This document shows positions 1-64,000 of a DNA stretch of 64,000 bases, piece after piece; the first letter of the stretch is position 1, and every line of letters starts with the position of its first letter. Position numbers and translations under genes: made by a program. Below the pieces are notes generated by a model. That model was given only the letters and a program-made list of their open reading frames with translations. It was not told where the DNA came from and did no database searches. The stretch lies in assembly GCA_015689735.1 (NCBI GenBank), contig WVSP01000004.1:62001-126000 (forward strand), read 5' to 3'. This stretch comes from Rhodobacterales bacterium LSUCC0031. Its GTDB lineage: Bacteria > Pseudomonadota > Alphaproteobacteria > Rhodobacterales > Rhodobacteraceae.

Positions 1-1
1 A

Positions 2-1150
2 TGGGTGTTCCGGTTCAGCTTGAAGGGCCAACCGCAGAGGGAAATGGGCATGGGCGCCTTCCCTGCCACCACGCTCGCCCAAGCGCGCCAGAAGGCGGCA
101 GCAGCGCGGGAGCTGATTGGCCAAGGGATTGACCCCATCGAGGCAGCGGCACGGGATGCCGCAGCTGCACGCGCAAAGTTGGATGCCGAAGCAGCGGAGG
201 TCACGACCTTCGGTCGATACGCCGAAGAGATTTTCCTGCCCACTGTCCTGCCCAACTTCAGCAATGCAGCGCACATCCAGCAGTGGAGGGCCACATTCCA
301 AACGCATGCCTCCAGCATAAGTGACATTCCGCTCACCGACATCACCCGCGAGCATATCTTGGGGGTGTTGAAGCCGATCTGGGTCGCCAAGAGCGTTACC
401 GCGAGCCGCAGCCGGGAGCGTATTGAACGGCTGTTCAGCCATGCAATCCAGAACGGGTTTTTCAGCGGCGACAATCCAGCTGCTTGGGTGCTGTTCAATG
501 CCACACTGCCGGCACCCCGCAAGCTCACCCGTGGCCATCACGCCAGCATTCCGCACGATGAGATCGCCCTCTTTATAGAAAAGCTACGAGGGCGGCAGTC
601 TGAGAGTACCGCGGCTCTAATGCTTGAATGGATCGTACTGTCTGCATGTCGAACAGGTGAAGCACGCTTCGCGACATGGGCCGAGGTGGACCTCGAAAGA
701 ATGGTTTGGGCTGTGCCAGCCGCGCGCATGAAGATGCGGCGTGACCATGTCGTACCAATTACCGCGCGGATGCTTGAGGTTCTCTTGGAAGCCAAAAAGC
801 GCCTCGGACGCCCCCACACCCCCAGCGATTGGCTGTTCCCCGGACCTCGGATTATCAAACCGCTGAGTGAGATGGCCGGCCTTCAGCAGCTGACGCGCAT
901 GGGGTACGGCCAATTCACGGTGCATGGAATGAGGGCCACATTTAAGGGCTGGGCTGCAACCTCCAGCGAGTTCCCCCGCGAACTGATAGAGGAACAGCTC
1001 GCGCACCAGCTCGGAACGGTGGAGCGGGCATACATGCGGGTCCATGCGGTGGAGCGCAGGCGTGCAATGATGGAAGCATGGGCCGCGCACCTTTCGGGAC
1101 ACGCCGCGGTCTCAAACGCCGACAACGTACTTCAGCTTCGTTCGCGTTGA
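2..1150 (+). CDS. P4-type tyrosine recombinase/integrase, 5' end cut by window edge
   Basis: Site-specific integrase of the DUF4102 (P4 integrase) type that would insert and excise the element. The reading frame is open from the first bases (W-V-F-R-F), so the true start lies upstream; the visible part is about 382 codons. The first 60 residues match the end of the DUF4102 N-terminal domain, followed by a SAM-like core-binding domain (about 65-165) and the catalytic domain. Counting from the GTG at 5, catalytic residues are visible: R216 (SACRTGE), H307 and R310 (HGMR), H334 and nucleophile Y343 (RAYMR). The recombinase therefore appears intact in its C-terminal part. An unknown gene follows 9 bp downstream. 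Confidence 0.93.
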   Translation, partial: WVFRFSLKGQPQREMGMGAFPATTLAQARQKAAAARELIGQGIDPIEAAARDAAAARAKLDAEAAEVTTFGRYAEEIFLPTVLPNFSNAAHIQQWRATFQTHASSISDIPLTDITREHILGVLKPIWVAKSVTASRSRERIERLFSHAIQNGFFSGDNPAAWVLFNATLPAPRKLTRGHHASIPHDEIALFIEKLRGRQSESTAALMLEWIVLSACRTGEARFATWAEVDLERMVWAVPAARMKMRRDHVVPITARMLEVLLEAKKRLGRPHTPSDWLFPGPRIIKPLSEMAGLQQLTRMGYGQFTVHGMRATFKGWAATSSEFPRELIEEQLAHQLGTVERAYMRVHAVERRRAMMEAWAAHLSGHAAVSNADNVLQLRSR

Positions 1151-1159
1151 GATCGCGTC

Positions 1160-1741
1160 ATGACGATGCCAAAGAGCTTCCAAGACGAACTGAGCAACCT
1201 CGACGAGTTATGGCTTGGCCGGCAAGCTGAGAACCAGTCACCTGAAGAACTGGCGGCTGAGGTAATCGGATACATTCTTGCCCGAGAGCAATTGCGCCAC
1301 CGCGTCAAGCCGGACACGCCAGCTTCAGCTGCAATAGACCAACGAACGCTTGCGATACTGGAAAAGCCAGACATGCTCGATCCAGCCCATTCTGTGTTCG
1401 AGGTCTTTATCCGACGGCTTTCACGGCACCCAGCAGATGCTATTCAGTATCTTACCAAACATGTTGAAGACCGGAGCGCAAAACTATCAAAAATTGCCCA
1501 GAACCCTCGTCCAAAAAGGCGAGATGAGATCATGGTGGCAATCTTTGATTGCCTGGAAGGCAACCCATCGGCGACCGCCAAAGAGGTCGGGGCATATCTC
1601 CGTGTCCATCCCAACATCCAATTGAGCGACGGTATCTACCGCCACGAGGGCGACGCTTCCACCATGCGCGAAGGGCTTTTAGATAAACGTGTATCTTCGG
1701 CAAGAAAAAGCTTAAGAAAATTTCGGGCTAACGGCCGTTAG
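1160..1741 (+). CDS. Unknown accessory protein following the integrase
   Basis: Protein of 193 residues that I do not recognise. It is hydrophilic, mainly predicted helical, with no signal peptide or membrane segment, and a basic C-terminus (RKSLRKFRANGR). A segment around residues 115-150 (DEIMVAIFDCLEGNPSATAKEVGAYL) looks like a winged-helix fragment, so a DNA-binding role is possible but not shown. It starts 9 bp after the integrase stop, so the two are probably co-transcribed. Its last codons contain part of the palindrome at 1727-1742, so that potential operator overlaps the gene's 3' end. ATG at 1160 is used; a second ATG follows at 1166. Confidence 0.6.
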   Translation: MTMPKSFQDELSNLDELWLGRQAENQSPEELAAEVIGYILAREQLRHRVKPDTPASAAIDQRTLAILEKPDMLDPAHSVFEVFIRRLSRHPADAIQYLTKHVEDRSAKLSKIAQNPRPKRRDEIMVAIFDCLEGNPSATAKEVGAYLRVHPNIQLSDGIYRHEGDASTMREGLLDKRVSSARKSLRKFRANGR

Positions 1742-1764
1742 CACGATTTCATTACCGTTAGCAC
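1727..1764. promoter_or_regulatory. Palindrome plus direct repeat of CCGTTAGC upstream of the HTH gene
   Basis: GCTAACGGCCGTTAGC at 1727-1742 is a perfect 16-bp palindrome. The right arm, extended as CCGTTAGCACG, is repeated at 1755-1765, exactly 20 bp (two helical turns) further on. The array ends 18 bp before the ATG at 1783 of the AlpA/excisionase-like gene. Further CCGTTAGC copies lie at 2037-2044 and 4024-4031. Helical phasing and position suggest binding sites for the HTH protein or for element replication; this role is inferred. Confidence 0.55.
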
Positions 1765-1782
1765 GTCCTCGTTCACTTGCGA

Positions 1783-1998
1783 ATGAGGACGAACATGCGC
1801 GAAAAACTTCCGCCCCCGAAACTGGCCTTCGGCATTAATGAGGCCGCTCACTCCCTGAGCGTGGGCCGAACGAAAATCTACTGTCTCATCAACGAAGGCG
1901 TTCTTAGGTCCATCAAGATCGGGGGGAGGCGCCTCGTTTGTGCCGAAAGCCTACACCAGTTGCTGAAAGCTAAGCAGCCGGGGTGCGCCAATGACTAA
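1783..1998 (+). CDS. AlpA/excisionase-like helix-turn-helix protein
   Basis: Small DNA-binding protein of the HTH_17/MerR-like excisionase family, 71 residues from ATG 1783 (67 from the ATG at 1795). The core shows the family pattern: a leading GINEAAHSLSVGRTKIYCLI helix-turn-helix followed by a short wing (GVLRSIKIGGRRLV). In P4-type elements and Gram-negative phage satellites such AlpA proteins activate excision and transcription. The palindrome and direct repeat immediately upstream (1727-1764) are candidate targets. Its 3' end overlaps the next gene by 8 bp, so translation is probably coupled. The exact start is uncertain. Confidence 0.82.
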   Translation: MRTNMREKLPPPKLAFGINEAAHSLSVGRTKIYCLINEGVLRSIKIGGRRLVCAESLHQLLKAKQPGCAND

Positions 1999-2317
1999 AG
2001 CACACGCTGTAGCACCGCATTTGGCACACCGATGCACCGTTAGCGGCCCGCACCGCGAAACCGACGACAACTACACGCATATCGTCGCGCGCCTGAACGA
2101 CCGCTATCGAGTCATCCGGTGCAAAGACGACATCCAATCGATCATCCAAAAGCGTGATGGCTTCCGGAATGGGCAATCAAGGTGGGTGGGGAGCAGCTAT
2201 TGCTTGCAACCAGAAACTGTCTACCGGCTAGTTCTCAAGCACTGCGGCATCGTTGATGCTGCTGAGCTTGAAAAGGTTCAAAGCCTAAGTCGGGGGAGCG
2301 AGTGTCATGACCGCTGA
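1991..2317 (+). CDS. Small unknown protein of the element
   Basis: Protein of 108 residues overlapping the HTH gene by 8 bp and the primase-polymerase gene by 11 bp, which places it in one operon with both. I do not recognise a named domain. The middle (RYRVIRCKDDIQSIIQKR, then WVGSSYC) resembles short orphan proteins that often accompany integrases and primases in alphaproteobacterial elements, but I cannot assign a function. There is no signal peptide or membrane segment. A CCGTTAGC copy lies inside its coding sequence at 2037. Confidence 0.6.
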   Translation: MTKAHAVAPHLAHRCTVSGPHRETDDNYTHIVARLNDRYRVIRCKDDIQSIIQKRDGFRNGQSRWVGSSYCLQPETVYRLVLKHCGIVDAAELEKVQSLSRGSECHDR

Positions 2318-3377
2318 CCCCAACAGCCGGCAAGACCAGTTGATCGCCGAGCTGCACCGACTGCGCGGCATGGGACTGGAAGTGGTGCCAGTTTCAGAGA
2401 AACAGGCGTTGGTACCCTTCAAGGACCGCCCTTCTCTTCCAACAAGCAAAATTGAGGCGTTCATCAGGGATGGCGAAGCAACAGGCCTTGGCCTGCGCCT
2501 CGGCGGCTTGACCGTGATCGATATTGATGTCCCCGACCCATCGTGGGTAACGAAGGCAGAGGCGCGGTTCGGCAAGACAGACGTGCGGGTGCGTACGCCA
2601 TCCGGCGGCATTCACCTTTATTATGCGGGGCAGCTTGACCACCCACCAAACCTGAAGTCCGAAGGCTGGCCCGTCGACTTCAAGACTGGCCGCAACCAAT
2701 ATGTTGTGACCAGTGCGTCTTGGCGGGCGGATGGACGTTCTTACCGGGTCGAAGGCTCTGCCATTGCAGCAGGCGCGCTGCCACCAATCCGAGACAATGA
2801 AGCCGCCTCCACGCCGATACGCCACCGACAGCAAGGTGCCGCCAAGTCAAAGTCATCGGCGGCACCGGACGCGGTGGTGGCTGTAGGTCAGCGCCATGAC
2901 TACCTAGTTGGCCGTGGCAAGCTTCTCGCCAGAAATGCCAAATCCGAGAGCGAACTTCTGGACGCGCTGAGGCGCGTGTTCGAAGCAGAATGTGACAAGT
3001 CCACTCCTCTCGAAACCGGTGAATTGGAAGGGATCGCAGAGTGGTGCTGGAACCTTCAACAGAAGGGTCTGAACTTCGTCCCGGGCGAAAGTTACGTGAG
3101 CATGCCGCGGTGGGTGATGGAGGCGTTACGCGGCAATAGCCGCGCGCAGCACCTCGCCTTAGTCATCTACCAGCTCCATGGCGGTCAACCTGGCAAGGCA
3201 TTCTGCCTTGACCATAAGGGCATGCGTGATGCCGGATGGACAGACCTCGGCAGAGATGGTTTCCGCAGCGCCTTAGGGGCGCTGCTCAATGCAGGTGTTA
3301 TCTCAGTGCAAAAACAATATGTGCGAGCTGAAAAGAAAACTCGATTCAAGCTCTCCCCAAAACCCCACAGCCTCTAG
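2307..3377 (+). CDS. Primase-polymerase (Prim-Pol) replication protein
   Basis: Bifunctional DNA primase/polymerase-like protein of 356 residues, expected to start replication of the element. The N-terminal Prim-Pol domain spans about residues 1-160 and carries the metal-binding hDhD motif (D72, D74 in VIDIDVPD), the sxH motif (H103 in GGIHLYY) and a third acidic residue (D124 in VDFKTGR). Residues 170-250 are a linker; the C-terminal part (about 255-350) looks like a winged-helix DNA-binding module. No helicase domain is attached. A strong Shine-Dalgarno (GGGGGAG, 2292-2298) precedes the ATG. It closes the forward operon of the element. Confidence 0.82.
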   Translation: MTADPNSRQDQLIAELHRLRGMGLEVVPVSEKQALVPFKDRPSLPTSKIEAFIRDGEATGLGLRLGGLTVIDIDVPDPSWVTKAEARFGKTDVRVRTPSGGIHLYYAGQLDHPPNLKSEGWPVDFKTGRNQYVVTSASWRADGRSYRVEGSAIAAGALPPIRDNEAASTPIRHRQQGAAKSKSSAAPDAVVAVGQRHDYLVGRGKLLARNAKSESELLDALRRVFEAECDKSTPLETGELEGIAEWCWNLQQKGLNFVPGESYVSMPRWVMEALRGNSRAQHLALVIYQLHGGQPGKAFCLDHKGMRDAGWTDLGRDGFRSALGALLNAGVISVQKQYVRAEKKTRFKLSPKPHSL

Positions 3378-3671
3378 TCTTACTATTAGCATACGGATTT
3401 CCGTTCGTTGTGTGTGGAAGTGCCGGTGGAGCGGGCGGAGACCCGCGAAATACAGGAGGACACCCCTGACCTTCAGATGGGCGCCGGCCGGTGGTTGCGG
3501 CGCCTCTGGTGCCTGTCTGCTCGCATCCGCAGCCACAGAGTGATTAGTATCTGACATAAGGATCGAGGCCCGTCGAAAGCAATGGGAGTGCCGGTGCAGC
3601 GGGCTGCTTGCCAAGCCGATGGGTGGTATGCCCGCGACAGATGATGCCGGCCTACCGGCGGTTGCAGGCGC
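3378..3671. other. Non-coding gap between primase and terS with an imperfect repeat
   Basis: No convincing gene is seen between these convergent genes. An 18-bp sequence, AGTGCCGGTGGAGCGGGC at 3419-3436, recurs with one mismatch at 3587-3604. The first copy also holds a small hairpin (GCGGG/CCCGC, 3431-3446). Such repeats could belong to a replication origin or packaging site of the element, but nothing in the sequence proves it. Confidence 0.4.
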
Positions 3672-4259
3672 TCAAATACCGATGGACGCGTCGGGGGCAT
3701 TATACGAATACAGCGCCAGCCTCTGGCGGATCGCGATCTCGATTTCATCTGCGGACCGGTCGGTGACATCGGCCGTTTCGATGCGCTCGACGAACATACC
3801 AAGATGCTTGGCGATCAGCTCCAAGTTTCGCGTACGGACGGCTGGCGGGATTTCCTCGATGCGGATCACTGGGTTCCCGTCTGCATCAATCTCGCGATGC
3901 ACAATCTTGGGTTGTGCAAGCTGCTTCCATCCCTCAACCACGAACTGCGACAGGCAGGCCGCCTGCATGCGCCGTTCATCCTCTTTCTGCGCGGCAAGCT
4001 GCTGTAACCTTGCTCTCACCTTACCGTTAGCCGCCAATTGAGATGCTCTGGCCCAGATTGTGGCATCAGCCATTGCTGCAGCATCGTATACTGCGCGATA
4101 TGCAGTGCTAAAATTTGCACCTGCAATGATTTCTTGTGCAAAAGATTCCTGCTTTTCGGTCAGCCCCGTCTCAGGGTTAGCCGCGGACCGGCTCTTCTTG
4201 ATCGGTTCGACGGCCGGCAGTACCTCGAAATTTGGTTGAAACGACGCGACAGACTTCAT
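3672..4259 (-). CDS. Terminase small subunit-like protein (TerS)
   Basis: DNA-packaging recognition protein of the Terminase_2 type, 195 residues from the ATG at 4259. The typical core is visible at about residues 35-100: LTEKQESFAQEII, then AYRAVYDAA and SQLAANGKVRARLQQL. The C-terminal stretch RNLELIAKHLGMFVER is common in TerS proteins. A longer in-frame reading to 4634 exists, but the ATG at 4259 has a good Shine-Dalgarno (GGAGG, spacing about 6) and an AT-rich promoter-like region behind it. No large terminase follows, which fits a satellite that redirects a helper phage's packaging motor. It lies opposite to the replication operon. Confidence 0.72.
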   Translation of the reverse strand: MKSVASFQPNFEVLPAVEPIKKSRSAANPETGLTEKQESFAQEIIAGANFSTAYRAVYDAAAMADATIWARASQLAANGKVRARLQQLAAQKEDERRMQAACLSQFVVEGWKQLAQPKIVHREIDADGNPVIRIEEIPPAVRTRNLELIAKHLGMFVERIETADVTDRSADEIEIAIRQRLALYSYNAPDASIGI

Positions 4260-4277
4260 GCGGCACCTCCACTTATT

Positions 4278-4290
4278 GTTATAATATAAC
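4278..4290 (-). promoter_or_regulatory. AT-rich palindrome upstream of terS
   Basis: GTTATA-A-TATAAC is a perfect inverted repeat around one base, 18 bp upstream of the terS ATG and next to its Shine-Dalgarno. It sits in the only strongly AT-rich stretch of this region. It may act as the -10 region and/or a repressor operator for terS; the function is inferred. Confidence 0.4.
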
Positions 4291-4393
4291 ATAATTAAGG
4301 TGGAGAGTGAACCATGGCGTAGTCGCGCCGCTGGCACCGGTAAAAGTGCAGATGCACTTTCGGCATAGCCGGTGCGTTTCGCCCGGCGTTCGG

Positions 4394-4677
4394 TCAGAAA
4401 CGACCTTTGTAAAGCGTGAAGAACATATAGCCGAACGATGCGAACCAAAGCAGCGCAGCAGGCCCTGAGAGGGCCTCTGGCGCGCCGGGATGAATGAAAA
4501 ACACCGGCAGCATGATAAGCAAAACGAAGGCCACCAGCTGGCGCTTTGTGAGCATCTCGGTCAGGCGCCGGATGTTTCCGCAATGCGGGCATTGCCGTGA
4601 CCGCCCGGAGATGCCTTTTCCACAAGCTGGGCATGGCGTGATGCCGTCACGCGTCAGGGGGCGCGGTTGGGCGCCAT
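4394..4677 (-). CDS. Small zinc-ribbon membrane protein with a frame disruption near its 5' end
   Basis: The minus strand encodes about 90 residues: a zinc ribbon with two CPxCG knuckles (CPACG and CPHCG, ten residues between them), then two membrane segments (VAFVLLIMLPVFFI and AALLWFASFGYMFF) and the end KGRF. No ATG is in this frame. An ATG with an excellent Shine-Dalgarno (AAGGA, 4675-4677) reads M-A-P-N-R-A-P and stops. It would be in frame if the run of five C (4657-4661) had six. This is either a one-base deletion, a sequence error, a translational frameshift, or a CTG start. Function unknown; it lies between the terS and lyase-like genes on the same strand. Confidence 0.6.
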
Positions 4678-4906
4678 CCCCTTTCCTTCACCACACGACA
4701 TCTATCCCTTAAACTTGTTGAGAGCGTCACGGCAGCGTCGCCCCTCGACCCGTCGCTTGTGCAAGACGATGCGAACCAGAAGACCTGCCACATAAAGGCA
4801 TCAATAATTAACGAAGCAACCAGCGTGACAAAATAAAACGCTGTTTCTAACGCCTATGGAAAAAGACAGTCTAAACTTGCACTATTAAATTCTGTCGTGA
4901 CGTAAA

Positions 4907-7429
4907 CTACTTGAACTCAACTGATCCAGCCGCTCGCATCCAAGCATAAAGCTGCGTTTCGACAGTTAGCGGCATAGGCCTAGTAAAGATGCAATCAACG
5001 AGCTCTTGCCACGAACGATCTTCATAATTGATTGGAATGTCCAAAACATTCGCATCTATTTCATGATTTGCACTGCAGCGACGTTGTGCCTCACGCAAAT
5101 AACGAAAAAATTCAGGGTTCTCCCAACTCAATCGATCAAACTCAAGGCCCAACGAAATGCCACCTGTGTCGTTTCTGTAGAAATTGAGGGTTCCAAAAAA
5201 AACTGTATCCCCATCGTCATTCTGTACCTCAACCCAAACGCGATATTTTGTATCTCCATTTCTGATGGTGACTGTTTCTGTAATTTCATATGATTCAAGA
5301 AACAAACCAAGATCAACAGCGCCAGAAAAGTATTCGTTAAACCAACGCGTCTGATCAATATTTAAAGAATTTTGAAAAGTCACTTCTCCGCGACTTTCCT
5401 CCACTCTGACTTCATTAAAATTTTCGTTCAAAAAATTAGAAATGAACAAGATCACATTGTAGATTTCTAGCGCACCAAGATCATCTGAAAAGGCTGCAAG
5501 GCAGTCCATTATCCTTTCAAAACCGTACTCGCGAAAATCGATCGGAACGTCTATTGTATCGCCATCAGGGACCTCAAGAACATTACATTCATTCTGAACT
5601 GCAATCCACGCATTTTGAAAACTTGCATTACTTTCAAGAAGCCAGCCCAAGTCTATAGTAAGCTTGTGCAGACCATTTGCATCTTCCACCAAAGTTACGC
5701 TATCATTGAAAATTAATTGGCCCGTTCGATTGTCTATGACAGAAAGAGTTACTCTATACCTATTCCGACCAAAAATATCCGATCTGGAAGCGCCCGTAGA
5801 TAAATCTAATACTGAGAAAATGCTGAGGTCAGATTTTCTAATCGCGCCTCTGAACCAATCACTCATCTCTTGCATTTCTTCATTAGACCAATCCTCAGAA
5901 ATTATACGATCGCTTTCTGTCAATAGGCTGATATTAGCGTTGAATATCTCAAACGGAGTAATTGAGAAGTACCCCTCACCTATGAAATGATCCGCTTCGA
6001 TCTCATTATATCCAATTCGCTCAATCAAGTTTGGGTAATAGGTCGATATAAACTGAGTTGCCCAATTTGCAACTCTGCTCTCTGTGGGAATTTGTGGATG
6101 ATCAATTGAGCCAACCGCATTAATCAGAAATTCGTTATGGGTTGCATAGGGCGAGCGCCCACATCCAGATGCTCCGATCCCTTTCTCTGCAATATGGTTT
6201 GAAATGGTTACATCATTATACTGCTGCAGCAAACGTTCATACGCTTCGTGAACATGACTGCCGTGACGCGTTTGATAACTCAAAAGATCAAATCCAGCGA
6301 CTTTCAAAATTTCAACATTCATCGAAAAAAGTTTACTAGTATCCCATAAGTAGCCGAGGGCAAAGCAGCCTTTCGCAGAAGTTGGAACGAAGAAACCATC
6401 TGTGTCAATCATGCTCAATGTATATTCTAAATCCCATAGACCTTTTGCCCACAACGCTTCGTTTTGCGTAACAATGGCTAGAGCCAACTCTGCAGCAGCA
6501 AATCTTAGACGAACAGTTCCACAGTTATTTACTCTGTGTATACTTTCGGATAACTCAGAGGGCTGATATATCGGGCAGTTTAAAATTCGCCCGTCGCCAT
6601 CTAATTCGAATCGCTCTATCAGTGCCTTTCTGATAAAAAATTGCTGTATCGTTTCATGTTGGCTATCAGAAAGGTCAAATTCATCAATATTAACAGCATA
6701 AAAGGTTATAAACGGCGCTAAAATTCCCGGCAAATGATAATAACTAGGGTTACTATCTTTGCCATCTCCATGCCGCGGAATCCAACGGTCTTCCTCAGCG
6801 GATGCCATTGCCAAAAAAAGATTACCAAATTTTTCAATACCATCATCAAAATTTACAATTGCATTTCTAGTATAGTACGACTGACACCGAACAAGGTCCT
6901 GTTCTTTTTGACTCGGGGTCGAAGTGATTTCAAAATTCAAGAGTATCTCAAAGCATCGTTCTTGATTTAATATCTCACCACTCACCCCCAACCCACTCCA
7001 TAGTTTCGAAACATAGGCATGGTTATAACGATACCTGTTCTCACGGTAGCTTCTATATCGCCCGTAATCATTTAATATTCTATTGGTATCCGGGAGCCGC
7101 ACGCGCAACAGCTCACTACCTTGCAAGTGTGAATCAAAATATTGAAGAGCCTCTATACTAAAGATGGACAGCTCAGTATTTTCAACAATCCCATCAAGAA
7201 TTAATTCATTTTCTTTTGGAATTTCTTTGCCTTTGCCTTGAAAGAATTCAATAACGGCTTGATTTGTATTTGGCCCCCAAATTCCGTCGGCCACCCCCGC
7301 GTTATATCCGAAATAATTTAACGAATTTTGTATCGCCCGCGTGGTCTCATCAGCGATAGTAGGAGATGCCACACTGATCGATGTAGCGAAAGAAATTATG
7401 AAAAGGAATTTATACATTTCGTCATCCAA
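4907..7429 (-). CDS. Secreted protein with peptidoglycan-binding domain and alginate-lyase-like region
   Basis: Large exported protein of 840 residues (836 from the second ATG at 7417, which gives a cleaner signal peptide, MYKFLFIISFATSISVASP). Residues about 30-65 form a peptidoglycan-binding_1 repeat (LNYFGYNAGVADGIWGPNT). The middle, about 285-420, resembles the alpha/alpha-toroid of alginate lyases: NNCG, a helix with an AELALAI core, then IDTDGFFVP, GCFALGYLWDTSKL and a G-F-D-L-L-S-Y segment. Catalytic residues could not be assigned. The C-terminal 300 residues are unrecognised. The gene is visibly AT-rich, unlike all its neighbours, a strong sign of recent transfer. It may degrade an acidic polysaccharide; this is inferred. 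Confidence 0.6.
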   Translation of the reverse strand: MDDEMYKFLFIISFATSISVASPTIADETTRAIQNSLNYFGYNAGVADGIWGPNTNQAVIEFFQGKGKEIPKENELILDGIVENTELSIFSIEALQYFDSHLQGSELLRVRLPDTNRILNDYGRYRSYRENRYRYNHAYVSKLWSGLGVSGEILNQERCFEILLNFEITSTPSQKEQDLVRCQSYYTRNAIVNFDDGIEKFGNLFLAMASAEEDRWIPRHGDGKDSNPSYYHLPGILAPFITFYAVNIDEFDLSDSQHETIQQFFIRKALIERFELDGDGRILNCPIYQPSELSESIHRVNNCGTVRLRFAAAELALAIVTQNEALWAKGLWDLEYTLSMIDTDGFFVPTSAKGCFALGYLWDTSKLFSMNVEILKVAGFDLLSYQTRHGSHVHEAYERLLQQYNDVTISNHIAEKGIGASGCGRSPYATHNEFLINAVGSIDHPQIPTESRVANWATQFISTYYPNLIERIGYNEIEADHFIGEGYFSITPFEIFNANISLLTESDRIISEDWSNEEMQEMSDWFRGAIRKSDLSIFSVLDLSTGASRSDIFGRNRYRVTLSVIDNRTGQLIFNDSVTLVEDANGLHKLTIDLGWLLESNASFQNAWIAVQNECNVLEVPDGDTIDVPIDFREYGFERIMDCLAAFSDDLGALEIYNVILFISNFLNENFNEVRVEESRGEVTFQNSLNIDQTRWFNEYFSGAVDLGLFLESYEITETVTIRNGDTKYRVWVEVQNDDGDTVFFGTLNFYRNDTGGISLGLEFDRLSWENPEFFRYLREAQRRCSANHEIDANVLDIPINYEDRSWQELVDCIFTRPMPLTVETQLYAWMRAAGSVEFK

Positions 7430-7742
7430 TCCATGCTAACAGTCTCCATGTGGCGTTGAGCCTGTTTCAATGATTGCTTGAACCAGCCAGTGGGACAAGC
7501 TCTTTTTTGGTAGAGCGACGCCTTTGCAGTAAAAGCGGGCTGGAGTCGGACGGATAGGTCGGCGACGGGATTGCGTCGGAACCTTTCAGACCATGAGACA
7601 GAGCTGTACTTTCGATTTTATTTGTGGCATGGGTCACATTCATTCGTGGAGCGTGCCATCCGATTGAGTACATGGAAGGTGCCGGTCAGGTCATTCTGGG
7701 CGCGCACCAACACACCTTCGATAGTCGGAGTAGACCAGCGTC
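7430..7742. other. Gap between lyase-like gene and IS3 element
   Basis: No supported gene is seen. The first 30 bases hold the Shine-Dalgarno (GGAGA) and probable promoter of the minus-strand lyase-like gene. The remainder returns to higher GC and is probably scrambled remnant DNA next to the IS. Confidence 0.4.
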
Positions 7743-7768
7743 TGAGCTGCTCCCCGAAAATCGGACAG
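7743..7768 (+). repeat. Left terminal inverted repeat of the IS3 element
   Basis: Begins TGAGCTGCTCCCC and ends GGACAG. It pairs with the reverse complement of 9002-9027, where the equivalent parts read TGAGCTACTCCCC and GGACAG. Confidence 0.85.
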
Positions 7769-7823
7769 TGACGTAAGCTACGATCTGACGTCTGCTGGTC
7801 TCCGAGAACGAGGAGATCAGACT

Positions 7824-8156
7824 ATGAAGAAACGCAGGAACCACGACGCTGGGTTCAAAGCCCGTGTGGCGCTGGAAGCCGTGAAGGGCGAGCGCACGGT
7901 GTCGGAGCTGGCCGCCGAATACGGTGTGCATCCGACGATGATCCATCAATGGAAGAAGTCCCTCTTGGATGGCGCGGCCGACATCTTTGAACGGGTCGGC
8001 AGGAGAGCGCCCGAGATCGACGAGGAAACGGTGCGGTCGCTGCATGCCAAGATCGGGGAGCTGGCTGTGGCCAACGAACCGAAGGTCCGCGAAGCGATCT
8101 TTTGTCCAGAAAGCTCAAGCCTTGGACCGGCAGGTGAGGCGCGAGATGATCGATAA
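7824..8156 (+). CDS. IS3 transposase OrfA, C-terminus altered by a 20-bp insertion
   Basis: HTH protein that binds the IS ends and is normally joined to OrfB by -1 frameshifting. Residues 1-90 are the standard IS3 OrfA (MKKRRNHDAGFKARVALEAV, then ELAAEYGVHPTMIHQWKK). From residue 86 the sequence departs from the family. Removing 20 bases (8078-8097, between AACGA and TCTTTTG) restores the expected ending NDLLSRKLKPWTGR and a stop, and also restores the -1 frame relation to orfB. As it stands, orfB is in the +1 frame, so a full OrfAB transposase cannot be made by the usual route. Confidence 0.88.
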   Translation: MKKRRNHDAGFKARVALEAVKGERTVSELAAEYGVHPTMIHQWKKSLLDGAADIFERVGRRAPEIDEETVRSLHAKIGELAVANEPKVREAIFCPESSSLGPAGEARDDR

Positions 8157-8988
8157 GAACCATCCAAGCCTGTCAGTTGGGGCGCAATGCCGTCTGCTGT
8201 CGATCTCACGCTCGTCGTTTTACTACGAGCTGATGGGCGAGACGGCGATGAACCTCGACCTCATGGTGGTGATCGACAAGCAGTTCCTCGAAACGCCGTT
8301 TTACGGCGTCCAGCAGATGACATGGCACCTGCGGAACGATGGTCATGTCGTGAACTACAAGCGCATTCGTCGACTGATGCGGCTTATGCGCCTGATGCCG
8401 ATCTACCAGAAGCCCGACACCAGCCGGCCAGCAAAGGGGCATAAGACCTACCCCTATCTGCTCGGCGGACTGCGGGTCGATAGGCCCAATCAGGTCTGGT
8501 GCGCTGACATCACCTACATCCCGATGCGCCGTGGCTTCCTCTATCTGGTTGCCATCATGGACTGGTATACCCGGAAGGTGCTGACCTGGCGGATATCGAA
8601 CACGCTGGAAGCCGACTTCTGTGTGGAGGCTTTGAACGAGGCCATCCACAGGTTCGGCCCGCCCGAGATCATGAACACCGATCAGGGGTCTCAGTTCACA
8701 TCATTCGCCTGGGCGGACCGGCTGAAAAGGGTCGGCACCCGGATCTCGATGGATGGCAAAGGGCGCTGCATCGACAATATCTTCATCGAGCGGCTGTGGC
8801 GGTCCCTGAAGTATGAATGCGTCTATCTGCACGCCTGGGAAACGGGATCGCAGGCTCGGGTTGGCATCGGGCGCTGGATCACCTTCTACAACCACCAACG
8901 CCCTCACACTGCCCATGGCGGTCAACCGCCCGCCGTGGTCTACTTCAACACCATCGAAACCGATCAGCCGGTGCAGGCAGTAGCTTAA
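8146..8988 (+). CDS. IS3 transposase OrfB (DDE catalytic subunit)
   Basis: Integrase-core transposase of about 280 residues, read from the first in-frame ATG (MIDKNHPSLSV). In the living element it would be made as the C-terminal part of an OrfAB fusion. It has the HTH_21 region (SISRSSFYYE), then the rve domain with the catalytic triad D121 (WCADITY), D179 (NTDQGSQF) and E215 (ERLWRSLKYE), 35 residues separating the last two as in IS3. The C-terminus (FYNHQRPHTAHGG) is complete. The protein itself seems intact, but the frame relation with orfA is broken. Confidence 0.9.
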   Translation: MIDKNHPSLSVGAQCRLLSISRSSFYYELMGETAMNLDLMVVIDKQFLETPFYGVQQMTWHLRNDGHVVNYKRIRRLMRLMRLMPIYQKPDTSRPAKGHKTYPYLLGGLRVDRPNQVWCADITYIPMRRGFLYLVAIMDWYTRKVLTWRISNTLEADFCVEALNEAIHRFGPPEIMNTDQGSQFTSFAWADRLKRVGTRISMDGKGRCIDNIFIERLWRSLKYECVYLHAWETGSQARVGIGRWITFYNHQRPHTAHGGQPPAVVYFNTIETDQPVQAVA

Positions 8989-9001
8989 ATTACCCGGAAA
9001 C

Positions 9002-9027
9002 CTGTCCAAGAGTTGGGGAGTAGCTCA
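9002..9027 (-). repeat. Right terminal inverted repeat of the IS3 element
   Basis: The reverse complement begins TGAGCTACTCCCC and ends GGACAG, matching the left end at 7743-7768. The 13-bp outer part differs at one position. Confidence 0.85.
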
Positions 9028-9028
9028 C

Positions 9029-9226
9029 ATTTCTACAAAGCGCCTTCGCAAGAAGGCACGCAAGTTAGGACTGAAGCTTTCTGTACGGAAAGGTATGTTC
9101 CAAGTGTTCGAATACTGCGCAGAACATGATTTCTGGCAGCCAGTTGAAGAATGCTGGGGGCAAATGCCGTACAGTCTGTTCCCCCAAGATGTCGAAGACA
9201 TATTGAAGGACAGGCTTCAGGCCTAA
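9029..9226 (+). pseudogene. Gene remnant truncated by the IS3 element
   Basis: The reading frame is open from the IS right border to a TAA at 9224, giving 65 residues (I-S-T-K-R-L-R-K-K-A-R...). The protein is credible: a basic start, then VFEYCAEHDFWQPVEECWG and FPQDVEDILKDRL, and it ends just before a good terminator. No start codon is present before residue 24. The IS most likely removed the original start. I do not recognise the family. Confidence 0.55.
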
Positions 9227-9234
9227 CGAAAAGG

Positions 9235-9269
9235 CCCTCTCGGCTGAAAAGCTGGGAGGGTTCTTTTTT
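9235..9269 (+). terminator. Rho-independent terminator
   Basis: Stem CCCTC/GAGGG with an inner GCT/AGC pair around a GAAA-type loop, followed by TTCTTTTTT. It lies 9 bp after the stop of the truncated gene, which supports that remnant being a real gene end. Confidence 0.75.
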
Positions 9270-9460
9270 GCCGATGCAAACTTAAGGGGTTGATCTCCTC
9301 TTGACCAAACCCGCGACTGTCTCCATCCATGTGCCATCATCAAGAGTTGAGCTGTCGCTCACACCAACCTGCCCGACCGGCAAGGTGGTTCCCGAAAGGG
9401 GATGTGGCCAAAAGGCAAATATGGGTCGCATGTGACATCAGCTCTCTACAGGAGAGCATC

Positions 9461-9934
9461 ATGGAATACCTTCATCCATCCATCGAGAAACTCATGGCCA
9501 CAGCCCCTACAGGCGCCGTTGCAGCCGCTATCGGGCGTGATGCGTCGCTGACCGTCCAACTTGATCCCTTCGCCGGCGTCCGGCTGTCTGTGAGCGTGGA
9601 AGGCCAGCCCAGAAGCCTGATCATCGGTCGGTGGGATGACTGCGCAGAGGCCGTGCTGGACTTGCTCCATGCCAATCGGGCAGCGGCGTTCCTGTTCTTC
9701 ACAGACGCGCCTAAAGGGCGCCCGTTTGCTTTCTTGGACCTGTGCCGCGAGAAGAAGTGGCATTTTGAGCGCGCAATGATCCTGCGCAGCGACAGCATGT
9801 TCCACCATGGGGAGGCGTTCATCATCCCGTGGATCAGCCTGACCGAGGCCGACGGCATCGCATACAAGTTCGGCATGCCCGCGTTCATTTACATAGAGCG
9901 AGGGCTGCCGGTGAGGTTGGCGGTCACCGGGTGA
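9461..9934 (+). CDS. Unknown protein of the accessory region
   Basis: Protein of 157 residues from the ATG at 9461, chosen because of the strong Shine-Dalgarno AGGAG six bases upstream; a longer frame from 9329 lacks such a signal. It has no signal peptide or membrane segment. The sequence is a mix of alpha and beta pattern (LIIGRWDDCAEAVLDLLHAN, then AAFLFFTDAPKG and FIIPWISLTEADGIAYKFG). I cannot assign it to a family. It is the last gene before the tRNA border and stands alone. Confidence 0.55.
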   Translation: MEYLHPSIEKLMATAPTGAVAAAIGRDASLTVQLDPFAGVRLSVSVEGQPRSLIIGRWDDCAEAVLDLLHANRAAAFLFFTDAPKGRPFAFLDLCREKKWHFERAMILRSDSMFHHGEAFIIPWISLTEADGIAYKFGMPAFIYIERGLPVRLAVTG

Positions 9935-10244
9935 GCAGAATACCACGTAAGGTGAACCTGACGGCCATTGCTCAATTTGGGGAGTATCCCCCGGGTGGGG
10001 TCTGGAAAGGGTGCTGTCAGAAAGAAAGGGGTGGCTTAGTGTTTCATGCATTGCCGCGCTTGGCACTCCAGCGCCCACGGAGTTGGGCCGAGTCACAGCC
10101 CTAAAGCGACAATGTTCTAACGCTGGTAAGCCAATGGCTCCCAATGAAGGGCTGTGTTCCATGTCTGACAGCAGAGCGAATTTAGGGGCTGACTAGGGGC
10201 TGAAAGCAAAAATCCCCATTAAGTAACTGAAATTTATGGATATG
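9935..10244. other. Non-coding stretch between accessory region and tRNA-Ser
   Basis: No gene is supported. TAGGGGCTGA is repeated in tandem at 10183-10192 and 10194-10203 (11-bp period), about 45 bp from the tRNA 3' end. If the tRNA is the attachment site, these could be integrase arm-type sites; this is only suggestive. Confidence 0.4.
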
Positions 10245-10334
10245 TGGCGGAGACGAAGGGATTCGAACCCTCGAGACGGTTTCCCGCCTACTCCCTTAGC
10301 AGGGGAGCGCCTTCGACCACTCGGCCACGTCTCC
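10245..10334 (-). tRNA. tRNA-Ser (anticodon GCU)
   Basis: The minus strand folds as a class II tRNA of 90 bases including the encoded CCA. The acceptor arm GGAGACG pairs with CGTCTCC; the anticodon stem-loop CTCCCCTGCTAAGGGAG gives anticodon GCU; a long variable arm is typical of serine tRNAs; the T arm has GGTTCGAATCC. Its 3' end points at the accessory region, so it is a plausible attachment site. Confidence 0.96.
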
Positions 10335-10384
10335 GCCGACCCGTCTAATCGCCCCATCGTGCGGGGACAAGCACAAAACCACTT

Positions 10385-11482
10385 TCACGCGTTGAAGAGG
10401 AAGTGCAAAACGTCGCCGTCCTTGACCTCGTAGGTCTTACCTTCGACGCGCATTTTGCCTGCGTCTTTTGCACCGGTCTCGCCGTTCAGGGCGATGTAGT
10501 CATCATAGGCGATGGTCTCGGCACGGATAAAGCCGCGTTCGAAATCGCCGTGGATGACGCCCGCGGCCTGCGGGGCCAGGGTGCCGCGGCGGATCGTCCA
10601 TGCGCGCGCCTCCTTGGGGCCGACGGTGAAATAGGTCTGTAGCCCCAAAAGCGCGTAGCCCGCGCGGATCAAACGATCCAGCCCCGGTTCCTCCAGCCCC
10701 ATTTCGGACAGGAACAGCGCGGCCTCTTCGGGGTCGAGCTGGGCGATTTCCTCTTCGATTTGGGCCGATATTACGACATGAGCCGCACCTTGGGCGGCGG
10801 CCATCTCGGCCACGCGGGCCGATTGCGCATTACCTGTCGCAGCTGCGGCTTCCTCGACATTGCAGACATACAAGATCGGCTTGGTGGTCAAAAGTTGCAG
10901 CATACGCCACGCTTTTTGATCCTCGTCAGCGACGGCAAGCAGACGGGCAGGCTTGCCCTCTTCCAACAGCGCCTTGGCCGCTTGCATCAAGCGTTCTTGC
11001 TGAACCGCTTCCTTATCGCCGCCGCGGATCTTGCGGGTGATGTTCTGGAGCCGCTTCTCGATCGACTCCAAATCGGCCAGCATCAACTCGGTCTCGATCG
11101 TCTCGGCATCGGCGATGGGATCGATGCGGCCTTCGACATGGGTGATGTCGCCATCCTCGAAACAGCGCAGAACATGGGCAATTGCGTCGGTTTCACGGAT
11201 ATTGGCGAGGAATTGGTTGCCAAGCCCCTCGCCCTTGGAGGCACCCTTCACCAGCCCCGCAATATCGACGAATGTCATGCGGGTGGGAATGATCTGTTTC
11301 GATGCGGCGATACCGGCAAGCTTTGTCAGGCGCGCGTCAGGCACCGCCACATCGCCGACATTGGGCTCGATCGTGCAGAACGGGAAATTCGCCGCTTGTG
11401 CAGCAGCCGTCCGGGTCAGCGCATTGAACAGCGTTGACTTGCCCACATTCGGCAGCCCGACAATTCCCATCTTGAAGCCCAT
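10385..11482 (-). CDS. ychF: Redox-regulated GTPase/ATPase YchF
   Basis: Universally conserved Obg-family P-loop NTPase that associates with ribosomes; bacterial members preferentially hydrolyse ATP. It has 365 residues from the ATG at 11482, the usual length; a further ATG at 11491 would lie directly on the ribosome-binding AAGGG. The P-loop is [12 protein letters not shown] near the N-terminus; a coiled-coil region follows in the middle ([17 protein letters not shown]) and the C-terminal TGS domain ends in [12 protein letters not shown]. First core gene after the tRNA; it is divergent from trpA. Confidence 0.97.
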
Positions 11483-11621
11483 GACACGCATCCCTTTGCA
11501 TGAAAACGCCCCCCTTTACGGCGCGCCGCCGCAAGGGGCAACCACGCGCAAGGCACCGCCCCATTGATTTCCGCGCGCCTATGGCCCAAACCCGGCGCGG
11601 ATATCATATGCGGGGGCGCCC

Positions 11622-12413
11622 ATGACACGGATCGACGATACTTTTGCGCGACTAAAGGCCGAAGGCAAAAAGGCTTTCGTGGCCTATGTCATGGCTGGCG
11701 ATCCCGACTACGCCACATCGCTCGACATCGTGAAGGCACTGCCGGCTGCGGGTGTCGATATCATCGAGCTGGGCATGCCCTTCACCGACCCGATGGCCGA
11801 TGGCGAGACAATCCAGCTTGCTGGACAGCGCGCGCTCGAAGGGGGACAGACGCTTGACAAGACGCTCCAGATCGCGCGCGAATTGCGCAAAGGCGACGAC
11901 AAAACGCCCATCGTGATGATGGGCTATTACAACCCGATCTATTCCCGCGGCATTGATACCTTCTTGGCGCAGGCCAAGCAGGCCGGGATCGACGGGCTGA
12001 TCATCGTCGATCTCCCGCCCGAGGAAGATGACGAATTGTGCATCCCCGCGCAGAAGGCGGGTCTGAATTTCATCCGGCTGGCGACCCCCACCACCGATGC
12101 CAAACGCCTTCCTAAGGTGCTGCAAAACACGAGCGGTTTCGTTTACTACGTCTCCATCACCGGGATTACAGGTGCCGCCGAGGCGGACGCAGCGCAAGTC
12201 GCCCCCGAAGTCGCCCGCATCAAGGCCGCGACAGACCTGCCGGTGATTGTGGGCTTTGGCATCAAGACGCCAGAGGCGGCGCAATCCATCGCTGCAATCG
12301 CCGATGGCTGTGTGGTGGGTTCGGCCATCGTGTCACAGATCGCCGCCAGAAAGCCCGTGGGCGAGATCACGAATTTCGTCGCAGGGCTGGCGGCGGGTGC
12401 GCATCGCGCCTGA
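11622..12413 (+). CDS. trpA: Tryptophan synthase alpha subunit
   Basis: Cleaves indole-3-glycerol phosphate to indole and glyceraldehyde-3-phosphate, the step before TrpB in tryptophan synthesis. It has 263 residues, a TIM barrel with the family signature around the catalytic glutamate ([15 protein letters not shown]), the GYYNPI loop and the phosphate-binding glycines ([11 protein letters not shown] near residue 212). trpB is not next to it in this window. The gene stands alone between the divergent ychF and the convergent DUF1992 gene. Confidence 0.97.
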
Positions 12414-12442
12414 AGGCGAACCGACCCGTCCGGCGGGCGCGC

Positions 12443-12775
12443 TCAGCGCATGAATTTCTGCCGCGCCTCGACAGCGATCGCGAGCTTCATGTCAAGCTCG
12501 GCGATACGGGCCATCGCGGCGCGTTTTTCGGCATCGCTGGCGGCGGCGGCATAGTCGGCCTTGGCAGCGTCAAGCGCCTTGCGCAGCCCCACCTCCTCGG
12601 GCAGGGCGCCATGTTCGGCCATGATGCGATAGCCGACCGCCAGCCCCGGATCCACAAAGGCCGCCTCAGGATTTTCGGGCAAAGGCTTGCCTTCGCCCGC
12701 CAGACCCGAAAGCTTCCCCTCAGCCTGGGCCTTGAGCATGCGGCGTTCAGCGAGGCGGTCGAACCAGCGTGACAT
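12443..12775 (-). CDS. DUF1992 (DnaJ-homologue N-terminal type) protein
   Basis: Small protein of 110 residues, start taken at MSRWFDRLAERR (12775) because this is how family members begin; an upstream in-frame ATG adds 10 poor residues. The DUF1992 pattern is clear: an amphipathic start, then AQAEGKLSGLAGEGKPL with the conserved glycines and prolines, and GYRIMAEHGALPEEV. Its biochemical role is unknown; the family is distantly linked to DnaJ-type proteins. It ends 30 bp from trpA, convergent. Confidence 0.85.
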   Translation of the reverse strand: MSRWFDRLAERRMLKAQAEGKLSGLAGEGKPLPENPEAAFVDPGLAVGYRIMAEHGALPEEVGLRKALDAAKADYAAAASDAEKRAAMARIAELDMKLAIAVEARQKFMR

Positions 12776-12835
12776 GGCAGGCAGCATAGCACAGGCCGCG
12801 GGCAAAGGCGCGCGTCTTGCGCGCCCTTGGGATGA

Positions 12836-15979
<3,144 letters not shown>

Positions 15980-16033
15980 GCGTCCCTTTCGTCGGTCAGG
16001 GCGTCAGGTAGCGGATGGCGGGCCGAAGGAAAA

Positions 16034-16050
16034 GGGGGGCGCTGCCCCCC
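16034..16050 (-). terminator. GC-rich hairpin after mnmH
   Basis: GGGGGGC-GCT-GCCCCCC gives a 7-bp stem. It lies between mnmH and valS and forms one unit with the conserved 3' element at 16073-16095. A T-run is not present, so its strength as terminator is uncertain. Confidence 0.45.
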
Positions 16051-16072
16051 ACGTCCGATGGACGTTCCCCCC

Positions 16073-16095
16073 GGGATATTTTCGAAACGAAGAAG
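16073..16095 (-). repeat. Dispersed 3' element, copy 1
   Basis: On the minus strand this reads CTTCTTCGTTTC, two variable bases, then AAATATCCC, starting 8 bp after the mnmH stop. Copy 2 lies at 36849-36872, again 7 bp after a minus-strand stop codon. I recall similar sequences from roseobacter intergenic regions; function unknown. Confidence 0.6.
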
Positions 16096-16103
16096 AAACG
16101 GAG

Positions 16104-17150
16104 TTAGCCCAGATGGCCGAGAACGGCGCGCGCGGCGGCATCAAGGGCGGTCGGGTCGAGTGCGCCGCCATCGATCCGCGCCAAGATGGGCGTTGCATCA
16201 TCGCGGCGCAGACGGCCATAGGCGGGATCATAATGAGCCGCGATCAGGGACCACGCCAGCGCTACGGTCGCGCCTTGATCGAGGAGTTTCAGCCAGTCAT
16301 CGACCGCGCCATGCCCGGCGATGGGGCGCAGACCATCGAGCCTCCGGGCAAGCCCTGCGCTGTCGGTGGCAAGATCGGCGTAGATGTCGGCAAGGTAGCG
16401 CGCGCGGGAAGCGACCGGGGCCTCGATCACGAGGCGGGGCGCGGTGCGCATGGCAGCCCAGAGCGCAGGCGGCAGGCGGAGCGTGCCGATCCGGGCCGAT
16501 TCCGCCTCGACCAGCAGGGGGCGCGCCGGGTCAAGCGCGGTCAGCGCCGACAAGATTGCCCCCTCGAAGGCCTTTTGCGAAGGTTGGTCGCCCATGACAT
16601 CGCCAAGGATCGAGCCGCGATGGCGGGCCAACCCCTCGAGGTCGATGACCTGCCCACCCAGTGCCGCGACACGGGCAAGGATCGCGGTCTTGGCGGTGCC
16701 GGTGAAGCCATCAAGGCGCATGACGCGCATCGGCCATGGCGTATGATACAGCGTCTCGACCACATGGCGGCGCCATGTACGGTAGCCACCCGACAGCACC
16801 TCGGCCCGCCAGCCGATCTGTTGCAGGATCGATGCGAAAGAGCCCGAGCGCTGCCCGCCGCGCCAGCAATAGACCAAGGGACGCCAGCCGCCATCATGGC
16901 CCATCAGATGCGCCTCGATATGGGCGGCGGCGTTGCGCGCGACCAAGGCCGCGCCGATCTTGCGCGCCTTGAAGGGGCTTTCTTGCTTGTAGATCGTGCC
17001 GACGATGGCGCGTTCCGCGTCCGACAGAACCGGGAGCGAGATCGCGCCGGGGATATGATCTTCGGCATATTCGGCGGGGCTACGGACATCGATGATCGCA
17101 TCGAAGCCCGCCGCCTTGAGCGCACCTAGATCGGTGAAGGAAAAGCCCAA
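16104..17150 (-). CDS. mnmH: tRNA 2-selenouridine synthase MnmH
   Basis: Converts 2-thiouridine to 2-selenouridine at the wobble position of some tRNAs using selenophosphate. The protein has a rhodanese domain (IIDVRSPAEYAEDHIPGA near the start, catalytic cysteine in YCWRGGQRSGS) followed by a P-loop domain (GFTGTAKT). The frame has no ATG near its start; TTG at 17150 gives LGFSFTDL and 348 residues, matching the family's start, and it sits 5 bp after the stop of the dehydrogenase gene. Longer readings upstream would run through that gene. Translational coupling with the upstream gene is likely. Confidence 0.9.
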   Translation of the reverse strand: MGFSFTDLGALKAAGFDAIIDVRSPAEYAEDHIPGAISLPVLSDAERAIVGTIYKQESPFKARKIGAALVARNAAAHIEAHLMGHDGGWRPLVYCWRGGQRSGSFASILQQIGWRAEVLSGGYRTWRRHVVETLYHTPWPMRVMRLDGFTGTAKTAILARVAALGGQVIDLEGLARHRGSILGDVMGDQPSQKAFEGAILSALTALDPARPLLVEAESARIGTLRLPPALWAAMRTAPRLVIEAPVASRARYLADIYADLATDSAGLARRLDGLRPIAGHGAVDDWLKLLDQGATVALAWSLIAAHYDPAYGRLRRDDATPILARIDGGALDPTALDAAARAVLGHLG

Positions 17151-17155
17151 TTGGC

Positions 17156-18040
17156 CTAGACCGCCCCATCCGTCATCTTGCGGAAGCGCTGGATCAGGCT
17201 GGAGGTATCCCAGCGCCCGCCACCCATCTGCTGCACCTCGGCATAGAATTGATCGACGATCGCGGTCACGGGCAGGGACACGCCCAATTCCTTGGCCTGC
17301 CCCAGCGCGATGCCCAGATCCTTGCGCATCCAATCGACGGCGAAGCCGTGGTTGAAATGATTGTCCACCATCGTGCCTGCGCGATTGGCAAGCTGCCACG
17401 ACCCGCCTGCGCCCTGACTAACGAGATCGGCGACCTTCTTGGGATCGAGGCCCGCCTGCATGGCGAAAAAGAGCCCCTCCGACATCGCCTGCACCAGCCC
17501 CGCGATGCAGATCTGGTTGACCATCTTGGTGAGCTGCCCGGCGCCGACATCGCCGAAATGTACGGTCGCCTTGGCATAGGCGGCGACGATCGCTTCGGCG
17601 GCGGCGAAATGGGCGGCGTCACCGCCGCACATGATGGCGAGTTTGCCGTTCTCGGCCCCTGCCTGCCCGCCAGAAACAGGCGCATCGACATAGCCCACGC
17701 CTTGGGCTGCGGCTTGGGCGGCCAATTCGCGCGTCACGGTGGCGGAGACGGTGGTGTGATCGACGAAGATCGCGCCGGGTTTCATCCCCGCCAGCGCCCC
17801 ATCGGACCCGGTGACCACGGCGCGCAGATCATCGTCATTACCGACGCAGGCCATGATGAAATCGCAGCCCCCTGCCGCCGCGCGCGGGGTCGTCGCGAAG
17901 CCGCCGCCATGCTGGGCGGCCCAAGCCTCGGCCTTGGCAGTGGTACGGTTATAGACCGTCACATCATGGCCCGCGGCCTTGAGATGGCCTGCCATCGGGT
18001 AGCCCATCACACCCAGCCCAAGAAATGCCAGCTTTGCCAT
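17156..18040 (-). CDS. NAD(P)-dependent beta-hydroxyacid dehydrogenase
   Basis: Member of the 3-hydroxyisobutyrate/tartronate-semialdehyde reductase family, 294 residues from MAKLAFLGLGVMGYPMAGHL. The Rossmann GLGVMG motif, the substrate signature DAPVSGGQAGAENGKLAIM and the catalytic lysine region (LTKMVNQ) are present. Which hydroxyacid it uses cannot be told from sequence; no valine-degradation or glyoxylate genes are nearby. It lies just downstream of nadX and overlaps nothing; mnmH begins 5 bp after it. Confidence 0.9.
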   Translation of the reverse strand: MAKLAFLGLGVMGYPMAGHLKAAGHDVTVYNRTTAKAEAWAAQHGGGFATTPRAAAGGCDFIMACVGNDDDLRAVVTGSDGALAGMKPGAIFVDHTTVSATVTRELAAQAAAQGVGYVDAPVSGGQAGAENGKLAIMCGGDAAHFAAAEAIVAAYAKATVHFGDVGAGQLTKMVNQICIAGLVQAMSEGLFFAMQAGLDPKKVADLVSQGAGGSWQLANRAGTMVDNHFNHGFAVDWMRKDLGIALGQAKELGVSLPVTAIVDQFYAEVQQMGGGRWDTSSLIQRFRKMTDGAV

Positions 18041-18130
18041 TGGTCGCGCCCTTCTTTTGCATGCTTTCGAACAGCACAAGACCCTAGCAGGCGCGGCCCC
18101 GGTGTCCAGATGCCGCCATGTCTTTCCCGC

Positions 18131-18904
18131 TTAGGTCGAGATGCGCGCGTCCAGACGCTTGAGTTCGGCCAAGAGGCTCATCGCGGCAAGACCCGAGCTT
18201 TTGGGATTGTCGGGCAAGGGGTTGCCCTGCACCTGCAAGGTGAATTCGCCGAAGGCGCCATGCGCCGCGATATGGTGGAGGTTGCCGGTTGCTGCGGGAT
18301 CGGCGATCAGCACGACCTCGGTTGCATCCAGCCCAAGGCCCGCCAGCGCCACGGCAGCGGCCACATTGGCATTCTTGGGATAAGCAAGCGCGGCTTGGCG
18401 CGCGGTGCCTTTGAAATGGATGGCGGCCCCTGTCAGCTGGTCGAGATCGAGCACATCCTCGGCCGCGGAGCCGCGCCATGCGGCGGGCGGCTTGCGCCCG
18501 GTATAGCGGACATGGGTCAGCCCGCCCACGGCACCCGCGCGCAACAGGTCGAGCGCGCCGACCGACCCGCTGGCCAGGTGCAGGCGGCTATTGCCCGCCT
18601 CGGCGGCGGCGGCCAGTTCGGTGGCAAGCGCGTCATCGGCCAAGGCGCCGAGCGAGACGGTGACCACATCGATCCCCGCCGCCAGCGCCGCCGCCCCATG
18701 GGCGGCAAGGCCCGTATGGCCCGCGCAATCGACAAGATGGGTGATGCCCGACGGCAGATCGGCGACACGCCCCACGGCTGGAATGCCCAGATCTGCCTTG
18801 CCCGGATCGCGCAGGATCAGCGCCACAGGCCCCATCCCCGCCGCTTGCAACGCCGCGATCAGCCATCGGCCGATGGCCCCCGCCCCGATCACCGCAATCT
18901 GCAT
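18131..18904 (-). CDS. nadX: L-aspartate dehydrogenase
   Basis: NAD(P)-dependent oxidation of aspartate to iminoaspartate, the first step of NAD synthesis in organisms that lack or supplement NadB. It has 257 residues from MQIAVIGAGAIG (18904), which is the standard family start; the longer frame to 19045 has no support. The Rossmann GAGAIG motif, the ASGSVGALD segment and the conserved C-terminal segment (GNPLPDNPKSSGLAAMSLL) fit the family. It is divergent from the molybdenum hydroxylase gene, 73 bp apart. nadD is also in this window, at 46279. Confidence 0.92.
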   Translation of the reverse strand: MQIAVIGAGAIGRWLIAALQAAGMGPVALILRDPGKADLGIPAVGRVADLPSGITHLVDCAGHTGLAAHGAAALAAGIDVVTVSLGALADDALATELAAAAEAGNSRLHLASGSVGALDLLRAGAVGGLTHVRYTGRKPPAAWRGSAAEDVLDLDQLTGAAIHFKGTARQAALAYPKNANVAAAVALAGLGLDATEVVLIADPAATGNLHHIAAHGAFGEFTLQVQGNPLPDNPKSSGLAAMSLLAELKRLDARIST

Positions 18905-18977
18905 GGCGCCCCCCATCTTGCCATTTCCGTCGAAAGCCACACTATCACCCCTGTTCGGAAAGACGACAGGGAAGCGT

Positions 18978-21077
18978 ATGAACATCCTTGCGAAAAACGC
19001 CATCGGCCAAGCCATGACGCGCCGCGAAGACCCGGCCTTGCTCAAGGGGCAAGGCCGCTACACCGCTGATATTGCGCTTGATCGGCCCTTGCATCTGGCC
19101 TTTCTGCGCAGCCCGGTCGCAAGCGGTAAGATCGCGGCCATCGACACCGCCGCGGCGCTTGCCGCCCCCGGCGTGGTGGCGGTGTTCACAGGCGCCGATC
19201 TGCCGCCCAACCCCTCGCCCGATTTGGCCCCAGTGCTCGAGATCGACGCGCCCTTGCCCTTTCCAATGCTTGCGCGCAGCCATGTCGCCTGTGTGGGCGA
19301 GCCGCTTGCCGCCATTCTGGCCGAAAGCCCGGCCCAAGCTGCCGATGCGCTGGAGTTGATCGGCCTTGATATCGACGATGCCGCGTTGCCCGAACCCTTC
19401 CGCGTGGCCCATCGCAACTGGCATGCCGGCAACCCCGCCGCGGCCTTTGCCAAGGCCGCCCATATCGTCACGGTCGAGACCCATCACCCCCGTGTCGCCC
19501 CCACCCCGATGGAGCCGCGCGGCGTCGCGATTCGCTATGATGCCGCCAGCGAAGGCGTCACGATCTTTCAATCCACCCAGACGCCTCATCGTACCAAGAA
19601 CGATGTGACCCGCATCTTGCAACTTGATCCCAATCTCGTGCGCGTCGTGGCCCCCGATGTAGGCGGTGGATTCGGGATGAAGGGCTTTACCTATCCCGAG
19701 GAAATTTTCGCCGTTTGGGCGGCGTTGCAACTCAAACGCGATGTGCGCTGGATCGCTACGCGGTCAGAGGAATTCCTGTCCGCAGCGCATGGGCGCGGGC
19801 TGACCACGCGGGGGCGTTTGGCGCTGGATGCGGCGGGGCGGTTCCTCGCGCTGGAGGCAAGGATTGCCGCACCGCTTGGCGGCTGGGTCTCTGGAACGGG
19901 ACTGATGCCCGCCTTCAATGCGGCACGTATTCTGCCCTCGGGCTACCTGATCCCGGCGCTCGATATCGCGACCGAGGCCGTGGCCTACCCGCTTCCGCCG
20001 GTAGGCATCTATCGTGGCGCAGGGCGGCCCGAGGCGAATGTGATCGTCGAACGCCTGATCGACGCGGCCGCCGCTGAAACCGGGATCGACCCCATCGCGC
20101 TGCGCAAGGCCAACATGGTGCCGGCCAGCGCCTTGCCCCATGACACGGCGACGGGCAACCGGCTGGACAGCGGCGATTATGCCGCCGCACTCGACGCCTT
20201 CGCCGCTGCCGCCGATTTGGACGGTCTGCGCGCCCGGCGCGATGCGATCCGGGCCAAGGGCGGGATCGCGGGATTGGGGCTTGCCTTTTACCTCGACCCA
20301 TCGGCGGCGGGGTGGGAATATGCCCGTGTCACGCTGAACCACGATGGCACCGCCCATATCGCGACGGGCGCGACGCAACAGGGGCATGGGCGGCTCACCG
20401 CCTTTTCGCAGATCGCAAGCGACGCCTTGGGCATCCCGCCCGAAGCGATCACGCTGGAAGCGGGCGATACCGCCAGCGTCACCGACGGGATCGGCGCGGT
20501 CGGCAGCCGCGCCACGGCGATCGGCGGCAGCGCGCTGCTCGAGGCCTGCGAAAAGATCAAGACAGCACTGGCCGAGGGGGCAACCCTGCCCATCACCGCC
20601 GAAAGCAAATACGAGGTCGCGGGTCAGGCTTGGGCCTTTGGGGCCTATGCGATCTTGGTCGAGATCGACCGCGAGACAGGCGCGCCGCGCCTTTTGGCGG
20701 CACAGGGGCATGACGATACCGGCGTCATCGTCAACCCGCTTCAGGTCGAAGGTCAGATCAGGGGCGGTTTTGCGCAGGCGCTTGGCGAAACCATGCTCGA
20801 AGCCATCGCCTTTGACGATGATGGGCAGCTTTTGACCGGGAGCTTCATGGATTACGCCATGCCGCGCGCCGATGACCTGCCGCCCTTGCGGCTATCACAT
20901 AGTGAGACACCCAGCCCGATGAACCCGCTTGGCGCCAAGGGCGTGGGCGAAGCTTCGACCACGGGGGCGCCAGCGGCGTTTATCAACGCGATCAGCGATG
21001 CCTTTCGCCCAACCGGCAAGCCAGCACCGCAGATGCCCTTTAGCCCCGCACGGCTGTGGGAAGCGCTGCGGAGCTAA
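18978..21077 (+). CDS. Orphan molybdopterin-binding hydroxylase large subunit (xanthine dehydrogenase/CoxL family)
   Basis: Large subunit of a molybdenum hydroxylase, 699 residues from the ATG at 18978 (Shine-Dalgarno AGGGAAG). The Ald_Xan_dh_C domain (about 15-120) begins RREDPALLKGQGRYTADIAL; molybdopterin-binding segments follow, including VGGGFGMKG, IYRGAGRPEAN, QGHGRLT and GAKGVGEAS. The active-site loop is the RGAG type, not the CO dehydrogenase loop (CSFR), so CO oxidation is unlikely. The FAD and 2Fe-2S subunits that normally form the complex are not next to it, and it is somewhat shorter than usual. The substrate is unknown. Confidence 0.9.
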   Translation: MNILAKNAIGQAMTRREDPALLKGQGRYTADIALDRPLHLAFLRSPVASGKIAAIDTAAALAAPGVVAVFTGADLPPNPSPDLAPVLEIDAPLPFPMLARSHVACVGEPLAAILAESPAQAADALELIGLDIDDAALPEPFRVAHRNWHAGNPAAAFAKAAHIVTVETHHPRVAPTPMEPRGVAIRYDAASEGVTIFQSTQTPHRTKNDVTRILQLDPNLVRVVAPDVGGGFGMKGFTYPEEIFAVWAALQLKRDVRWIATRSEEFLSAAHGRGLTTRGRLALDAAGRFLALEARIAAPLGGWVSGTGLMPAFNAARILPSGYLIPALDIATEAVAYPLPPVGIYRGAGRPEANVIVERLIDAAAAETGIDPIALRKANMVPASALPHDTATGNRLDSGDYAAALDAFAAAADLDGLRARRDAIRAKGGIAGLGLAFYLDPSAAGWEYARVTLNHDGTAHIATGATQQGHGRLTAFSQIASDALGIPPEAITLEAGDTASVTDGIGAVGSRATAIGGSALLEACEKIKTALAEGATLPITAESKYEVAGQAWAFGAYAILVEIDRETGAPRLLAAQGHDDTGVIVNPLQVEGQIRGGFAQALGETMLEAIAFDDDGQLLTGSFMDYAMPRADDLPPLRLSHSETPSPMNPLGAKGVGEASTTGAPAAFINAISDAFRPTGKPAPQMPFSPARLWEALRS

Positions 21078-21092
21078 GACGAAGGGGCCGCT

Positions 21093-21350
21093 TCAGAAAT
21101 CGAAGATGTCGTCGAGAAAGGACCCGCGGCGCTTTTTCTTGTCATAGCCACGGTGATCTACCCCATAGCCGCGTTCGGGCTGGGGGGCTGGGGCGGCGCG
21201 CACGGGTTGCGGCGCAGGGGCCGAGCGTTCGATGATCTTGTCAAGCTCTCCCCGGTCAAGCCAGACACCTCGGCATTGCGGGCAATAATCAATCTCGACC
21301 CCTTGCCGGTCGGCCATGACAAGGGTGGTTCCATCGACAGGGCATTGCAT
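21093..21350 (-). CDS. TFIIB-type zinc-finger protein
   Basis: Small protein of 85 residues with one zf-TFIIB ribbon: MQCPVDG at the start and YCPQCRGVWLDRGELD at residues 22-38 supply four cysteines and the family's conserved GVWLDRGEL. The rest is a proline/alanine-rich linker and a basic, then acidic tail (DKKKRRGSFLDDIFDF). Role unknown. It is convergent with the hydroxylase gene, 15 bp away. Confidence 0.88.
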   Translation of the reverse strand: MQCPVDGTTLVMADRQGVEIDYCPQCRGVWLDRGELDKIIERSAPAPQPVRAAPAPQPERGYGVDHRGYDKKKRRGSFLDDIFDF

Positions 21351-21457
21351 TACGGGTCGCTCCTATGTTCCTTGGCGCTCACATAGGGGCGCGCGGACCC
21401 TTCGCAAAGAGCGATAGGAAAGACCAATCGTGCCGCCATGGTCCTATGCCGGAGCTG

Positions 21458-21916
21458 TCAGCGCAAATAGGCGCGCATCGCCTGATAGACGACCGCCGTT
21501 GCCGCATTGGCAAGGTTGAGCGACCGGATATGAGGGGAGCGCATGGGCAGGCGGAAACAGCGATCTTCCATGCCGGACAAGATATCGGGCTGGATACCCT
21601 TGGTCTCCCGGCCGAAGACCAGATAGGCGTCCGGTGGATAATCGGGATCATAGACCGTACCGCCCGTGCCGAATTCCTCGAAAAAGAAAAGCTGGTTGCG
21701 TCGCGGCGCGCGGTCCGCCAGGAACGCCGCCCAATTGTCATACTCGCTCAAGCGCACATGCTGCCAATAATCGAGGCCCGCCCGACGCACAGATTTGTCT
21801 GATATATCAAAGCCATAAGGGCGGATCAAGATCAACTCTAGATCCAGCGCCACGCACGTTCGCCCAATTGTGCCGGTATTGCCGGGGATTTCAGGGGTGA
21901 CCAAAACGACCTTCAT
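21458..21916 (-). CDS. trmL: tRNA (cytidine/uridine-34 2'-O)-methyltransferase TrmL
   Basis: SPOUT-class enzyme that methylates the wobble ribose of tRNA-Leu. It has 152 residues from MKVVLVTPEIPGNTGTIGRT, the normal family length. The knot motifs are visible: NTGTIGRTC, VFGRETKGI and LPMRSPHIRSLNLANAATAV. A start at 21940 is also possible and would overlap the upstream stop; 21916 has the better Shine-Dalgarno (AGGG). It is the last gene of a three-gene minus-strand operon. Confidence 0.94.
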   Translation of the reverse strand: MKVVLVTPEIPGNTGTIGRTCVALDLELILIRPYGFDISDKSVRRAGLDYWQHVRLSEYDNWAAFLADRAPRRNQLFFFEEFGTGGTVYDPDYPPDAYLVFGRETKGIQPDILSGMEDRCFRLPMRSPHIRSLNLANAATAVVYQAMRAYLR

Positions 21917-21932
21917 CGCACCCTGCGCAGGC

Positions 21933-22769
21933 CTAGACATTGGGCTTGCCTTCCAATCCCAATAGGCGGCGCATTCCTGTCCAATAGGCAGGCAGGCGCG
22001 GGGGGCGATCAAGCTCGGCCAATACCTCGTCGCGAAGCGCGCCTTTGAGTTGGGCGGCGACAAAACCCTGCGCCCAAGCCAAGGTGGCAGGCCCATCAGC
22101 GGGGCGTAGCCGCACCGCCGAACCGATCAGCCCCACGATGGTGCCTGCGGGCGAATACCATTCATCCTGAATGCCGCGAATGCGCGCCGGCATCACGCGC
22201 CCCATCGCGCGCACCAGCCCGCTTTCGGAAAAGCGCAGCAAAAGCTGGCCCATCTCGGCATGACTGTAGCCGATGAGCGGAGGGAAGGTGTCGAAGAAGA
22301 TCGGCCCTTGATCGTCGATGGCGAAATTGCGGATCGAGGGGTGATAGCCGATCCGTTCGGGCCGGTCGGCGACACGCGCCCAGAAATCCGCAATGCTCAC
22401 GATGGCCGCGCCAAGGATATCCAGCATCTCGGACAGGCTGGCCACCTCCAGTCGCGGTCGCATCAAGATGCGCTCGTCAAGAGCCTCCTGCACGATCACG
22501 GGTTGCAGATAGCCCGCCTCCTCCAGGATCAGGAATTCAGTCTGGGGCAAGCGCACACCTGCCCCTGTCAGCGCCGCTACATAGGCATCGTGCCGCGCGC
22601 CCAGTTCTTGCAGAAGATCGCGGTCGCGCCCGCCGCGATAGGTCTTGATCACGCGGTCGGCCAAAGGGCCATCCGCGGGCCGGAAGGGCAGGCAGAAATA
22701 GCCCAGCCGACTGACCGGTTCACCACGCGCGGCAAGGGCCGCGCGCACATCTTGGGCGAGATCGCTCAT
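21933..22769 (-). CDS. Uncharacterised protein with kinase-like segment
   Basis: Protein of 278 residues without signal peptide. A central stretch, GYHPSIRNFAIDDQGPIFFD followed by TFPPLIGYSHAEM, resembles the catalytic loop and metal-binding aspartate of aminoglycoside-phosphotransferase-like folds and of the DUF6206 group; I recall the latter name but cannot confirm it here. Its start overlaps the previous gene's stop by 4 bp (ATGA), so the peroxidase-related gene, this gene and trmL form one operon. No substrate can be suggested. Confidence 0.6.
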   Translation of the reverse strand: MSDLAQDVRAALAARGEPVSRLGYFCLPFRPADGPLADRVIKTYRGGRDRDLLQELGARHDAYVAALTGAGVRLPQTEFLILEEAGYLQPVIVQEALDERILMRPRLEVASLSEMLDILGAAIVSIADFWARVADRPERIGYHPSIRNFAIDDQGPIFFDTFPPLIGYSHAEMGQLLLRFSESGLVRAMGRVMPARIRGIQDEWYSPAGTIVGLIGSAVRLRPADGPATLAWAQGFVAAQLKGALRDEVLAELDRPPRLPAYWTGMRRLLGLEGKPNV

Positions 22770-23365
22770 TTATGCTTTCCCACGGTCCAGCCAGTGGCAT
22801 CGGACAGCCGCCCCTCGCCCTTGGACAGCGGCAAATCCTCAAGCGCGGAGCCCATCGAATCGTTCCAACGGTTGAGATAGCCAAAGAGCGCCACCACCCC
22901 CATGATCTCGACGATCTGGCCATCATCCCAATGCGCGCGCAACCGCGCGCCGATCTCGGGTGTCACGGCATTTGGCACCACGGTCGCAGCTTGGGCAAAG
23001 GCAAGTGCTGCCTTCTCGGCATCGGTGAAATGCGTGCTCGCCTCGAAATCAAAGACCTCGGAGAGCCGTTCCTCGGTTGCGTTGAAGCGTTCGGAGGCAA
23101 GGATCATATGCGCCTGACAATAGAGGCACCCCGAAGCATAGCTCGAGACATAGCCGATCAGGCGCTTGAATTCCGGCGTCACGCCCGACCCGTAATCGGT
23201 CATCACCGCGACGTTGAGATCGGTGAAGGCCCGCGCGATGGGCGCGCGATGGGCCATCGTGCGCACGGAATTGGGGATCACGCCCAAAGGCCCCTTGAAG
23301 AACTGCACATGGGCGCGCAGATCGGGGTCCATCGCGTCTTCGTCGCGGGGTGGAACAAGTGCCAT
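22766..23365 (-). CDS. Peroxidase-related protein (AhpD/carboxymuconolactone decarboxylase family)
   Basis: AhpD-like fold protein of 199 residues. The redox signature is ASGCLYCQAHM (CxxC followed by H) near residue 85, typical of alkylhydroperoxidase-type members rather than true decarboxylases. The start at 23365 has a good Shine-Dalgarno (GGGAGAG); upstream residues in the longer frame look non-coding. It leads the operon with the uncharacterised gene and trmL, and is divergent from the HugZ-like gene. Peroxide or electrophile detoxification is the likely role by family. Confidence 0.85.
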   Translation of the reverse strand: MALVPPRDEDAMDPDLRAHVQFFKGPLGVIPNSVRTMAHRAPIARAFTDLNVAVMTDYGSGVTPEFKRLIGYVSSYASGCLYCQAHMILASERFNATEERLSEVFDFEASTHFTDAEKAALAFAQAATVVPNAVTPEIGARLRAHWDDGQIVEIMGVVALFGYLNRWNDSMGSALEDLPLSKGEGRLSDATGWTVGKHK

Positions 23366-23446
23366 GACAACTCTCCCTCGGGCTTTGGCGCCGTCGCGCA
23401 CTGACAAGTCTTGGCGACACGCGTGATTGGGCGTTACCCTGACGCC

Positions 23447-23926
23447 ATGTCAGAAAGCAAGCCAGACCCGATCCGCCCCACCGATGCCGAAGCCCGCAGC
23501 CTTGCACGCGATCTGATCGCGCATGCGCGTTTTGCCGCCCTTGGCGTGATCGACCCAGAGAGCGGCGCGCCGATGGTCACGCGCATCGCCCTTGTGCCGG
23601 GGCCGGACGGGGTGCCGCTGACGCTCATCTCGGAATTGTCGTCGCATACGGCAGCTCTGCGCGCAAATCCCGCCTGTTCGCTACTGATCGGGGAGCCGGG
23701 CGCCAAGGGCGATCCGCTGACCCATCCGCGCCTGACCTTGCAGGCGCGCGCCGAACAGGCCGACAAGGCAGCCCTCAAGGCGCATTACCTGACGCATTAT
23801 CCCAAGGCGCAGCTATACTACGATTTCGGGGATTTCGGGCTGGTCCGCTTCGCGCCAATCGCAGGGCTGCTGAATGGCGGCTTCGGCAAGGCCTATCGCC
23901 TTACGCCTGCCGATCTGGCGGGCTGA
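23447..23926 (+). CDS. HugZ-like pyridoxamine-phosphate-oxidase-fold protein
   Basis: Split-barrel FMN/heme-binding family protein, 159 residues from MSESK. The sequence follows the HugZ/heme-utilisation pattern: ARSLARDLIAHARFAALGVI, GAPMVTRIALV, then LSSHTAALRANPACSLL and a C-terminal YYDFGDFGLVRFAPIAGLLN. Some relatives degrade heme, but no heme-uptake genes are nearby, so substrate and cofactor are open. It is convergent with the DUF427 gene, 5 bp apart. Confidence 0.85.
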   Translation: MSESKPDPIRPTDAEARSLARDLIAHARFAALGVIDPESGAPMVTRIALVPGPDGVPLTLISELSSHTAALRANPACSLLIGEPGAKGDPLTHPRLTLQARAEQADKAALKAHYLTHYPKAQLYYDFGDFGLVRFAPIAGLLNGGFGKAYRLTPADLAG

Positions 23927-23931
23927 CCGGC

Positions 23932-24414
23932 CTACCAATGCGTCGTGCCGATGGCGCCCTTGATCTTGCCGGTCAGGTTGGGCGTCACCCATCCGCCGTA
24001 GAAATCGCCGGGCTGGGGCAAAACGCGGATATCGCCCACATAGGCCGCATCGACCGAGGTGGCGTAAAAGGCGACATGATCGCGGATCGCCTCGAACCGC
24101 GCGGTGGGGGCGGGGTAGAACCAGCCCGCGTTTCGCGCGCGGCGCCCGTTCAGCACCAGATCGACATAGGCCGCCCGCCCCTTCCATTCGCACCATGTCT
24201 CGCGCGCGGAGGCGACCAGCGCCGCCGCCAGCACCGCATCGGGCGGCAAGTAATAGGTAGGCGCGTGATGGGTCTCGAGCACCCGCCACGCGGCGCCTGC
24301 GTCGGCATTCGCAATCTCGACGCCAGCAAAGACCACGCGCAAGGGCTGGTTCACCCGTTCCAAGCGTGGCGGGCGGGGGTAATCTTGGACATTTTCGACC
24401 GGCAAAAGCGTCAT
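23932..24414 (-). CDS. DUF427 protein
   Basis: Protein of 160 residues of the DUF427 family, a compact beta-tent fold seen in many bacteria with unknown activity. Conserved parts are RVLETHHAPTYYLPP, ARETWCEWKGRAAYVDL and the C-terminal FYGGWVTPNLTG. Start at 24414 (MTLLPVENVQDYP) is where relatives begin; the frame to 24510 crosses the terminator of the upstream gene. Confidence 0.88.
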   Translation of the reverse strand: MTLLPVENVQDYPRPPRLERVNQPLRVVFAGVEIANADAGAAWRVLETHHAPTYYLPPDAVLAAALVASARETWCEWKGRAAYVDLVLNGRRARNAGWFYPAPTARFEAIRDHVAFYATSVDAAYVGDIRVLPQPGDFYGGWVTPNLTGKIKGAIGTTHW

Positions 24415-24465
24415 CGCGTCTCTCCCTGCCCGGCGCGAGCTAGCCCGCTGCGGCGCAAAAGGAAA

Positions 24466-24488
24466 GCCCGCCCCATGATAGGGCGGGC
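24466..24488 (-). terminator. Terminator of the beta-helix gene
   Basis: GCCCGCCC and GGGCGGGC form an 8-bp stem around a 7-base loop. On the minus strand it follows the stop at 24507 and is trailed by TTTCCTTTT. Confidence 0.75.
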
Positions 24489-24506
24489 CGTCCGATATCC
24501 GCACGA

Positions 24507-26798
24507 TCACACGTCGAAGCGCGCGGTGATCTGTGCCGTGCCACGCACGTCTTGCTGCCAGCGCATGTTCAGCGTGCGCCCCCCTGCCCCCTGTCCCGGC
24601 TCGGCATAGGGGGTAACATAGATGATCACGTTAGAGATACTGCGCAGCGGCCCCTCAGCCAAGAACGAGATGCCACCCCGCACGGGTGCGCCAAAGGGGG
24701 CAAACTGGCTGAGATCGACGTTCCAAACGCTGCTGGCCGTATTCTGCACATGGCGCACGGTGACCGGGTTCTCGGTCCGCTTGGCGATGCCGTGATAGGT
24801 ATTGCCTGCGAACAACAAATCCGCGGTGCGCCCCAGATCAAGATTGGCAAAGCTGGTATCCACCCCATCGACAGCCAACAGCTGTGCGCCTGTGGTTTTC
24901 TTGAACAGATTGTCCGTCACCGTCAGGCCGTTGATGAAATGACCCGCGCCGTAAGGTTTGATCACGATAAAGTTCATCCAAGGCGCGCTGCCCGTCGAGA
25001 AAAAGATATTCCCGTCGATCGATAATCCGTGGAAACTCAATCCGCCCGAAAACGTGGGCGAGGGATCACGCTCATTGCCCCATTCAATGTAGCAATTATC
25101 GACGTAGTTGCCCTCGAACGTGGTCTTGATGTTGTTATCGGCCAACACAAGCCCTGCGGTACGCGGCCCGTCTGTGACCCCATCGCCCTGGAAAAAGTGG
25201 TTGCCCGAAAAGATATTGCCCGCGCCTGCGATCACGCCGAAATGGCGAAAGCGCACCGCGCGATTGTCGCGCACCTTGATGTCGGAGACATTGGCGTTAA
25301 AGCAGATGGTCTTGCGCAATGGGGCATCGATGTCTTGCTCATTCGACAAGAATTGGCAGCGGTCGATCTGGAGACCCTGACACCCTTCGCCCGCCGAGGT
25401 GATCGCCCGATCCTTTGGGCCAGTGAAAAAGCAATCCTGTATCTGAAAGGCCAAGCCATCACGCGGCAGGTTCAGGCCTGAACAGATACCTGCGCACAAA
25501 AACTCGATATCCGACACGATAAAGCGCTGTAGGTTCAACCAACCGAAGAAATCGAGCAGGTATTTGAACCGCCGGAAGGTATAGGTTTGGGTGACAGGCG
25601 CCGCGCGCAGCGGAGCCGAAAGGGTGACGCGACCGGCGGCGATATCCTTGCTGGTGACATAGATCTCGCGGCCCACCCCTTGGCCTGCCGTTACCAGCGC
25701 ACCGACCGGAATATCGGCCACATTGGCAAGCCCCGTGATGCGCCGTGGATCATTGACTGACCATGTGCCAATGCGGCTATGCACCTCATCGGCCCAGTCT
25801 GGTGTATTCTGTGCCGCTAATTGCCCGTTTCGCAACACACGTCGGTTGGCATAGCTGTTGCGATTGCCAACAATCGCCTGCACATCAAGTGGCCCATCCA
25901 ACAGCACCCGCCGCCCGCAGAGGTCAAAGCCCTCATGGTCGGACTGGTTGAACAATTGCTGAAGCCCCTTTTTCAGGCCCAGCACATCATCGCCCAAGGC
26001 TTCGGCGTACCCCTTAAGATCGAAATTCTGGTTCAGCGATAGGCGCGCGCCATCGGGCATGATCAAGCGCCCCTCGAAGCGGATCGGGGCATTGATCGTC
26101 AAGCTTGACCCGATCACATAGTCACCCGCCGGCACCATGATCTCGCGCCCCGCCGCAGCGGCGTCAGCAGCGACAAAAGCGGCGCGATCATCAGTGGCAC
26201 CATCGCCGAGCGCACCGAAATCGCGCACATCGACCCAATCCATCATCTTGCGCAGAAAGACCGAGGTGACATCCTCGATGGTGATGCTCTCGATGCGCAC
26301 CTGCCCGCCATTCGGCCCGGTCAGATCAAGCCCCATATGGCCAAAGGCCGCTTGCGGCCCCCATGACATGTCGACTCCACCGCGCGCGCCGGTCCCGACA
26401 ATTGCCGAAACGGTGACCACCGTCCCATATGCCCCAAGGGTCGTGCTTGGCCCCACTTGCGGGACAGTGGTCAAGTTCTGATTGCCCGCATTGCCCGCCC
26501 ATGCCGCAATCCGCACGGTCGGAAAATTCCCCGATAGCACTTTGACCCGCGCCGAAACCCGCAGGTATAGCCCCGGCAAGATCGGCGTCTGGCCCATGTA
26601 GCGTAGGCGCGTCGTCGCCTCGGTCTTCACGATCTCAAGGCAATTGCCGAAATCCGCATCGGCGGCAACCAAAGCCGCATTGGCCGCGGTCGCCCAAGTA
26701 TCGCTGCCCGGTCGGCCATCTTGGCGCGACCAGACCCCCAACCCGTTGGCGAAAGCAGGCGGCATCAAAACCAACCCGTCAGTAATCACCTGGTTCAT
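24507..26798 (-). CDS. Right-handed beta-helix protein (pectate-lyase-superfamily type), possible GTA head spike
   Basis: Protein of 763 residues without signal peptide. Residues 1-185 form a jelly-roll-like N-terminal domain; about 190-240 match the pectate_lyase_3/GH28-related start (WVDVRDFGALGDGATDDRAA); a long beta-helix with repeated N/D-rich turns (DNRAVRF, GNHFFQG, DNNIKTT, GNYVDNC) fills the rest. Homologues of this length are common in Rhodobacteraceae and I believe they include the gene transfer agent head-spike protein GhsA; this is memory, not tested. Lack of a signal peptide fits a particle protein better than an extracellular enzyme. It stands as a single gene with its own terminator. 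Confidence 0.75.
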   Translation of the reverse strand: MNQVITDGLVLMPPAFANGLGVWSRQDGRPGSDTWATAANAALVAADADFGNCLEIVKTEATTRLRYMGQTPILPGLYLRVSARVKVLSGNFPTVRIAAWAGNAGNQNLTTVPQVGPSTTLGAYGTVVTVSAIVGTGARGGVDMSWGPQAAFGHMGLDLTGPNGGQVRIESITIEDVTSVFLRKMMDWVDVRDFGALGDGATDDRAAFVAADAAAAGREIMVPAGDYVIGSSLTINAPIRFEGRLIMPDGARLSLNQNFDLKGYAEALGDDVLGLKKGLQQLFNQSDHEGFDLCGRRVLLDGPLDVQAIVGNRNSYANRRVLRNGQLAAQNTPDWADEVHSRIGTWSVNDPRRITGLANVADIPVGALVTAGQGVGREIYVTSKDIAAGRVTLSAPLRAAPVTQTYTFRRFKYLLDFFGWLNLQRFIVSDIEFLCAGICSGLNLPRDGLAFQIQDCFFTGPKDRAITSAGEGCQGLQIDRCQFLSNEQDIDAPLRKTICFNANVSDIKVRDNRAVRFRHFGVIAGAGNIFSGNHFFQGDGVTDGPRTAGLVLADNNIKTTFEGNYVDNCYIEWGNERDPSPTFSGGLSFHGLSIDGNIFFSTGSAPWMNFIVIKPYGAGHFINGLTVTDNLFKKTTGAQLLAVDGVDTSFANLDLGRTADLLFAGNTYHGIAKRTENPVTVRHVQNTASSVWNVDLSQFAPFGAPVRGGISFLAEGPLRSISNVIIYVTPYAEPGQGAGGRTLNMRWQQDVRGTAQITARFDV

Positions 26799-26914
26799 AT
26801 TCTACCCCTTTCAGCACCCAATCATCATCAGGCGCGCGCAAATCGGTTGACCGAAAGGGGCAACCGAGGCGCCCGCATGCGGTCGTCTCGGTTGTGACGC
26901 GATATGTGTGAAAC

Positions 26915-26937
26915 AACCCGGCACAGCAGGCCGGGTT
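26915..26937 (-). terminator. Terminator-like hairpin after the DUF4864 gene
   Basis: AACCCGGC and GCCGGGTT pair perfectly (8 bp) around 7 bases; on the minus strand it continues GTTTC. It lies between the DUF4864 stop and the beta-helix gene start. Confidence 0.6.
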
Positions 26938-26987
26938 AGCAATTCTTCTAAACCGAAATGATTAAGCGAAGGTTAAACGCGACATTC

Positions 26988-27404
26988 TCACGCTGCGACC
27001 TGCGGTGGTGGGAGGATTTGAACGCCGTTGATTTTCCAGCCATCGTCTGTCTGGATCATTTGGTAACCAAGGTAATGGGCAATCCCTGCCTGATCGATGA
27101 CCTGCACCCGCTGCACGAGGATGCCGGCAAAACTCTGCAAATCGATGAAATCGACCTGCGCCGGCGCCCAGACCATCGGATAGCCCTGCTCGACCATCCG
27201 TCCGAAAGTCTCGGCATCGCGAAAGATGCGCTGGATATTGGGGCTGGCGAATTGCCACGCGGTAACAACATCTTCTGCAAGAAAAGCGTCAAATTGCCCG
27301 GCGATGGTGGCTTCTATCTCCGGGTTGGGCGCCAACACCTCTTGGGCATGGGCCATCACAGTGAGACAGACAGCGAAAATCCCAGCAAGAACGACACGCA
27401 ACAT
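26988..27404 (-). CDS. Secreted DUF4864 protein
   Basis: Small exported protein of 138 residues with a clear signal peptide (MLRVVLAGIFAVCLTVMAHA, cleavage before Q). The mature part has the DUF4864 pattern (IAGQFDAFLAEDVVTAWQFA, then MVEQGYPMVW and a C-terminal DDGWKINGVQILPP), related to NTF2-like folds. Function unknown. It is 58 bp downstream of lysK on the same strand. Confidence 0.87.
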   Translation of the reverse strand: MLRVVLAGIFAVCLTVMAHAQEVLAPNPEIEATIAGQFDAFLAEDVVTAWQFASPNIQRIFRDAETFGRMVEQGYPMVWAPAQVDFIDLQSFAGILVQRVQVIDQAGIAHYLGYQMIQTDDGWKINGVQILPPPQVAA

Positions 27405-27462
27405 CCCGGCATTCCCTATGCAAAAAGGCTGTACAAGAATGGTAGCGCAGGGGCGCGCGATT

Positions 27463-29109
27463 TCACGCGCCCAATTCACCTTTCAGCCCGCGGGCGATCA
27501 GATCGCGTGTCTCGTCGATGCCATAAAGCGCGATGAAACCGCCGAAACGCGGGCCTTGGCTTGCGCCCAAAAGCACCTCGTATAGCGCGCCGAACCAATC
27601 GCGCAGCGGCTCGAAGCCGTGCAGCTTGCCGATGGCGAAAACAATGGATTGCAGGAAATCGTCGTTTTGCCAGTCAATCTCGACCGAAGCAGCCTCGGCC
27701 CCATCGAGGGCCGCCTTGCGCGCCAAGACCTCGCGCGCCTTGTCGGCGTCACCCAGACAGGCGGACAACTCGGCCAAGGCGGCGGCTTCCTTGTCGCTGG
27801 GCGCGCGAAAGACGCGGGTAGGTTTGACGAAATCTGCATAGTAGCGAATGGCGAAGCCCGCCGCCTGATCCAGATCGGGGTTCCCCTCGGGGCTGGCCTC
27901 GGGCGCGTAGCGACGGATAAAGGCCCAAAGCTTGTCTTTATCCTCGGCCCCCGACACGCTGACGAGATTCAAGAGCATCGCAAACGGCACGACCATGGTC
28001 GAGACCGGCACGTTACCGCCATGGATGTGCCAGACGGGGTTGGCCAATTTCTGCTCGACGCCTTGCGCGTGATAGGCGTTGAGTTGCTGGTGGTATTCAT
28101 CCACCGCCTTGGGAATGACATCGAAATAGAGCCGCTTGGCGGTCTTCGGCTTGAGGAACATGAAATAGCTCAAGCTCTCGGTCGAGGCATAGGTCAGCCA
28201 TTCGTCGATCGAAATGCCGTTGCCCGAGGATTTCGAGATCTTCTGCCCCTGCTCGTCGAGGAACAGCTCATAGGTGAAGTGGTGCGGCGCGGGCGCACCC
28301 AGGATCTCGCAAATCGCGTCATAGATCGGCGTGTTGGTGGAGTGATCCTTGCCGTACATCTCGAAATCGACGCCAAGTGCCGCCCAGCGTGCGCCGAAAT
28401 CTGGCTTCCACTGCAACTTGCATTGCCCGCCCGTCACAGGCAGCGTCCATTCACGGCCCGTTTCATCGTCGAAGGTGACGGTGCCTTCCTTGGCATCGAC
28501 ATGCTTGATCGGCACATACAGCACGCGGCCGGTTTCAGGATGGATCGGCAGGAAAATCGAATAGGTCTGCTGGCGTTCGTCGCGCAAACTGGCCAACATC
28601 ACCTTCATCAACGCGTCATAGCGCTCGGCTGCGCGCAAGAGCACCTCGTCAAAAGCGCCCGAGGCGTAATAATCAGTGGCAGAATAAAATTCATATTCGA
28701 ACCCGAAGGTGTCGAGGAACCGGCGCAGCATCGCGTTGTTGTGATGGCCAAAGCTTTCGAATTCCCCGAACGGGTCAGGCACGCGCGTCAGCGGCTTTTG
28801 CAGATGCTCGCGAAGCATGTCTTGGTTTGGAACGTTGCCCGGCACTTTGCGCATCCCGTCCATGTCATCCGAGAAACAGATCAGCCGTGTCGGAATGTCT
28901 GAAATCACCTCGAAGGCGCGGCGTATCATCGTCGTACGCAAGACCTCGCCAAAGGTGCCGATGTGCGGCAGGCCCGAGGGGCCGTAGCCCGTCTCGAACA
29001 GCACATAGCCCTTTTCGGGGGGGGCTTTCTCGTAACGTTTGAGCACCGCCCGCGCCTCTTCGAAGGGCCAAGCCTTGGAGGTCATCGCGGCATCGCGGAG
29101 GGTGGTCAT
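27463..29109 (-). CDS. lysK: Lysyl-tRNA synthetase, class I
   Basis: Charges tRNA-Lys with the class I fold found in archaea and many alphaproteobacteria instead of the usual class II LysS. It has 548 residues from the ATG at 29109 ([20 protein letters not shown]), the family start. The HIGH-like motif is [14 protein letters not shown] and the KMSKS-like motif [10 protein letters not shown]. The longer frame to 29523 is antisense to the TerB gene and is not real. It shares a short divergent promoter region with the TerB-like gene. Confidence 0.97.
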
Positions 29110-29217
29110 CTGTTTGGGTCCCGAATTGAGAACGGGCTCCATCGCCCGCGCGCCCATGCCCCTATTGTGCAGACGCGGCGACGTCAATAAATTCCCAATA
29201 AGGAAAGGAGGCCGAAG

Positions 29218-29628
29218 ATGGCCGAACTCAGTCCCGAAGATGCCCTTGTGGCCCTGATGGTGGCGGTATCCGTCTCGGACGCCGCGATCCGCACCGCCGA
29301 ACTGGTAAATATCGAGCAGATCGTGAACCACCTGCCGGTTTTCGCCAATTACGATGCAGACCGTATGCGCAGCGTGGGCAATATCGTCTTCGAATTGTTC
29401 GAAGAGGAAGACGGGCTGGATGCCTTTTTTGGGTTGGTGACCGAGGCCTTGCCGGAAAAACTCTACGAAACAGCCTATGCAATCTGCTGCGACGTGGCCG
29501 TCGCCGATGGAGCGCTGGCGCAAAGCGAACTACGCTTTCTCGAGGAACTGCGCCACGAGCTTGACATCGACCGCCTCCATGCCGCCGCCATCGAACGCGG
29601 GGCGCGGGCGCGGCACATGACGCTTTAA
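29218..29628 (+). CDS. TerB-like protein
   Basis: Cytosolic helical protein of 136 residues of the tellurite-resistance TerB family, with the two paired acidic segments typical of the fold: [20 protein letters not shown] and [20 protein letters not shown]. No other tellurite genes are present, so resistance is not implied; TerB folds also occur in membrane-associated stress proteins. The Shine-Dalgarno GGAGG is strong. It is followed 48 bp later by the acyltransferase gene. Confidence 0.88.
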
Positions 29629-29676
29629 GCCATCATTCTTGCCCGTTTGCAGCAAAACTGACACCTTGGGCGCCTT

Positions 29677-31092
29677 ATGTCCGCGACCGTCACGCTCCCC
29701 ATCTGGCTATTCGTTCTCATCCTGCTTTTTGCAGGCGTCACATTCGCGTCGCATTTCCTGTTCCCGTCGGTGCGCTGGTTCCTCCGCCGCCGCCTTGAGC
29801 GCGCGGTCGAGCAACTCAACGCCCGTCTCAAGACGCCGATACAACCCTTCAAGCTCGCCTCGCGGACCGACACCATCCGCCGTCTGATCTATGACCCGGA
29901 GGTTGCCCAAGCCATCGCCGACCATGCGCGCAGCAACGCGATCCGCGAAGACGTCGCCTTTCAAAAGGCCGAACGCTATGCCCGCGAGATTGTGCCGGGC
30001 TTTTCTGCCTTTACCTATTTCGGCTTTGCCATTCGCGCGGCACGGATACTCAGCCAATCACTCTACCGTGTGCGACTGGTCCATGCCAATCACCGGGCGC
30101 TCGAGGACATACCGGCCGAGGCGACGGTCATCTTCGTGATGAACCACCGTTCGAACATGGACTATGTACTGGTCACATGGCTGGCCGCCGAACGCTCGGC
30201 CTTGGCCTATGCAGTGGGCGAATGGGCGCGGGTCTGGCCGTTGCGCCAGCTTGTACGCGCGATGGGCGGCTACTTCATCCGCCGCCGCCACAACAACCCG
30301 CTCTATCGCAAGGTCTTGGCCCGCTACGTCCAGATGGCGACCGAAGCTGGCGTGACCCAAGCCGTCTTTCCCGAAGGCGGACTAAGCCGCACAGGCGCGA
30401 TGGGGCGGCCCAAACTCGGATTATTCTCATATATCGTCGAAGGCTTCCGCCCCGGCCAATCCCGCGATGTGGTGTTTGTGCCAGTCGCGATCAACTATGA
30501 TCGCGTCATGGAAGACCGCGCGTTGATCGAGGCCCAAGATAGCGGCACGCGGGCCTTTCGTTTCACGCTGTGGCCGATCTGGCGCTACCTGCGCCGCCAG
30601 ATCTGGCATCGGATGACAGGCCGGTTTCACCGCTACGGTTATGCGGCGGTGAGCTTTGGTGACCCACTCAGCCTGACACAGTTTCTTGCGACGCCGCGTG
30701 CCGATGCACCACAGGCCCTTGGCCAAGACCTGATGGCGCGGATCGCACAGGTTATGCCTGTAACGCCTGTGCCGCTCGTCGCTCATGCGCTGTCCGAGGG
30801 GGTCCGCAGTGTCGTGGCGCTTGAAGCGGTGTTGCGACGCCATATCGCCGAAGCCGAGGCACGGGGTATCGTCCTGCATATCCCGCGCGGCGATATCCCC
30901 TACACGATCGAGGTGGGCTTACGTGCCTTGATGGAACGCGGTCATGTTACACGTGCTGGCGATAGGCTGGGTCTTTCGGCCGAGGGGGCGGAGTTCATCG
31001 CCTTCTATGCCGCCTCAATTCTACATCTTTTTGGCGATCATTCTGGTCAAAAAGACACGTATGACGCGAAAATAAAAATACCCGCGACATAA
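29677..31092 (+). CDS. Glycerol-3-phosphate/lysophosphatidate acyltransferase family protein (PlsB-like)
   Basis: Membrane-associated acyltransferase of 471 residues for phospholipid synthesis. It begins with a membrane helix (LPIWLFVLILLFAGVTFASHF). The acyltransferase motifs are NHRSNMDYV (HX4D, about residue 155), GGYFIRR and FPEGGLSRTG. Compared with E. coli PlsB it is much shorter. Its roseobacter relatives are annotated as 1-acyl-sn-glycerol-3-phosphate or glycerol-3-phosphate acyltransferases, so the precise acceptor is open. Confidence 0.87.
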   Translation: MSATVTLPIWLFVLILLFAGVTFASHFLFPSVRWFLRRRLERAVEQLNARLKTPIQPFKLASRTDTIRRLIYDPEVAQAIADHARSNAIREDVAFQKAERYAREIVPGFSAFTYFGFAIRAARILSQSLYRVRLVHANHRALEDIPAEATVIFVMNHRSNMDYVLVTWLAAERSALAYAVGEWARVWPLRQLVRAMGGYFIRRRHNNPLYRKVLARYVQMATEAGVTQAVFPEGGLSRTGAMGRPKLGLFSYIVEGFRPGQSRDVVFVPVAINYDRVMEDRALIEAQDSGTRAFRFTLWPIWRYLRRQIWHRMTGRFHRYGYAAVSFGDPLSLTQFLATPRADAPQALGQDLMARIAQVMPVTPVPLVAHALSEGVRSVVALEAVLRRHIAEAEARGIVLHIPRGDIPYTIEVGLRALMERGHVTRAGDRLGLSAEGAEFIAFYAASILHLFGDHSGQKDTYDAKIKIPAT

Positions 31093-31207
31093 TATTTCAC
31101 ATTTTGTAATTTCAGGTTTGCTTTGTTGCGCACCGATCTGTATCTCTCGCAGAAGCAGCATGTTTGATTCCGCAGCGCGGCATCTGCAAAGGATCGGAGA
31201 AATGACG

Positions 31208-32503
31208 ATGGCCCTCGACGCGACCCCCGCAATCGCCAGCTATGATGCGCCCAAGAAAGACCTCTACGAGATGGGCGAAATCCCGCCCTTGGGCCATGTT
31301 CCCGCACAGATGTATGGCTGGATCTTGCGCCAAGAGCGCCATGGCGAACCGGTTGATGCCCTCAAGGTCGAGGTGGTCGATACCCCCAAGCTCGACAGCC
31401 ATGATGTGCTTGTCCTCGTGATGGCGGCGGGCGTGAATTACAATGGTGTGTGGGCCTGTCTGGGCAAGCCCGCTTCGGTGTTTCGCCAGCACAAGGCGCC
31501 TTATGCGATCATCGGCTCGGATGCAGCGGGCATCGTTTGGGCCGTGGGCGACAAGGTCACGCGCTGGAAAGTCGGCGACGAGGTCGTGATCCACTGCAAC
31601 CAGGACGACGGCGATGACGAAGAATGCAATGGCGGCGATCCGATGCTTTCGCCCTCGCAGCGGATCTGGGGTTACGAGACAGCCGATGGCAGTTTTGCCC
31701 AATTCACCCGTGTGCAATCGCAGCAACTCATGCCGCGCCCCAAGCATCTGACGTGGGAAGAATCGGCATGCTATACGCTCACGCTCGCCACCGCCTACCG
31801 GATGCTCTTCGGCCATGAACCCCACGACCTCAAGCCCGGCCAGAACGTGCTGGTCTGGGGCGCCTCGGGCGGTCTTGGCTCTTTCGCGATCCAGCTTATC
31901 AACACTGCCGGCGCCAATGCGATCGGCGTGATCTCGGACGAGGATAAACGTCAATTCGTGATGGATCTTGGCGCCAAGGGCGTCATCAACCGCAAGGATT
32001 TCAACTGCTGGGGCCGCCTACCCGAGGTCGGCACCGATGAATACACGGACTGGTTCAACGAAGTGCGCCGCTTTGGCAAGGCGATCTGGGACATCACAGG
32101 CAAAGGCGTGAATGTCGATATGGTGTTTGAGCACCCCGGCGAGGCAACCTTTCCCGTCTCGACCTTCGTGGTCAAGCGCGGCGGCATGGTGGTGATTTGC
32201 GCCGGCACATCGGGCTACAACTGCACCTTTGACGTCCGCCATATGTGGAGCCACCAAAAGCGCCTGCAAGGCAGCCATTTCGCCCATCTCAAACAGGCCG
32301 CCGCCGCCAACAAGCTGATGCTCGACCGCCGCCTTGATCCCTGCATGTCCGAAGTTTTCCCTTGGGACGACCTGCCGCTTGCCCATATGAAGATGATGCG
32401 CAACCAACATAAGCCAGGCAACATGGCGGTCTTGGTGCAAGCACCGCGTACAGGGCTACGCACGCTTGAAGACGTGCTAGAAGCCGGGCCAAAACGGGCC
32501 TGA
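31208..32503 (+). CDS. ccrA: Crotonyl-CoA carboxylase/reductase
   Basis: Key enzyme of the ethylmalonyl-CoA pathway: reductively carboxylates crotonyl-CoA with NADPH and CO2 to ethylmalonyl-CoA. It has 431 residues from MALDATPA, the standard start; an ATG six bases earlier is also near the Shine-Dalgarno GGAG. Family-specific signatures are VMAAGVNYNGVWA, CNQDDGDDEECNGGDPM, the Rossmann loop VWGASGGLGSFA and the end NMAVLVQAPRTGLRT. Presence implies acetate or other C2 assimilation without isocitrate lyase. The mutase gene that often follows is not here; rpe follows on the opposite strand. Confidence 0.97.
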   Translation: MALDATPAIASYDAPKKDLYEMGEIPPLGHVPAQMYGWILRQERHGEPVDALKVEVVDTPKLDSHDVLVLVMAAGVNYNGVWACLGKPASVFRQHKAPYAIIGSDAAGIVWAVGDKVTRWKVGDEVVIHCNQDDGDDEECNGGDPMLSPSQRIWGYETADGSFAQFTRVQSQQLMPRPKHLTWEESACYTLTLATAYRMLFGHEPHDLKPGQNVLVWGASGGLGSFAIQLINTAGANAIGVISDEDKRQFVMDLGAKGVINRKDFNCWGRLPEVGTDEYTDWFNEVRRFGKAIWDITGKGVNVDMVFEHPGEATFPVSTFVVKRGGMVVICAGTSGYNCTFDVRHMWSHQKRLQGSHFAHLKQAAAANKLMLDRRLDPCMSEVFPWDDLPLAHMKMMRNQHKPGNMAVLVQAPRTGLRTLEDVLEAGPKRA

Positions 32504-32506
32504 CGT

Positions 32507-33205
32507 TCAACCAGGCAAGGACGCCGCAGGTATGGCGGCCTTGCGAATGGCCGCGATATTGGCACCGTAAACCGCGGGGTTGTCCACTGATCCGCCCTTG
32601 AACACGGCTGAGCCTGCGACCAGTACATCGGCCCCTGCCGCGACAACAAGCGGTGCAGTCGCGGGGTCCACACCGCCGTCGATTTCGATATGGATGGGCC
32701 GGTCACCGATCAGCGCCCGTAGGCTGCGGATCTTGGCGGACATGTCGATGAATTTCTGGCCGCCGAAACCGGGATTGACCGTCATTACGCAGACCAGATC
32801 GGTCAAATCAAGCAGATGGGCTACGGCTTCGGCCGGAGTGCCAGGGTTCAGCGCCACGCCCGCCTTCATGCCCGCGCCCCGGATCGCCTGTAGCGTGCGA
32901 TGGATATGCGGTCCGGCCTCAACATGGGCGGTCAACACATCGGCGCCTGCATCGGCGTAAGCCGCGATATAGGGATCGACCGGCGCGATCATCAGATGCA
33001 CATCCATTACCGTTTTGACATGAGAACGGAAAGCTTTGACCGCCATTGGCCCAAAGGTGAGGTTCGGCACGAAATGCCCATCCATGACGTCAACATGCAC
33101 CCAATCAGCGCCCTGATCCTCGATCGCGCGGATCTCGGCCCCGAAATTGGCGAAATCGGCCGAAAGGATCGATGGCGCGATCTTGATGGAACGATCGAAT
33201 GACAT
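32507..33205 (-). CDS. rpe: Ribulose-phosphate 3-epimerase
   Basis: Interconverts ribulose-5-phosphate and xylulose-5-phosphate in the pentose phosphate/Calvin cycle. It has 232 residues from [20 protein letters not shown] (33205; Shine-Dalgarno AGGGGG). Metal-binding and catalytic segments are [36 protein letters not shown] and [11 protein letters not shown]. It is convergent with ccrA (3 bp apart) and divergent from deoC. Confidence 0.96.
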
Positions 33206-33326
33206 GTGGCAGCCCCCTGCAATGCGCGCTGCCCTGTTAACGGCTTCATCCGTCCCTGTCACGGGTTCAAACAGCCGCCGGGTCGCGCTTGCCAAGCCAC
33301 GGGCCGCATGAGAGGCTTTTACCATC

Positions 33327-34349
33327 ATGACAGAAAGAGCGGCCCACACGCCCATGTCCCAAACCGCGATTGCGCCCAGCGCACAAGATCACCTGCCGCG
33401 GCTGCACCGCCCCCGCAACCCGGGGCTTGCGCTTGATCTCGACTGGATCGCGCGGGTGCAGGCCAATACCTCGGCCATTGAACGGCGCGCGGCGACCTTG
33501 CCCGGTCGGCGCACGGTTAAAAAAGACTATCAAGCCGCTTGGCTGGCCCGCGCGGTCACTTGCATCGATCTGACCACGCTTTCAGGGGACGACACACCAG
33601 GCCGCGTCCGCCGTCTTTGCGCCAAGGCGCGCCAACCCGTGCGCGCCGACCTGCTTGCAGCGCTCGGTCTGCCCGCAATCACCGTGGGGGCAGTCTGCGT
33701 CTATCACGAGATGGTGGAAACCGCGGTCGAAGCGCTTGCGGGATCGGCCATCCCCGTCGCCGCCGTCTCGACCGGCTTTCCGGCGGGGCTCTCGCCCTAT
33801 GCGCTGCGCGTGAAGGAGATCGAGGAAAGCGTCAAGGCAGGCGCGCAGGAAATCGACATCGTCATCTCGCGCCGCCATGTGCTGACCGGGAATTGGCAGG
33901 CTCTTTATGACGAGATGTGCGCATTCCGCGCGGCTTGCGGCCCGGCCCATGTCAAGGCGATCCTTGCGACGGGCGAGCTTGGCACACTCAAGAATGTAGC
34001 CCGCGCGTCGCTTGTTTGCATGATGGCAGGCGCCGATTTCATCAAGACCTCGACCGGCAAGGAAAGCGTCAACGCAACACTTCCCGTCTCGCTCACCATG
34101 ATCCGCGCCATCCGCGACTACGAGGCAGCAACGGGGATCAAGATCGGCTACAAGCCCGCAGGTGGGATTTCCAAAGCCAAGGATGCACTGGTCTATCTCA
34201 GCCTGATGAAAGAGGAATTGGGCGACGACTGGCTCCGGCCTGACCTTTTCCGCTTTGGCGCGTCGAGCCTTTTGGGCGATATCGAACGGCAACTCGAACA
34301 CCATGTCACCGGCGCCTATTCGGCAAGCTGGCGGCATCCGATGGCATAA
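33327..34349 (+). CDS. deoC: Deoxyribose-phosphate aldolase
   Basis: Splits 2-deoxyribose-5-phosphate to acetaldehyde and glyceraldehyde-3-phosphate in nucleoside breakdown. It has 340 residues (331 from the second ATG at 33354), the long form found in proteobacteria. The Schiff-base lysine lies in FIKTSTGK; the second active-site lysine is in IGYKPAGGI and the aspartate in CIDLTTL. The next gene, an ALDH16-type dehydrogenase 104 bp downstream, would oxidise the acetaldehyde product, so the pair forms a pathway. Confidence 0.96.
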
Positions 34350-34360
34350 GCAGTGGGCGC

Positions 34361-34413
34361 GTTTTCCCGAGGGAAAACGATGCGAAAAGCCAAGGTTTTT
34401 CGCGAGGGAAAAC
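34361..34413. repeat. Two related hairpins between deoC and the aldehyde dehydrogenase
   Basis: GTTTTCCC-GA-GGGAAAAC (34361-34378) is a perfect hairpin. A second, imperfect version (34395-34413) repeats CGAGGGAAAAC. They fill the spacer of an apparent two-gene operon and may attenuate or stabilise the transcript, or bind a regulator. Confidence 0.6.
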
Positions 34414-34453
34414 TGCGGTTCTCCCAAGAAGCCTGAGATGGAGGGATGAGCAG

Positions 34454-36805
34454 ATGACCACAGCCACGATCTTCGAGACAATGGAGTACGGCCCCGCCCC
34501 CGAAAGCGCGGCCGAGGCTTTGGCCTGGATCGCCACCCGCGGCCCCGCCTTTGGCCATTTCATCGACGGCAAATTCACGCCGTCGGGCGAGACCTTCGCC
34601 ACCAAAAACCCGGCCACGGGTGCCGCGCTTGCCCAGATCACGCAAGGCACGGCCGAGGACGTGGAGGCTGCCGTAGCGGCCGCTTCGAAAGCCTTCCCCA
34701 AATGGGCGCGGCTCTCCTGCCATGCGCGGGCCAAGTACCTCTATGCGCTGGCCCGCCTGCTCCAGAAACACGCCCGCCTGTTCGCGGTGCTGGAAACCCT
34801 CGACAACGGCAAGCCGATCCGCGAGGCGCGCGATATCGATATCCCGCTGGCCCAACGCCATTTCTACCACCATGCGGGGCTGGCCCAGCTCCGCGATGCC
34901 GAAATGCCGGAGAATCAACCCATTGGCGTCTGCGGTCAGGTTATCCCGTGGAACTTCCCGCTATTGATGCTTGCTTGGAAGATCGCACCAGCGCTTGCGG
35001 CGGGCAATACGGTGGTTCTGAAACCCGCTGAGTACACCTCGCTCACGGCTTTGTTGTTCGGCCAGATCTGCCAAGAGGCCGGGCTCCCGCGCGGCGTCGT
35101 CAATATCGTCACCGGCGACGGGCGTACGGGCGAGGCGATCGTGACCCATCCCGGCACGGCCAAGATCGCCTTCACCGGCTCCACCGCCGTGGGCCGACGC
35201 ATCCGCGAAAACATCGCAGGCATGGGCAAATCCCTGACGCTCGAGTTGGGCGGCAAATCTCCCTACATCGTTTTCGAGGACGCAGATATCGACAGCGCCA
35301 TCGAGGGGCTCGTCGATGCGATCTGGTTCAACCAAGGCCAAGTCTGCTGCGCGGGGTCCCGCCTTCTTGTGCAAGAAGGCATCGCAGATGATGTCTATAC
35401 CCGCCTTAAAGCCCGCATGGCCAAGCTGCGCGTGGGCGATCCACTCGACAAATGCATCGATATGGGCGCGCTGGTCGACCCGATCCAGCATCAGGCGATC
35501 AGCGCGATGGTCGCGGCCAATACCGAAGGGCAGCTCTGGCATGCGCCTGTCGATTTGCCCGACACCGGCTGCTTCTTCCCGCCGACCCTCATCACTGGCC
35601 TTTCGCCCGCCGCACCCCTGATGCAGGAGGAGATTTTCGGCCCCGTCCTCGTCTCCACCACCTTCCGCACCCCGGCCGAAGCGGTCGAGATCGCCAACAA
35701 CACCCGCTACGGGCTCGCGGCGACGCTCTGGAGCGAAAATGTGAACCTCGCGCTCGACATCGCGCCGAAGCTCGCGGCAGGCGTGGTCTGGGTGAATGCA
35801 ACCAACCTCTTCGATGCAGCTGCCCCCTTCGGCGGGCTCCGTGAAAGCGGCTTTGGCCGCGAGGGAGGGTGGGAGGGGCTGTCGGCCTACCTCAAGCCAC
35901 GCGCCAAGCGCATGCCCATCAAGCCGATCGCGCCGGTCATCGCGCCCGCGACACCCGAAGCCACCGGCCTGGACCGAACGGCAAAGCTTTATATCGGTGG
36001 CAAGCAGACCCGCCCCGATGGCGGCTATTCCACCGCTGTGTGGTCCAAGCGCGGCAAGCTCTTGGGTCATGTGGGCATCGGCAACCGCAAGGATATCCGC
36101 AACGCGGTCGAGGCGGCACGGGGGGCGAGTGGCTGGGCCAAAGCAAGCGCACATAACCGTGCGCAGGTGCTTTATTACATCGCCGAGAACCTGTCGGCGC
36201 GGGCAGATGAATTCAGCCAGCGCTTGCGCGACATGACTGGGTGTACGCAGGCACAAGCCGCGGCAGAGGTCGCAACCAGCATCGACCGGCTGTTCAGCTA
36301 TGGCGCATGGGCCGACAAGATGGATGGGCGCGTGGTGCAGGCACCGATCCGGGGCGTAGCGCTTGCGATGCGCGCGCCCACGGGCGTGATCGGCGCGCTC
36401 GCCCCCGATGCGGCGCCGCTCCTCGGGACGCTGTCCCTCGTCGCGCCAGCCATCGCGATGGGCAACCGCGTGATCCTCGTGCCATCGCGCGCCTATCCCT
36501 TGGCGGCGACCGATCTTTATCAGGTGTTCGACACATCCGATCTGCCGGGGGGCGTGATCAATATCATAACGGGTGATGCGCAGGAATTGGGGCAGACGCT
36601 TGCCGCCCATGCCGATGTCGATGCGCTGTGGTCTTTTGCAGGCGGTCTGGACCAATCAAAGCTCGAGGCGGCATCGGCGGGCAATCTCAAGCGGACATGG
36701 ATCAATGATACGATGCCTGACTGGGCCGGGACCGACGGCGAGGGGCGCATCTTTCTTGATCAGGCTACCGAGGTCAGGACGATCTGGATCCCCTACGGCA
36801 CATAG
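34454..36805 (+). CDS. ALDH16-type aldehyde dehydrogenase with a second, non-catalytic domain
   Basis: NAD-dependent aldehyde dehydrogenase of 783 residues. The first domain (about 30-490) is complete: PWNFPLLMLAWKIAPAL, general base E264 (LELGGKS) and nucleophile C298 (NQGQVCCAGSR). A second ALDH-like domain (about 520-783) lacks a catalytic cysteine and ends early. This two-domain form is ALDH16; a structure from the roseobacter Loktanella showed it to be active with the second domain structural. Next to deoC it most likely oxidises acetaldehyde to acetate; that substrate is inferred from context. Confidence 0.93.
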   Translation: MTTATIFETMEYGPAPESAAEALAWIATRGPAFGHFIDGKFTPSGETFATKNPATGAALAQITQGTAEDVEAAVAAASKAFPKWARLSCHARAKYLYALARLLQKHARLFAVLETLDNGKPIREARDIDIPLAQRHFYHHAGLAQLRDAEMPENQPIGVCGQVIPWNFPLLMLAWKIAPALAAGNTVVLKPAEYTSLTALLFGQICQEAGLPRGVVNIVTGDGRTGEAIVTHPGTAKIAFTGSTAVGRRIRENIAGMGKSLTLELGGKSPYIVFEDADIDSAIEGLVDAIWFNQGQVCCAGSRLLVQEGIADDVYTRLKARMAKLRVGDPLDKCIDMGALVDPIQHQAISAMVAANTEGQLWHAPVDLPDTGCFFPPTLITGLSPAAPLMQEEIFGPVLVSTTFRTPAEAVEIANNTRYGLAATLWSENVNLALDIAPKLAAGVVWVNATNLFDAAAPFGGLRESGFGREGGWEGLSAYLKPRAKRMPIKPIAPVIAPATPEATGLDRTAKLYIGGKQTRPDGGYSTAVWSKRGKLLGHVGIGNRKDIRNAVEAARGASGWAKASAHNRAQVLYYIAENLSARADEFSQRLRDMTGCTQAQAAAEVATSIDRLFSYGAWADKMDGRVVQAPIRGVALAMRAPTGVIGALAPDAAPLLGTLSLVAPAIAMGNRVILVPSRAYPLAATDLYQVFDTSDLPGGVINIITGDAQELGQTLAAHADVDALWSFAGGLDQSKLEAASAGNLKRTWINDTMPDWAGTDGEGRIFLDQATEVRTIWIPYGT

Positions 36806-36848
36806 GCCCGGCGCTTGCGCCCTTGGCCGGCTTAGGGATGCCTCCGGC

Positions 36849-36872
36849 GGGGATATTTATGAAACGAAGAAG
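36849..36872 (-). repeat. Dispersed 3' element, copy 2
   Basis: On the minus strand it reads CTTCTTCGTTTC, AT, AAATATCCCC, 7 bp after the DUF1523 stop. It matches 16073-16095 at nearly all positions and is placed in the same way. Confidence 0.6.
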
Positions 36873-36879
36873 GGGGCGA

Positions 36880-37485
36880 TCATCCCCGCCCGGCGGTCTT
36901 GTCCTTGAGTTTGGCCCAGAACACGGCGAAGCGGTCGCGCATCGGGTCGATCACGCGATCCTCGAAACGTTCCCAGATGCGCCACGCCATAACGGCGATG
37001 ACCAGCAGTGCCACCAGAATCAATGCATTGAGCCAAGGGACAAAAGTGACATCCGGCCCATCGACGGGGCGGATTGCAACCGCGTTAGGATAGGTTGTCA
37101 GGAGCCGCGAGCGCCAGCCGTAATGGGTGATCGCGACCCATTGTGGCGCGCTTGCGGTCGAGGTCAGGTTCGCGGCTTCGGCATGCAGATCGGCGCTGTC
37201 GAGCTTGAAATAGGGTGGCCAGCCAAAGCCGGTATCTTCGTTGCGATAGACCATGACCGCGCCCGAAGCCGCAATCGCGTTGATCAAGCGCAGGTCGCGG
37301 CTGTCGGTCTGGGCATTGCCGCTATCGCCTTGGGCGTAGAAGATGCGGTTCAGCCCCGAGAAATCTTGCCGGATGATTTCCGTCCCGGTGATGCGCACGA
37401 TGTCGCGTTGCGGCAATGTGTAATGCAGCATCGCCCCGAGGATCAGCAGCAAGGTCAAGAAGAAAACGATACGGGGCCAGCGCAT
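36880..37485 (-). CDS. DUF1523 membrane protein
   Basis: Protein of 201 residues with an N-terminal membrane helix (IVFFLTLLLILGAMLHYTL), a periplasmic part of about 120 residues (DIVRITGTEIIR, SRDLRLINA, ITHYGWRS) and a second helix (PWLNALILVALLVIAVMAW) with a basic cytosolic tail. The pattern is that of DUF1523, function unknown. It follows the 87-residue membrane protein by 9 bp on the same strand, so the two form an operon. Confidence 0.87.
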   Translation of the reverse strand: MRWPRIVFFLTLLLILGAMLHYTLPQRDIVRITGTEIIRQDFSGLNRIFYAQGDSGNAQTDSRDLRLINAIAASGAVMVYRNEDTGFGWPPYFKLDSADLHAEAANLTSTASAPQWVAITHYGWRSRLLTTYPNAVAIRPVDGPDVTFVPWLNALILVALLVIAVMAWRIWERFEDRVIDPMRDRFAVFWAKLKDKTAGRG

Positions 37486-37494
37486 GGACGCACC

Positions 37495-37758
37495 TCAATT
37501 CGTCAGGAGGATATAGATGGTCAAACCCGCGACGGGCAGAAGGTAAACGAAAAACACCAGCCATGCGCGAATGCGCCGCGCGATCGGTGCGATGCGCTCA
37601 TCGATCCAAGCCGCGCGATCGCCGGGCCGACCGGCCATGACCCACGCTTCTTCCAGCCGCATCTTGGCGCCCGCGCGCCAATAAAAGAACAGCGAGAGGT
37701 AAACCACGGTCAGCAGCGCCAGCATCAGCAGCAGCATGCGTCCAAGCCCGATGATCAT
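37495..37758 (-). CDS. Small membrane protein paired with DUF1523
   Basis: Protein of 87 residues with two membrane helices (MLLLMLALLTVVYLSLFFYW and AWLVFFVYLLPVAGLTIYIL) separated by a charged loop with KMRLEEAW. It has a strong Shine-Dalgarno (GGAGG). I do not know a function; such proteins regularly sit next to DUF1523 genes in Rhodobacteraceae as far as I recall. Confidence 0.8.
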   Translation of the reverse strand: MIIGLGRMLLLMLALLTVVYLSLFFYWRAGAKMRLEEAWVMAGRPGDRAAWIDERIAPIARRIRAWLVFFVYLLPVAGLTIYILLTN

Positions 37759-37859
37759 TTTTCGCCTCCGGTTTCTGTCACACGCACTGTCATATAGGCG
37801 AGTTTTGCCCGAAATGGCAGGGCTTGCAGCCTGTGCCGCATCGGCGCAGTCTCACGGAC

Positions 37860-39149
37860 ATGGAAAATGATGATCGCTTGCTGGAAGCTGTCGGCGCGCG
37901 CCAAGACGATTTGGTCGCGCTGACACAAGCCTTGATCCGCGTCCCGACCCTCAACCCGCCGGGCCGCAATTACCTTGAGATCTGCGAGATGCTGGGTGCG
38001 CGGCTTTCGGCCAAGGGCTTCGTGGTAGAGTTAATCCGCGCCCATGGTGCGCCGGCCGATAGTGACGGTTATCCCCGTTGGAACATGGTCGCACGCTATG
38101 CGGGCGGACAGCCCGGCGATTGCGTGCATTTCAATTCGCATCATGATGTCGTCGAGCCCGGCCATGGTTGGACGGTTGATCCCTTTGGCGGTATTTTGCG
38201 GGACGGTCGCGTTTACGGCCGCGGGGCTTGCGACATGAAGGGCGGGCTTGCTGCAAGCGTCATCGCGGTCGAGGCCTTTATCGACACCCACCCCGATTTC
38301 GCCGGCGCAATCGAGATCAGCGCAACGGCTGATGAGGAATCAGGCGGCTATGGCGGCGTGGCCTATCTGGCAGAACAGGGTTATTTCGACCCCGCGCGCG
38401 TGCAGCATGTCATTATTCCCGAACCCTTGAACAAGGATCGGATTTGTTTGGGCCATCGCGGCGTGTGGTGGGCCGAGATCGAAACGCATGGGCGTATTGC
38501 ACATGGCTCCATGCCGTTCCTTGGTGATTGTGCCGTCCGGCACATGGGGGCGGTCTTGGCCGAGATGGAGGAAACCCTGTTTCCATTACTGGCAGGCAAG
38601 CGCACTGCCATGCCGGTGGTACCCGAAGGGGCACGCTCATCGACCTTGAACATCAACGCGATCCATGGCGGTGCCGTCGCGCAGGGCGATGATTACACCG
38701 GGCTGCCTGCACCTTGTGTGCCAGACCGCTGCCGCATCACCATCGACCGGCGCTTCTTGATCGAAGAAGACCTAGCCGAGGTGAAAGCCGAGATCACGGC
38801 GCTGATGGAACGTGTCCGCGCCCGACGCCCTGGCTTTTCATACGAGATCAAAGAGTTGTTCGAGGTGCAACCGACGATGACCGCGCGTGATGCGCCTATC
38901 GTCACCACTGTGGCCGCTGCAATCGAGCGGGTCTTGGCGCGTCAGGCCGATTTCGTCGTCTCACCCGGCACCTATGATCAAAAGCATATCGACCGAATCG
39001 GGCGGCTGAAGAATTGCATCGCCTATGGGCCGGGGATACTGGATCTTGCCCATCAGCCCGACGAATGGGTTGGCGTACAGGACATGATCGACAGCGCCAA
39101 GGTCATGGCACTGACATTGCGTGAATTGCTGGTGACGCCTGCGACCTAG
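37860..39149 (+). CDS. M20 family deacylase (ArgE/DapE-like)
   Basis: Zinc-dependent amidohydrolase of 429 residues. Metal ligands expected for the family are visible: H in NSHHDVV, the bridging D in GRGACDMKGG, the catalytic E with the next ligand in ADEESGGYGG and the late H in LAHQPDEW. The family includes acetylornithine deacetylase and succinyl-diaminopimelate desuccinylase; sequence does not decide, and no arginine or lysine gene is adjacent. The start MENDDRLLEAVG was chosen as the first ATG of the conserved region. Confidence 0.9.
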   Translation: MENDDRLLEAVGARQDDLVALTQALIRVPTLNPPGRNYLEICEMLGARLSAKGFVVELIRAHGAPADSDGYPRWNMVARYAGGQPGDCVHFNSHHDVVEPGHGWTVDPFGGILRDGRVYGRGACDMKGGLAASVIAVEAFIDTHPDFAGAIEISATADEESGGYGGVAYLAEQGYFDPARVQHVIIPEPLNKDRICLGHRGVWWAEIETHGRIAHGSMPFLGDCAVRHMGAVLAEMEETLFPLLAGKRTAMPVVPEGARSSTLNINAIHGGAVAQGDDYTGLPAPCVPDRCRITIDRRFLIEEDLAEVKAEITALMERVRARRPGFSYEIKELFEVQPTMTARDAPIVTTVAAAIERVLARQADFVVSPGTYDQKHIDRIGRLKNCIAYGPGILDLAHQPDEWVGVQDMIDSAKVMALTLRELLVTPAT

Positions 39150-39343
39150 TTTGTTTCGTGAAAGCCTAAATGGCGAAGTGCGGAAGCGGCCATGTCGCGC
39201 GCGGCCTCGTCACCTTCGATCAATGTGCGGTTGAGGGATTTCACAACCCGGCTCAATGTGCGGGTCGATGTGTGACGTCTGATGAAATCTGGCATTTCTT
39301 CGGGCGTGATCGACAAGATCTCTTGGATAGTCAAATTCGGCAT
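39146..39343 (-). CDS. Small unknown protein
   Basis: Protein of 65 residues, acidic N-terminal half (LTIQEILSITPEEMPDFIRR) and a helical second half (SRVVKSLNRTLIEGDEAARDMAASALRHLGF). The 3' ends of this gene and the M20 gene overlap by 4 bp, tail to tail. Clean codon usage and a purine-rich leader support a real gene. No function known. Confidence 0.65.
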   Translation of the reverse strand: MPNLTIQEILSITPEEMPDFIRRHTSTRTLSRVVKSLNRTLIEGDEAARDMAASALRHLGFHETN

Positions 39344-39622
39344 GCCGCCCCCTTTGGTGTCTGTCCCGGACCAAAACCCTCTAATCCGATTCGCAAACCA
39401 AGGCCCACAGAAATTCGGATATCCGCACTTATGCGCCCATAGCTGCGCCTTTGCACCGGCACAGGAGGGCGGGCCAAGATAGCGGATTTGCCGTGCATCG
39501 CGGCTGCTACTCCAAGATCATGACGCTGGTGCGGGATGCGCCCAGCTGCAAAATTTTTGCTGGGATTTTTTGCGCGCGCTGTTCCATGATGGTGCCGGAA
39601 CGACTTTTGGGAGACGAAGATC

Positions 39623-41095
39623 ATGATCCATCACCTTTATCGTGGCGTCGCGATCTGCGCGCTCAGCGCCGGGGCTGCTCTTGCCCAGCAAACAGATATA
39701 TCCGTCGGCATGGTGTTGGAGCCGCCGAACCTTGACCCGACATCGGGTGCCGCTGCCGCGATCGACGAGGTGGTCTATGCCAATATCTTCGAAGGGCTGA
39801 CACGCTTTGGCCCCGATGGGTCCGTCAATCCCGGCCTTGCCGCATCTTGGGCGATTTCCGAAGATGGCACCGTCTATACCTTTGCGCTACGCCCCGGCGT
39901 GACCTTTCACGATGGCACATCGCTAACCGCAGATGATGTTGTCTTTTCGCTCGACCGGGCGCGGGCCGAAGGATCGACCAATGCCCAGCCCGCGCTCTTC
40001 GCCAATATCGTGAGTGCCGAAGCGGTCGATGATTTGACCGTTCGCGTGACGCTTGATGGGCCGGATGGGGCGTTCCTGTTCGACATGGCATGGGGTGACG
40101 CGGTGATCGTAGCTCCCGAAAGCGCCGAGACGAATGCGACCAACCCTGTCGGCACCGGCCCCTTCCGTTTTGCCAACCGGGTTGAAGGCGACCGGGTGGA
40201 GTTGGTGCGCAACGACGCGTATTGGGGCGAGGCTGTCGCACTGTCTTCGGCAACCTTCCGCTTCATCTCGGACCCCAACGCCGCCTTTGCCGCGCTCATG
40301 GCGGGCGATGTCGATGCCTTCCCGAATTTCCCTGCGCCCGAGACATTGTCCCAATTCGCGGCCGATCCACGCTTTTCGGTCATTGTCGGCTCGACCGAAG
40401 GGGAAACCATCCTTGCGATGAACAACGCCCAAGCGCCGCTCGACGACATCCGCATCCGCCAAGCCATCGCTCATGCGATCAATCGGCAAGATATCATCGA
40501 TGGCGCCATGTTCGGCTATGGCACGCCTATCGGCACGCATTTCGCACCGCATCATCCCAACTATGTCGATTTGACGGGCATATCCGCCTATGACCCCGAT
40601 GCGGCCCGCGCGCTTTTGGCCGAGGCGGCACCGGGCGGGCTCAGCTTGCGCCTTGCGCTGCCGCCGCCGGCTTATGCGCGCCGCGGAGGCGAGATCATCG
40701 CCGCACAGCTGCGCGCAGTGGGCATCGAGACCGAGATTACCAATCTCGAATGGGCGCAATGGCTAGAACAGGTTTTCCGCGGGCGTGATTTCGACCTGAC
40801 CATCGTCAGCCATACCGAGCCGATGGATATCGGAATTTACGCCCGTCAAGATTACTATTTCCAATATGCACGGCCCGAATTCGTGGCGTTGAACGAGCGG
40901 TTGGCGACAACCACCGATCCTGCCGTCCGCGCCACGCTAATGGTGCAGATGCAAGAGATGATCGCCGGCGATTACGTCAATGGCTTCTTGTTCCAACTGG
41001 CCAAGACGGGTGTCGCCAATGCGAATATCGAAGGGCTTTGGGCCAATTCGCCAACACAGGCCAATGACCTGACGCGCGTGCGCTGGACCCAATGA
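39623..41095 (+). CDS. Periplasmic solute-binding protein, peptide/nickel (family 5) type
   Basis: ABC-transporter substrate-binding protein of 490 residues. The signal peptide MIHHLYRGVAICALSAGAALA ends before QQTD. The SBP_bac_5 pattern is clear: EPPNLDPTSGAAAAIDEVVY, LAASWAISEDGTVYTFALRPG, HDGTSLTADDVVFSLDRA and NPVGTGPFRF. Ligands of this family are peptides, nickel or other small molecules; the permease and ATPase genes are not adjacent, so the partner transporter is unknown. A good terminator follows. Confidence 0.93.
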   Translation: MIHHLYRGVAICALSAGAALAQQTDISVGMVLEPPNLDPTSGAAAAIDEVVYANIFEGLTRFGPDGSVNPGLAASWAISEDGTVYTFALRPGVTFHDGTSLTADDVVFSLDRARAEGSTNAQPALFANIVSAEAVDDLTVRVTLDGPDGAFLFDMAWGDAVIVAPESAETNATNPVGTGPFRFANRVEGDRVELVRNDAYWGEAVALSSATFRFISDPNAAFAALMAGDVDAFPNFPAPETLSQFAADPRFSVIVGSTEGETILAMNNAQAPLDDIRIRQAIAHAINRQDIIDGAMFGYGTPIGTHFAPHHPNYVDLTGISAYDPDAARALLAEAAPGGLSLRLALPPPAYARRGGEIIAAQLRAVGIETEITNLEWAQWLEQVFRGRDFDLTIVSHTEPMDIGIYARQDYYFQYARPEFVALNERLATTTDPAVRATLMVQMQEMIAGDYVNGFLFQLAKTGVANANIEGLWANSPTQANDLTRVRWTQ

Positions 41096-41105
41096 TCCGA
41101 CCCGG

Positions 41106-41138
41106 GCCGCCCCCTCATCGGGGCGGCGCCTTTCTTTG
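41106..41138 (+). terminator. Terminator of the solute-binding protein gene
   Basis: GCCGCCCC pairs with GGGGCGGC over a 6-base loop and is followed by GCCTTTCTTT, 11 bp after the stop. Confidence 0.8.
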
Positions 41139-41149
41139 CCGATGATCCC

Positions 41150-41488
41150 ATGCACCTGATATCGCCCGTTTTGCTGCAAGGCGCGCCTGAGCTTTCCCGC
41201 CCTGATCCCGCGCGGCTGATCGCGGGTGAGCCGGAACACCGCACATGGTTGACCGACGAAGCACCCGGCCTGTGGTGTGGTGTATGGCAATCGACACCGG
41301 GCAAATGGCGCGTCATCTACGACGAATGGGAATATTTCCGCCTGACCGAGGGACTGTCGATCCTGACGCCTGATGGGAGCGATCCGATCACCTTGCGCGC
41401 AGGCGATGCCCATGTGATCCGCCCCGGTTTGACCGGCACATGGGAGGTGGTCGAGACGACGACCAAGGATTTCGTCATCCGCCTTTAG
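41150..41488 (+). CDS. Cupin-domain protein (DUF861 type)
   Basis: Single-domain cupin of 112 residues. The pattern W(Q)STPGKWRVIYDEWEYFRLTEG, GDAHVIRPGLTGTWEVVE matches the DUF861/EutQ-like cupins, some of which are ureidoglycine aminohydrolases. The usual metal histidines are sparse, so binding rather than catalysis is possible. The gene starts only 12 bp after a terminator and has no clear Shine-Dalgarno. Confidence 0.8.
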   Translation: MHLISPVLLQGAPELSRPDPARLIAGEPEHRTWLTDEAPGLWCGVWQSTPGKWRVIYDEWEYFRLTEGLSILTPDGSDPITLRAGDAHVIRPGLTGTWEVVETTTKDFVIRL

Positions 41489-41499
41489 CCGAATGAAAA

Positions 41500-41526
41500 A
41501 TCCCCCGCGACTGCGCCGCGGGGGAT
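41500..41526 (-). terminator. Terminator of the phytase-like gene
   Basis: ATCCCCCGCG and CGCGGGGGAT form a perfect 10-bp stem around 7 bases. The T-run (TTTTTC) follows on the minus strand, so it mainly serves the minus-strand gene; it may also slow transcription from the cupin gene. Confidence 0.85.
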
Positions 41527-41561
41527 GCCACCCCTCAAATCACCTGGTCGAAATCGGCCGA

Positions 41562-43721
41562 TCAGTTGGGCGCGATGGCAAAGAACATCGTCTCGCCCGA
41601 ATGGTCGTCGACACCATCATTGTCGGTCGAAACCCACATCGTGCCATCCGCGGCAATCGCGAGACCCTCGACCTTGTCGAGAACAAACCCACCCGTTGAC
41701 GTGAGGGCCGGGATCAGATCGACCACCGTTTCCTTGGTCAGCACGGCGGGCGTCTCACCAAGGGCCACCATCGCGTCCATCTCGGACAGGGCCACGCGGG
41801 TGATCAGCTTGGTGAGAGCGGCACCGGCCAACTGGTTGTCGCGCTCGACGAAGTAGAGGTAATCGCCATGGGCCACGATTTCTGACAACCCGACCCAGCC
41901 GGTTGCGGGTTCGGTGAGGGGATAATGGATCACCGACCATTCCTTGGCTTCAAGGTTGTAGCCCAGCACCTTGGCATGGTTGGCCGGATCGTCACGCCAC
42001 GGGCGCTGCACGGCCATATAGAGCATGTCACCGACGCGGGTGATACCCTCGAAGCCGAAACGGGTTTCAACCGCCAAAAGCTCGTTGGGGAGCGCGATTG
42101 CCTGCCGGATCTCGCCACTGGCGCGCACATGATAAATGGCATGCGGCACCAAGCGGTCGCTGCGCCCCTCGGACGCGATCCAGAAGCCGCCATTCCCATC
42201 CAGCGCGATGCCTTCCATGTCCATCAGCTGCGCAGGCTGCCCCTCACGCGTGATGCGGATCGCATCGACGATGCGTGCTGGCGTCTGGCTGACGTCGATG
42301 TGGAAGATCGTCGGCTGCATGCCATAGAAGCTGTCCGAGACGGCATAGACCGTGCCATCATCCGCCATCACCTGACCCGAAATCGCACCCCAGCCGATCA
42401 GGCTGTCGGTGCCAGCGCTTGTCAGATGCGGATAGGCGGCAGGGGCCGCCTGATATTCGTAGATCATCACATGGGCGGGTGCTGCGCCATCTTCGCGACC
42501 GTCGAATTCGTTCGCGGTTGCCAAGAGGTTGCGGCCCGGAATGGCAATCGCACCTTCCGGCGAGATGCCCGAAGGCAAAAGCTGCGTCAGCACAGGTGCC
42601 GCCGGGTTCGACATATCATAGACACCCACGACCGAGGACCGTTCGGCCAGAAGGAACATCATCGGTACGCCGCCGAAGGTCGCAAATTCCATCCCCTCGG
42701 GTTCGACGCCCTTGTTGCCGGAGCGTTCCTCCGGGTAATGGCCGATTTCGGCGACCGCGTATTCAAAGGTCATGCCCGCCTCGAACACCTCGGTGCCGTC
42801 GCGGTGGAAGACGGTAAAGCCACGGCTGCCACCATCCATGTCGCCTTCGTTCGCGATGGCGACATGATCGGTATCGATCCACTGCACCCCATCGGGTTCG
42901 CGCGGGATATCGGCAAGGCGGCCGTCAAAGGTCAGCGCGCCCTCTTCCTCGGTATCGACATTGTCGAGCGTCACGATGCCTGCCGAGAAATGGCTCAAGA
43001 CCTCGCCCGCGGCGGAAACCACCACGATGTGATTGTTTTCCTGCATCGTCACGACGATATCGCCATTGGTGTTCACATCGACAAATTCCGGCTCGGGGTC
43101 TTCAGGCGCGATATCGGCAAGGCCCGTCAGATCGACACGGATTTGGGTCGCGCAATCCATTGCGCCGTTTTCGCCCAAGGGCTGGATGACAAGGTAACCT
43201 GCGGGCATTTGCGGCACGCGGCCATCGCCGGCATCCTCGTCGCGCTCATTCTCGATGGCGACGGTGATAAAGCTGCCATCGGGGGCGACGGCGGTGCTGT
43301 CGGGCTGGCCGCCCAGATCGCAGGACGCGATGACCGCGCGGCTGCCCACATCGATCGCATGCAGCACGCCAGAGGGGGCGGTGTAGCTTTCCGAGGTGTT
43401 CTCGGCCACAAACACTGTCTGGCCCAGCGCGGATACGGCTGTGGGCTCGCCATTGGGCAGGGCAAAGGCGCCAGCCGCAACCGGCTTGGCGGGGTCGGTG
43501 ATATCGATGAAACCGATCACGCCCGCCGGGCTGTCGGAATAGATCAGCGTCATGCCGTCGCCCGTGGCGGCGATGATTTCGGCCGAGCTTTCGTCAGCGT
43601 CGGGGGTGTTCAGCGCAACGGGGAAAGACGCGATTCGGTTAAAGTTCATCTCCTGCGACAAGGCAGGTGCAGCGGCCAGCATGGCAAGCGCCGAGGTCAA
43701 CATAAGCGAACGGGTAGGCAT
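41562..43721 (-). CDS. Secreted esterase/phytase-like protein behind a PHO box
   Basis: Exported protein of 719 residues; signal peptide MPTRSLMLTSALAMLAAAPA ends before LSQ. The N-terminal half (about 25-420) is a beta-propeller of the choice-of-anchor-I kind (IGFIDITDPAKPVAAGAFAL, GVEPEGMEF, SPEGAIAIP). The C-terminal half (about 440-715) is the esterase-like phytase domain (DMEGIALDGNGGFWIASEG, RFGFEGITR, KVEGLAIAADGTMWVSTDN). By family it hydrolyses phosphate esters in the periplasm or outside. The PHO box 49 bp upstream predicts PhoB control. The Shine-Dalgarno GGAGG is strong. Confidence 0.87.
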   Translation of the reverse strand: MPTRSLMLTSALAMLAAAPALSQEMNFNRIASFPVALNTPDADESSAEIIAATGDGMTLIYSDSPAGVIGFIDITDPAKPVAAGAFALPNGEPTAVSALGQTVFVAENTSESYTAPSGVLHAIDVGSRAVIASCDLGGQPDSTAVAPDGSFITVAIENERDEDAGDGRVPQMPAGYLVIQPLGENGAMDCATQIRVDLTGLADIAPEDPEPEFVDVNTNGDIVVTMQENNHIVVVSAAGEVLSHFSAGIVTLDNVDTEEEGALTFDGRLADIPREPDGVQWIDTDHVAIANEGDMDGGSRGFTVFHRDGTEVFEAGMTFEYAVAEIGHYPEERSGNKGVEPEGMEFATFGGVPMMFLLAERSSVVGVYDMSNPAAPVLTQLLPSGISPEGAIAIPGRNLLATANEFDGREDGAAPAHVMIYEYQAAPAAYPHLTSAGTDSLIGWGAISGQVMADDGTVYAVSDSFYGMQPTIFHIDVSQTPARIVDAIRITREGQPAQLMDMEGIALDGNGGFWIASEGRSDRLVPHAIYHVRASGEIRQAIALPNELLAVETRFGFEGITRVGDMLYMAVQRPWRDDPANHAKVLGYNLEAKEWSVIHYPLTEPATGWVGLSEIVAHGDYLYFVERDNQLAGAALTKLITRVALSEMDAMVALGETPAVLTKETVVDLIPALTSTGGFVLDKVEGLAIAADGTMWVSTDNDGVDDHSGETMFFAIAPN

Positions 43722-43769
43722 GGGAATCCTCCAGTGCATGGACATCCCCACAGCGCTTGCCCTAGCGCG

Positions 43770-43787
43770 GTGACAGCCGCGTGACAG
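43770..43787 (-). promoter_or_regulatory. PHO box (PhoB binding site) of the phytase-like gene
   Basis: The minus strand reads CTGTCAC-GCGG-CTGTCAC: two identical 7-bp units with 4-bp spacing, the exact layout of the E. coli/alphaproteobacterial PHO box. A third unit (CTGTCAT, 43803-43809) lies just upstream. The box ends 49 bp before the ATG. Confidence 0.85.
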
Positions 43788-43809
43788 CTGCATTTCAATT
43801 CGATGACAG

Positions 43810-45300
43810 CTACGCCGCCCCTCCATGAAGCGCGGCCCAACGTTCGATCAACTGCTGCTGCAAGCGCTTTGCGCGCTGATTATAGGGGCGCGCGCCCTCG
43901 GGCCGTTCACGCTCGGCCTCGGTCAGGGCATCCCGCCGCGCGGTATCGGCGCAAAAAATCGCGAATGCCAGATCGCGACCCGTGGGCAGGCGTGCATAGC
44001 CCGCAAGTGATGACACGAAATTGAGCGTCCCTGTCTTGGCCGCGACCGCGACAGGGTGATCTGCAATCGGCCTGCCGCGCCCGTCAAGCATGGGTTGGGC
44101 GCGCATCATCTGGCGCAACGCGCCGCTGGGGCCAGCGGCGACAAGCGCGCTGACCATATCATGGGGCCTGAGGCGGCTTTTGTCGCCCAATCCTGAATGA
44201 TCGACAAAGCCCGCATGTCGCGCGCCAAGCCGCTCGCGCATCCAGACCGACATGGCACCTGCCGATTGCGCCAGATCATCGGGCCGTTGGCCGCCCGCCA
44301 TGGTCGCCTTGAGCCCGACCACCTCGGCGGTCAGGTTGGTGGACCAACGCATCATGTCGCGCAAAAGAACGTCAAGCGGTTCGCTGCGATGGACGACCAA
44401 CACCGCCGCGGCCGGCGGCGCGGTTGGGGCCAGCGCAACATCGGAAAAAGTGATCCCGGCAGCGCGGGCAAGTGAGAGGAAAACCTCGGCCGCATAGGCC
44501 GATGGGCGGCGTACCGGCAGCCAGCGCGACCCGCGATCCCCCAAGGCCGCGCGCGCCACCGTCCAATGATCGCGCCCATCGATATGATCGTAGGTATAGG
44601 TCGGCGAGTCGCGATCCGCGATGCGCATCCGCGCGATCTGCACCGCTGGGCGCAGCGTCTCGGACCGCGCATCCATTGCGATGGAATAGTCCCCCGCCTG
44701 TCGCGCCCATTCGAAATACACCCGGTTGAAATTCAGGTTCAGCCCCGAAATTGCTGGGTTATAGCCCACATGCGGCGGCTGCGATGGATCGACCTCGAAT
44801 ATTGCGGGCAAGGCGCCATCAGCAATCTTCAATCGCCCGGATACAACGCGGATACCTTGGCCGCGCAAAGCGTTGGCCATAGCGGCCAAGGTATCAGTAT
44901 CAAAGGACGGATCGCCCGATCCAACCAGCCAAAGGTCGCCCTCAAGTCGGCCATCGGTGATTGTGCCATCAGCCAGAATCAGGGTTTCGAAGCGATAATC
45001 AGGGCCAAGTCGCTCAAGCGCATAGCTACAGGTCACAGCCTTGGTGACCGAAGCAGGCGGCAAGGGGAATAGCGGGTTCATCCCTTCGAGAATGTCCCCC
45101 GTCGCCGCATCGGCCACGACAAAGCCAACACGCCCGCCAAGACCCGAACGAGATACGAGATCGCTGGCGGATGGGACACGATCATCCAACAACGCCGCCG
45201 GACGCATCATCGGACGCAGCGACACCAAGGGAGCCGCCGCCATGGCAGGCGTCGCCGCGAAAGCGGCAAGGCCAGATAGAAAGGCACGACGCGACGACAT
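43810..45300 (-). CDS. dacB: D-alanyl-D-alanine carboxypeptidase/endopeptidase (PBP4, S13 family)
   Basis: Periplasmic penicillin-binding protein that trims peptidoglycan cross-links. It has 497 residues from MSSRRAFLSGLAAFAATPA, a Tat-type signal peptide; an ATG 24 bases upstream is possible. All three active-site motifs are present: SxxK (PASVTK), SxN (WSTNLT) and KTG (AKTGTLNF), with the large S13 insertion between the first two. It lies upstream of the phytase-like gene on the same strand, but the PHO box separates them. It is divergent from the EamA transporter gene. Confidence 0.93.
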   Translation of the reverse strand: MSSRRAFLSGLAAFAATPAMAAAPLVSLRPMMRPAALLDDRVPSASDLVSRSGLGGRVGFVVADAATGDILEGMNPLFPLPPASVTKAVTCSYALERLGPDYRFETLILADGTITDGRLEGDLWLVGSGDPSFDTDTLAAMANALRGQGIRVVSGRLKIADGALPAIFEVDPSQPPHVGYNPAISGLNLNFNRVYFEWARQAGDYSIAMDARSETLRPAVQIARMRIADRDSPTYTYDHIDGRDHWTVARAALGDRGSRWLPVRRPSAYAAEVFLSLARAAGITFSDVALAPTAPPAAAVLVVHRSEPLDVLLRDMMRWSTNLTAEVVGLKATMAGGQRPDDLAQSAGAMSVWMRERLGARHAGFVDHSGLGDKSRLRPHDMVSALVAAGPSGALRQMMRAQPMLDGRGRPIADHPVAVAAKTGTLNFVSSLAGYARLPTGRDLAFAIFCADTARRDALTEAERERPEGARPYNQRAKRLQQQLIERWAALHGGAA

Positions 45301-45428
45301 CAAGGCACCATTTGCGCGTTTCATGAATGGGTTTAACCGCAGGCGAGAGGATCGCTCAAGACTTTGTCGTGCCAATGCCCTGCATTGACGGCGCTTTTCG
45401 GGCGCGCAGCGATGGGATACTGGGGCGC

Positions 45429-46274
45429 ATGCAACGCGATGTCCTTCGGGCTCTTCCCCTGATGCTGCTGGCGATGACGCTGATCCCGGCAGGGGATACG
45501 GCGGGCAAGCTTTTGGGCGCGGCGGGCGTATCCCCCCTCTTTACCGCATGGAGCCGCTTTGCCCTTGGGGCGCTGATGGTATTGCCGTTCGCGATGTGGA
45601 TCATGCCGCGGGCGCTGTTGGGTGACTGGCGTATCTGGCTGCGTGGCGTGCTCTTGGCCTTCGGCATCGTGTCGATCCTCACTGCGCTTACGACCGAGCC
45701 CATCGCCAACGTCTTTGGGGCCTTCTTTATCGGCCCGATCTTGGCCTACCTCCTATCAGCATGGCTATTGAAAGAAGGGTTTTCGACCCTGCGGATCGCG
45801 CTTTTGCTGATGGGCTTCTTAGGCGTTTTGCTGGTTGTGCGCCCGGGTTTTGGGATGACGCCTGGCTTGGGTTTTGCTGTCTTGGCGGGGTTATTCTACG
45901 GGGGATTCTTGACCACTTCGCGCTGGCTGTCCGATGTCGCCCATCCCGGCGCCCTTTTGCTCAGCCAATTGACCGTGGGCGCGTTGGTCTTGGCGCCATT
46001 CGGCCTGATGGCTCTGCCAGTTTTTACCTTGCACATCACGACATTGACCTTTGGTTCGGCAGTCGGGTCGATGTTCGGCAACCTGTTCTTGATCCTCGCC
46101 CTGCGGATGGCACCGGCATCGCGGCTGGCCCCCTTCGTCTATACCCAACTGGTGTCTGCAACCATGCTGGGATGGGCCGTGTTCGGTGTGTTGCCCGATG
46201 CATTGACCTTGGCGGGGTTGGCGATCTTACTGATGTCGGGCCTTGCAACACTTGCCCTGCGCGACAAAGGCTGA
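45429..46274 (+). CDS. EamA/DMT-family transporter
   Basis: Inner-membrane transporter of 281 residues with about ten hydrophobic segments in two EamA repeats (for example LPLMLLAMTLIPAGDTAGKL and GLGFAVLAGLFYGGFLTTSR). The family exports amino acids, metabolites or drugs; the substrate cannot be told. The start at 45429 gives a normal N-terminus (MQRDVLRALPLM); the longer frame is antisense to dacB's 5' end. It is convergent with nadD, 4 bp apart. Confidence 0.9.
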   Translation: MQRDVLRALPLMLLAMTLIPAGDTAGKLLGAAGVSPLFTAWSRFALGALMVLPFAMWIMPRALLGDWRIWLRGVLLAFGIVSILTALTTEPIANVFGAFFIGPILAYLLSAWLLKEGFSTLRIALLLMGFLGVLLVVRPGFGMTPGLGFAVLAGLFYGGFLTTSRWLSDVAHPGALLLSQLTVGALVLAPFGLMALPVFTLHITTLTFGSAVGSMFGNLFLILALRMAPASRLAPFVYTQLVSATMLGWAVFGVLPDALTLAGLAILLMSGLATLALRDKG

Positions 46275-46278
46275 GGCC

Positions 46279-46875
46279 CTACCACTCGCCCCGCGCGCGG
46301 ATCGCGCTGGATGAGGCATCCATCATCGGCAGGTTGACGAAACACCATGCAGGCGGGCGGGCGTCGGCCAAAAGATGCGCCGCTTCGGCGGGCAGTTTCG
46401 CATGCCTATAGATGCTGGCAGCCTTGGCCGTGCGTGCTGCGATCCGACTACCAGGGCGGGCCAGCACGCCGACCGGCACGCGCGTCATGATCCCTTGCCA
46501 ATCTTGCCAGCGATGAAACTGTGCCAGATTATCGGCCCCCATCAGCCAGACAAAGCGCACGCCGGGGTAAAGCACTTGCAGCGCCGCAATGGTTTGGGCG
46601 GTATAGCGCGTGCCGATCCGCGCCTCGACATCGGTGATTAGGATACGCGGGTGATCGACCAAGGCGCGCGCCACCGCCAAGCGTTGCGCGAGGGGTGCCG
46701 GGCCGTGTGCTTTCAGCGGATTGCCGGGGCTGACCAACCACCAGACACGGTCAAGCCCAAAGCGTTTGAGCGCCTCGCGGCTGACATGCAAATGGCCGCG
46801 ATGCGCCGGATCAAAGGATCCGCCAAACAGGCCAATGGTCTGACCAGGACGCGCAAGGGGCAATTCGGATCGCAA
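46279..46875 (-). CDS. nadD: Nicotinate-nucleotide adenylyltransferase
   Basis: Adenylates nicotinate mononucleotide to deamido-NAD, the second to last step of NAD synthesis. It has 198 residues. The nucleotidyltransferase signatures are [18 protein letters not shown] (HxGH type), [14 protein letters not shown] and the C-terminal SSSAIRARG. In many relatives rsfS follows; here the gene stands alone between EamA and ettA, divergent from the latter. Confidence 0.96.
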
Positions 46876-47028
46876 CGGCGAATAAGGCCTTGTTCCAGTG
46901 GCTTTGGCGCGCCTTGATGGCGCTTCAATCTGGCATAGTCAACGCATCCGCGCGCGGCCCGGATTGCCCATTGGCCCCGAAGCGACTAGATGGCTTGCAA
47001 ACCTCGGATCATGACAACGGAGCGGCAC

Positions 47029-48684
<1,656 letters not shown>

Positions 48685-48700
48685 AACTTGGTCGTCGAAA

Positions 48701-48722
48701 GGGTGCGCCATTGTGCGCACCC
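48701..48722 (+). terminator. Hairpin after ettA
   Basis: GGGTGCGC pairs with GCGCACCC, 17 bp after the stop. A T-run is missing, so termination is only likely. The core is nearly the same as that of the terminator at 49191. Confidence 0.5.
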
Positions 48723-48848
48723 GCCGCCTTGGGTGGGCGCGCCATGGCATAGCATCCATGGCAGGGTCCGGCGATTGGGGCTTGCTATTTGCGCCGACAA
48801 CCCCCATGTCACCCATGCGAACGTTATTCTTTTTCGACCACTGTCTTC

Positions 48849-48924
48849 CCTAACAGGCCGTCAGTCTTTCGATCCAGACCGACCAAGCCAAGCTGCCGCA
48901 TCTCGTGGGCAGCCCTTAGTTAGG
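48849..48924 (+). promoter_or_regulatory. Possible RNA fold masking the cold-shock gene's ribosome-binding site
   Basis: CCTAAC (48849-48854) is complementary to GTTAGG (48919-48924), the sequence containing the Shine-Dalgarno of the cold-shock gene. This leader could block translation until temperature or the protein itself changes the fold, as in cspA mRNA. Only six pairs support it. Confidence 0.35.
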
Positions 48925-48934
48925 AGATAACACG

Positions 48935-49141
48935 ATGGCCAATGGCACCGTGAAGTGGTTCAACAGCACCAAGGGTTTCGGCTTTATCGCACCCGATAGC
49001 GGCGGCAAGGACGTTTTCGTCCACATCTCCGCGCTCGAGCGTTCGGGCCACACAAGCCTCAAGGACGACCAAAAGGTCACCTTCGACGTCGAATCCGGCC
49101 GTGATGGTCGCGAATCCGCGATCAACATCGTTCTGGTCTGA
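48935..49141 (+). CDS. Cold-shock protein (CSD family)
   Basis: RNA/ssDNA-binding protein of 68 residues, the usual length. The nucleic-acid-binding motifs RNP1 (KGFGFIAPD) and RNP2 (VFVHISAL) are intact. It acts as an RNA chaperone in growth and cold adaptation. The Shine-Dalgarno TAGGAG is 7 bases before the ATG. It is a single gene with a 250-bp leader region and a strong terminator. Confidence 0.96.
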
Positions 49142-49190
49142 ACCAGACGCCAACGCGGGGCGCATGCCCAGCGATCCGGCCCCAAGACAA

Positions 49191-49218
49191 AGGTGCGCAG
49201 CAATGCGCACCTTTTTTC
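49191..49218 (+). terminator. Terminator of the cold-shock gene
   Basis: AGGTGCGCA and TGCGCACCT form a perfect 9-bp stem with a GCAA loop, followed by TTTTTCTT. Confidence 0.9.
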
Positions 49219-49304
49219 TTGTCTTCCCATCGCGCGATAGGGCTTGCCTTCGCAGGCATTCACGCCCAACTGATTGACGAAGGCAACTACAAAGGGGGCC
49301 AGCC

Positions 49305-49745
49305 ATGTCCCATCTCATCACCTGTCTGACCTGCGGCACCACCAACCGGGTGCCTGCCGAGCGGCTGACGGCCCATCCCAAATGCGGCACCTGCGGTGCC
49401 AAGCTGGCCGAGGCCAAAGTGCAAGAGGTCGACAGCGCTACCTTGCGCAAAGCCGAGCGCAAGGACAGCCTGCCGCTCTTGGTGGATTTCTGGGCACCTT
49501 GGTGCGGCCCCTGCCGCGCGATGGCCCCCGAGTTCGAGAAAGCCGCTCGCGCACTTGCCCCGCATGCGCGGCTGGCCAAGATCAACACGCAGGTCCATGG
49601 CGAGGCCGCGCAGCGTTACGGGATCCGCGGCATTCCCGCCTTGATCCTTTTCCAGAACGGACAGGAAATCGCCCGTCTGACAGGTGCGCGCCCGGAGGCA
49701 GAGATCACGGCCTTCGTGCAGCAGCACACCCGCAAAAAGGCGTGA
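49305..49745 (+). CDS. trxC: Thioredoxin 2
   Basis: Cytosolic thioredoxin of 146 residues. It has the zinc-binding N-terminus characteristic of TrxC (CLTCGTTN and CGTCGAKL, four cysteines) and the active site WAPWCGPCR, then the cis-proline segment GIRGIPALILF. It reduces disulfides, especially under oxidative stress. It is convergent with the small membrane-protein gene, 6 bp apart. Confidence 0.95.
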   Translation: MSHLITCLTCGTTNRVPAERLTAHPKCGTCGAKLAEAKVQEVDSATLRKAERKDSLPLLVDFWAPWCGPCRAMAPEFEKAARALAPHARLAKINTQVHGEAAQRYGIRGIPALILFQNGQEIARLTGARPEAEITAFVQQHTRKKA

Positions 49746-49751
49746 TCAGGG

Positions 49752-49928
49752 TTAGAAGCGGAACGAGTAGATCAGCGCAACGGGAATGACCATCGCGCTC
49801 CAAATACAGAAGAAAAACGCCGCCCGCCCCATTTTGAGCCATAGCTGGATTTCGGGGTCCGCCGCGAATTCCGCACTGACAGCGGTCGTTGTCGCAGCCT
49901 TGGGATCGATGAATTCCATGCGTGACAC
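49752..49928 (-). CDS. Small single-helix membrane protein
   Basis: A 58-residue protein starting at GTG 49928 (or the ATG at 49919). A strong Shine-Dalgarno, AAGGAGG, lies 7 bases before the GTG. It has an acidic hydrophilic N-terminus (MEFIDPKAATTTAVSAEFAA) and one membrane helix near the C-terminus (AAFFFCIWSAMVIPVALIYS). It lacks a known domain. It ends 6 bp from trxC, tail to tail. Confidence 0.65.
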   Translation of the reverse strand: MSRMEFIDPKAATTTAVSAEFAADPEIQLWLKMGRAAFFFCIWSAMVIPVALIYSFRF

Positions 49929-50079
49929 GCGCGGTCCTCCTTCGGAAGTTCAGGTCACTTTCTGACGAAAATACATAACCCCCACAGAACCTAGGTCCAG
50001 TAGGGAACGTCGCTTTCTCTGGATTGTGCGGAAAAAGGCCGTATCTTGCGGGTGTCGCCATAGTTGCCGAGGACGCGTG

Positions 50080-50619
50080 ATGAAGAGTCGCAATCTTGCC
50101 GCCGCAGTCATGATCTGCGCCGCCCTAAGCGGTGGGCCGGCACCAGCCCAAAGCGGGCAAGAAGCGGCCTTTGTCCTTGGCTTGATGACCTCGATGAACA
50201 CGCTCTCCATCCGCTTCAACCGCGAGGTTTGTGGCTATGTCTTGCGCCATCCAAACGGAGCCTATTCCTCGACCAAGGCCAGTTGGGGCGGGCATGCCTC
50301 CTGTGCGTCGCTTCCCGTAGAGGATGGGGTTGTCGTGGCCTCTTCTTGGCATACCCATGCCGCCTATGCGCCTGATTACGACGGTGAAGTGCCATCGGTC
50401 CAAGATGTTGAAGGCGATATGCAATTGGGTGTGAACGGCTGGGTAGCGACACCGGGCGGGCGGCTGTGGTTCATCGATGGCACAAGCGGCACGATGCGTC
50501 AGTTTTGTGGGCGGGGATGTGTGCCAGAAGACCCGGCCTTTATCCCCGAAGATCACGGCCAAGTTGCCGACAGCTACAGCTTTGATGCGCTGATCGCCCG
50601 CTTCGGTGGCGCGCCGTAA
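50080..50619 (+). CDS. Secreted DUF4329 protein (JAB-like fold)
   Basis: Exported protein of 179 residues; signal peptide MKSRNLAAAVMICAALSGGP ends before APAQS. The DUF4329 region (about 60-160) has SSWHTHAAY with two histidines and a downstream acidic residue (SVQDVEGD), the arrangement of JAB/MPN-type metal sites. Four further cysteines (CGY, CAS, CGRGC) suggest disulfides. DUF4329 has been linked to metallo-peptidase or deubiquitinase-like folds; the target is unknown. Confidence 0.75.
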   Translation: MKSRNLAAAVMICAALSGGPAPAQSGQEAAFVLGLMTSMNTLSIRFNREVCGYVLRHPNGAYSSTKASWGGHASCASLPVEDGVVVASSWHTHAAYAPDYDGEVPSVQDVEGDMQLGVNGWVATPGGRLWFIDGTSGTMRQFCGRGCVPEDPAFIPEDHGQVADSYSFDALIARFGGAP

Positions 50620-50620
50620 C

Positions 50621-51193
50621 CTAGCGCCCGCGCAGCTGAGCATGCCGGTGGCAGCTGGTCACATGGTCATTCACCAGCCCCGTCGCCTGCATCCATGCGT
50701 AGGTGATGGTCGGCCCGCAAAAGCGGAACCCCGCAAGCTTAAGATCTTTTGACAAGCGCGCGCTCAGCGAGGTCTCTGCCGGCACCTCGGCTTGGGTCGC
50801 CCACGCGTTTTGGACCGGCATACCATCGACATAGCGCCAGACGAAATGCGCAAAATCTGATTTTTCCGCGATCGCCAAATAGGCGCGCGCATTGCCAATT
50901 GTCGCTTCGATCTTGCCTCGATGGCGCACGATGCCGGGATCGGTCAAAAGGCGCGCGATATCCGCCTCGCCCCAGTCTGCGATCAGAGCGGGGTCAAAGC
51001 CCTGAAAGGCCGCCCGAAACGCGTCACGCTTGCGCAAGATCGTGATCCACGACAGCCCGGCCTGAAAGCCGTCAAGCACCAGCTTTTCCCAAAGCGCGCG
51101 ACCGTCATGCTCAGGCACGCCCCATTCTGTGTCGTGATACGCGACATAGAGCGGATCAGTGCCACACCAGGCGCAGCGGCCAGCCTCGGTCAT
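50621..51193 (-). CDS. tag: DNA-3-methyladenine glycosylase I
   Basis: Base-excision repair enzyme removing 3-methyladenine. It has 190 residues from MTEAGRCAWCGTDPLYVAYH. The zinc site typical of Tag is present (CAWC near the N-terminus, H in the YHDTEWG motif, and CHRH at the C-terminus), as is the base pocket (GFQAGLSWITIL). It ends 2 bp from the DUF4329 gene. Confidence 0.95.
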   Translation of the reverse strand: MTEAGRCAWCGTDPLYVAYHDTEWGVPEHDGRALWEKLVLDGFQAGLSWITILRKRDAFRAAFQGFDPALIADWGEADIARLLTDPGIVRHRGKIEATIGNARAYLAIAEKSDFAHFVWRYVDGMPVQNAWATQAEVPAETSLSARLSKDLKLAGFRFCGPTITYAWMQATGLVNDHVTSCHRHAQLRGR

Positions 51194-51293
51194 CGGGAAA
51201 TCCCCCGCCAATTGAAAGCAAATGCAAGGTTTCACCTTTCCTTAAGGGCGCAGGCTGCATGACAGCAAGCGAATAGCTGAGCATGAGGGTGTG

Positions 51294-52112
51294 ATGGGTC
51301 ATTTCCGCAGGAAACCGGTCGAACCGGGCTTAGGCAGCCCGCTTGACGCCGCGATCAGTCAGCGCGACCGCGGCACGTTGGAAATGGTCCGCCATGCGCT
51401 CCAGCGTGGGGATGCCATTCTGGCCTATCAGCCCGTGATGCGCGCCGATGGGCGCGGCGTCGCCTTTTACGAGGGGTTGATCCGCCTGCTTGACGAAACC
51501 GGGCGGGTGATCCCGGCGCGCGATTTCATCAACGTGGTCGAAGAACAAGATCTTGGCCGCCTGATCGATTGCGCCGCCTTGCGGTTGGGCCTGATGGCGC
51601 TGCGCGCCAACCCTACGCTACGACTGTCGATCAACATGTCGGCGCGCTCGATCGGATATCCCGAATGGATGCGGATGCTACAACGCGCGATCCGCTTGCA
51701 ACCCGAGACTGTGCAACGCCTCATTCTTGAGATCACCGAAACCTCGGCTATGCAGATGCCGGAAATTGTCCAAGCATTCATGGAAACCCTTCAAGACAAG
51801 GGCGTGTCTTTTGCCTTGGATGATTTCGGCGCAGGCTACACCGCCTTTCGGCATTTGCGGCGGTTTTGCTTCGACATTCTGAAGATTGACGGCCAATTTT
51901 CGCGCAAGGTCGATCACGACGCCGACAATCAGGTGCTTTGCGCGGCCTTGATCTCGCTCGGGCGGCATTTCGATATGATCTTGGTCGCCGAAGCCGTCGA
52001 AACCGCCGAGGAGGCGGCTTGGCTTGCCGCCGCCGGCATCGATTGCCTGCAAGGCTATTATTTTGCCGCCCCCAGCATCACGCCGCCATGGCGCAAATCC
52101 GCCAAACCCTGA
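51294..52112 (+). CDS. EAL-domain cyclic-di-GMP phosphodiesterase
   Basis: Stand-alone EAL domain of 272 residues. The signature is EGL (FYEGLIRL) rather than EAL, a common active variant. Other catalytic parts are present: NMS, EITETS, DDFGAGYTAFRHL, KIDG, AEAVET and QGYYF. There is no membrane or sensor domain, so it should be a free cytosolic enzyme lowering cyclic-di-GMP. GTG three bases upstream is an alternative start. Confidence 0.9.
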   Translation: MGHFRRKPVEPGLGSPLDAAISQRDRGTLEMVRHALQRGDAILAYQPVMRADGRGVAFYEGLIRLLDETGRVIPARDFINVVEEQDLGRLIDCAALRLGLMALRANPTLRLSINMSARSIGYPEWMRMLQRAIRLQPETVQRLILEITETSAMQMPEIVQAFMETLQDKGVSFALDDFGAGYTAFRHLRRFCFDILKIDGQFSRKVDHDADNQVLCAALISLGRHFDMILVAEAVETAEEAAWLAAAGIDCLQGYYFAAPSITPPWRKSAKP

Positions 52113-52256
52113 CGGGAACCGGCACAACCCAACCGGCTGAGACACCCTGTCCGTTGATATCTGGTGCGGTGAAGGGCTAACACCTTTGCGACACAGCGAA
52201 TCCATACGCTGCCCCCAGCCGTGCCGGGGTGCGTGTCGTTCACGAAAGGGATTTTC

Positions 52257-53432
52257 ATGACCAACGTCGTCATCGCCTCCGCCGCGCGCACCGCAGTGGG
52301 CAGCTTTCTTGGGTCTTTTGCCAATACACCCGCCCATGACCTTGGGCGCGCTGTCATCGAGGCCGTCGTTGCCCGTGCCGGCATCGACAAGGCCGAGGTG
52401 AGTGAAACCATCTTGGGTCAAGTGTTGACCGCCGCCCAAGGCCAAAACCCGGCCCGGCAAGCACATATCAATGCGGGGCTTCCCAAGGAGGCCGCGGCGT
52501 GGAGCATCAACCAAGTCTGCGGCTCGGGCCTGCGTGCCGTGGCGCTTGGCGCGCAGCATATCATGCTAGGCGATGCAGCGATCGTCGTCGCGGGTGGTCA
52601 AGAAAACATGTCGATGTCGCCTCATGCCGCCATGCTGCGCCAAGGACAGAAAATGGGCGACATGTCTTATATCGACACGATGATCCGCGATGGGCTTTGG
52701 GATGCCTTCAATGGCTACCACATGGGCCAAACCGCCGAGAATGTCGCCCAGCAATGGCAGATCAGCCGCGACGCGCAGGATGAATTCGCCGTTTCCAGCC
52801 AGAACAAGGCCGAAGCCGCACAAAAGGCTGGCAAATTCGCCGACGAAATCACGCCCTTCACCATTTCGACCCGCAAGGGCGATATCGTGGTCGATCAAGA
52901 CGAGTATATCCGCCATGGTGCCACGCTCGATGCCATGGCCAAGCTGCGCCCCGCCTTCACCAAGGATGGCTCGGTCACGGCCGGAAACGCCAGCGGTCTG
53001 AACGATGGCGCGGCGGCAACGCTCTTGATGTCCGCCGATGAGGCCGCGCGCCGCGGGATCGAACCGCTCGCGCGCATCGCATCCTATGCCACGGCGGGGC
53101 TTGACCCGACGATCATGGGCGTCGGCCCGATCTATGCCAGCCGCAAGGCGCTGGAGAAGGCGGGCTGGACGGTCGATGACCTCGATCTGGTCGAAGCGAA
53201 CGAAGCCTTCGCCGCTCAAGCCTGTGCGGTGAACAAGGATATGGGTTGGGATCCCGCGATCGTGAACGTGAATGGCGGCGCCATCGCGATCGGCCATCCG
53301 ATCGGCGCCTCGGGCTGTCGTGTCCTGAACACGCTCTTGTTCGAGATGAAGCGCCGGGGTGCCAAGCGCGGGCTTGCAACGCTCTGCATCGGCGGCGGCA
53401 TGGGTGTCGCCATGTGCGTCGAACGCCCGTGA
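52257..53432 (+). CDS. phaA: Acetyl-CoA acetyltransferase (PHB beta-ketothiolase)
   Basis: Condenses two acetyl-CoA to acetoacetyl-CoA, the first step of polyhydroxybutyrate synthesis and of entry to the ethylmalonyl-CoA pathway. It has 391 residues. The thiolase cysteine is in [11 protein letters not shown], the histidine in [15 protein letters not shown] and the second cysteine in TLCIGGGMG. Its own terminator separates it from phaB, so each has a separate signal although both run the same way. Confidence 0.96.
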
Positions 53433-53448
53433 GCATGTCCATCGGATC

Positions 53449-53472
53449 GGGCGCCTGCGGGCGCCCTTTTTG
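53449..53472 (+). terminator. Terminator of phaA
   Basis: GGGCGCC and GGCGCCC pair over four bases and are followed by TTTTTG, 17 bp after the stop. Confidence 0.85.
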
Positions 53473-53572
53473 TTTCCGATGCGTCAAGATGGCCACGCGA
53501 AACATTATTGCGCAACGACGCGCACAACCTTAACACGAATAACACAGAGTTCAGCCAGACTGGAGGAATCCC

Positions 53573-54295
53573 ATGGCAAGAGTAGCACTCGTCACCGGCG
53601 GTAGCCGCGGCATCGGAGAAGCCATTTCCAAAGCCCTCAAGGCCGAAGGCTATGCGGTTGCCGCCACCTATGCCGGCAATGACGAGAAGGCCGCGGCCTT
53701 TACCGCTGCCACCGGCATCAAGACTTACAAATGGGATGTCGCCGATTACGACGCCTCCAAGGCCGGCATCGCGCAGGTCGAGGCCGATCTTGGCCCTATC
53801 GACACGGTCGTGGCCAATGCGGGCATCACGCGCGATGCGATGTTCCACCGCATGACGCCGGCCCAGTGGAAAGAGGTGATCGACACCAACCTGACCGGCG
53901 TCTTCAATACCGTGCATCCCGTCTGGTCGGGCATGCGCGACCGCAAGTTCGGCCGCGTGATCGTGATTTCCTCGATCAACGGTCAAAAAGGTCAGGCAGG
54001 CCAGGTCAACTATGCCGCGACCAAGGCGGGCGATCTGGGCATCGTGAAATCATTGGCGCAAGAAGGCGCCAAGTTCGGCATCACCGCCAACGCAATCTGC
54101 CCTGGCTATATCGCCACCGAGATGGTGATGGCAATCGACGAGGCCGTGCGCGACAAGATCATCGCGGGCATCCCCGCGGGTCGCTTGGGCGAACCTTCGG
54201 AAATCGCGCGTTGCGTGACCTTTCTTGCCGCCGAGGATGCGGGTTTTATCAACGGCGCAACGATTTCGGCCAATGGGGCGCAGTTCTTCGTATAA
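53573..54295 (+). CDS. phaB: Acetoacetyl-CoA reductase
   Basis: NADPH-dependent reduction of acetoacetyl-CoA to (R)-3-hydroxybutyryl-CoA. Short-chain dehydrogenase of 240 residues: cofactor loop TGGSRGIG, NAGITRDAMFHRM (typical of PhaB), catalytic S in ISSINGQKGQ and YAATKAG (YxxxK). The Shine-Dalgarno TGGAGGA is strong. Together with phaA and ccrA this supplies both storage polymer and the ethylmalonyl-CoA pathway. Confidence 0.96.
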   Translation: MARVALVTGGSRGIGEAISKALKAEGYAVAATYAGNDEKAAAFTAATGIKTYKWDVADYDASKAGIAQVEADLGPIDTVVANAGITRDAMFHRMTPAQWKEVIDTNLTGVFNTVHPVWSGMRDRKFGRVIVISSINGQKGQAGQVNYAATKAGDLGIVKSLAQEGAKFGITANAICPGYIATEMVMAIDEAVRDKIIAGIPAGRLGEPSEIARCVTFLAAEDAGFINGATISANGAQFFV

Positions 54296-54320
54296 CAGGG
54301 CCAAAGCGGCCTAAATGCGA

Positions 54321-54347
54321 AAGGCCGGGGCGTGACCCCGGCCTTTT
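54321..54347 (+). terminator. Terminator of phaB
   Basis: AAGGCCGGGG and CCCCGGCCTT form a 10-bp stem around a short loop, followed by TTC. It also lies beyond the stop of the small minus-strand gene at 54370. Confidence 0.85.
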
Positions 54348-54369
54348 CATGCATGTCATTGCCGACCGC

Positions 54370-54513
54370 TTAGGCGCGACGAGCAAACAAGCCCATGATC
54401 TGGCCCCAGAAATACTGGGCGCATTCCGCGCGCGCCGCAGCGATCTTGAGGCGCATCTCATGTGTCAGTGCAAAGCTATCCATCAACCTGATCCTTTGGT
54501 GGGGTATGTTCAT
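54370..54513 (-). CDS. Small basic protein of 47 residues
   Basis: Short gene starting MNIPHQRIRLMDSFALTHEM with a Shine-Dalgarno (TGAGGG) directly before the ATG. The rest is one amphipathic helix with a basic end (KIAAARAECAQYFWGQIMGL, FARRA). It follows a normal terminator on the opposite strand. No family recognised; an internal ATG (MDSFALTH) could be the start. Confidence 0.5.
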   Translation of the reverse strand: MNIPHQRIRLMDSFALTHEMRLKIAAARAECAQYFWGQIMGLFARRA

Positions 54514-54613
54514 CCCTCACCGCCCAGATAGGTCAGCTTTCATGACCCGAGTAGCCGCGAAAATGACAACTCCGCTTTTCGCCAAATGCAAAGCTTAGCC
54601 GCTATCGGTCGGT

Positions 54614-54777
54614 TCAGGCACCCAACCGCGTGATTTCTTCCTTGAGACGGAGCTTTTCTTTCTTCAACTCGCGCACCGTCAGATCGTCGATCCCCGGGCT
54701 GCGCTGCGCCTGTTCAACCTGTTGTGCCAGATTGGCATGCTTTTTCTTGAGTTCCTGCAGATGAGAGCCAAGCGACA
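54614..54777 (-). CDS. DUF465 (YdcH-like) protein
   Basis: Tiny helical protein of 54 residues from MSLGSHLQELKKKHANL; the ATG two codons upstream is also possible. It matches DUF465: a coiled-coil helix pair with VEQAQRSPGIDDLTVRELKK and KLRLKEEI. Function unknown. A good Shine-Dalgarno (GAGGAG) is present. Confidence 0.88.
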
Positions 54778-54875
54778 TAAGCATTTTCTCCTCATAGATG
54801 ACAGTCACATGACAAGTGCATCACGGAAGCTGAGTCGTGTCACGCAAAACCGCGCGAAAAATGCATTGATATTTA

Positions 54876-55640
54876 TCAATCATCACCAAAGAAGGGCAGC
54901 GCGGCGCCATCGCGCAGCACCGCTTGGGCTTGCGCAGTGAAATCGGGCGCATCAGCGCGGTGCATGTTACCTTCATGTATAAGAAATGGCGCAAGCAGCG
55001 TGAACGGCGTACGCGCTGACCGACGCGCGCGGATCACGACACGGTTGGATGGCCGCCCCGGCCTTGGCTGCAAGGGCAAGACCGTGATCGCGCCGAACCC
55101 ATCGGTGAGCGCGGCCAGGCAATCGGGCAACCGCTCGGCCAGATGGATCATCGTCAGCCAACCGCCGGGCCGCAGCCGCGCGCGCGCGGTCGCCACCCAA
55201 CTGGCAAGCGGTGTCTCTTCGCGATTGGCGGCCTCGCGCCCGGCATCCTTGGCACGCGAACCGTCACCCGCCGCGAAATAAGGCGGATTGGCGATGACAT
55301 GGTCAAACTGCTCTTGCCGCAGATCGGCGGGCAGAGCGGTCAAATCGGCCTCGACAACCCACAGATCGGCACCGGCGGCACCAGCATTCTCACGGGCAAG
55401 CGCGGCATAGGTAGGCTGGCGCTCAACCCCAACCAGCCGTAGATCGGCGACCCGCGCCGCCAAGCACAATCCCGCTGCCCCAACGCCGCAGCCGAGCTCA
55501 AGCACGGATGCGCCGGGGGTCGCGGGGCAAGCCGCCGCAAGAAACACAGGGTCGGTCGCTGCACGATACCCGTCGCGTGGCTGGCGCAGGCGGACCCTTC
55601 CGCCAAGGAAATCGTCGTGCGTGGTGTCGCTTTGCGTCAT
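54876..55640 (-). CDS. SAM-dependent methyltransferase (TrmN6-like)
   Basis: Class I methyltransferase of 254 residues. SAM motif VLELGCGVGAAGLCLA and the amino-methyltransferase motif NPPYF are visible. This is the pattern of the YfiC/TrmN6 group, which methylates A37 of tRNA-Val, or of related ribosomal enzymes. It overlaps the DUF2007 gene by 4 bp, so both are one operon. The frame to 56111 crosses other genes and is not used. Confidence 0.85.
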   Translation of the reverse strand: MTQSDTTHDDFLGGRVRLRQPRDGYRAATDPVFLAAACPATPGASVLELGCGVGAAGLCLAARVADLRLVGVERQPTYAALARENAGAAGADLWVVEADLTALPADLRQEQFDHVIANPPYFAAGDGSRAKDAGREAANREETPLASWVATARARLRPGGWLTMIHLAERLPDCLAALTDGFGAITVLPLQPRPGRPSNRVVIRARRSARTPFTLLAPFLIHEGNMHRADAPDFTAQAQAVLRDGAALPFFGDD

Positions 55641-55852
55641 TCCGAAACCGGCAAACCGTTGTCGCGCAACGCGATACGCGCCTGTGCGGCCTCCGTCGCG
55701 CGGACCAGCAAGCGACGCGGCAAAATACCGATTGACCCCTCGAGCACGCTCATATGGACGTCCAGCACGAAGACCTCTATACCCTCGCCCGACAAAAGCG
55801 CCGAGGCAAAGGCAATCTCGGTTGGGTCGGTGCTGCGCATGATTTCCAGCAT
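55637..55852 (-). CDS. DUF2007 protein
   Basis: Protein of 71 residues with the DUF2007 pattern: MLEIMRSTDPTEIAFASALL, GIEVFVLD and ILPRRLLVRATEAAQARIAL. This is the putative signal-transducing or GlnB-like small fold with a ferredoxin-type topology. It leads the operon with the methyltransferase and is divergent from the polyprenyl synthase gene. Confidence 0.87.
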   Translation of the reverse strand: MLEIMRSTDPTEIAFASALLSGEGIEVFVLDVHMSVLEGSIGILPRRLLVRATEAAQARIALRDNGLPVSE

Positions 55853-55914
55853 ATGGTGGATGTAGGCAGAGCTGCGGCACTTGTCGAGACAGGGAACAGG
55901 GAAGGATCGGGCGC

Positions 55915-56916
55915 ATGAGCCTCGATGACGCAGCCACCAAACCGCATGAGCGCATGCAAACCGCCCTTGCCGCCGATCTCGTGGCTGTTGATGCACTGAT
56001 CCGTGCGCGCATGTCCTCGGAGCATGCGCCCCGCATCCCCGAGGTGACCGCCCATCTGGTCGAGGCAGGCGGCAAGCGCGTGCGCCCGATGCTGACCTTG
56101 GCCGCCGCCAAGCTCTGCGGCTACGAGGGTGATGCCCATCACAAGCTCGCCGCAACGGTCGAGTTCATCCATACCGCTACATTGCTCCATGACGATGTCG
56201 TCGATGAAAGCCAAAAACGGCGTGGGCGGCCCACCGCCAATCTCTTGTGGGATAACAAGTCATCGGTGCTGGTGGGCGATTACCTGTTCGCGCGCGCGTT
56301 CCAATTGATGGTGGAACCCGGCGATCTGCGGGTATTGTCGATCCTGTCGAATGCCGCCGCCGTAATCGCCGAAGGCGAGGTGCTGCAACTGACCGCCGCG
56401 GCCAATATCGCCACGGCAGAAGCGACCTATCTGCAGGTGATCCGAGGCAAGACCGCCGCCCTTTTCGCAGCCGCTTGCGAGGTTGGCGGCGTCATCGCCG
56501 GGCGCCCCGAAGCCGAGGTGCAAGCGCTCTCGACCTATGGCGACGGGCTCGGCATCGCCTTTCAGATGGCCGATGACCTACTCGATTGGGGCGGCAGCGA
56601 CGGGGTCATCGGCAAGAATACCGGCGATGATTTCCGCGAGCGCAAGCTGACCTTACCGGTGATCCGCGCGATTGCGCGCGCCGATGCGGATGAGCGCGCT
56701 TTCTGGAAGCGCACCATCGAAAAGGGCGATCAGCAGACAGGTGATCTGGAACAGGCCATGGCGCTGTTGCGTCGCCACAGCACGCTCGAGGAAACCCGCG
56801 CCGAAGCCTTTGGCTGGTCGGCCCGCGCGCAAGAAGCACTTTCGCAATTGCCCGCGCATCCCTTGCGCGACATGATGCATGATCTGGCCGATTACGTCGT
56901 CGCGCGTCTGGCCTAA
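55915..56916 (+). CDS. ispB: Polyprenyl diphosphate synthase (octaprenyl/decaprenyl type)
   Basis: Makes the long isoprenoid tail of ubiquinone. It has 333 residues. The two aspartate-rich motifs are LLHDDVVDE and QMADDLLDWGG, together with the GGKRVRPML segment. Chain length (8 to 10 units) cannot be read with certainty; alphaproteobacteria of this group usually make Q10. ispE lies next, convergent. Confidence 0.94.
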   Translation: MSLDDAATKPHERMQTALAADLVAVDALIRARMSSEHAPRIPEVTAHLVEAGGKRVRPMLTLAAAKLCGYEGDAHHKLAATVEFIHTATLLHDDVVDESQKRRGRPTANLLWDNKSSVLVGDYLFARAFQLMVEPGDLRVLSILSNAAAVIAEGEVLQLTAAANIATAEATYLQVIRGKTAALFAAACEVGGVIAGRPEAEVQALSTYGDGLGIAFQMADDLLDWGGSDGVIGKNTGDDFRERKLTLPVIRAIARADADERAFWKRTIEKGDQQTGDLEQAMALLRRHSTLEETRAEAFGWSARAQEALSQLPAHPLRDMMHDLADYVVARLA

Positions 56917-56921
56917 CCCAA

Positions 56922-57758
56922 TCAGCGCAGGATCGCAGCGGGTGTGACCCACCAGCCTGGCTGTGCCGCTGCTAGCTTTGTCGCCGCCGCCTTGGCCGCT
57001 GTTGCGGTCGCAAAGAGCCCGAAACAGGTGCCACCCGACCCTGACATACGCGCAAGCAGGCATCCGGCGGCGCCCTGCAATGCTGCGATCACTGTATCGA
57101 TCACCGGCACAAGCTGGCGCGCGGGTAGCTCAAGATCGTTGCGCGCGGCCTGTAACCAAGCGGCAAAAACATCCGCATCGTTCCAGCCATGTTCGGGCAG
57201 GGCGGGCAGGGCGGAGTTGTCGGTCTGGGCCAACGCCTTGAAGACGGGGCCGGTCGGCACTGGCACGCCGGCATTGACCAGCACCACCCAAAGGGACGGC
57301 AAGGGGGGCAAGGGCGTCAGCGCCTCGCCGATCCCTTCCATGCGGCTGGGCCGCGCGGCAAGACACACGGGCAGATCGGCCCCAAGGGACAGCACCGCCG
57401 CCGCATCCGGCATGGGTCGCCCCCAGAGCGCCGCAAGACCGCGCAGTGCCGCCGCCGCATCGGCCGAGCCGCCACCGATCCCGCCTGCATGGGGCAAATG
57501 CTTGTCGAGGGTGATCGCCGCGCCTTGCCCCGACCCGAACCACGCCGCAGCCTGCCAGACGAGGTTGCGCGCATCATCAGGCACGCCCGCAGCCCTTGGG
57601 CCTGTCACCCGCAGGGTCAGATCATCAGCCGGCGAAATGGTTAACCAATCACCGGCATCGGCAAACACGACGACGGAATCGAGCAGATGATAGCCATCCG
57701 TGCGTCGCCCCGTGACGTGAAGCGCAAGATTGACCTTGGCAGGAGCAAAATGCCTCAC
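56922..57758 (-). CDS. ispE: 4-diphosphocytidyl-2-C-methyl-D-erythritol kinase
   Basis: ATP-dependent kinase of the MEP pathway. It has 278 residues, a GHMP kinase with the N-terminal [20 protein letters not shown] and the ATP loop [15 protein letters not shown], and [15 protein letters not shown] near the end. It overlaps the TPR gene by 4 bp (ATGA), so it is co-transcribed with it. Confidence 0.95.
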
Positions 57759-59455
57759 CTTTGTTCGCCCACCCCGCCTTCGTCCTCAAGAACACGATCA
57801 AGTCCGATCTCCAGCTTGCGGCGGATACGGGTCGCGTCACCCTCCTCAGGGTCGAAACTCAGTGCGCGTTGCCATTGAAATTGCGCCTCGCGCTTGCGGC
57901 CAACCATCCAATAGACATCACCCAGATGGTCATTGACGATGGGATCGGTGGGCAACAGCGCGACTGCGCGTTCCATCGGCTCTACGGCCTCGTCGAACCG
58001 ACCCAAGCGATAGAGCACCCAACCAAGACTATCAACGATATAGCCCGAATCGGGCCGTGCAGCGACGGCGCGCTCGATCATATCCAGCGCCTCATCAAGG
58101 TTGCGGCGCTGTTCGACCAAGGAATAACCAAGATTGTTCAAGACTTGCGGCTGTTCGGGGTTCAAGACGAGGGCTTGTCGGAAATCGGCCTCGGAACCTG
58201 CGAAATCATCGAGCACTTCGTGACAGATGCCCCGCGTGTAATAAAGAAACCACGCGCGCGTTTGCGTGATATCCACAAGGTTGAGCGCTGTTGTGTAGGC
58301 GACGACCGCCTCGTCACAGCGATCGGTGCGGCGGAGCGCATCGCCCAAGGCAGCCTGCACGGTCGCAAGACCGGGATTCTGCGCGGCCAAGTCGCGCAGC
58401 ACCACGACCGCGTCCTCTTCGCGGCCGACTTCGAAATAGGCATCAGCGCGCCCAAGCTGGGCGTCGACAAATTGCGGATCATCGGTGCCGACCTCGACAT
58501 AGGTATCGGCCGCAAGCTCGAATTGACCCGCATCGCGGAGTAACTCGCCCGCCAAGATCAAAGCCTCGGAATGGGCAGGATCGATCCCATGGGCCGCGCG
58601 GGCGTAAAGCAGGGGCAGCGTTCCCGACCCATTTTCACCGGCCAAGATGCGCGCGATCCCATAAAAAACTTCGGCCACACCTTGCTGGGCAGTAGTGATA
58701 AAGCTGTAACCTGTTAGCGTCGATGCCGCAGCGATTTGCGTGCGCAGGGCCAGCATGGCCGGATCGGGTACCAGATTGGTATAAAAATCGAGCAATTCCA
58801 GCGCGTCCTTGCGTCGGTCAAGCTGCATCAGCACCTCGGCACGTGCGCGCACTGCGCGCGGGCTCGCGCTTAGCGGCCCAAAGGCATCGCCTGACAAGAT
58901 GGCGTCAGCCCCTTCGAAATCGCCCACCGCGGCACGCGCATAAGCGAGATGTGTATAGGCGATATCCGACAGGCTTTCATCGGCCGCGATCGAAAGAAAT
59001 GCATCGGTCGCGCGGCGCATATCGCCCTCGCCCAGATAGATCCAGCCCATCGCCAGATCGTCGATCAACGGCCCAGCGCCTTGCCCTGCTGCAATCGCGG
59101 CACGCACGTCCGCTAAATCACCCGCAGCCATCCCCTGTACCATGCCGACGAGGTTGACCAATTCTTGGCCGCCACTTTCAGCAGGCAACATCGCGGCAAT
59201 CGTGGCCGCGCGCATCCATTGGCCCAAGGCAGCATTGGCAAAGATCGCGTTGCCGATCAGCACCGGATTGCCAGGATCGGCAGCAAGGGCAGTTTCGAAA
59301 TAGGTCGCAGCGATTCGGTGGTTGCCCTCAAGCACCGCCGCACGGGCGGCAAGATAAGGTCCGGCAAGCCCCTGACCGACATCTTGTGCCATCGCAACAG
59401 GACCGAACCCAAGGCCAAGGATGATGGGCAAAGCGGCAAGTAAAGGGCGGCGCAT
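57755..59455 (-). CDS. Exported tetratricopeptide-repeat protein
   Basis: Protein of 566 residues; signal peptide [20 protein letters not shown], cleavage after AMA. Many TPR units are visible, the best in the C-terminal half ([60 protein letters not shown]). TPR arrays mediate protein contacts; a periplasmic scaffold role is likely but the partner is unknown. Upstream partner of ispE in one operon. Confidence 0.92.
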
Positions 59456-59552
59456 TCAGAAAACTCCCCTTCAGGGGGCAAAGACTAGGCCTGGTGCGGG
59501 GCAAGGGCAATGCACCCTGCGCCCGCACCGCATCTTTCCCGCCAAGGCCCGA

Positions 59553-61205
59553 TCACATGTTGGGGTAATTCGGCCCATCACCACCCTGTGGCACGGTCCA
59601 ATGGATGTTTTGCGAGGGATCCTTGATATCACAAGTCTTGCAGTGAACGCAGTTCTGGAAGTTGATCACGAACCGCGCTTCGTCGCCGCTGCCGACCACC
59701 TCATAGACGCCCGCCGGGCAATAGCGCTGTGCTGGCTCGGCGTATTCGGGCAGGTTCACCCGGATCGGCACGCTGGCATCCTTGAGCGTTAAATGCGCAG
59801 GCTGGCTTTCTTCGTGGTTGGTCATGGAAAAGCTGACATTGGTCAGCCGGTCGAAGCTCAGCACCCCATCGGGCTTGGGGTAATCGATAGGCATGTGATC
59901 GGCCGCCTTGCCAGTGGCGGCGGCATCAGACTTGCCATGCCGCAAGGTCCCGAAAAGCGAGAACCCAGCCAAGCTGTTGGTCCACATATCCAGACCACCT
60001 AGCATCAGCCCACCCATCAACCCGTATTTCGACCAGAGCGGTTTGACGTTGCGCACAGGCTTGAGATCTTTGGCGATCGGCCCCGATTTATGCAGGTAAT
60101 CGTCGTAATCGCCCAGCTCGTCGCCTGCGCGACCCGCGGCGATGGCCTTGGCCGCAGCTTCGGCCGCAGCCATGCCCGACAGCATCGCGTTATGATTACC
60201 TTTGATGCGCGGCACGTTTACCAGGCCGACACCACAGCCAAGGATCGCGACACCGGGCGCGACCGCCTTGGGCATGGACTGCCAGCCGCCCTCGGAAATA
60301 GCGCGCGCGCCGTAAGCGATGCGTTTGCCGCCCTTGAGCAGTTCGGCCACCATCGGGTGATGCTTGAAGCGCTGAAATTCCATGTAGGGGTAAAGATGCG
60401 GGTTGGCGTAGTTCAGATGAACCACAAAGCCCACATAGACCTGATTGTTATCAAGGTGATAGATGAACGATCCGCCGCCCGCATTGGACCCCAAGGGCCA
60501 GCCCATCGTATGCACCACCGTGCCTTCGCGGTGCTTTTCGGGGTCAATCTCCCAGATCTCTTTCATGCCAAGGCCGAATTTCTGCGGGCATTTGCCCTTT
60601 TGCAGATCGTATTTCGCCAGCACTTCCTTGGTCAGCGAACCGCGCACGCCTTCGCCCAGCATAACGTATTTGCCGCGTAGCTCCATCCCCGGCTCATAGG
60701 CATCGCCCGGTGTGCCATCGGGGTTGCGACCGAATTCGCCCGCGACCACGCCCGCCACTTCGCCGTTCTCGCCATAGACGATCTGCGAGCAGGACATGCC
60801 GGGGAAGATCTCGACGCCCAGCGCCTCGGCCTGCTCGGCCAACCAACGGCAGACATTGGCCATCGAGACGATGTAATTGCCATGGTTGTTCATCAGCCCC
60901 GGCATGACCGCGTTGGGAATGCGAATGCCGCCCGCCTCGCCCAGCATATAGAAGCTGTCGCTCTTGACAGGCACTTTGACCGGCGCGCCGCGCTTTTTCC
61001 AATCGGGGATCAACTGGTTCAGCCCAACCGGGTCGAGCACGGCACCCGACAGGATATGCGCGCCGACCTCCGAGCCTTTTTCGAGCAAAACGACCGACAG
61101 ATCAGGGTCGATCTGTTTCAGCCGGATCGCCGCCGTCAAGCCCGCAGGCCCCGCGCCCACGATCACAACGTCGTAATCCATGCTTTCGCGTATCGTCTCG
61201 GTCAT
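59553..61205 (-). CDS. Electron-transfer flavoprotein-ubiquinone oxidoreductase
   Basis: Membrane-bound enzyme that passes electrons from ETF (fatty acid and amino acid oxidation) to ubiquinone. It has 550 residues, the usual length. The FAD motif is DVVIVGAGPAGLTAAIRL; the 4Fe-4S cluster cysteines are in NCVHCKTCDIKDPSQNIHW and the Cys of RYCPAG. It is a single gene, divergent from the DUF2834 gene. Confidence 0.96.
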   Translation of the reverse strand: MTETIRESMDYDVVIVGAGPAGLTAAIRLKQIDPDLSVVLLEKGSEVGAHILSGAVLDPVGLNQLIPDWKKRGAPVKVPVKSDSFYMLGEAGGIRIPNAVMPGLMNNHGNYIVSMANVCRWLAEQAEALGVEIFPGMSCSQIVYGENGEVAGVVAGEFGRNPDGTPGDAYEPGMELRGKYVMLGEGVRGSLTKEVLAKYDLQKGKCPQKFGLGMKEIWEIDPEKHREGTVVHTMGWPLGSNAGGGSFIYHLDNNQVYVGFVVHLNYANPHLYPYMEFQRFKHHPMVAELLKGGKRIAYGARAISEGGWQSMPKAVAPGVAILGCGVGLVNVPRIKGNHNAMLSGMAAAEAAAKAIAAGRAGDELGDYDDYLHKSGPIAKDLKPVRNVKPLWSKYGLMGGLMLGGLDMWTNSLAGFSLFGTLRHGKSDAAATGKAADHMPIDYPKPDGVLSFDRLTNVSFSMTNHEESQPAHLTLKDASVPIRVNLPEYAEPAQRYCPAGVYEVVGSGDEARFVINFQNCVHCKTCDIKDPSQNIHWTVPQGGDGPNYPNM

Positions 61206-61387
61206 GGTCTTCCCTGGCTCCCGTCAGGACCGCTTGGGCCACAGCTTGCGCAAGATTGTTTCGTGAATGCGTATTGGAGCGCGCCGCAAGGGTCAATCGT
61301 GACGCGACAGCATGGTGTCGCAGGGCAAGCTGGCGGGGCGGCACGCGCATGCTATGTTGACGGCCAATCCAATCGGAGATTGTGCCT

Positions 61388-61702
61388 ATGACTCCCCTTC
61401 GCCTCGTCTATCTCTCCCTTGTGATCATCGGCACGATCCTGCCGTGGAGTTACTTCTACGCGTGGTTCACCGAGCATGGCTGGGCGCTGGGGCCGATGAT
61501 CGATGCGTGGTGGGTCAACGATGCGACAAGCGCGCTGGTCTATGACCTGACGATAGCCGCGATCGCCTTGACGATCTGGGCCGTGGTCGAGGGGCTGCGT
61601 GGCGACCGCTGGTTTTTCCTCGTGATCCCCGTTACCTACGGCATCGGGGTCAGCGCGGGCTTGCCGCTCGCCTTGTTTCTGCTGGCGCGCCGCGCCGGCT
61701 GA
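61388..61702 (+). CDS. DUF2834 membrane protein
   Basis: Protein of 104 residues with three hydrophobic segments (LVYLSLVIIGTILPWSYF, LVYDLTIAAIALTIWAVV, VIPVTYGIGVSAGLPLALF). The pattern is DUF2834, often seen near light- or redox-related genes but without known function. It is convergent with the quinone reductase gene, 30 bp apart. Confidence 0.85.
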   Translation: MTPLRLVYLSLVIIGTILPWSYFYAWFTEHGWALGPMIDAWWVNDATSALVYDLTIAAIALTIWAVVEGLRGDRWFFLVIPVTYGIGVSAGLPLALFLLARRAG

Positions 61703-61732
61703 GGGTGCGCCCCTAGGCGCACCCCTTGGCCG

Positions 61733-62707
61733 TCACGGCAAGATGACCGTCTGCCCGGTCGTCGCCCGTGCCTCGAGCGCGCGGTGGGCATCGGCCACCT
61801 GATCAAGCGTGAACCGCTGGTCGATGCGGATCTTGACGTCGCCCGACAGCACCTTGTCGAACAACTCCCGCGCCATTTGCTGGCAGGTGGCGTGATCGGC
61901 GATATGGGTGAACAGCGTCGGCCGCGTGATCTTGAGCGAGCCCTTGGCCCCCAGCGTCGCAAGGCTGAAGGGCGGCACCGGCCCCGAAGCATTGCCAAAG
62001 GAAATCATGAAGCCCAAGGGCCGCAGGCAATCGAGCGACCCCTCGAAGGTATCCCGGCCCACCGCATCCATCACCACATCGACACCGCGCCCGCCGGTCA
62101 ACTCGCGGACCTTGGCGACCCAATCACCATCGCGGTAATTGATGCAAGCCTCCGCCCCATGATCGCGGGCCAACTGGCACTTCTCATCCGTGCCGGCGGT
62201 GCCGATCAGGCGGATGCCCTCGCTTTTCGCCCATTGGCAAGCGAACAGCCCGACCCCACCGGCAGCGGCGTGAAACAGCACCGTGTCGCCCTTGGAAATC
62301 GGCGTCGTACGGCGGAACAGGTATTGGGTCGTCAAACCCTTGAGCATCATCGCCGCCCCTTGCTCGAAGGAAATGCCATCAGGCAGCGGGCAGACCTGTG
62401 CCGCCTTCATCACGCGCGCCTCGCAATAGGCGCCGGGTGGCATCGCGGCATAGGCGGCTCGGTCGCCGACCTTTAAATGGGTGACCCTTTCACCGACCGC
62501 CTCGACCACGCCCGCGCCCTCCATCCCCATCGCATGGGGCATCGCCAACGGGTAAAGGCCCGAGCGCTGATAGACATCGATGAAATTCAGCCCGCAGGCA
62601 TGGTGACGGATGCGGATCTCGCCCGGTCCGGGTTCGCCGACCGAGCGATCGACGATCTTGTAGGCCTCAGGCCCGCCGGGGGCTTCGATGATGACGGTTC
62701 TTGCCAT
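61733..62707 (-). CDS. NADPH:quinone oxidoreductase (zeta-crystallin type)
   Basis: Zinc-free medium-chain dehydrogenase of 324 residues reducing quinones by one electron. Typical segments: GPEAYKIVDRSVGEPGPGEI, HACGLNFIDVYQRSGLYP, MGMEGAGVVEAVG and the NADPH motif HAAAGGVGLFACQWAK. The zinc-binding cysteines of alcohol dehydrogenases are missing, as expected for this group. Shine-Dalgarno GAGGA is strong. Divergent from lysA. Confidence 0.93.
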   Translation of the reverse strand: MARTVIIEAPGGPEAYKIVDRSVGEPGPGEIRIRHHACGLNFIDVYQRSGLYPLAMPHAMGMEGAGVVEAVGERVTHLKVGDRAAYAAMPPGAYCEARVMKAAQVCPLPDGISFEQGAAMMLKGLTTQYLFRRTTPISKGDTVLFHAAAGGVGLFACQWAKSEGIRLIGTAGTDEKCQLARDHGAEACINYRDGDWVAKVRELTGGRGVDVVMDAVGRDTFEGSLDCLRPLGFMISFGNASGPVPPFSLATLGAKGSLKITRPTLFTHIADHATCQQMARELFDKVLSGDVKIRIDQRFTLDQVADAHRALEARATTGQTVILP

Positions 62708-62828
62708 GTTGATATCCTCAATTTCTCTCACGCCGGAGCCTAGCGGGCAAAGCGGCGTCGTCCAGCCTCTTTGATGCGCGGCCAAGCCGTGCTACCTGCG
62801 CCCACGATCAGCTATCAGGGCGCGCCAC

Positions 62829-64000
62829 ATGGACCATTTCCTCTATCATAACGGCATCCTCCACGCCGAGGATGTCGCGATCCCCGAGATCGCAGCGATG
62901 GTCGGCACGCCCTTTTATGTTTATTCCTGCGCCACGCTGACGCGCCATTACCATCTGTTCGAAGAAGCGCTGGCCGGTCTCGATCACCTTGTGTGCTTCG
63001 CGATGAAGTCGAATTCGAACCAAGCCGTCATCGCCCATCTCGCGGGGCTTGGAGCGGGCATGGACGTGGTTTCGGGCGGCGAATACCTGCGCGCGCGCGC
63101 GGCGGGTGTTCCCGGCGAACGCATCGTCTTTTCCGGTGTCGGCAAGACGCGCGATGAAATGCACATGGCCCTGACCGGCGGTATCCGACAATTCAACGTC
63201 GAAAGCGAGCCTGAGTTGATCGCGCTTTCGGAGGTCGCGACAGCGCTGGGTGTAACCGCGCCGATCACCGTGCGCGTGAACCCCGATGTCGATGCCAAGA
63301 CCCATGAGAAAATCGCCACCGGCAAATCCGAGAACAAGTTCGGCATCCCAATCGCCAAAGCCCCGGCCGTTTATGCCTTGGCCGCATCCCTTTCAGGGAT
63401 CGCGGTCGTGGGAATCGATGTGCATATCGGCAGCCAATTGACCGATCTGGAACCCTTCCGGCAGGCCTATCAGAAGGTACGCGAATTGACGCTGCGCCTG
63501 CGGGCCGAGGGCCATGACATCCGCCGCCTCGATCTGGGCGGCGGACTTGGTATTCCCTATGAGCGTAACAATAGTGCGCCACCGCTCCCCACCGAATACG
63601 GTGCCTTGATCCGCGAGGTTTTTCACGATCTCGAGGTCGAAGTCGAGATCGAGCCGGGCCGCTTGATTTCGGGCAATGCGGGGTTGCTGGTGACATCGGT
63701 CATCTATGTGAAAGAGGGCGAGGGGCGCGATTTCCTGATCCTCGATGCCGCGATGAACGATCTTGTGCGGCCGGCTATGTATGGCGCATGGCATGATATC
63801 GTGCCGGTCAAAGAGCCCGCGCCGGGTGATGAACAGCGCCCCTTTGACGTTGTCGGCCCCGTATGCGAGACCGGCGATACCTTTGCCAAGCAGCGCCAGA
63901 TGACACCTGTCGCGGCGGGCGATCTGGTCGCCTTTCGCAGCGCGGGCGCCTATGGCGCCGTCATGGCCAGCGAATACAATACGCGCCCCCTCATTCCCGA
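62829..64000 (+). CDS. lysA: Diaminopimelate decarboxylase, 3' end cut by window edge
   Basis: PLP enzyme that converts meso-diaminopimelate to lysine. About 390 codons are visible and the frame is still open at the end of the window. It starts MDHFLYHNGILHAEDVAIPE. The PLP lysine is in CFAMKSNSN (about residue 60), GGGLGIPYE and EPGRLISGNAG bind the cofactor phosphate, and VCETGDTFAK carries active-site residues of the dimer partner. The remaining C-terminal part (about 30 residues) lies beyond the window. Confidence 0.96.
   Translation, partial: MDHFLYHNGILHAEDVAIPEIAAMVGTPFYVYSCATLTRHYHLFEEALAGLDHLVCFAMKSNSNQAVIAHLAGLGAGMDVVSGGEYLRARAAGVPGERIVFSGVGKTRDEMHMALTGGIRQFNVESEPELIALSEVATALGVTAPITVRVNPDVDAKTHEKIATGKSENKFGIPIAKAPAVYALAASLSGIAVVGIDVHIGSQLTDLEPFRQAYQKVRELTLRLRAEGHDIRRLDLGGGLGIPYERNNSAPPLPTEYGALIREVFHDLEVEVEIEPGRLISGNAGLLVTSVIYVKEGEGRDFLILDAAMNDLVRPAMYGAWHDIVPVKEPAPGDEQRPFDVVGPVCETGDTFAKQRQMTPVAAGDLVAFRSAGAYGAVMASEYNTRPLIP

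Follow-up and report, generated by a model that had tools for sequence, protein, structure and literature searches.

What is the function of the repeated CCGTTAGC motif in front of the alpA gene of Rhodobacterales bacterium LSUCC0031? The motif lies in a window of 64,000 nucleotides, the whole stretch of DNA analysed here, within a 10.6-kb integrated satellite with the gene order int-orf2-alpA-orf4-PrimPol...terS. The original prediction offered AlpA operators, excisionase sites or replication iterons as possible readings. We asked which copies form a site, what surrounds them and which reading fits best.

Gene content and ends of the element

The element begins with a tyrosine recombinase integrase gene (Pfam Phage_integrase and Arm-DNA-bind_3). 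It covers positions 1-1150 of the window on the forward strand and has its start codon 116 bases to the left (L009 9885; ORF 9885-11150 in L009). On the same strand follows orf2 (1160-1741), an orphan gene of 193 aa between int and alpA whose product had no match in Pfam, PHROGs, NCBIfam or PADLOC. With an E limit of 0.1, a search for orf2 homologs gave hits in 49 of 390 genomes, its own included; the best outside value was E 0.0015, and these hits were not trusted. The single-sequence AlphaFold model was too poor (mean pLDDT 49). The alpA gene (1795-1998, forward) encodes a 67-aa DNA-binding protein of the HTH_17/excisionase family (Pfam HTH_17, 3.9e-9; TIGR01764 'excise', 3.6e-9). It is the first of three overlapping forward-strand genes, the others being orf4 (1991-2317), for a small protein of 108 aa, and the gene for a 356-aa Prim-Pol primase-polymerase (2307-3377; PF09250, 4.9e-12). 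The terminase small subunit gene terS lies on the reverse strand at 3672-4259 (Pfam Terminase_2, 2.5e-6; PHROG 51, 5.2e-21). No capsid, tail or large terminase protein was found among the 10 element proteins scanned. An 840-aa cargo protein matched PHROG endolysins (1.5e-5) over its peptidoglycan-binding part.

Relatives of orf4 occur mainly within the same bacterial family. The gene was present in 28 of 390 genomes of the order, its own included, and in two of 385 genomes of a class draw, namely its own and one with internal stops. No orf4 relatives were found in plasmids and phages. The initial orf4 alignment was too diverse for scanning, and a closer alignment led to one viral contig, in which the gene context differs. 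Searches of viral contigs with Prim-Pol, orf4, alpA and a 19-letter palindrome pattern, of genome contigs with Prim-Pol, and of phages found no close relatives of the whole element; two plasmid matches were distant (31% and 28% identity).

The right att core, TGGCGGAGACGAAG (14 bp, 10245-10258), is the 3' end of tRNA-Ser(gct), and the left core starts 349 bases left of the window (L009 9652). Near the right core, two AGGGGCTGA repeats stand 11 bp apart on the forward strand (10184-10203), mirrored at the left end by two more (-203, -192). These repeats are candidate integrase arm sites. Of six relatives searched for att sites, L071 and L072 have cores at the ends of tRNAs, L030 has a 16-bp repeat next to the tRNA, and L069 has a 13-bp repeat with no tRNA tie; none were found in L036 and L037.

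This layout has much in common with Gram-negative PICIs such as EcCICFT073. Both have a left-end integrase with, here, a specific att site (the 14-bp core), an AlpA-type regulator downstream of int, a primase or replication gene and terS. As in PICIs, no capsid, tail or large terminase turned up among the proteins scanned here. The present element differs in its extra gene between int and alpA, in orf4 between alpA and the primase gene, and in its Prim-Pol (PF09250) primase. PICIs have an iteron origin behind their primase/rep gene; this element has Prim-Pol and behind it only a two-copy 22-bp repeat. With the PICMI satellites of Vibrionaceae, as far as the passages describing them go, it shares small size and a layout in which int is followed by a gene of unknown function, then by alpA, a small gene and the primase gene. 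The PICMI model in those passages has DUF3987/DUF5906 primases and a fis site, whereas the primase here matches PF09250 only, att lies in tRNA-Ser and terS is present. Integration downstream of fis is optional in one of the passages and mandatory in another.

Three half-sites at the orf2-alpA boundary

All five predicted copies of CCGTTAGC were located in the window, at 1727 (reverse strand), 1735, 1755, 2037 and 4024. In 100 window shuffles the mean was 1.11 and the largest number 4. When the 10,607-bp element itself was shuffled 500 times, no shuffle reached five (mean 0.252, maximum 3), and at least two copies occurred in 2.2% of them. For this particular word the claimed excess over chance holds, but some 8-mer or other reached five copies in 190 of 200 element shuffles. 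Shuffles with a 16-bp palindrome numbered 29 of 200, and those with a close 11-mer repeat 19 of 200. The CCGTTAGC count alone is therefore weak evidence. Nor is the motif limited to the element, as had been proposed: the whole genome (2.98 Mb) holds 32 copies, 27 of them outside, about one per 110 kb. A reading of the cluster as the target of a host regulator was set aside; only one further pair of neighbouring copies occurs in the genome (C2:604765-604780), with the order reversed (CCGTTAGC|GCTAACGG). That pair resembles what we take to be an ordinary LacI-type operator. The gene downstream of it was read by eye as zwf.

The arrangement of the first three copies is more specific. The palindrome at 1727-1742 is exact, as predicted, and widens to a 24-bp near-palindrome (1723-1746) with half-sites GCTAACGG/CCGTTAGC. 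A third half-site, CCGTTAGCACG (1755-1765, forward), follows the copy at 1735 at a distance of 20 bp, and the longer word said to be shared by these two copies proved to be an exact 11-mer repeat. A palindrome with an extra half-site within 60 nt appeared in 2 of 2000 shuffles. The third half-site stands two helical turns from the palindrome copy, and the cluster (1723-1765) overlaps the orf2 stop codon, which is inside the palindrome, and precedes alpA, between int-orf2 and alpA-orf4-PrimPol; we count both in its favour. No promoter-like site was found on the forward strand near the cluster. Only these three copies are a convincing site, which is probably one compact control region ahead of alpA, the master-switch gene.

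The remaining two copies probably do not belong to this control region and may be chance. The fourth (2037-2044, forward) is inside orf4, and its function is uncertain. The fifth (4024-4031, forward) is inside terS, on the opposite strand to that gene, and falls in codons for A-N-G-K. Four homologous stretches from three loci keep the N and a basic residue but not the G. This copy is probably terS coding sequence.

The letters of the sites are not kept in related elements, an outcome that the original prediction had named as refuting it. The CCGTTAGC cluster was present in none of 23 wide relative loci, and two of the 23 had a single stray copy. Every relative found is distant, with best protein identities of about 38-51%, and the missing cluster thus does not decide the matter.

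A predicted hairpin in the alpA leader and a sister-clade operator

Beside the cluster, the forward strand is predicted to form a hairpin at 1764-1791 with one G-U pair. Its arms are 1764-1774 and 1781-1791, and the alpA ribosome-binding site is part of the 3' arm. The predicted fold of a 51-nt stretch has a stability of -20 kcal/mol (z -3.59). The SD is predicted to be wholly paired (unpaired value 0.00; SD-pairing p 0.02). When the whole stretch 1700-1810 was folded, the hairpin was present beside a palindrome stem. Leaders of alpA genes in relatives were also more stable than their own shuffles (n = 37, the window's included; mean z -2.10), compared with a mean z of -0.18 for 107 host-gene leaders (p = 1.5e-12). 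Of the 34 alpA leaders left after dereplication, 14 had more upstream complementarity to the SD stretch than their shuffles (Fisher 1.3e-10). The same test gave 3 of 107 for host genes (Fisher 0.69). Leaders of orf4 also had some excess (4 of 15, Fisher 0.0068), and by SD pairing alone alpA starts could not be separated from int (p 0.53) or PrimPol (p 0.83) starts. The alpA leader of E. coli K-12 has no such hairpin (p 0.47), and no report of an SD-burying hairpin for alpA was found in the literature searched.

A sister AlpA clade has a comparable arrangement. We used 37 loci, comprising the 33 of 42 loci that have the leader (L134, L135, L138, L147, L151, L152, L156, L159 and L160 were left out) and four added from another set; in L131 the start was set at the ATG three bases upstream. 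In register, these leaders carry two direct repeats (R1 and R2) at the upstream stop codon, one inverted copy (R3) and an SD hairpin. Their operator is three repeats in the same place as the window cluster, with different letters. Taken alone, this clade does not pass the duplex test for the SD: 2 of 9 leaders after dereplication (Fisher 0.11). Two-sided pair changes were not above column shuffles either, since 318 of 500 and 104 of 500 shuffles reached the observed number; the values for cells were 11 of 500 and 121 of 500.

A covariation scan of 34 of these loci, with L106, L140 and L146 omitted because an ORF was missing upstream or downstream, linked the third operator letter to one C-terminal-helix residue of the upstream protein (z 8.9, 1.28 bits, kinship ignored). 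Column 285, which tied for first, was discounted since it overlaps repeat R1. Among columns free of repeat overlap the upstream-protein column ranked top, against 8.2 and 0.28 bits for the best AlpA column and 7.9 and 0.36 bits for the downstream protein. Mean z over all columns did not favour the upstream protein (0.80, against 1.00 for AlpA and 0.87 for the downstream protein). The covarying residue suggests that the reader of the sister-clade operator is the upstream gene's protein and not AlpA. The predicted operator reading is supported by the location at the orf2 stop codon and alpA leader and by this sister-clade analogue, but AlpA itself does not seem to be the reader there. We also considered orf2 as a homolog of the sister upstream protein and found no support for it: hmmsearch did not list it even at E 100, and hhalign gave a probability of 0.3%.

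A proposed two-layer control of alpA and its alternatives

We favour, with a probability of roughly 50%, a reading in which the cluster is a transcriptional operator and the hairpin a translational lock at the int-orf2/alpA boundary of a PICI/PICMI-like satellite. The three copies at 1723-1765 would form the operator of a putative alpA-orf4-PrimPol operon. An element protein, either the orf2 product or AlpA, would bind the three half-sites and so control transcription of this early operon. In a second, translational layer, the hairpin would bury the alpA ribosome-binding site, and therefore little AlpA would be expected from int-orf2 read-through transcripts. Synthesis of AlpA could be permitted by a transcript starting inside or past the left arm, or by a factor that opens the hairpin; we infer both the promoter for such a transcript and the timing of opening. 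Hairpins that sequester ribosome-binding sites guard against read-through transcripts in other systems, for example phage T4 late genes and IS elements, and share with the one here an SD enclosed by a stem immediately ahead of the start codon.

Several alternatives were weighed. The repeats might act only as RNA, with GCTAACGG at 1727 pairing with the copy at 1735 or at 1755 to give alternative stems in an orf2-alpA transcript. Both folds are predicted, across the longer and the shorter stretch, and in the sister clade R3 largely follows R2, as a stem requires. A DNA dyad would however yield the identical signal, R1 mostly equals R2 although pairing does not need it, and the SD hairpin coexists with the palindrome stem in the 1700-1810 fold. 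We consider this account unlikely. That the cluster is a chance pattern or a functionless evolutionary leftover appears improbable: the motif was picked post hoc, five-copy words are common in shuffles and the letters are not conserved in the relatives examined, but the rarity of a palindrome joined by a third half-site and its position at an expected regulatory boundary argue otherwise.

AlpA could instead be an excisionase and the half-sites its excision binding sites. A 20-bp spacing of direct repeats would fit a protein of the Xis type, and AlpA matches TIGR01764 'excise'. In PICMI115, according to passages of PMC10803314, alpA expression induced excision and left satellite gene expression unaltered. 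Against this, roughly 2.1 kb separate the cluster from the left att core and 8.5 kb from the right one, and the stretch from the left core to 1727 contains no CCGTTAGC, even if one mismatch is allowed. Towards the right core, the closest is a single-mismatch copy at 9722, some 0.5 kb short of it, and the element ends bear the AGGGGCTGA repeats instead. Excision sites are thus quite improbable. Iterons of a Prim-Pol replication origin are very improbable. The primase gene is close to the repeats, but the PICI layout puts the origin after pri-rep, and the cluster is upstream of alpA. The gap behind Prim-Pol (3378-3671) has no CCGTTAGC and carries a different, 22-bp direct repeat (3415-3436 and 3583-3604, 91%). 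This repeat is a candidate origin or packaging site, and it is a better origin candidate than the CCGTTAGC cluster.

The operator-and-lock reading may also extend beyond this locus. In a two-layer switch common to the AlpA-controlled mobile elements of this bacterial family, the gene just upstream of alpA would encode the reader of an element-specific operator overlapping its own stop codon, and an SD hairpin would block read-through AlpA. Operator and reader would change together, giving each element private specificity. We regard this extension as tentative and rather doubtful. The int-alpA RNA, an Rfam family from the int-alpA gap, may represent the same kind of control; by its name, it is an RNA between int and alpA. 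The family name is given in Table 3 of PMC12370729. A search of 20 stretches, the window's leader among them, gave no Rfam match with E up to 5, and the int-alpA RNA was not among the Rfam matches in window positions 1-12000 or in relatives.

Gram-negative PICIs and PICMIs are switched on by AlpA. In PICMIs, alpA-up1-prim forms a phage-activated early regulon, and passages of PMC10803314 state that the route by which helper phage activates alpA is open. The letters defined at this locus are those of a proposed operator with three half-sites and of a predicted SD hairpin, where the int side meets the putative alpA operon. If the proposed reading is true, it would describe a concrete circuit that controls satellites of this bacterial family, point to a role for the unexplained gene that separates int from alpA, and show that AlpA is under translational control.

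Element boundaries and gene content

The element encodes an integrase, orf2, AlpA (HTH_17), orf4 and Prim-Pol, with the terminase small subunit (terS) on the opposite strand. One copy of its 14-bp core TGGCGGAGACGAAG begins outside the window, 349 bases to the left, and the other lies at 10245-10258 within the 3' end of tRNA-Ser(gct), so that the element spans 10,607 bp. Among six relatives checked, loci L071 and L072 carry 15-bp cores at tRNA 3' ends, also with TGGCGGA, and L030 has a 16-bp repeat adjoining a tRNA; no clear att core was seen in L069, L036 or L037. A second repeat, AGGGGCTGA, occurs twice at each element end, 11 bp apart, with one more copy in the remaining window. These repeats are candidate integrase arm sites.

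The element is of a known kind. PICMI satellites show the same order of int, unknown gene, alpA, small gene and primase, but their primase type and integration site differ. In PMC10803314, PICMI alpA-up1-prim is described as an early regulon activated by phage. The orf4 gene (108 aa) marks a set of int-orf2-alpA-orf4 elements (L036, L037, L069-L082 and others), and was found in 28 of the 390 genomes screened from the order and 2 of 385 in a class draw, own genome included in each. Also within the element are a low-GC (41%) gene for an 840-aa cargo protein matching peptidoglycan-binding and alginate-lyase domains (4907-7429) and a transposase-type gene, HTH_Tnp_1, with a second ORF resembling an IS3 transposase by eye (7824-8988). 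A SAM-I/IV riboswitch lies at 9332-9432 (65.9 bits); the gene behind it matched nothing in Pfam or PADLOC, and L069 contains no relative of it. Another SAM-I/IV riboswitch is located behind terS of L069 (10837-10938, 57.8 bits).

A compact repeat site upstream of alpA

The five copies of CCGTTAGC reported in the original prediction are present in the window, and three of them form a single compact site. This consists of a 24-bp near-palindrome (1723-1746, exact at 1727-1742) and a further CCGTTAGCACG copy at 1755-1765, 20 bp past the copy at 1735. The other two lie within orf4 (2037) and, on the opposite strand, within terS (4024), where the repeat spells A-N-G-K; four homologous stretches from three loci share the N and a basic residue but not the G. 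The repeat is not confined to the element as had been proposed, since 27 of the 32 copies in the 2.98-Mb genome lie outside it.

The bare count of five copies is weaker evidence against chance than it seems. Among 200 shuffles of the 10,607-bp element, 190 had some 8-mer reaching five copies, 29 had a 16-bp palindrome and 19 had a close 11-mer repeat. CCGTTAGC itself never occurred five times in 500 shuffles, and at least twice in 2.2%. The combination of a palindrome and a further half-site no more than 60 nt away was found in only 2 of 2000 shuffles, indicating that the three-copy site is unlikely to be a product of chance. The outlying copies at 2037 and 4024 could be.

Elsewhere in the same genome, a palindrome of CCGTTAGC and GCTAACGG with the half-sites in reverse order lies at C2:604765-604780 (L010 7765-7780), upstream of a gene resembling zwf when read by eye. 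We take this to be, probably, a LacI-type operator of the host.

A predicted hairpin over the alpA ribosome-binding site

Directly past the third half-site, 1764-1774 is predicted to pair with 1781-1791, and the latter arm contains the alpA ribosome-binding site (SD). The predicted hairpin reaches -20 kcal/mol over 51 nt (z -3.59), with an SD unpaired probability of 0.00. A further 36 alpA leaders were obtained by running an AlpA profile on loci gathered by orf4 and Prim-Pol searches. Mean folding z was -2.10 across all 37 leaders and -0.18 across 107 host genes, a difference with p = 1.5e-12; other element starts gave -0.83 (orf4, n = 19), -0.19 (int, n = 13) and -0.85 (PrimPol, n = 6). The SD unpaired probability of alpA differed from that of host genes (p = 0.0034) and orf4 (p = 0.018), and was not separable from int (p = 0.53) or PrimPol (p = 0.83).

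In a duplex test, the SD stretch was fixed and the upstream letters alone were shuffled. At p < 0.05, 14 of 34 dereplicated alpA leaders were significant (Fisher 1.3e-10) and the other 20 did not stand out individually, compared with 3 of 107 host genes (0.69), 4 of 15 orf4 (0.0068), 1 of 13 int (0.18) and 0 of 6 PrimPol starts (0.17). Stem letters vary from element to element, and no Rfam family matched 20 leader stretches at E up to 5. Rfam scans of other stretches yielded tRNAs, two SAM-I/IV riboswitches and sub-threshold matches (RF04351 over the window's tRNA, and chrB-b), none at a leader. The predicted RNA lock on alpA apparently has no earlier report in the open-licence papers searched.

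Candidate readers of the repeats

The AlpA proteins nearest to the window's (32-40% identity over the alignment) are located in a different element type, comprising an upstream gene of ~272 aa, alpA and a ~140-aa gene (loci L104-L118 and 33 of L120-L161; for example L128 5059-6183). In L128 (Jannaschia seohaensis), the sole locus scanned further, a tyrosine recombinase comes next, followed by the defence genes ZorA and ZorB (8706-11719; E 6.7e-272 and 7.7e-102). The leaders share one register, 15 of them aligned gap-free across 118 columns and 22 and 15 over the last 48, and the leader type was found in 33 of 42 sister loci from two search sets. Leaders are identical between L104 and L122 (Litorivita pollutaquae) and between L105 and L121 (Octadecabacter ascidiaceicola), which suggests a Rhodobacteraceae-like family for the window's genome. 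Two direct TGGNNN repeats (R1, R2), 11 bp apart, lie at the upstream-gene stop, followed by an inverted copy (R3) and the SD hairpin; NNN differs between elements. In the alignments of 22 and 15 sequences, hairpin pairing was retained in 80.5% and 92.7% of cells, respectively, versus 22-50% when slid. Two-sided changes showed no excess over column shuffles, and the duplex test was not significant in these leaders (2 of 9 dereplicated, Fisher 0.11).

Among 34 of the 37 loci, the third letter of the non-coding repeat R2 tracks one C-terminal helix residue of the upstream protein (z 8.9, 1.28 bits). Arginine goes mostly with xTC (TCC or TCT in two loci), D with xCA or ACG, and S with TCA apart from one ATA; ATG or ATA accompanies A or G, while ATC is seen with T and K, TCT with Y and TTT with N. 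The best AlpA (z 8.2, 0.28 bits) and downstream-protein (z 7.9, 0.36 bits) columns look like markers of a single subclade. Mean z over columns showed no preference for the upstream protein (0.80; AlpA 1.00; downstream 0.87). The helix covariation makes the product of the upstream gene the putative operator reader in the sister clade, on statistics that ignore kinship among loci.

For the window element, the position of the copies argues against excisionase sites at att: none with up to one mismatch occurs from the left core to 1727, and single-mismatch copies lie towards the right core at 4963, 7435, 9527 and 9722. Replication iterons for Prim-Pol are likewise disfavoured, as the gap behind Prim-Pol holds a different 22-bp direct repeat and no CCGTTAGC. 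A role for Orf2 in reading CCGTTAGC would be an analogy by position only, because orf2 has no detectable relationship to the sister upstream protein. The cluster occurs in 0 of 23 wide relative loci; these are distant, with no close relatives of the element found, so that its absence there does not count fairly against conservation of CCGTTAGC. AlpA is a possible reader, since EcCICFT073 AlpA is described in PMC6092414 as activating its own expression. The CCGTTAGC cluster is probably an operator, at the expected place.
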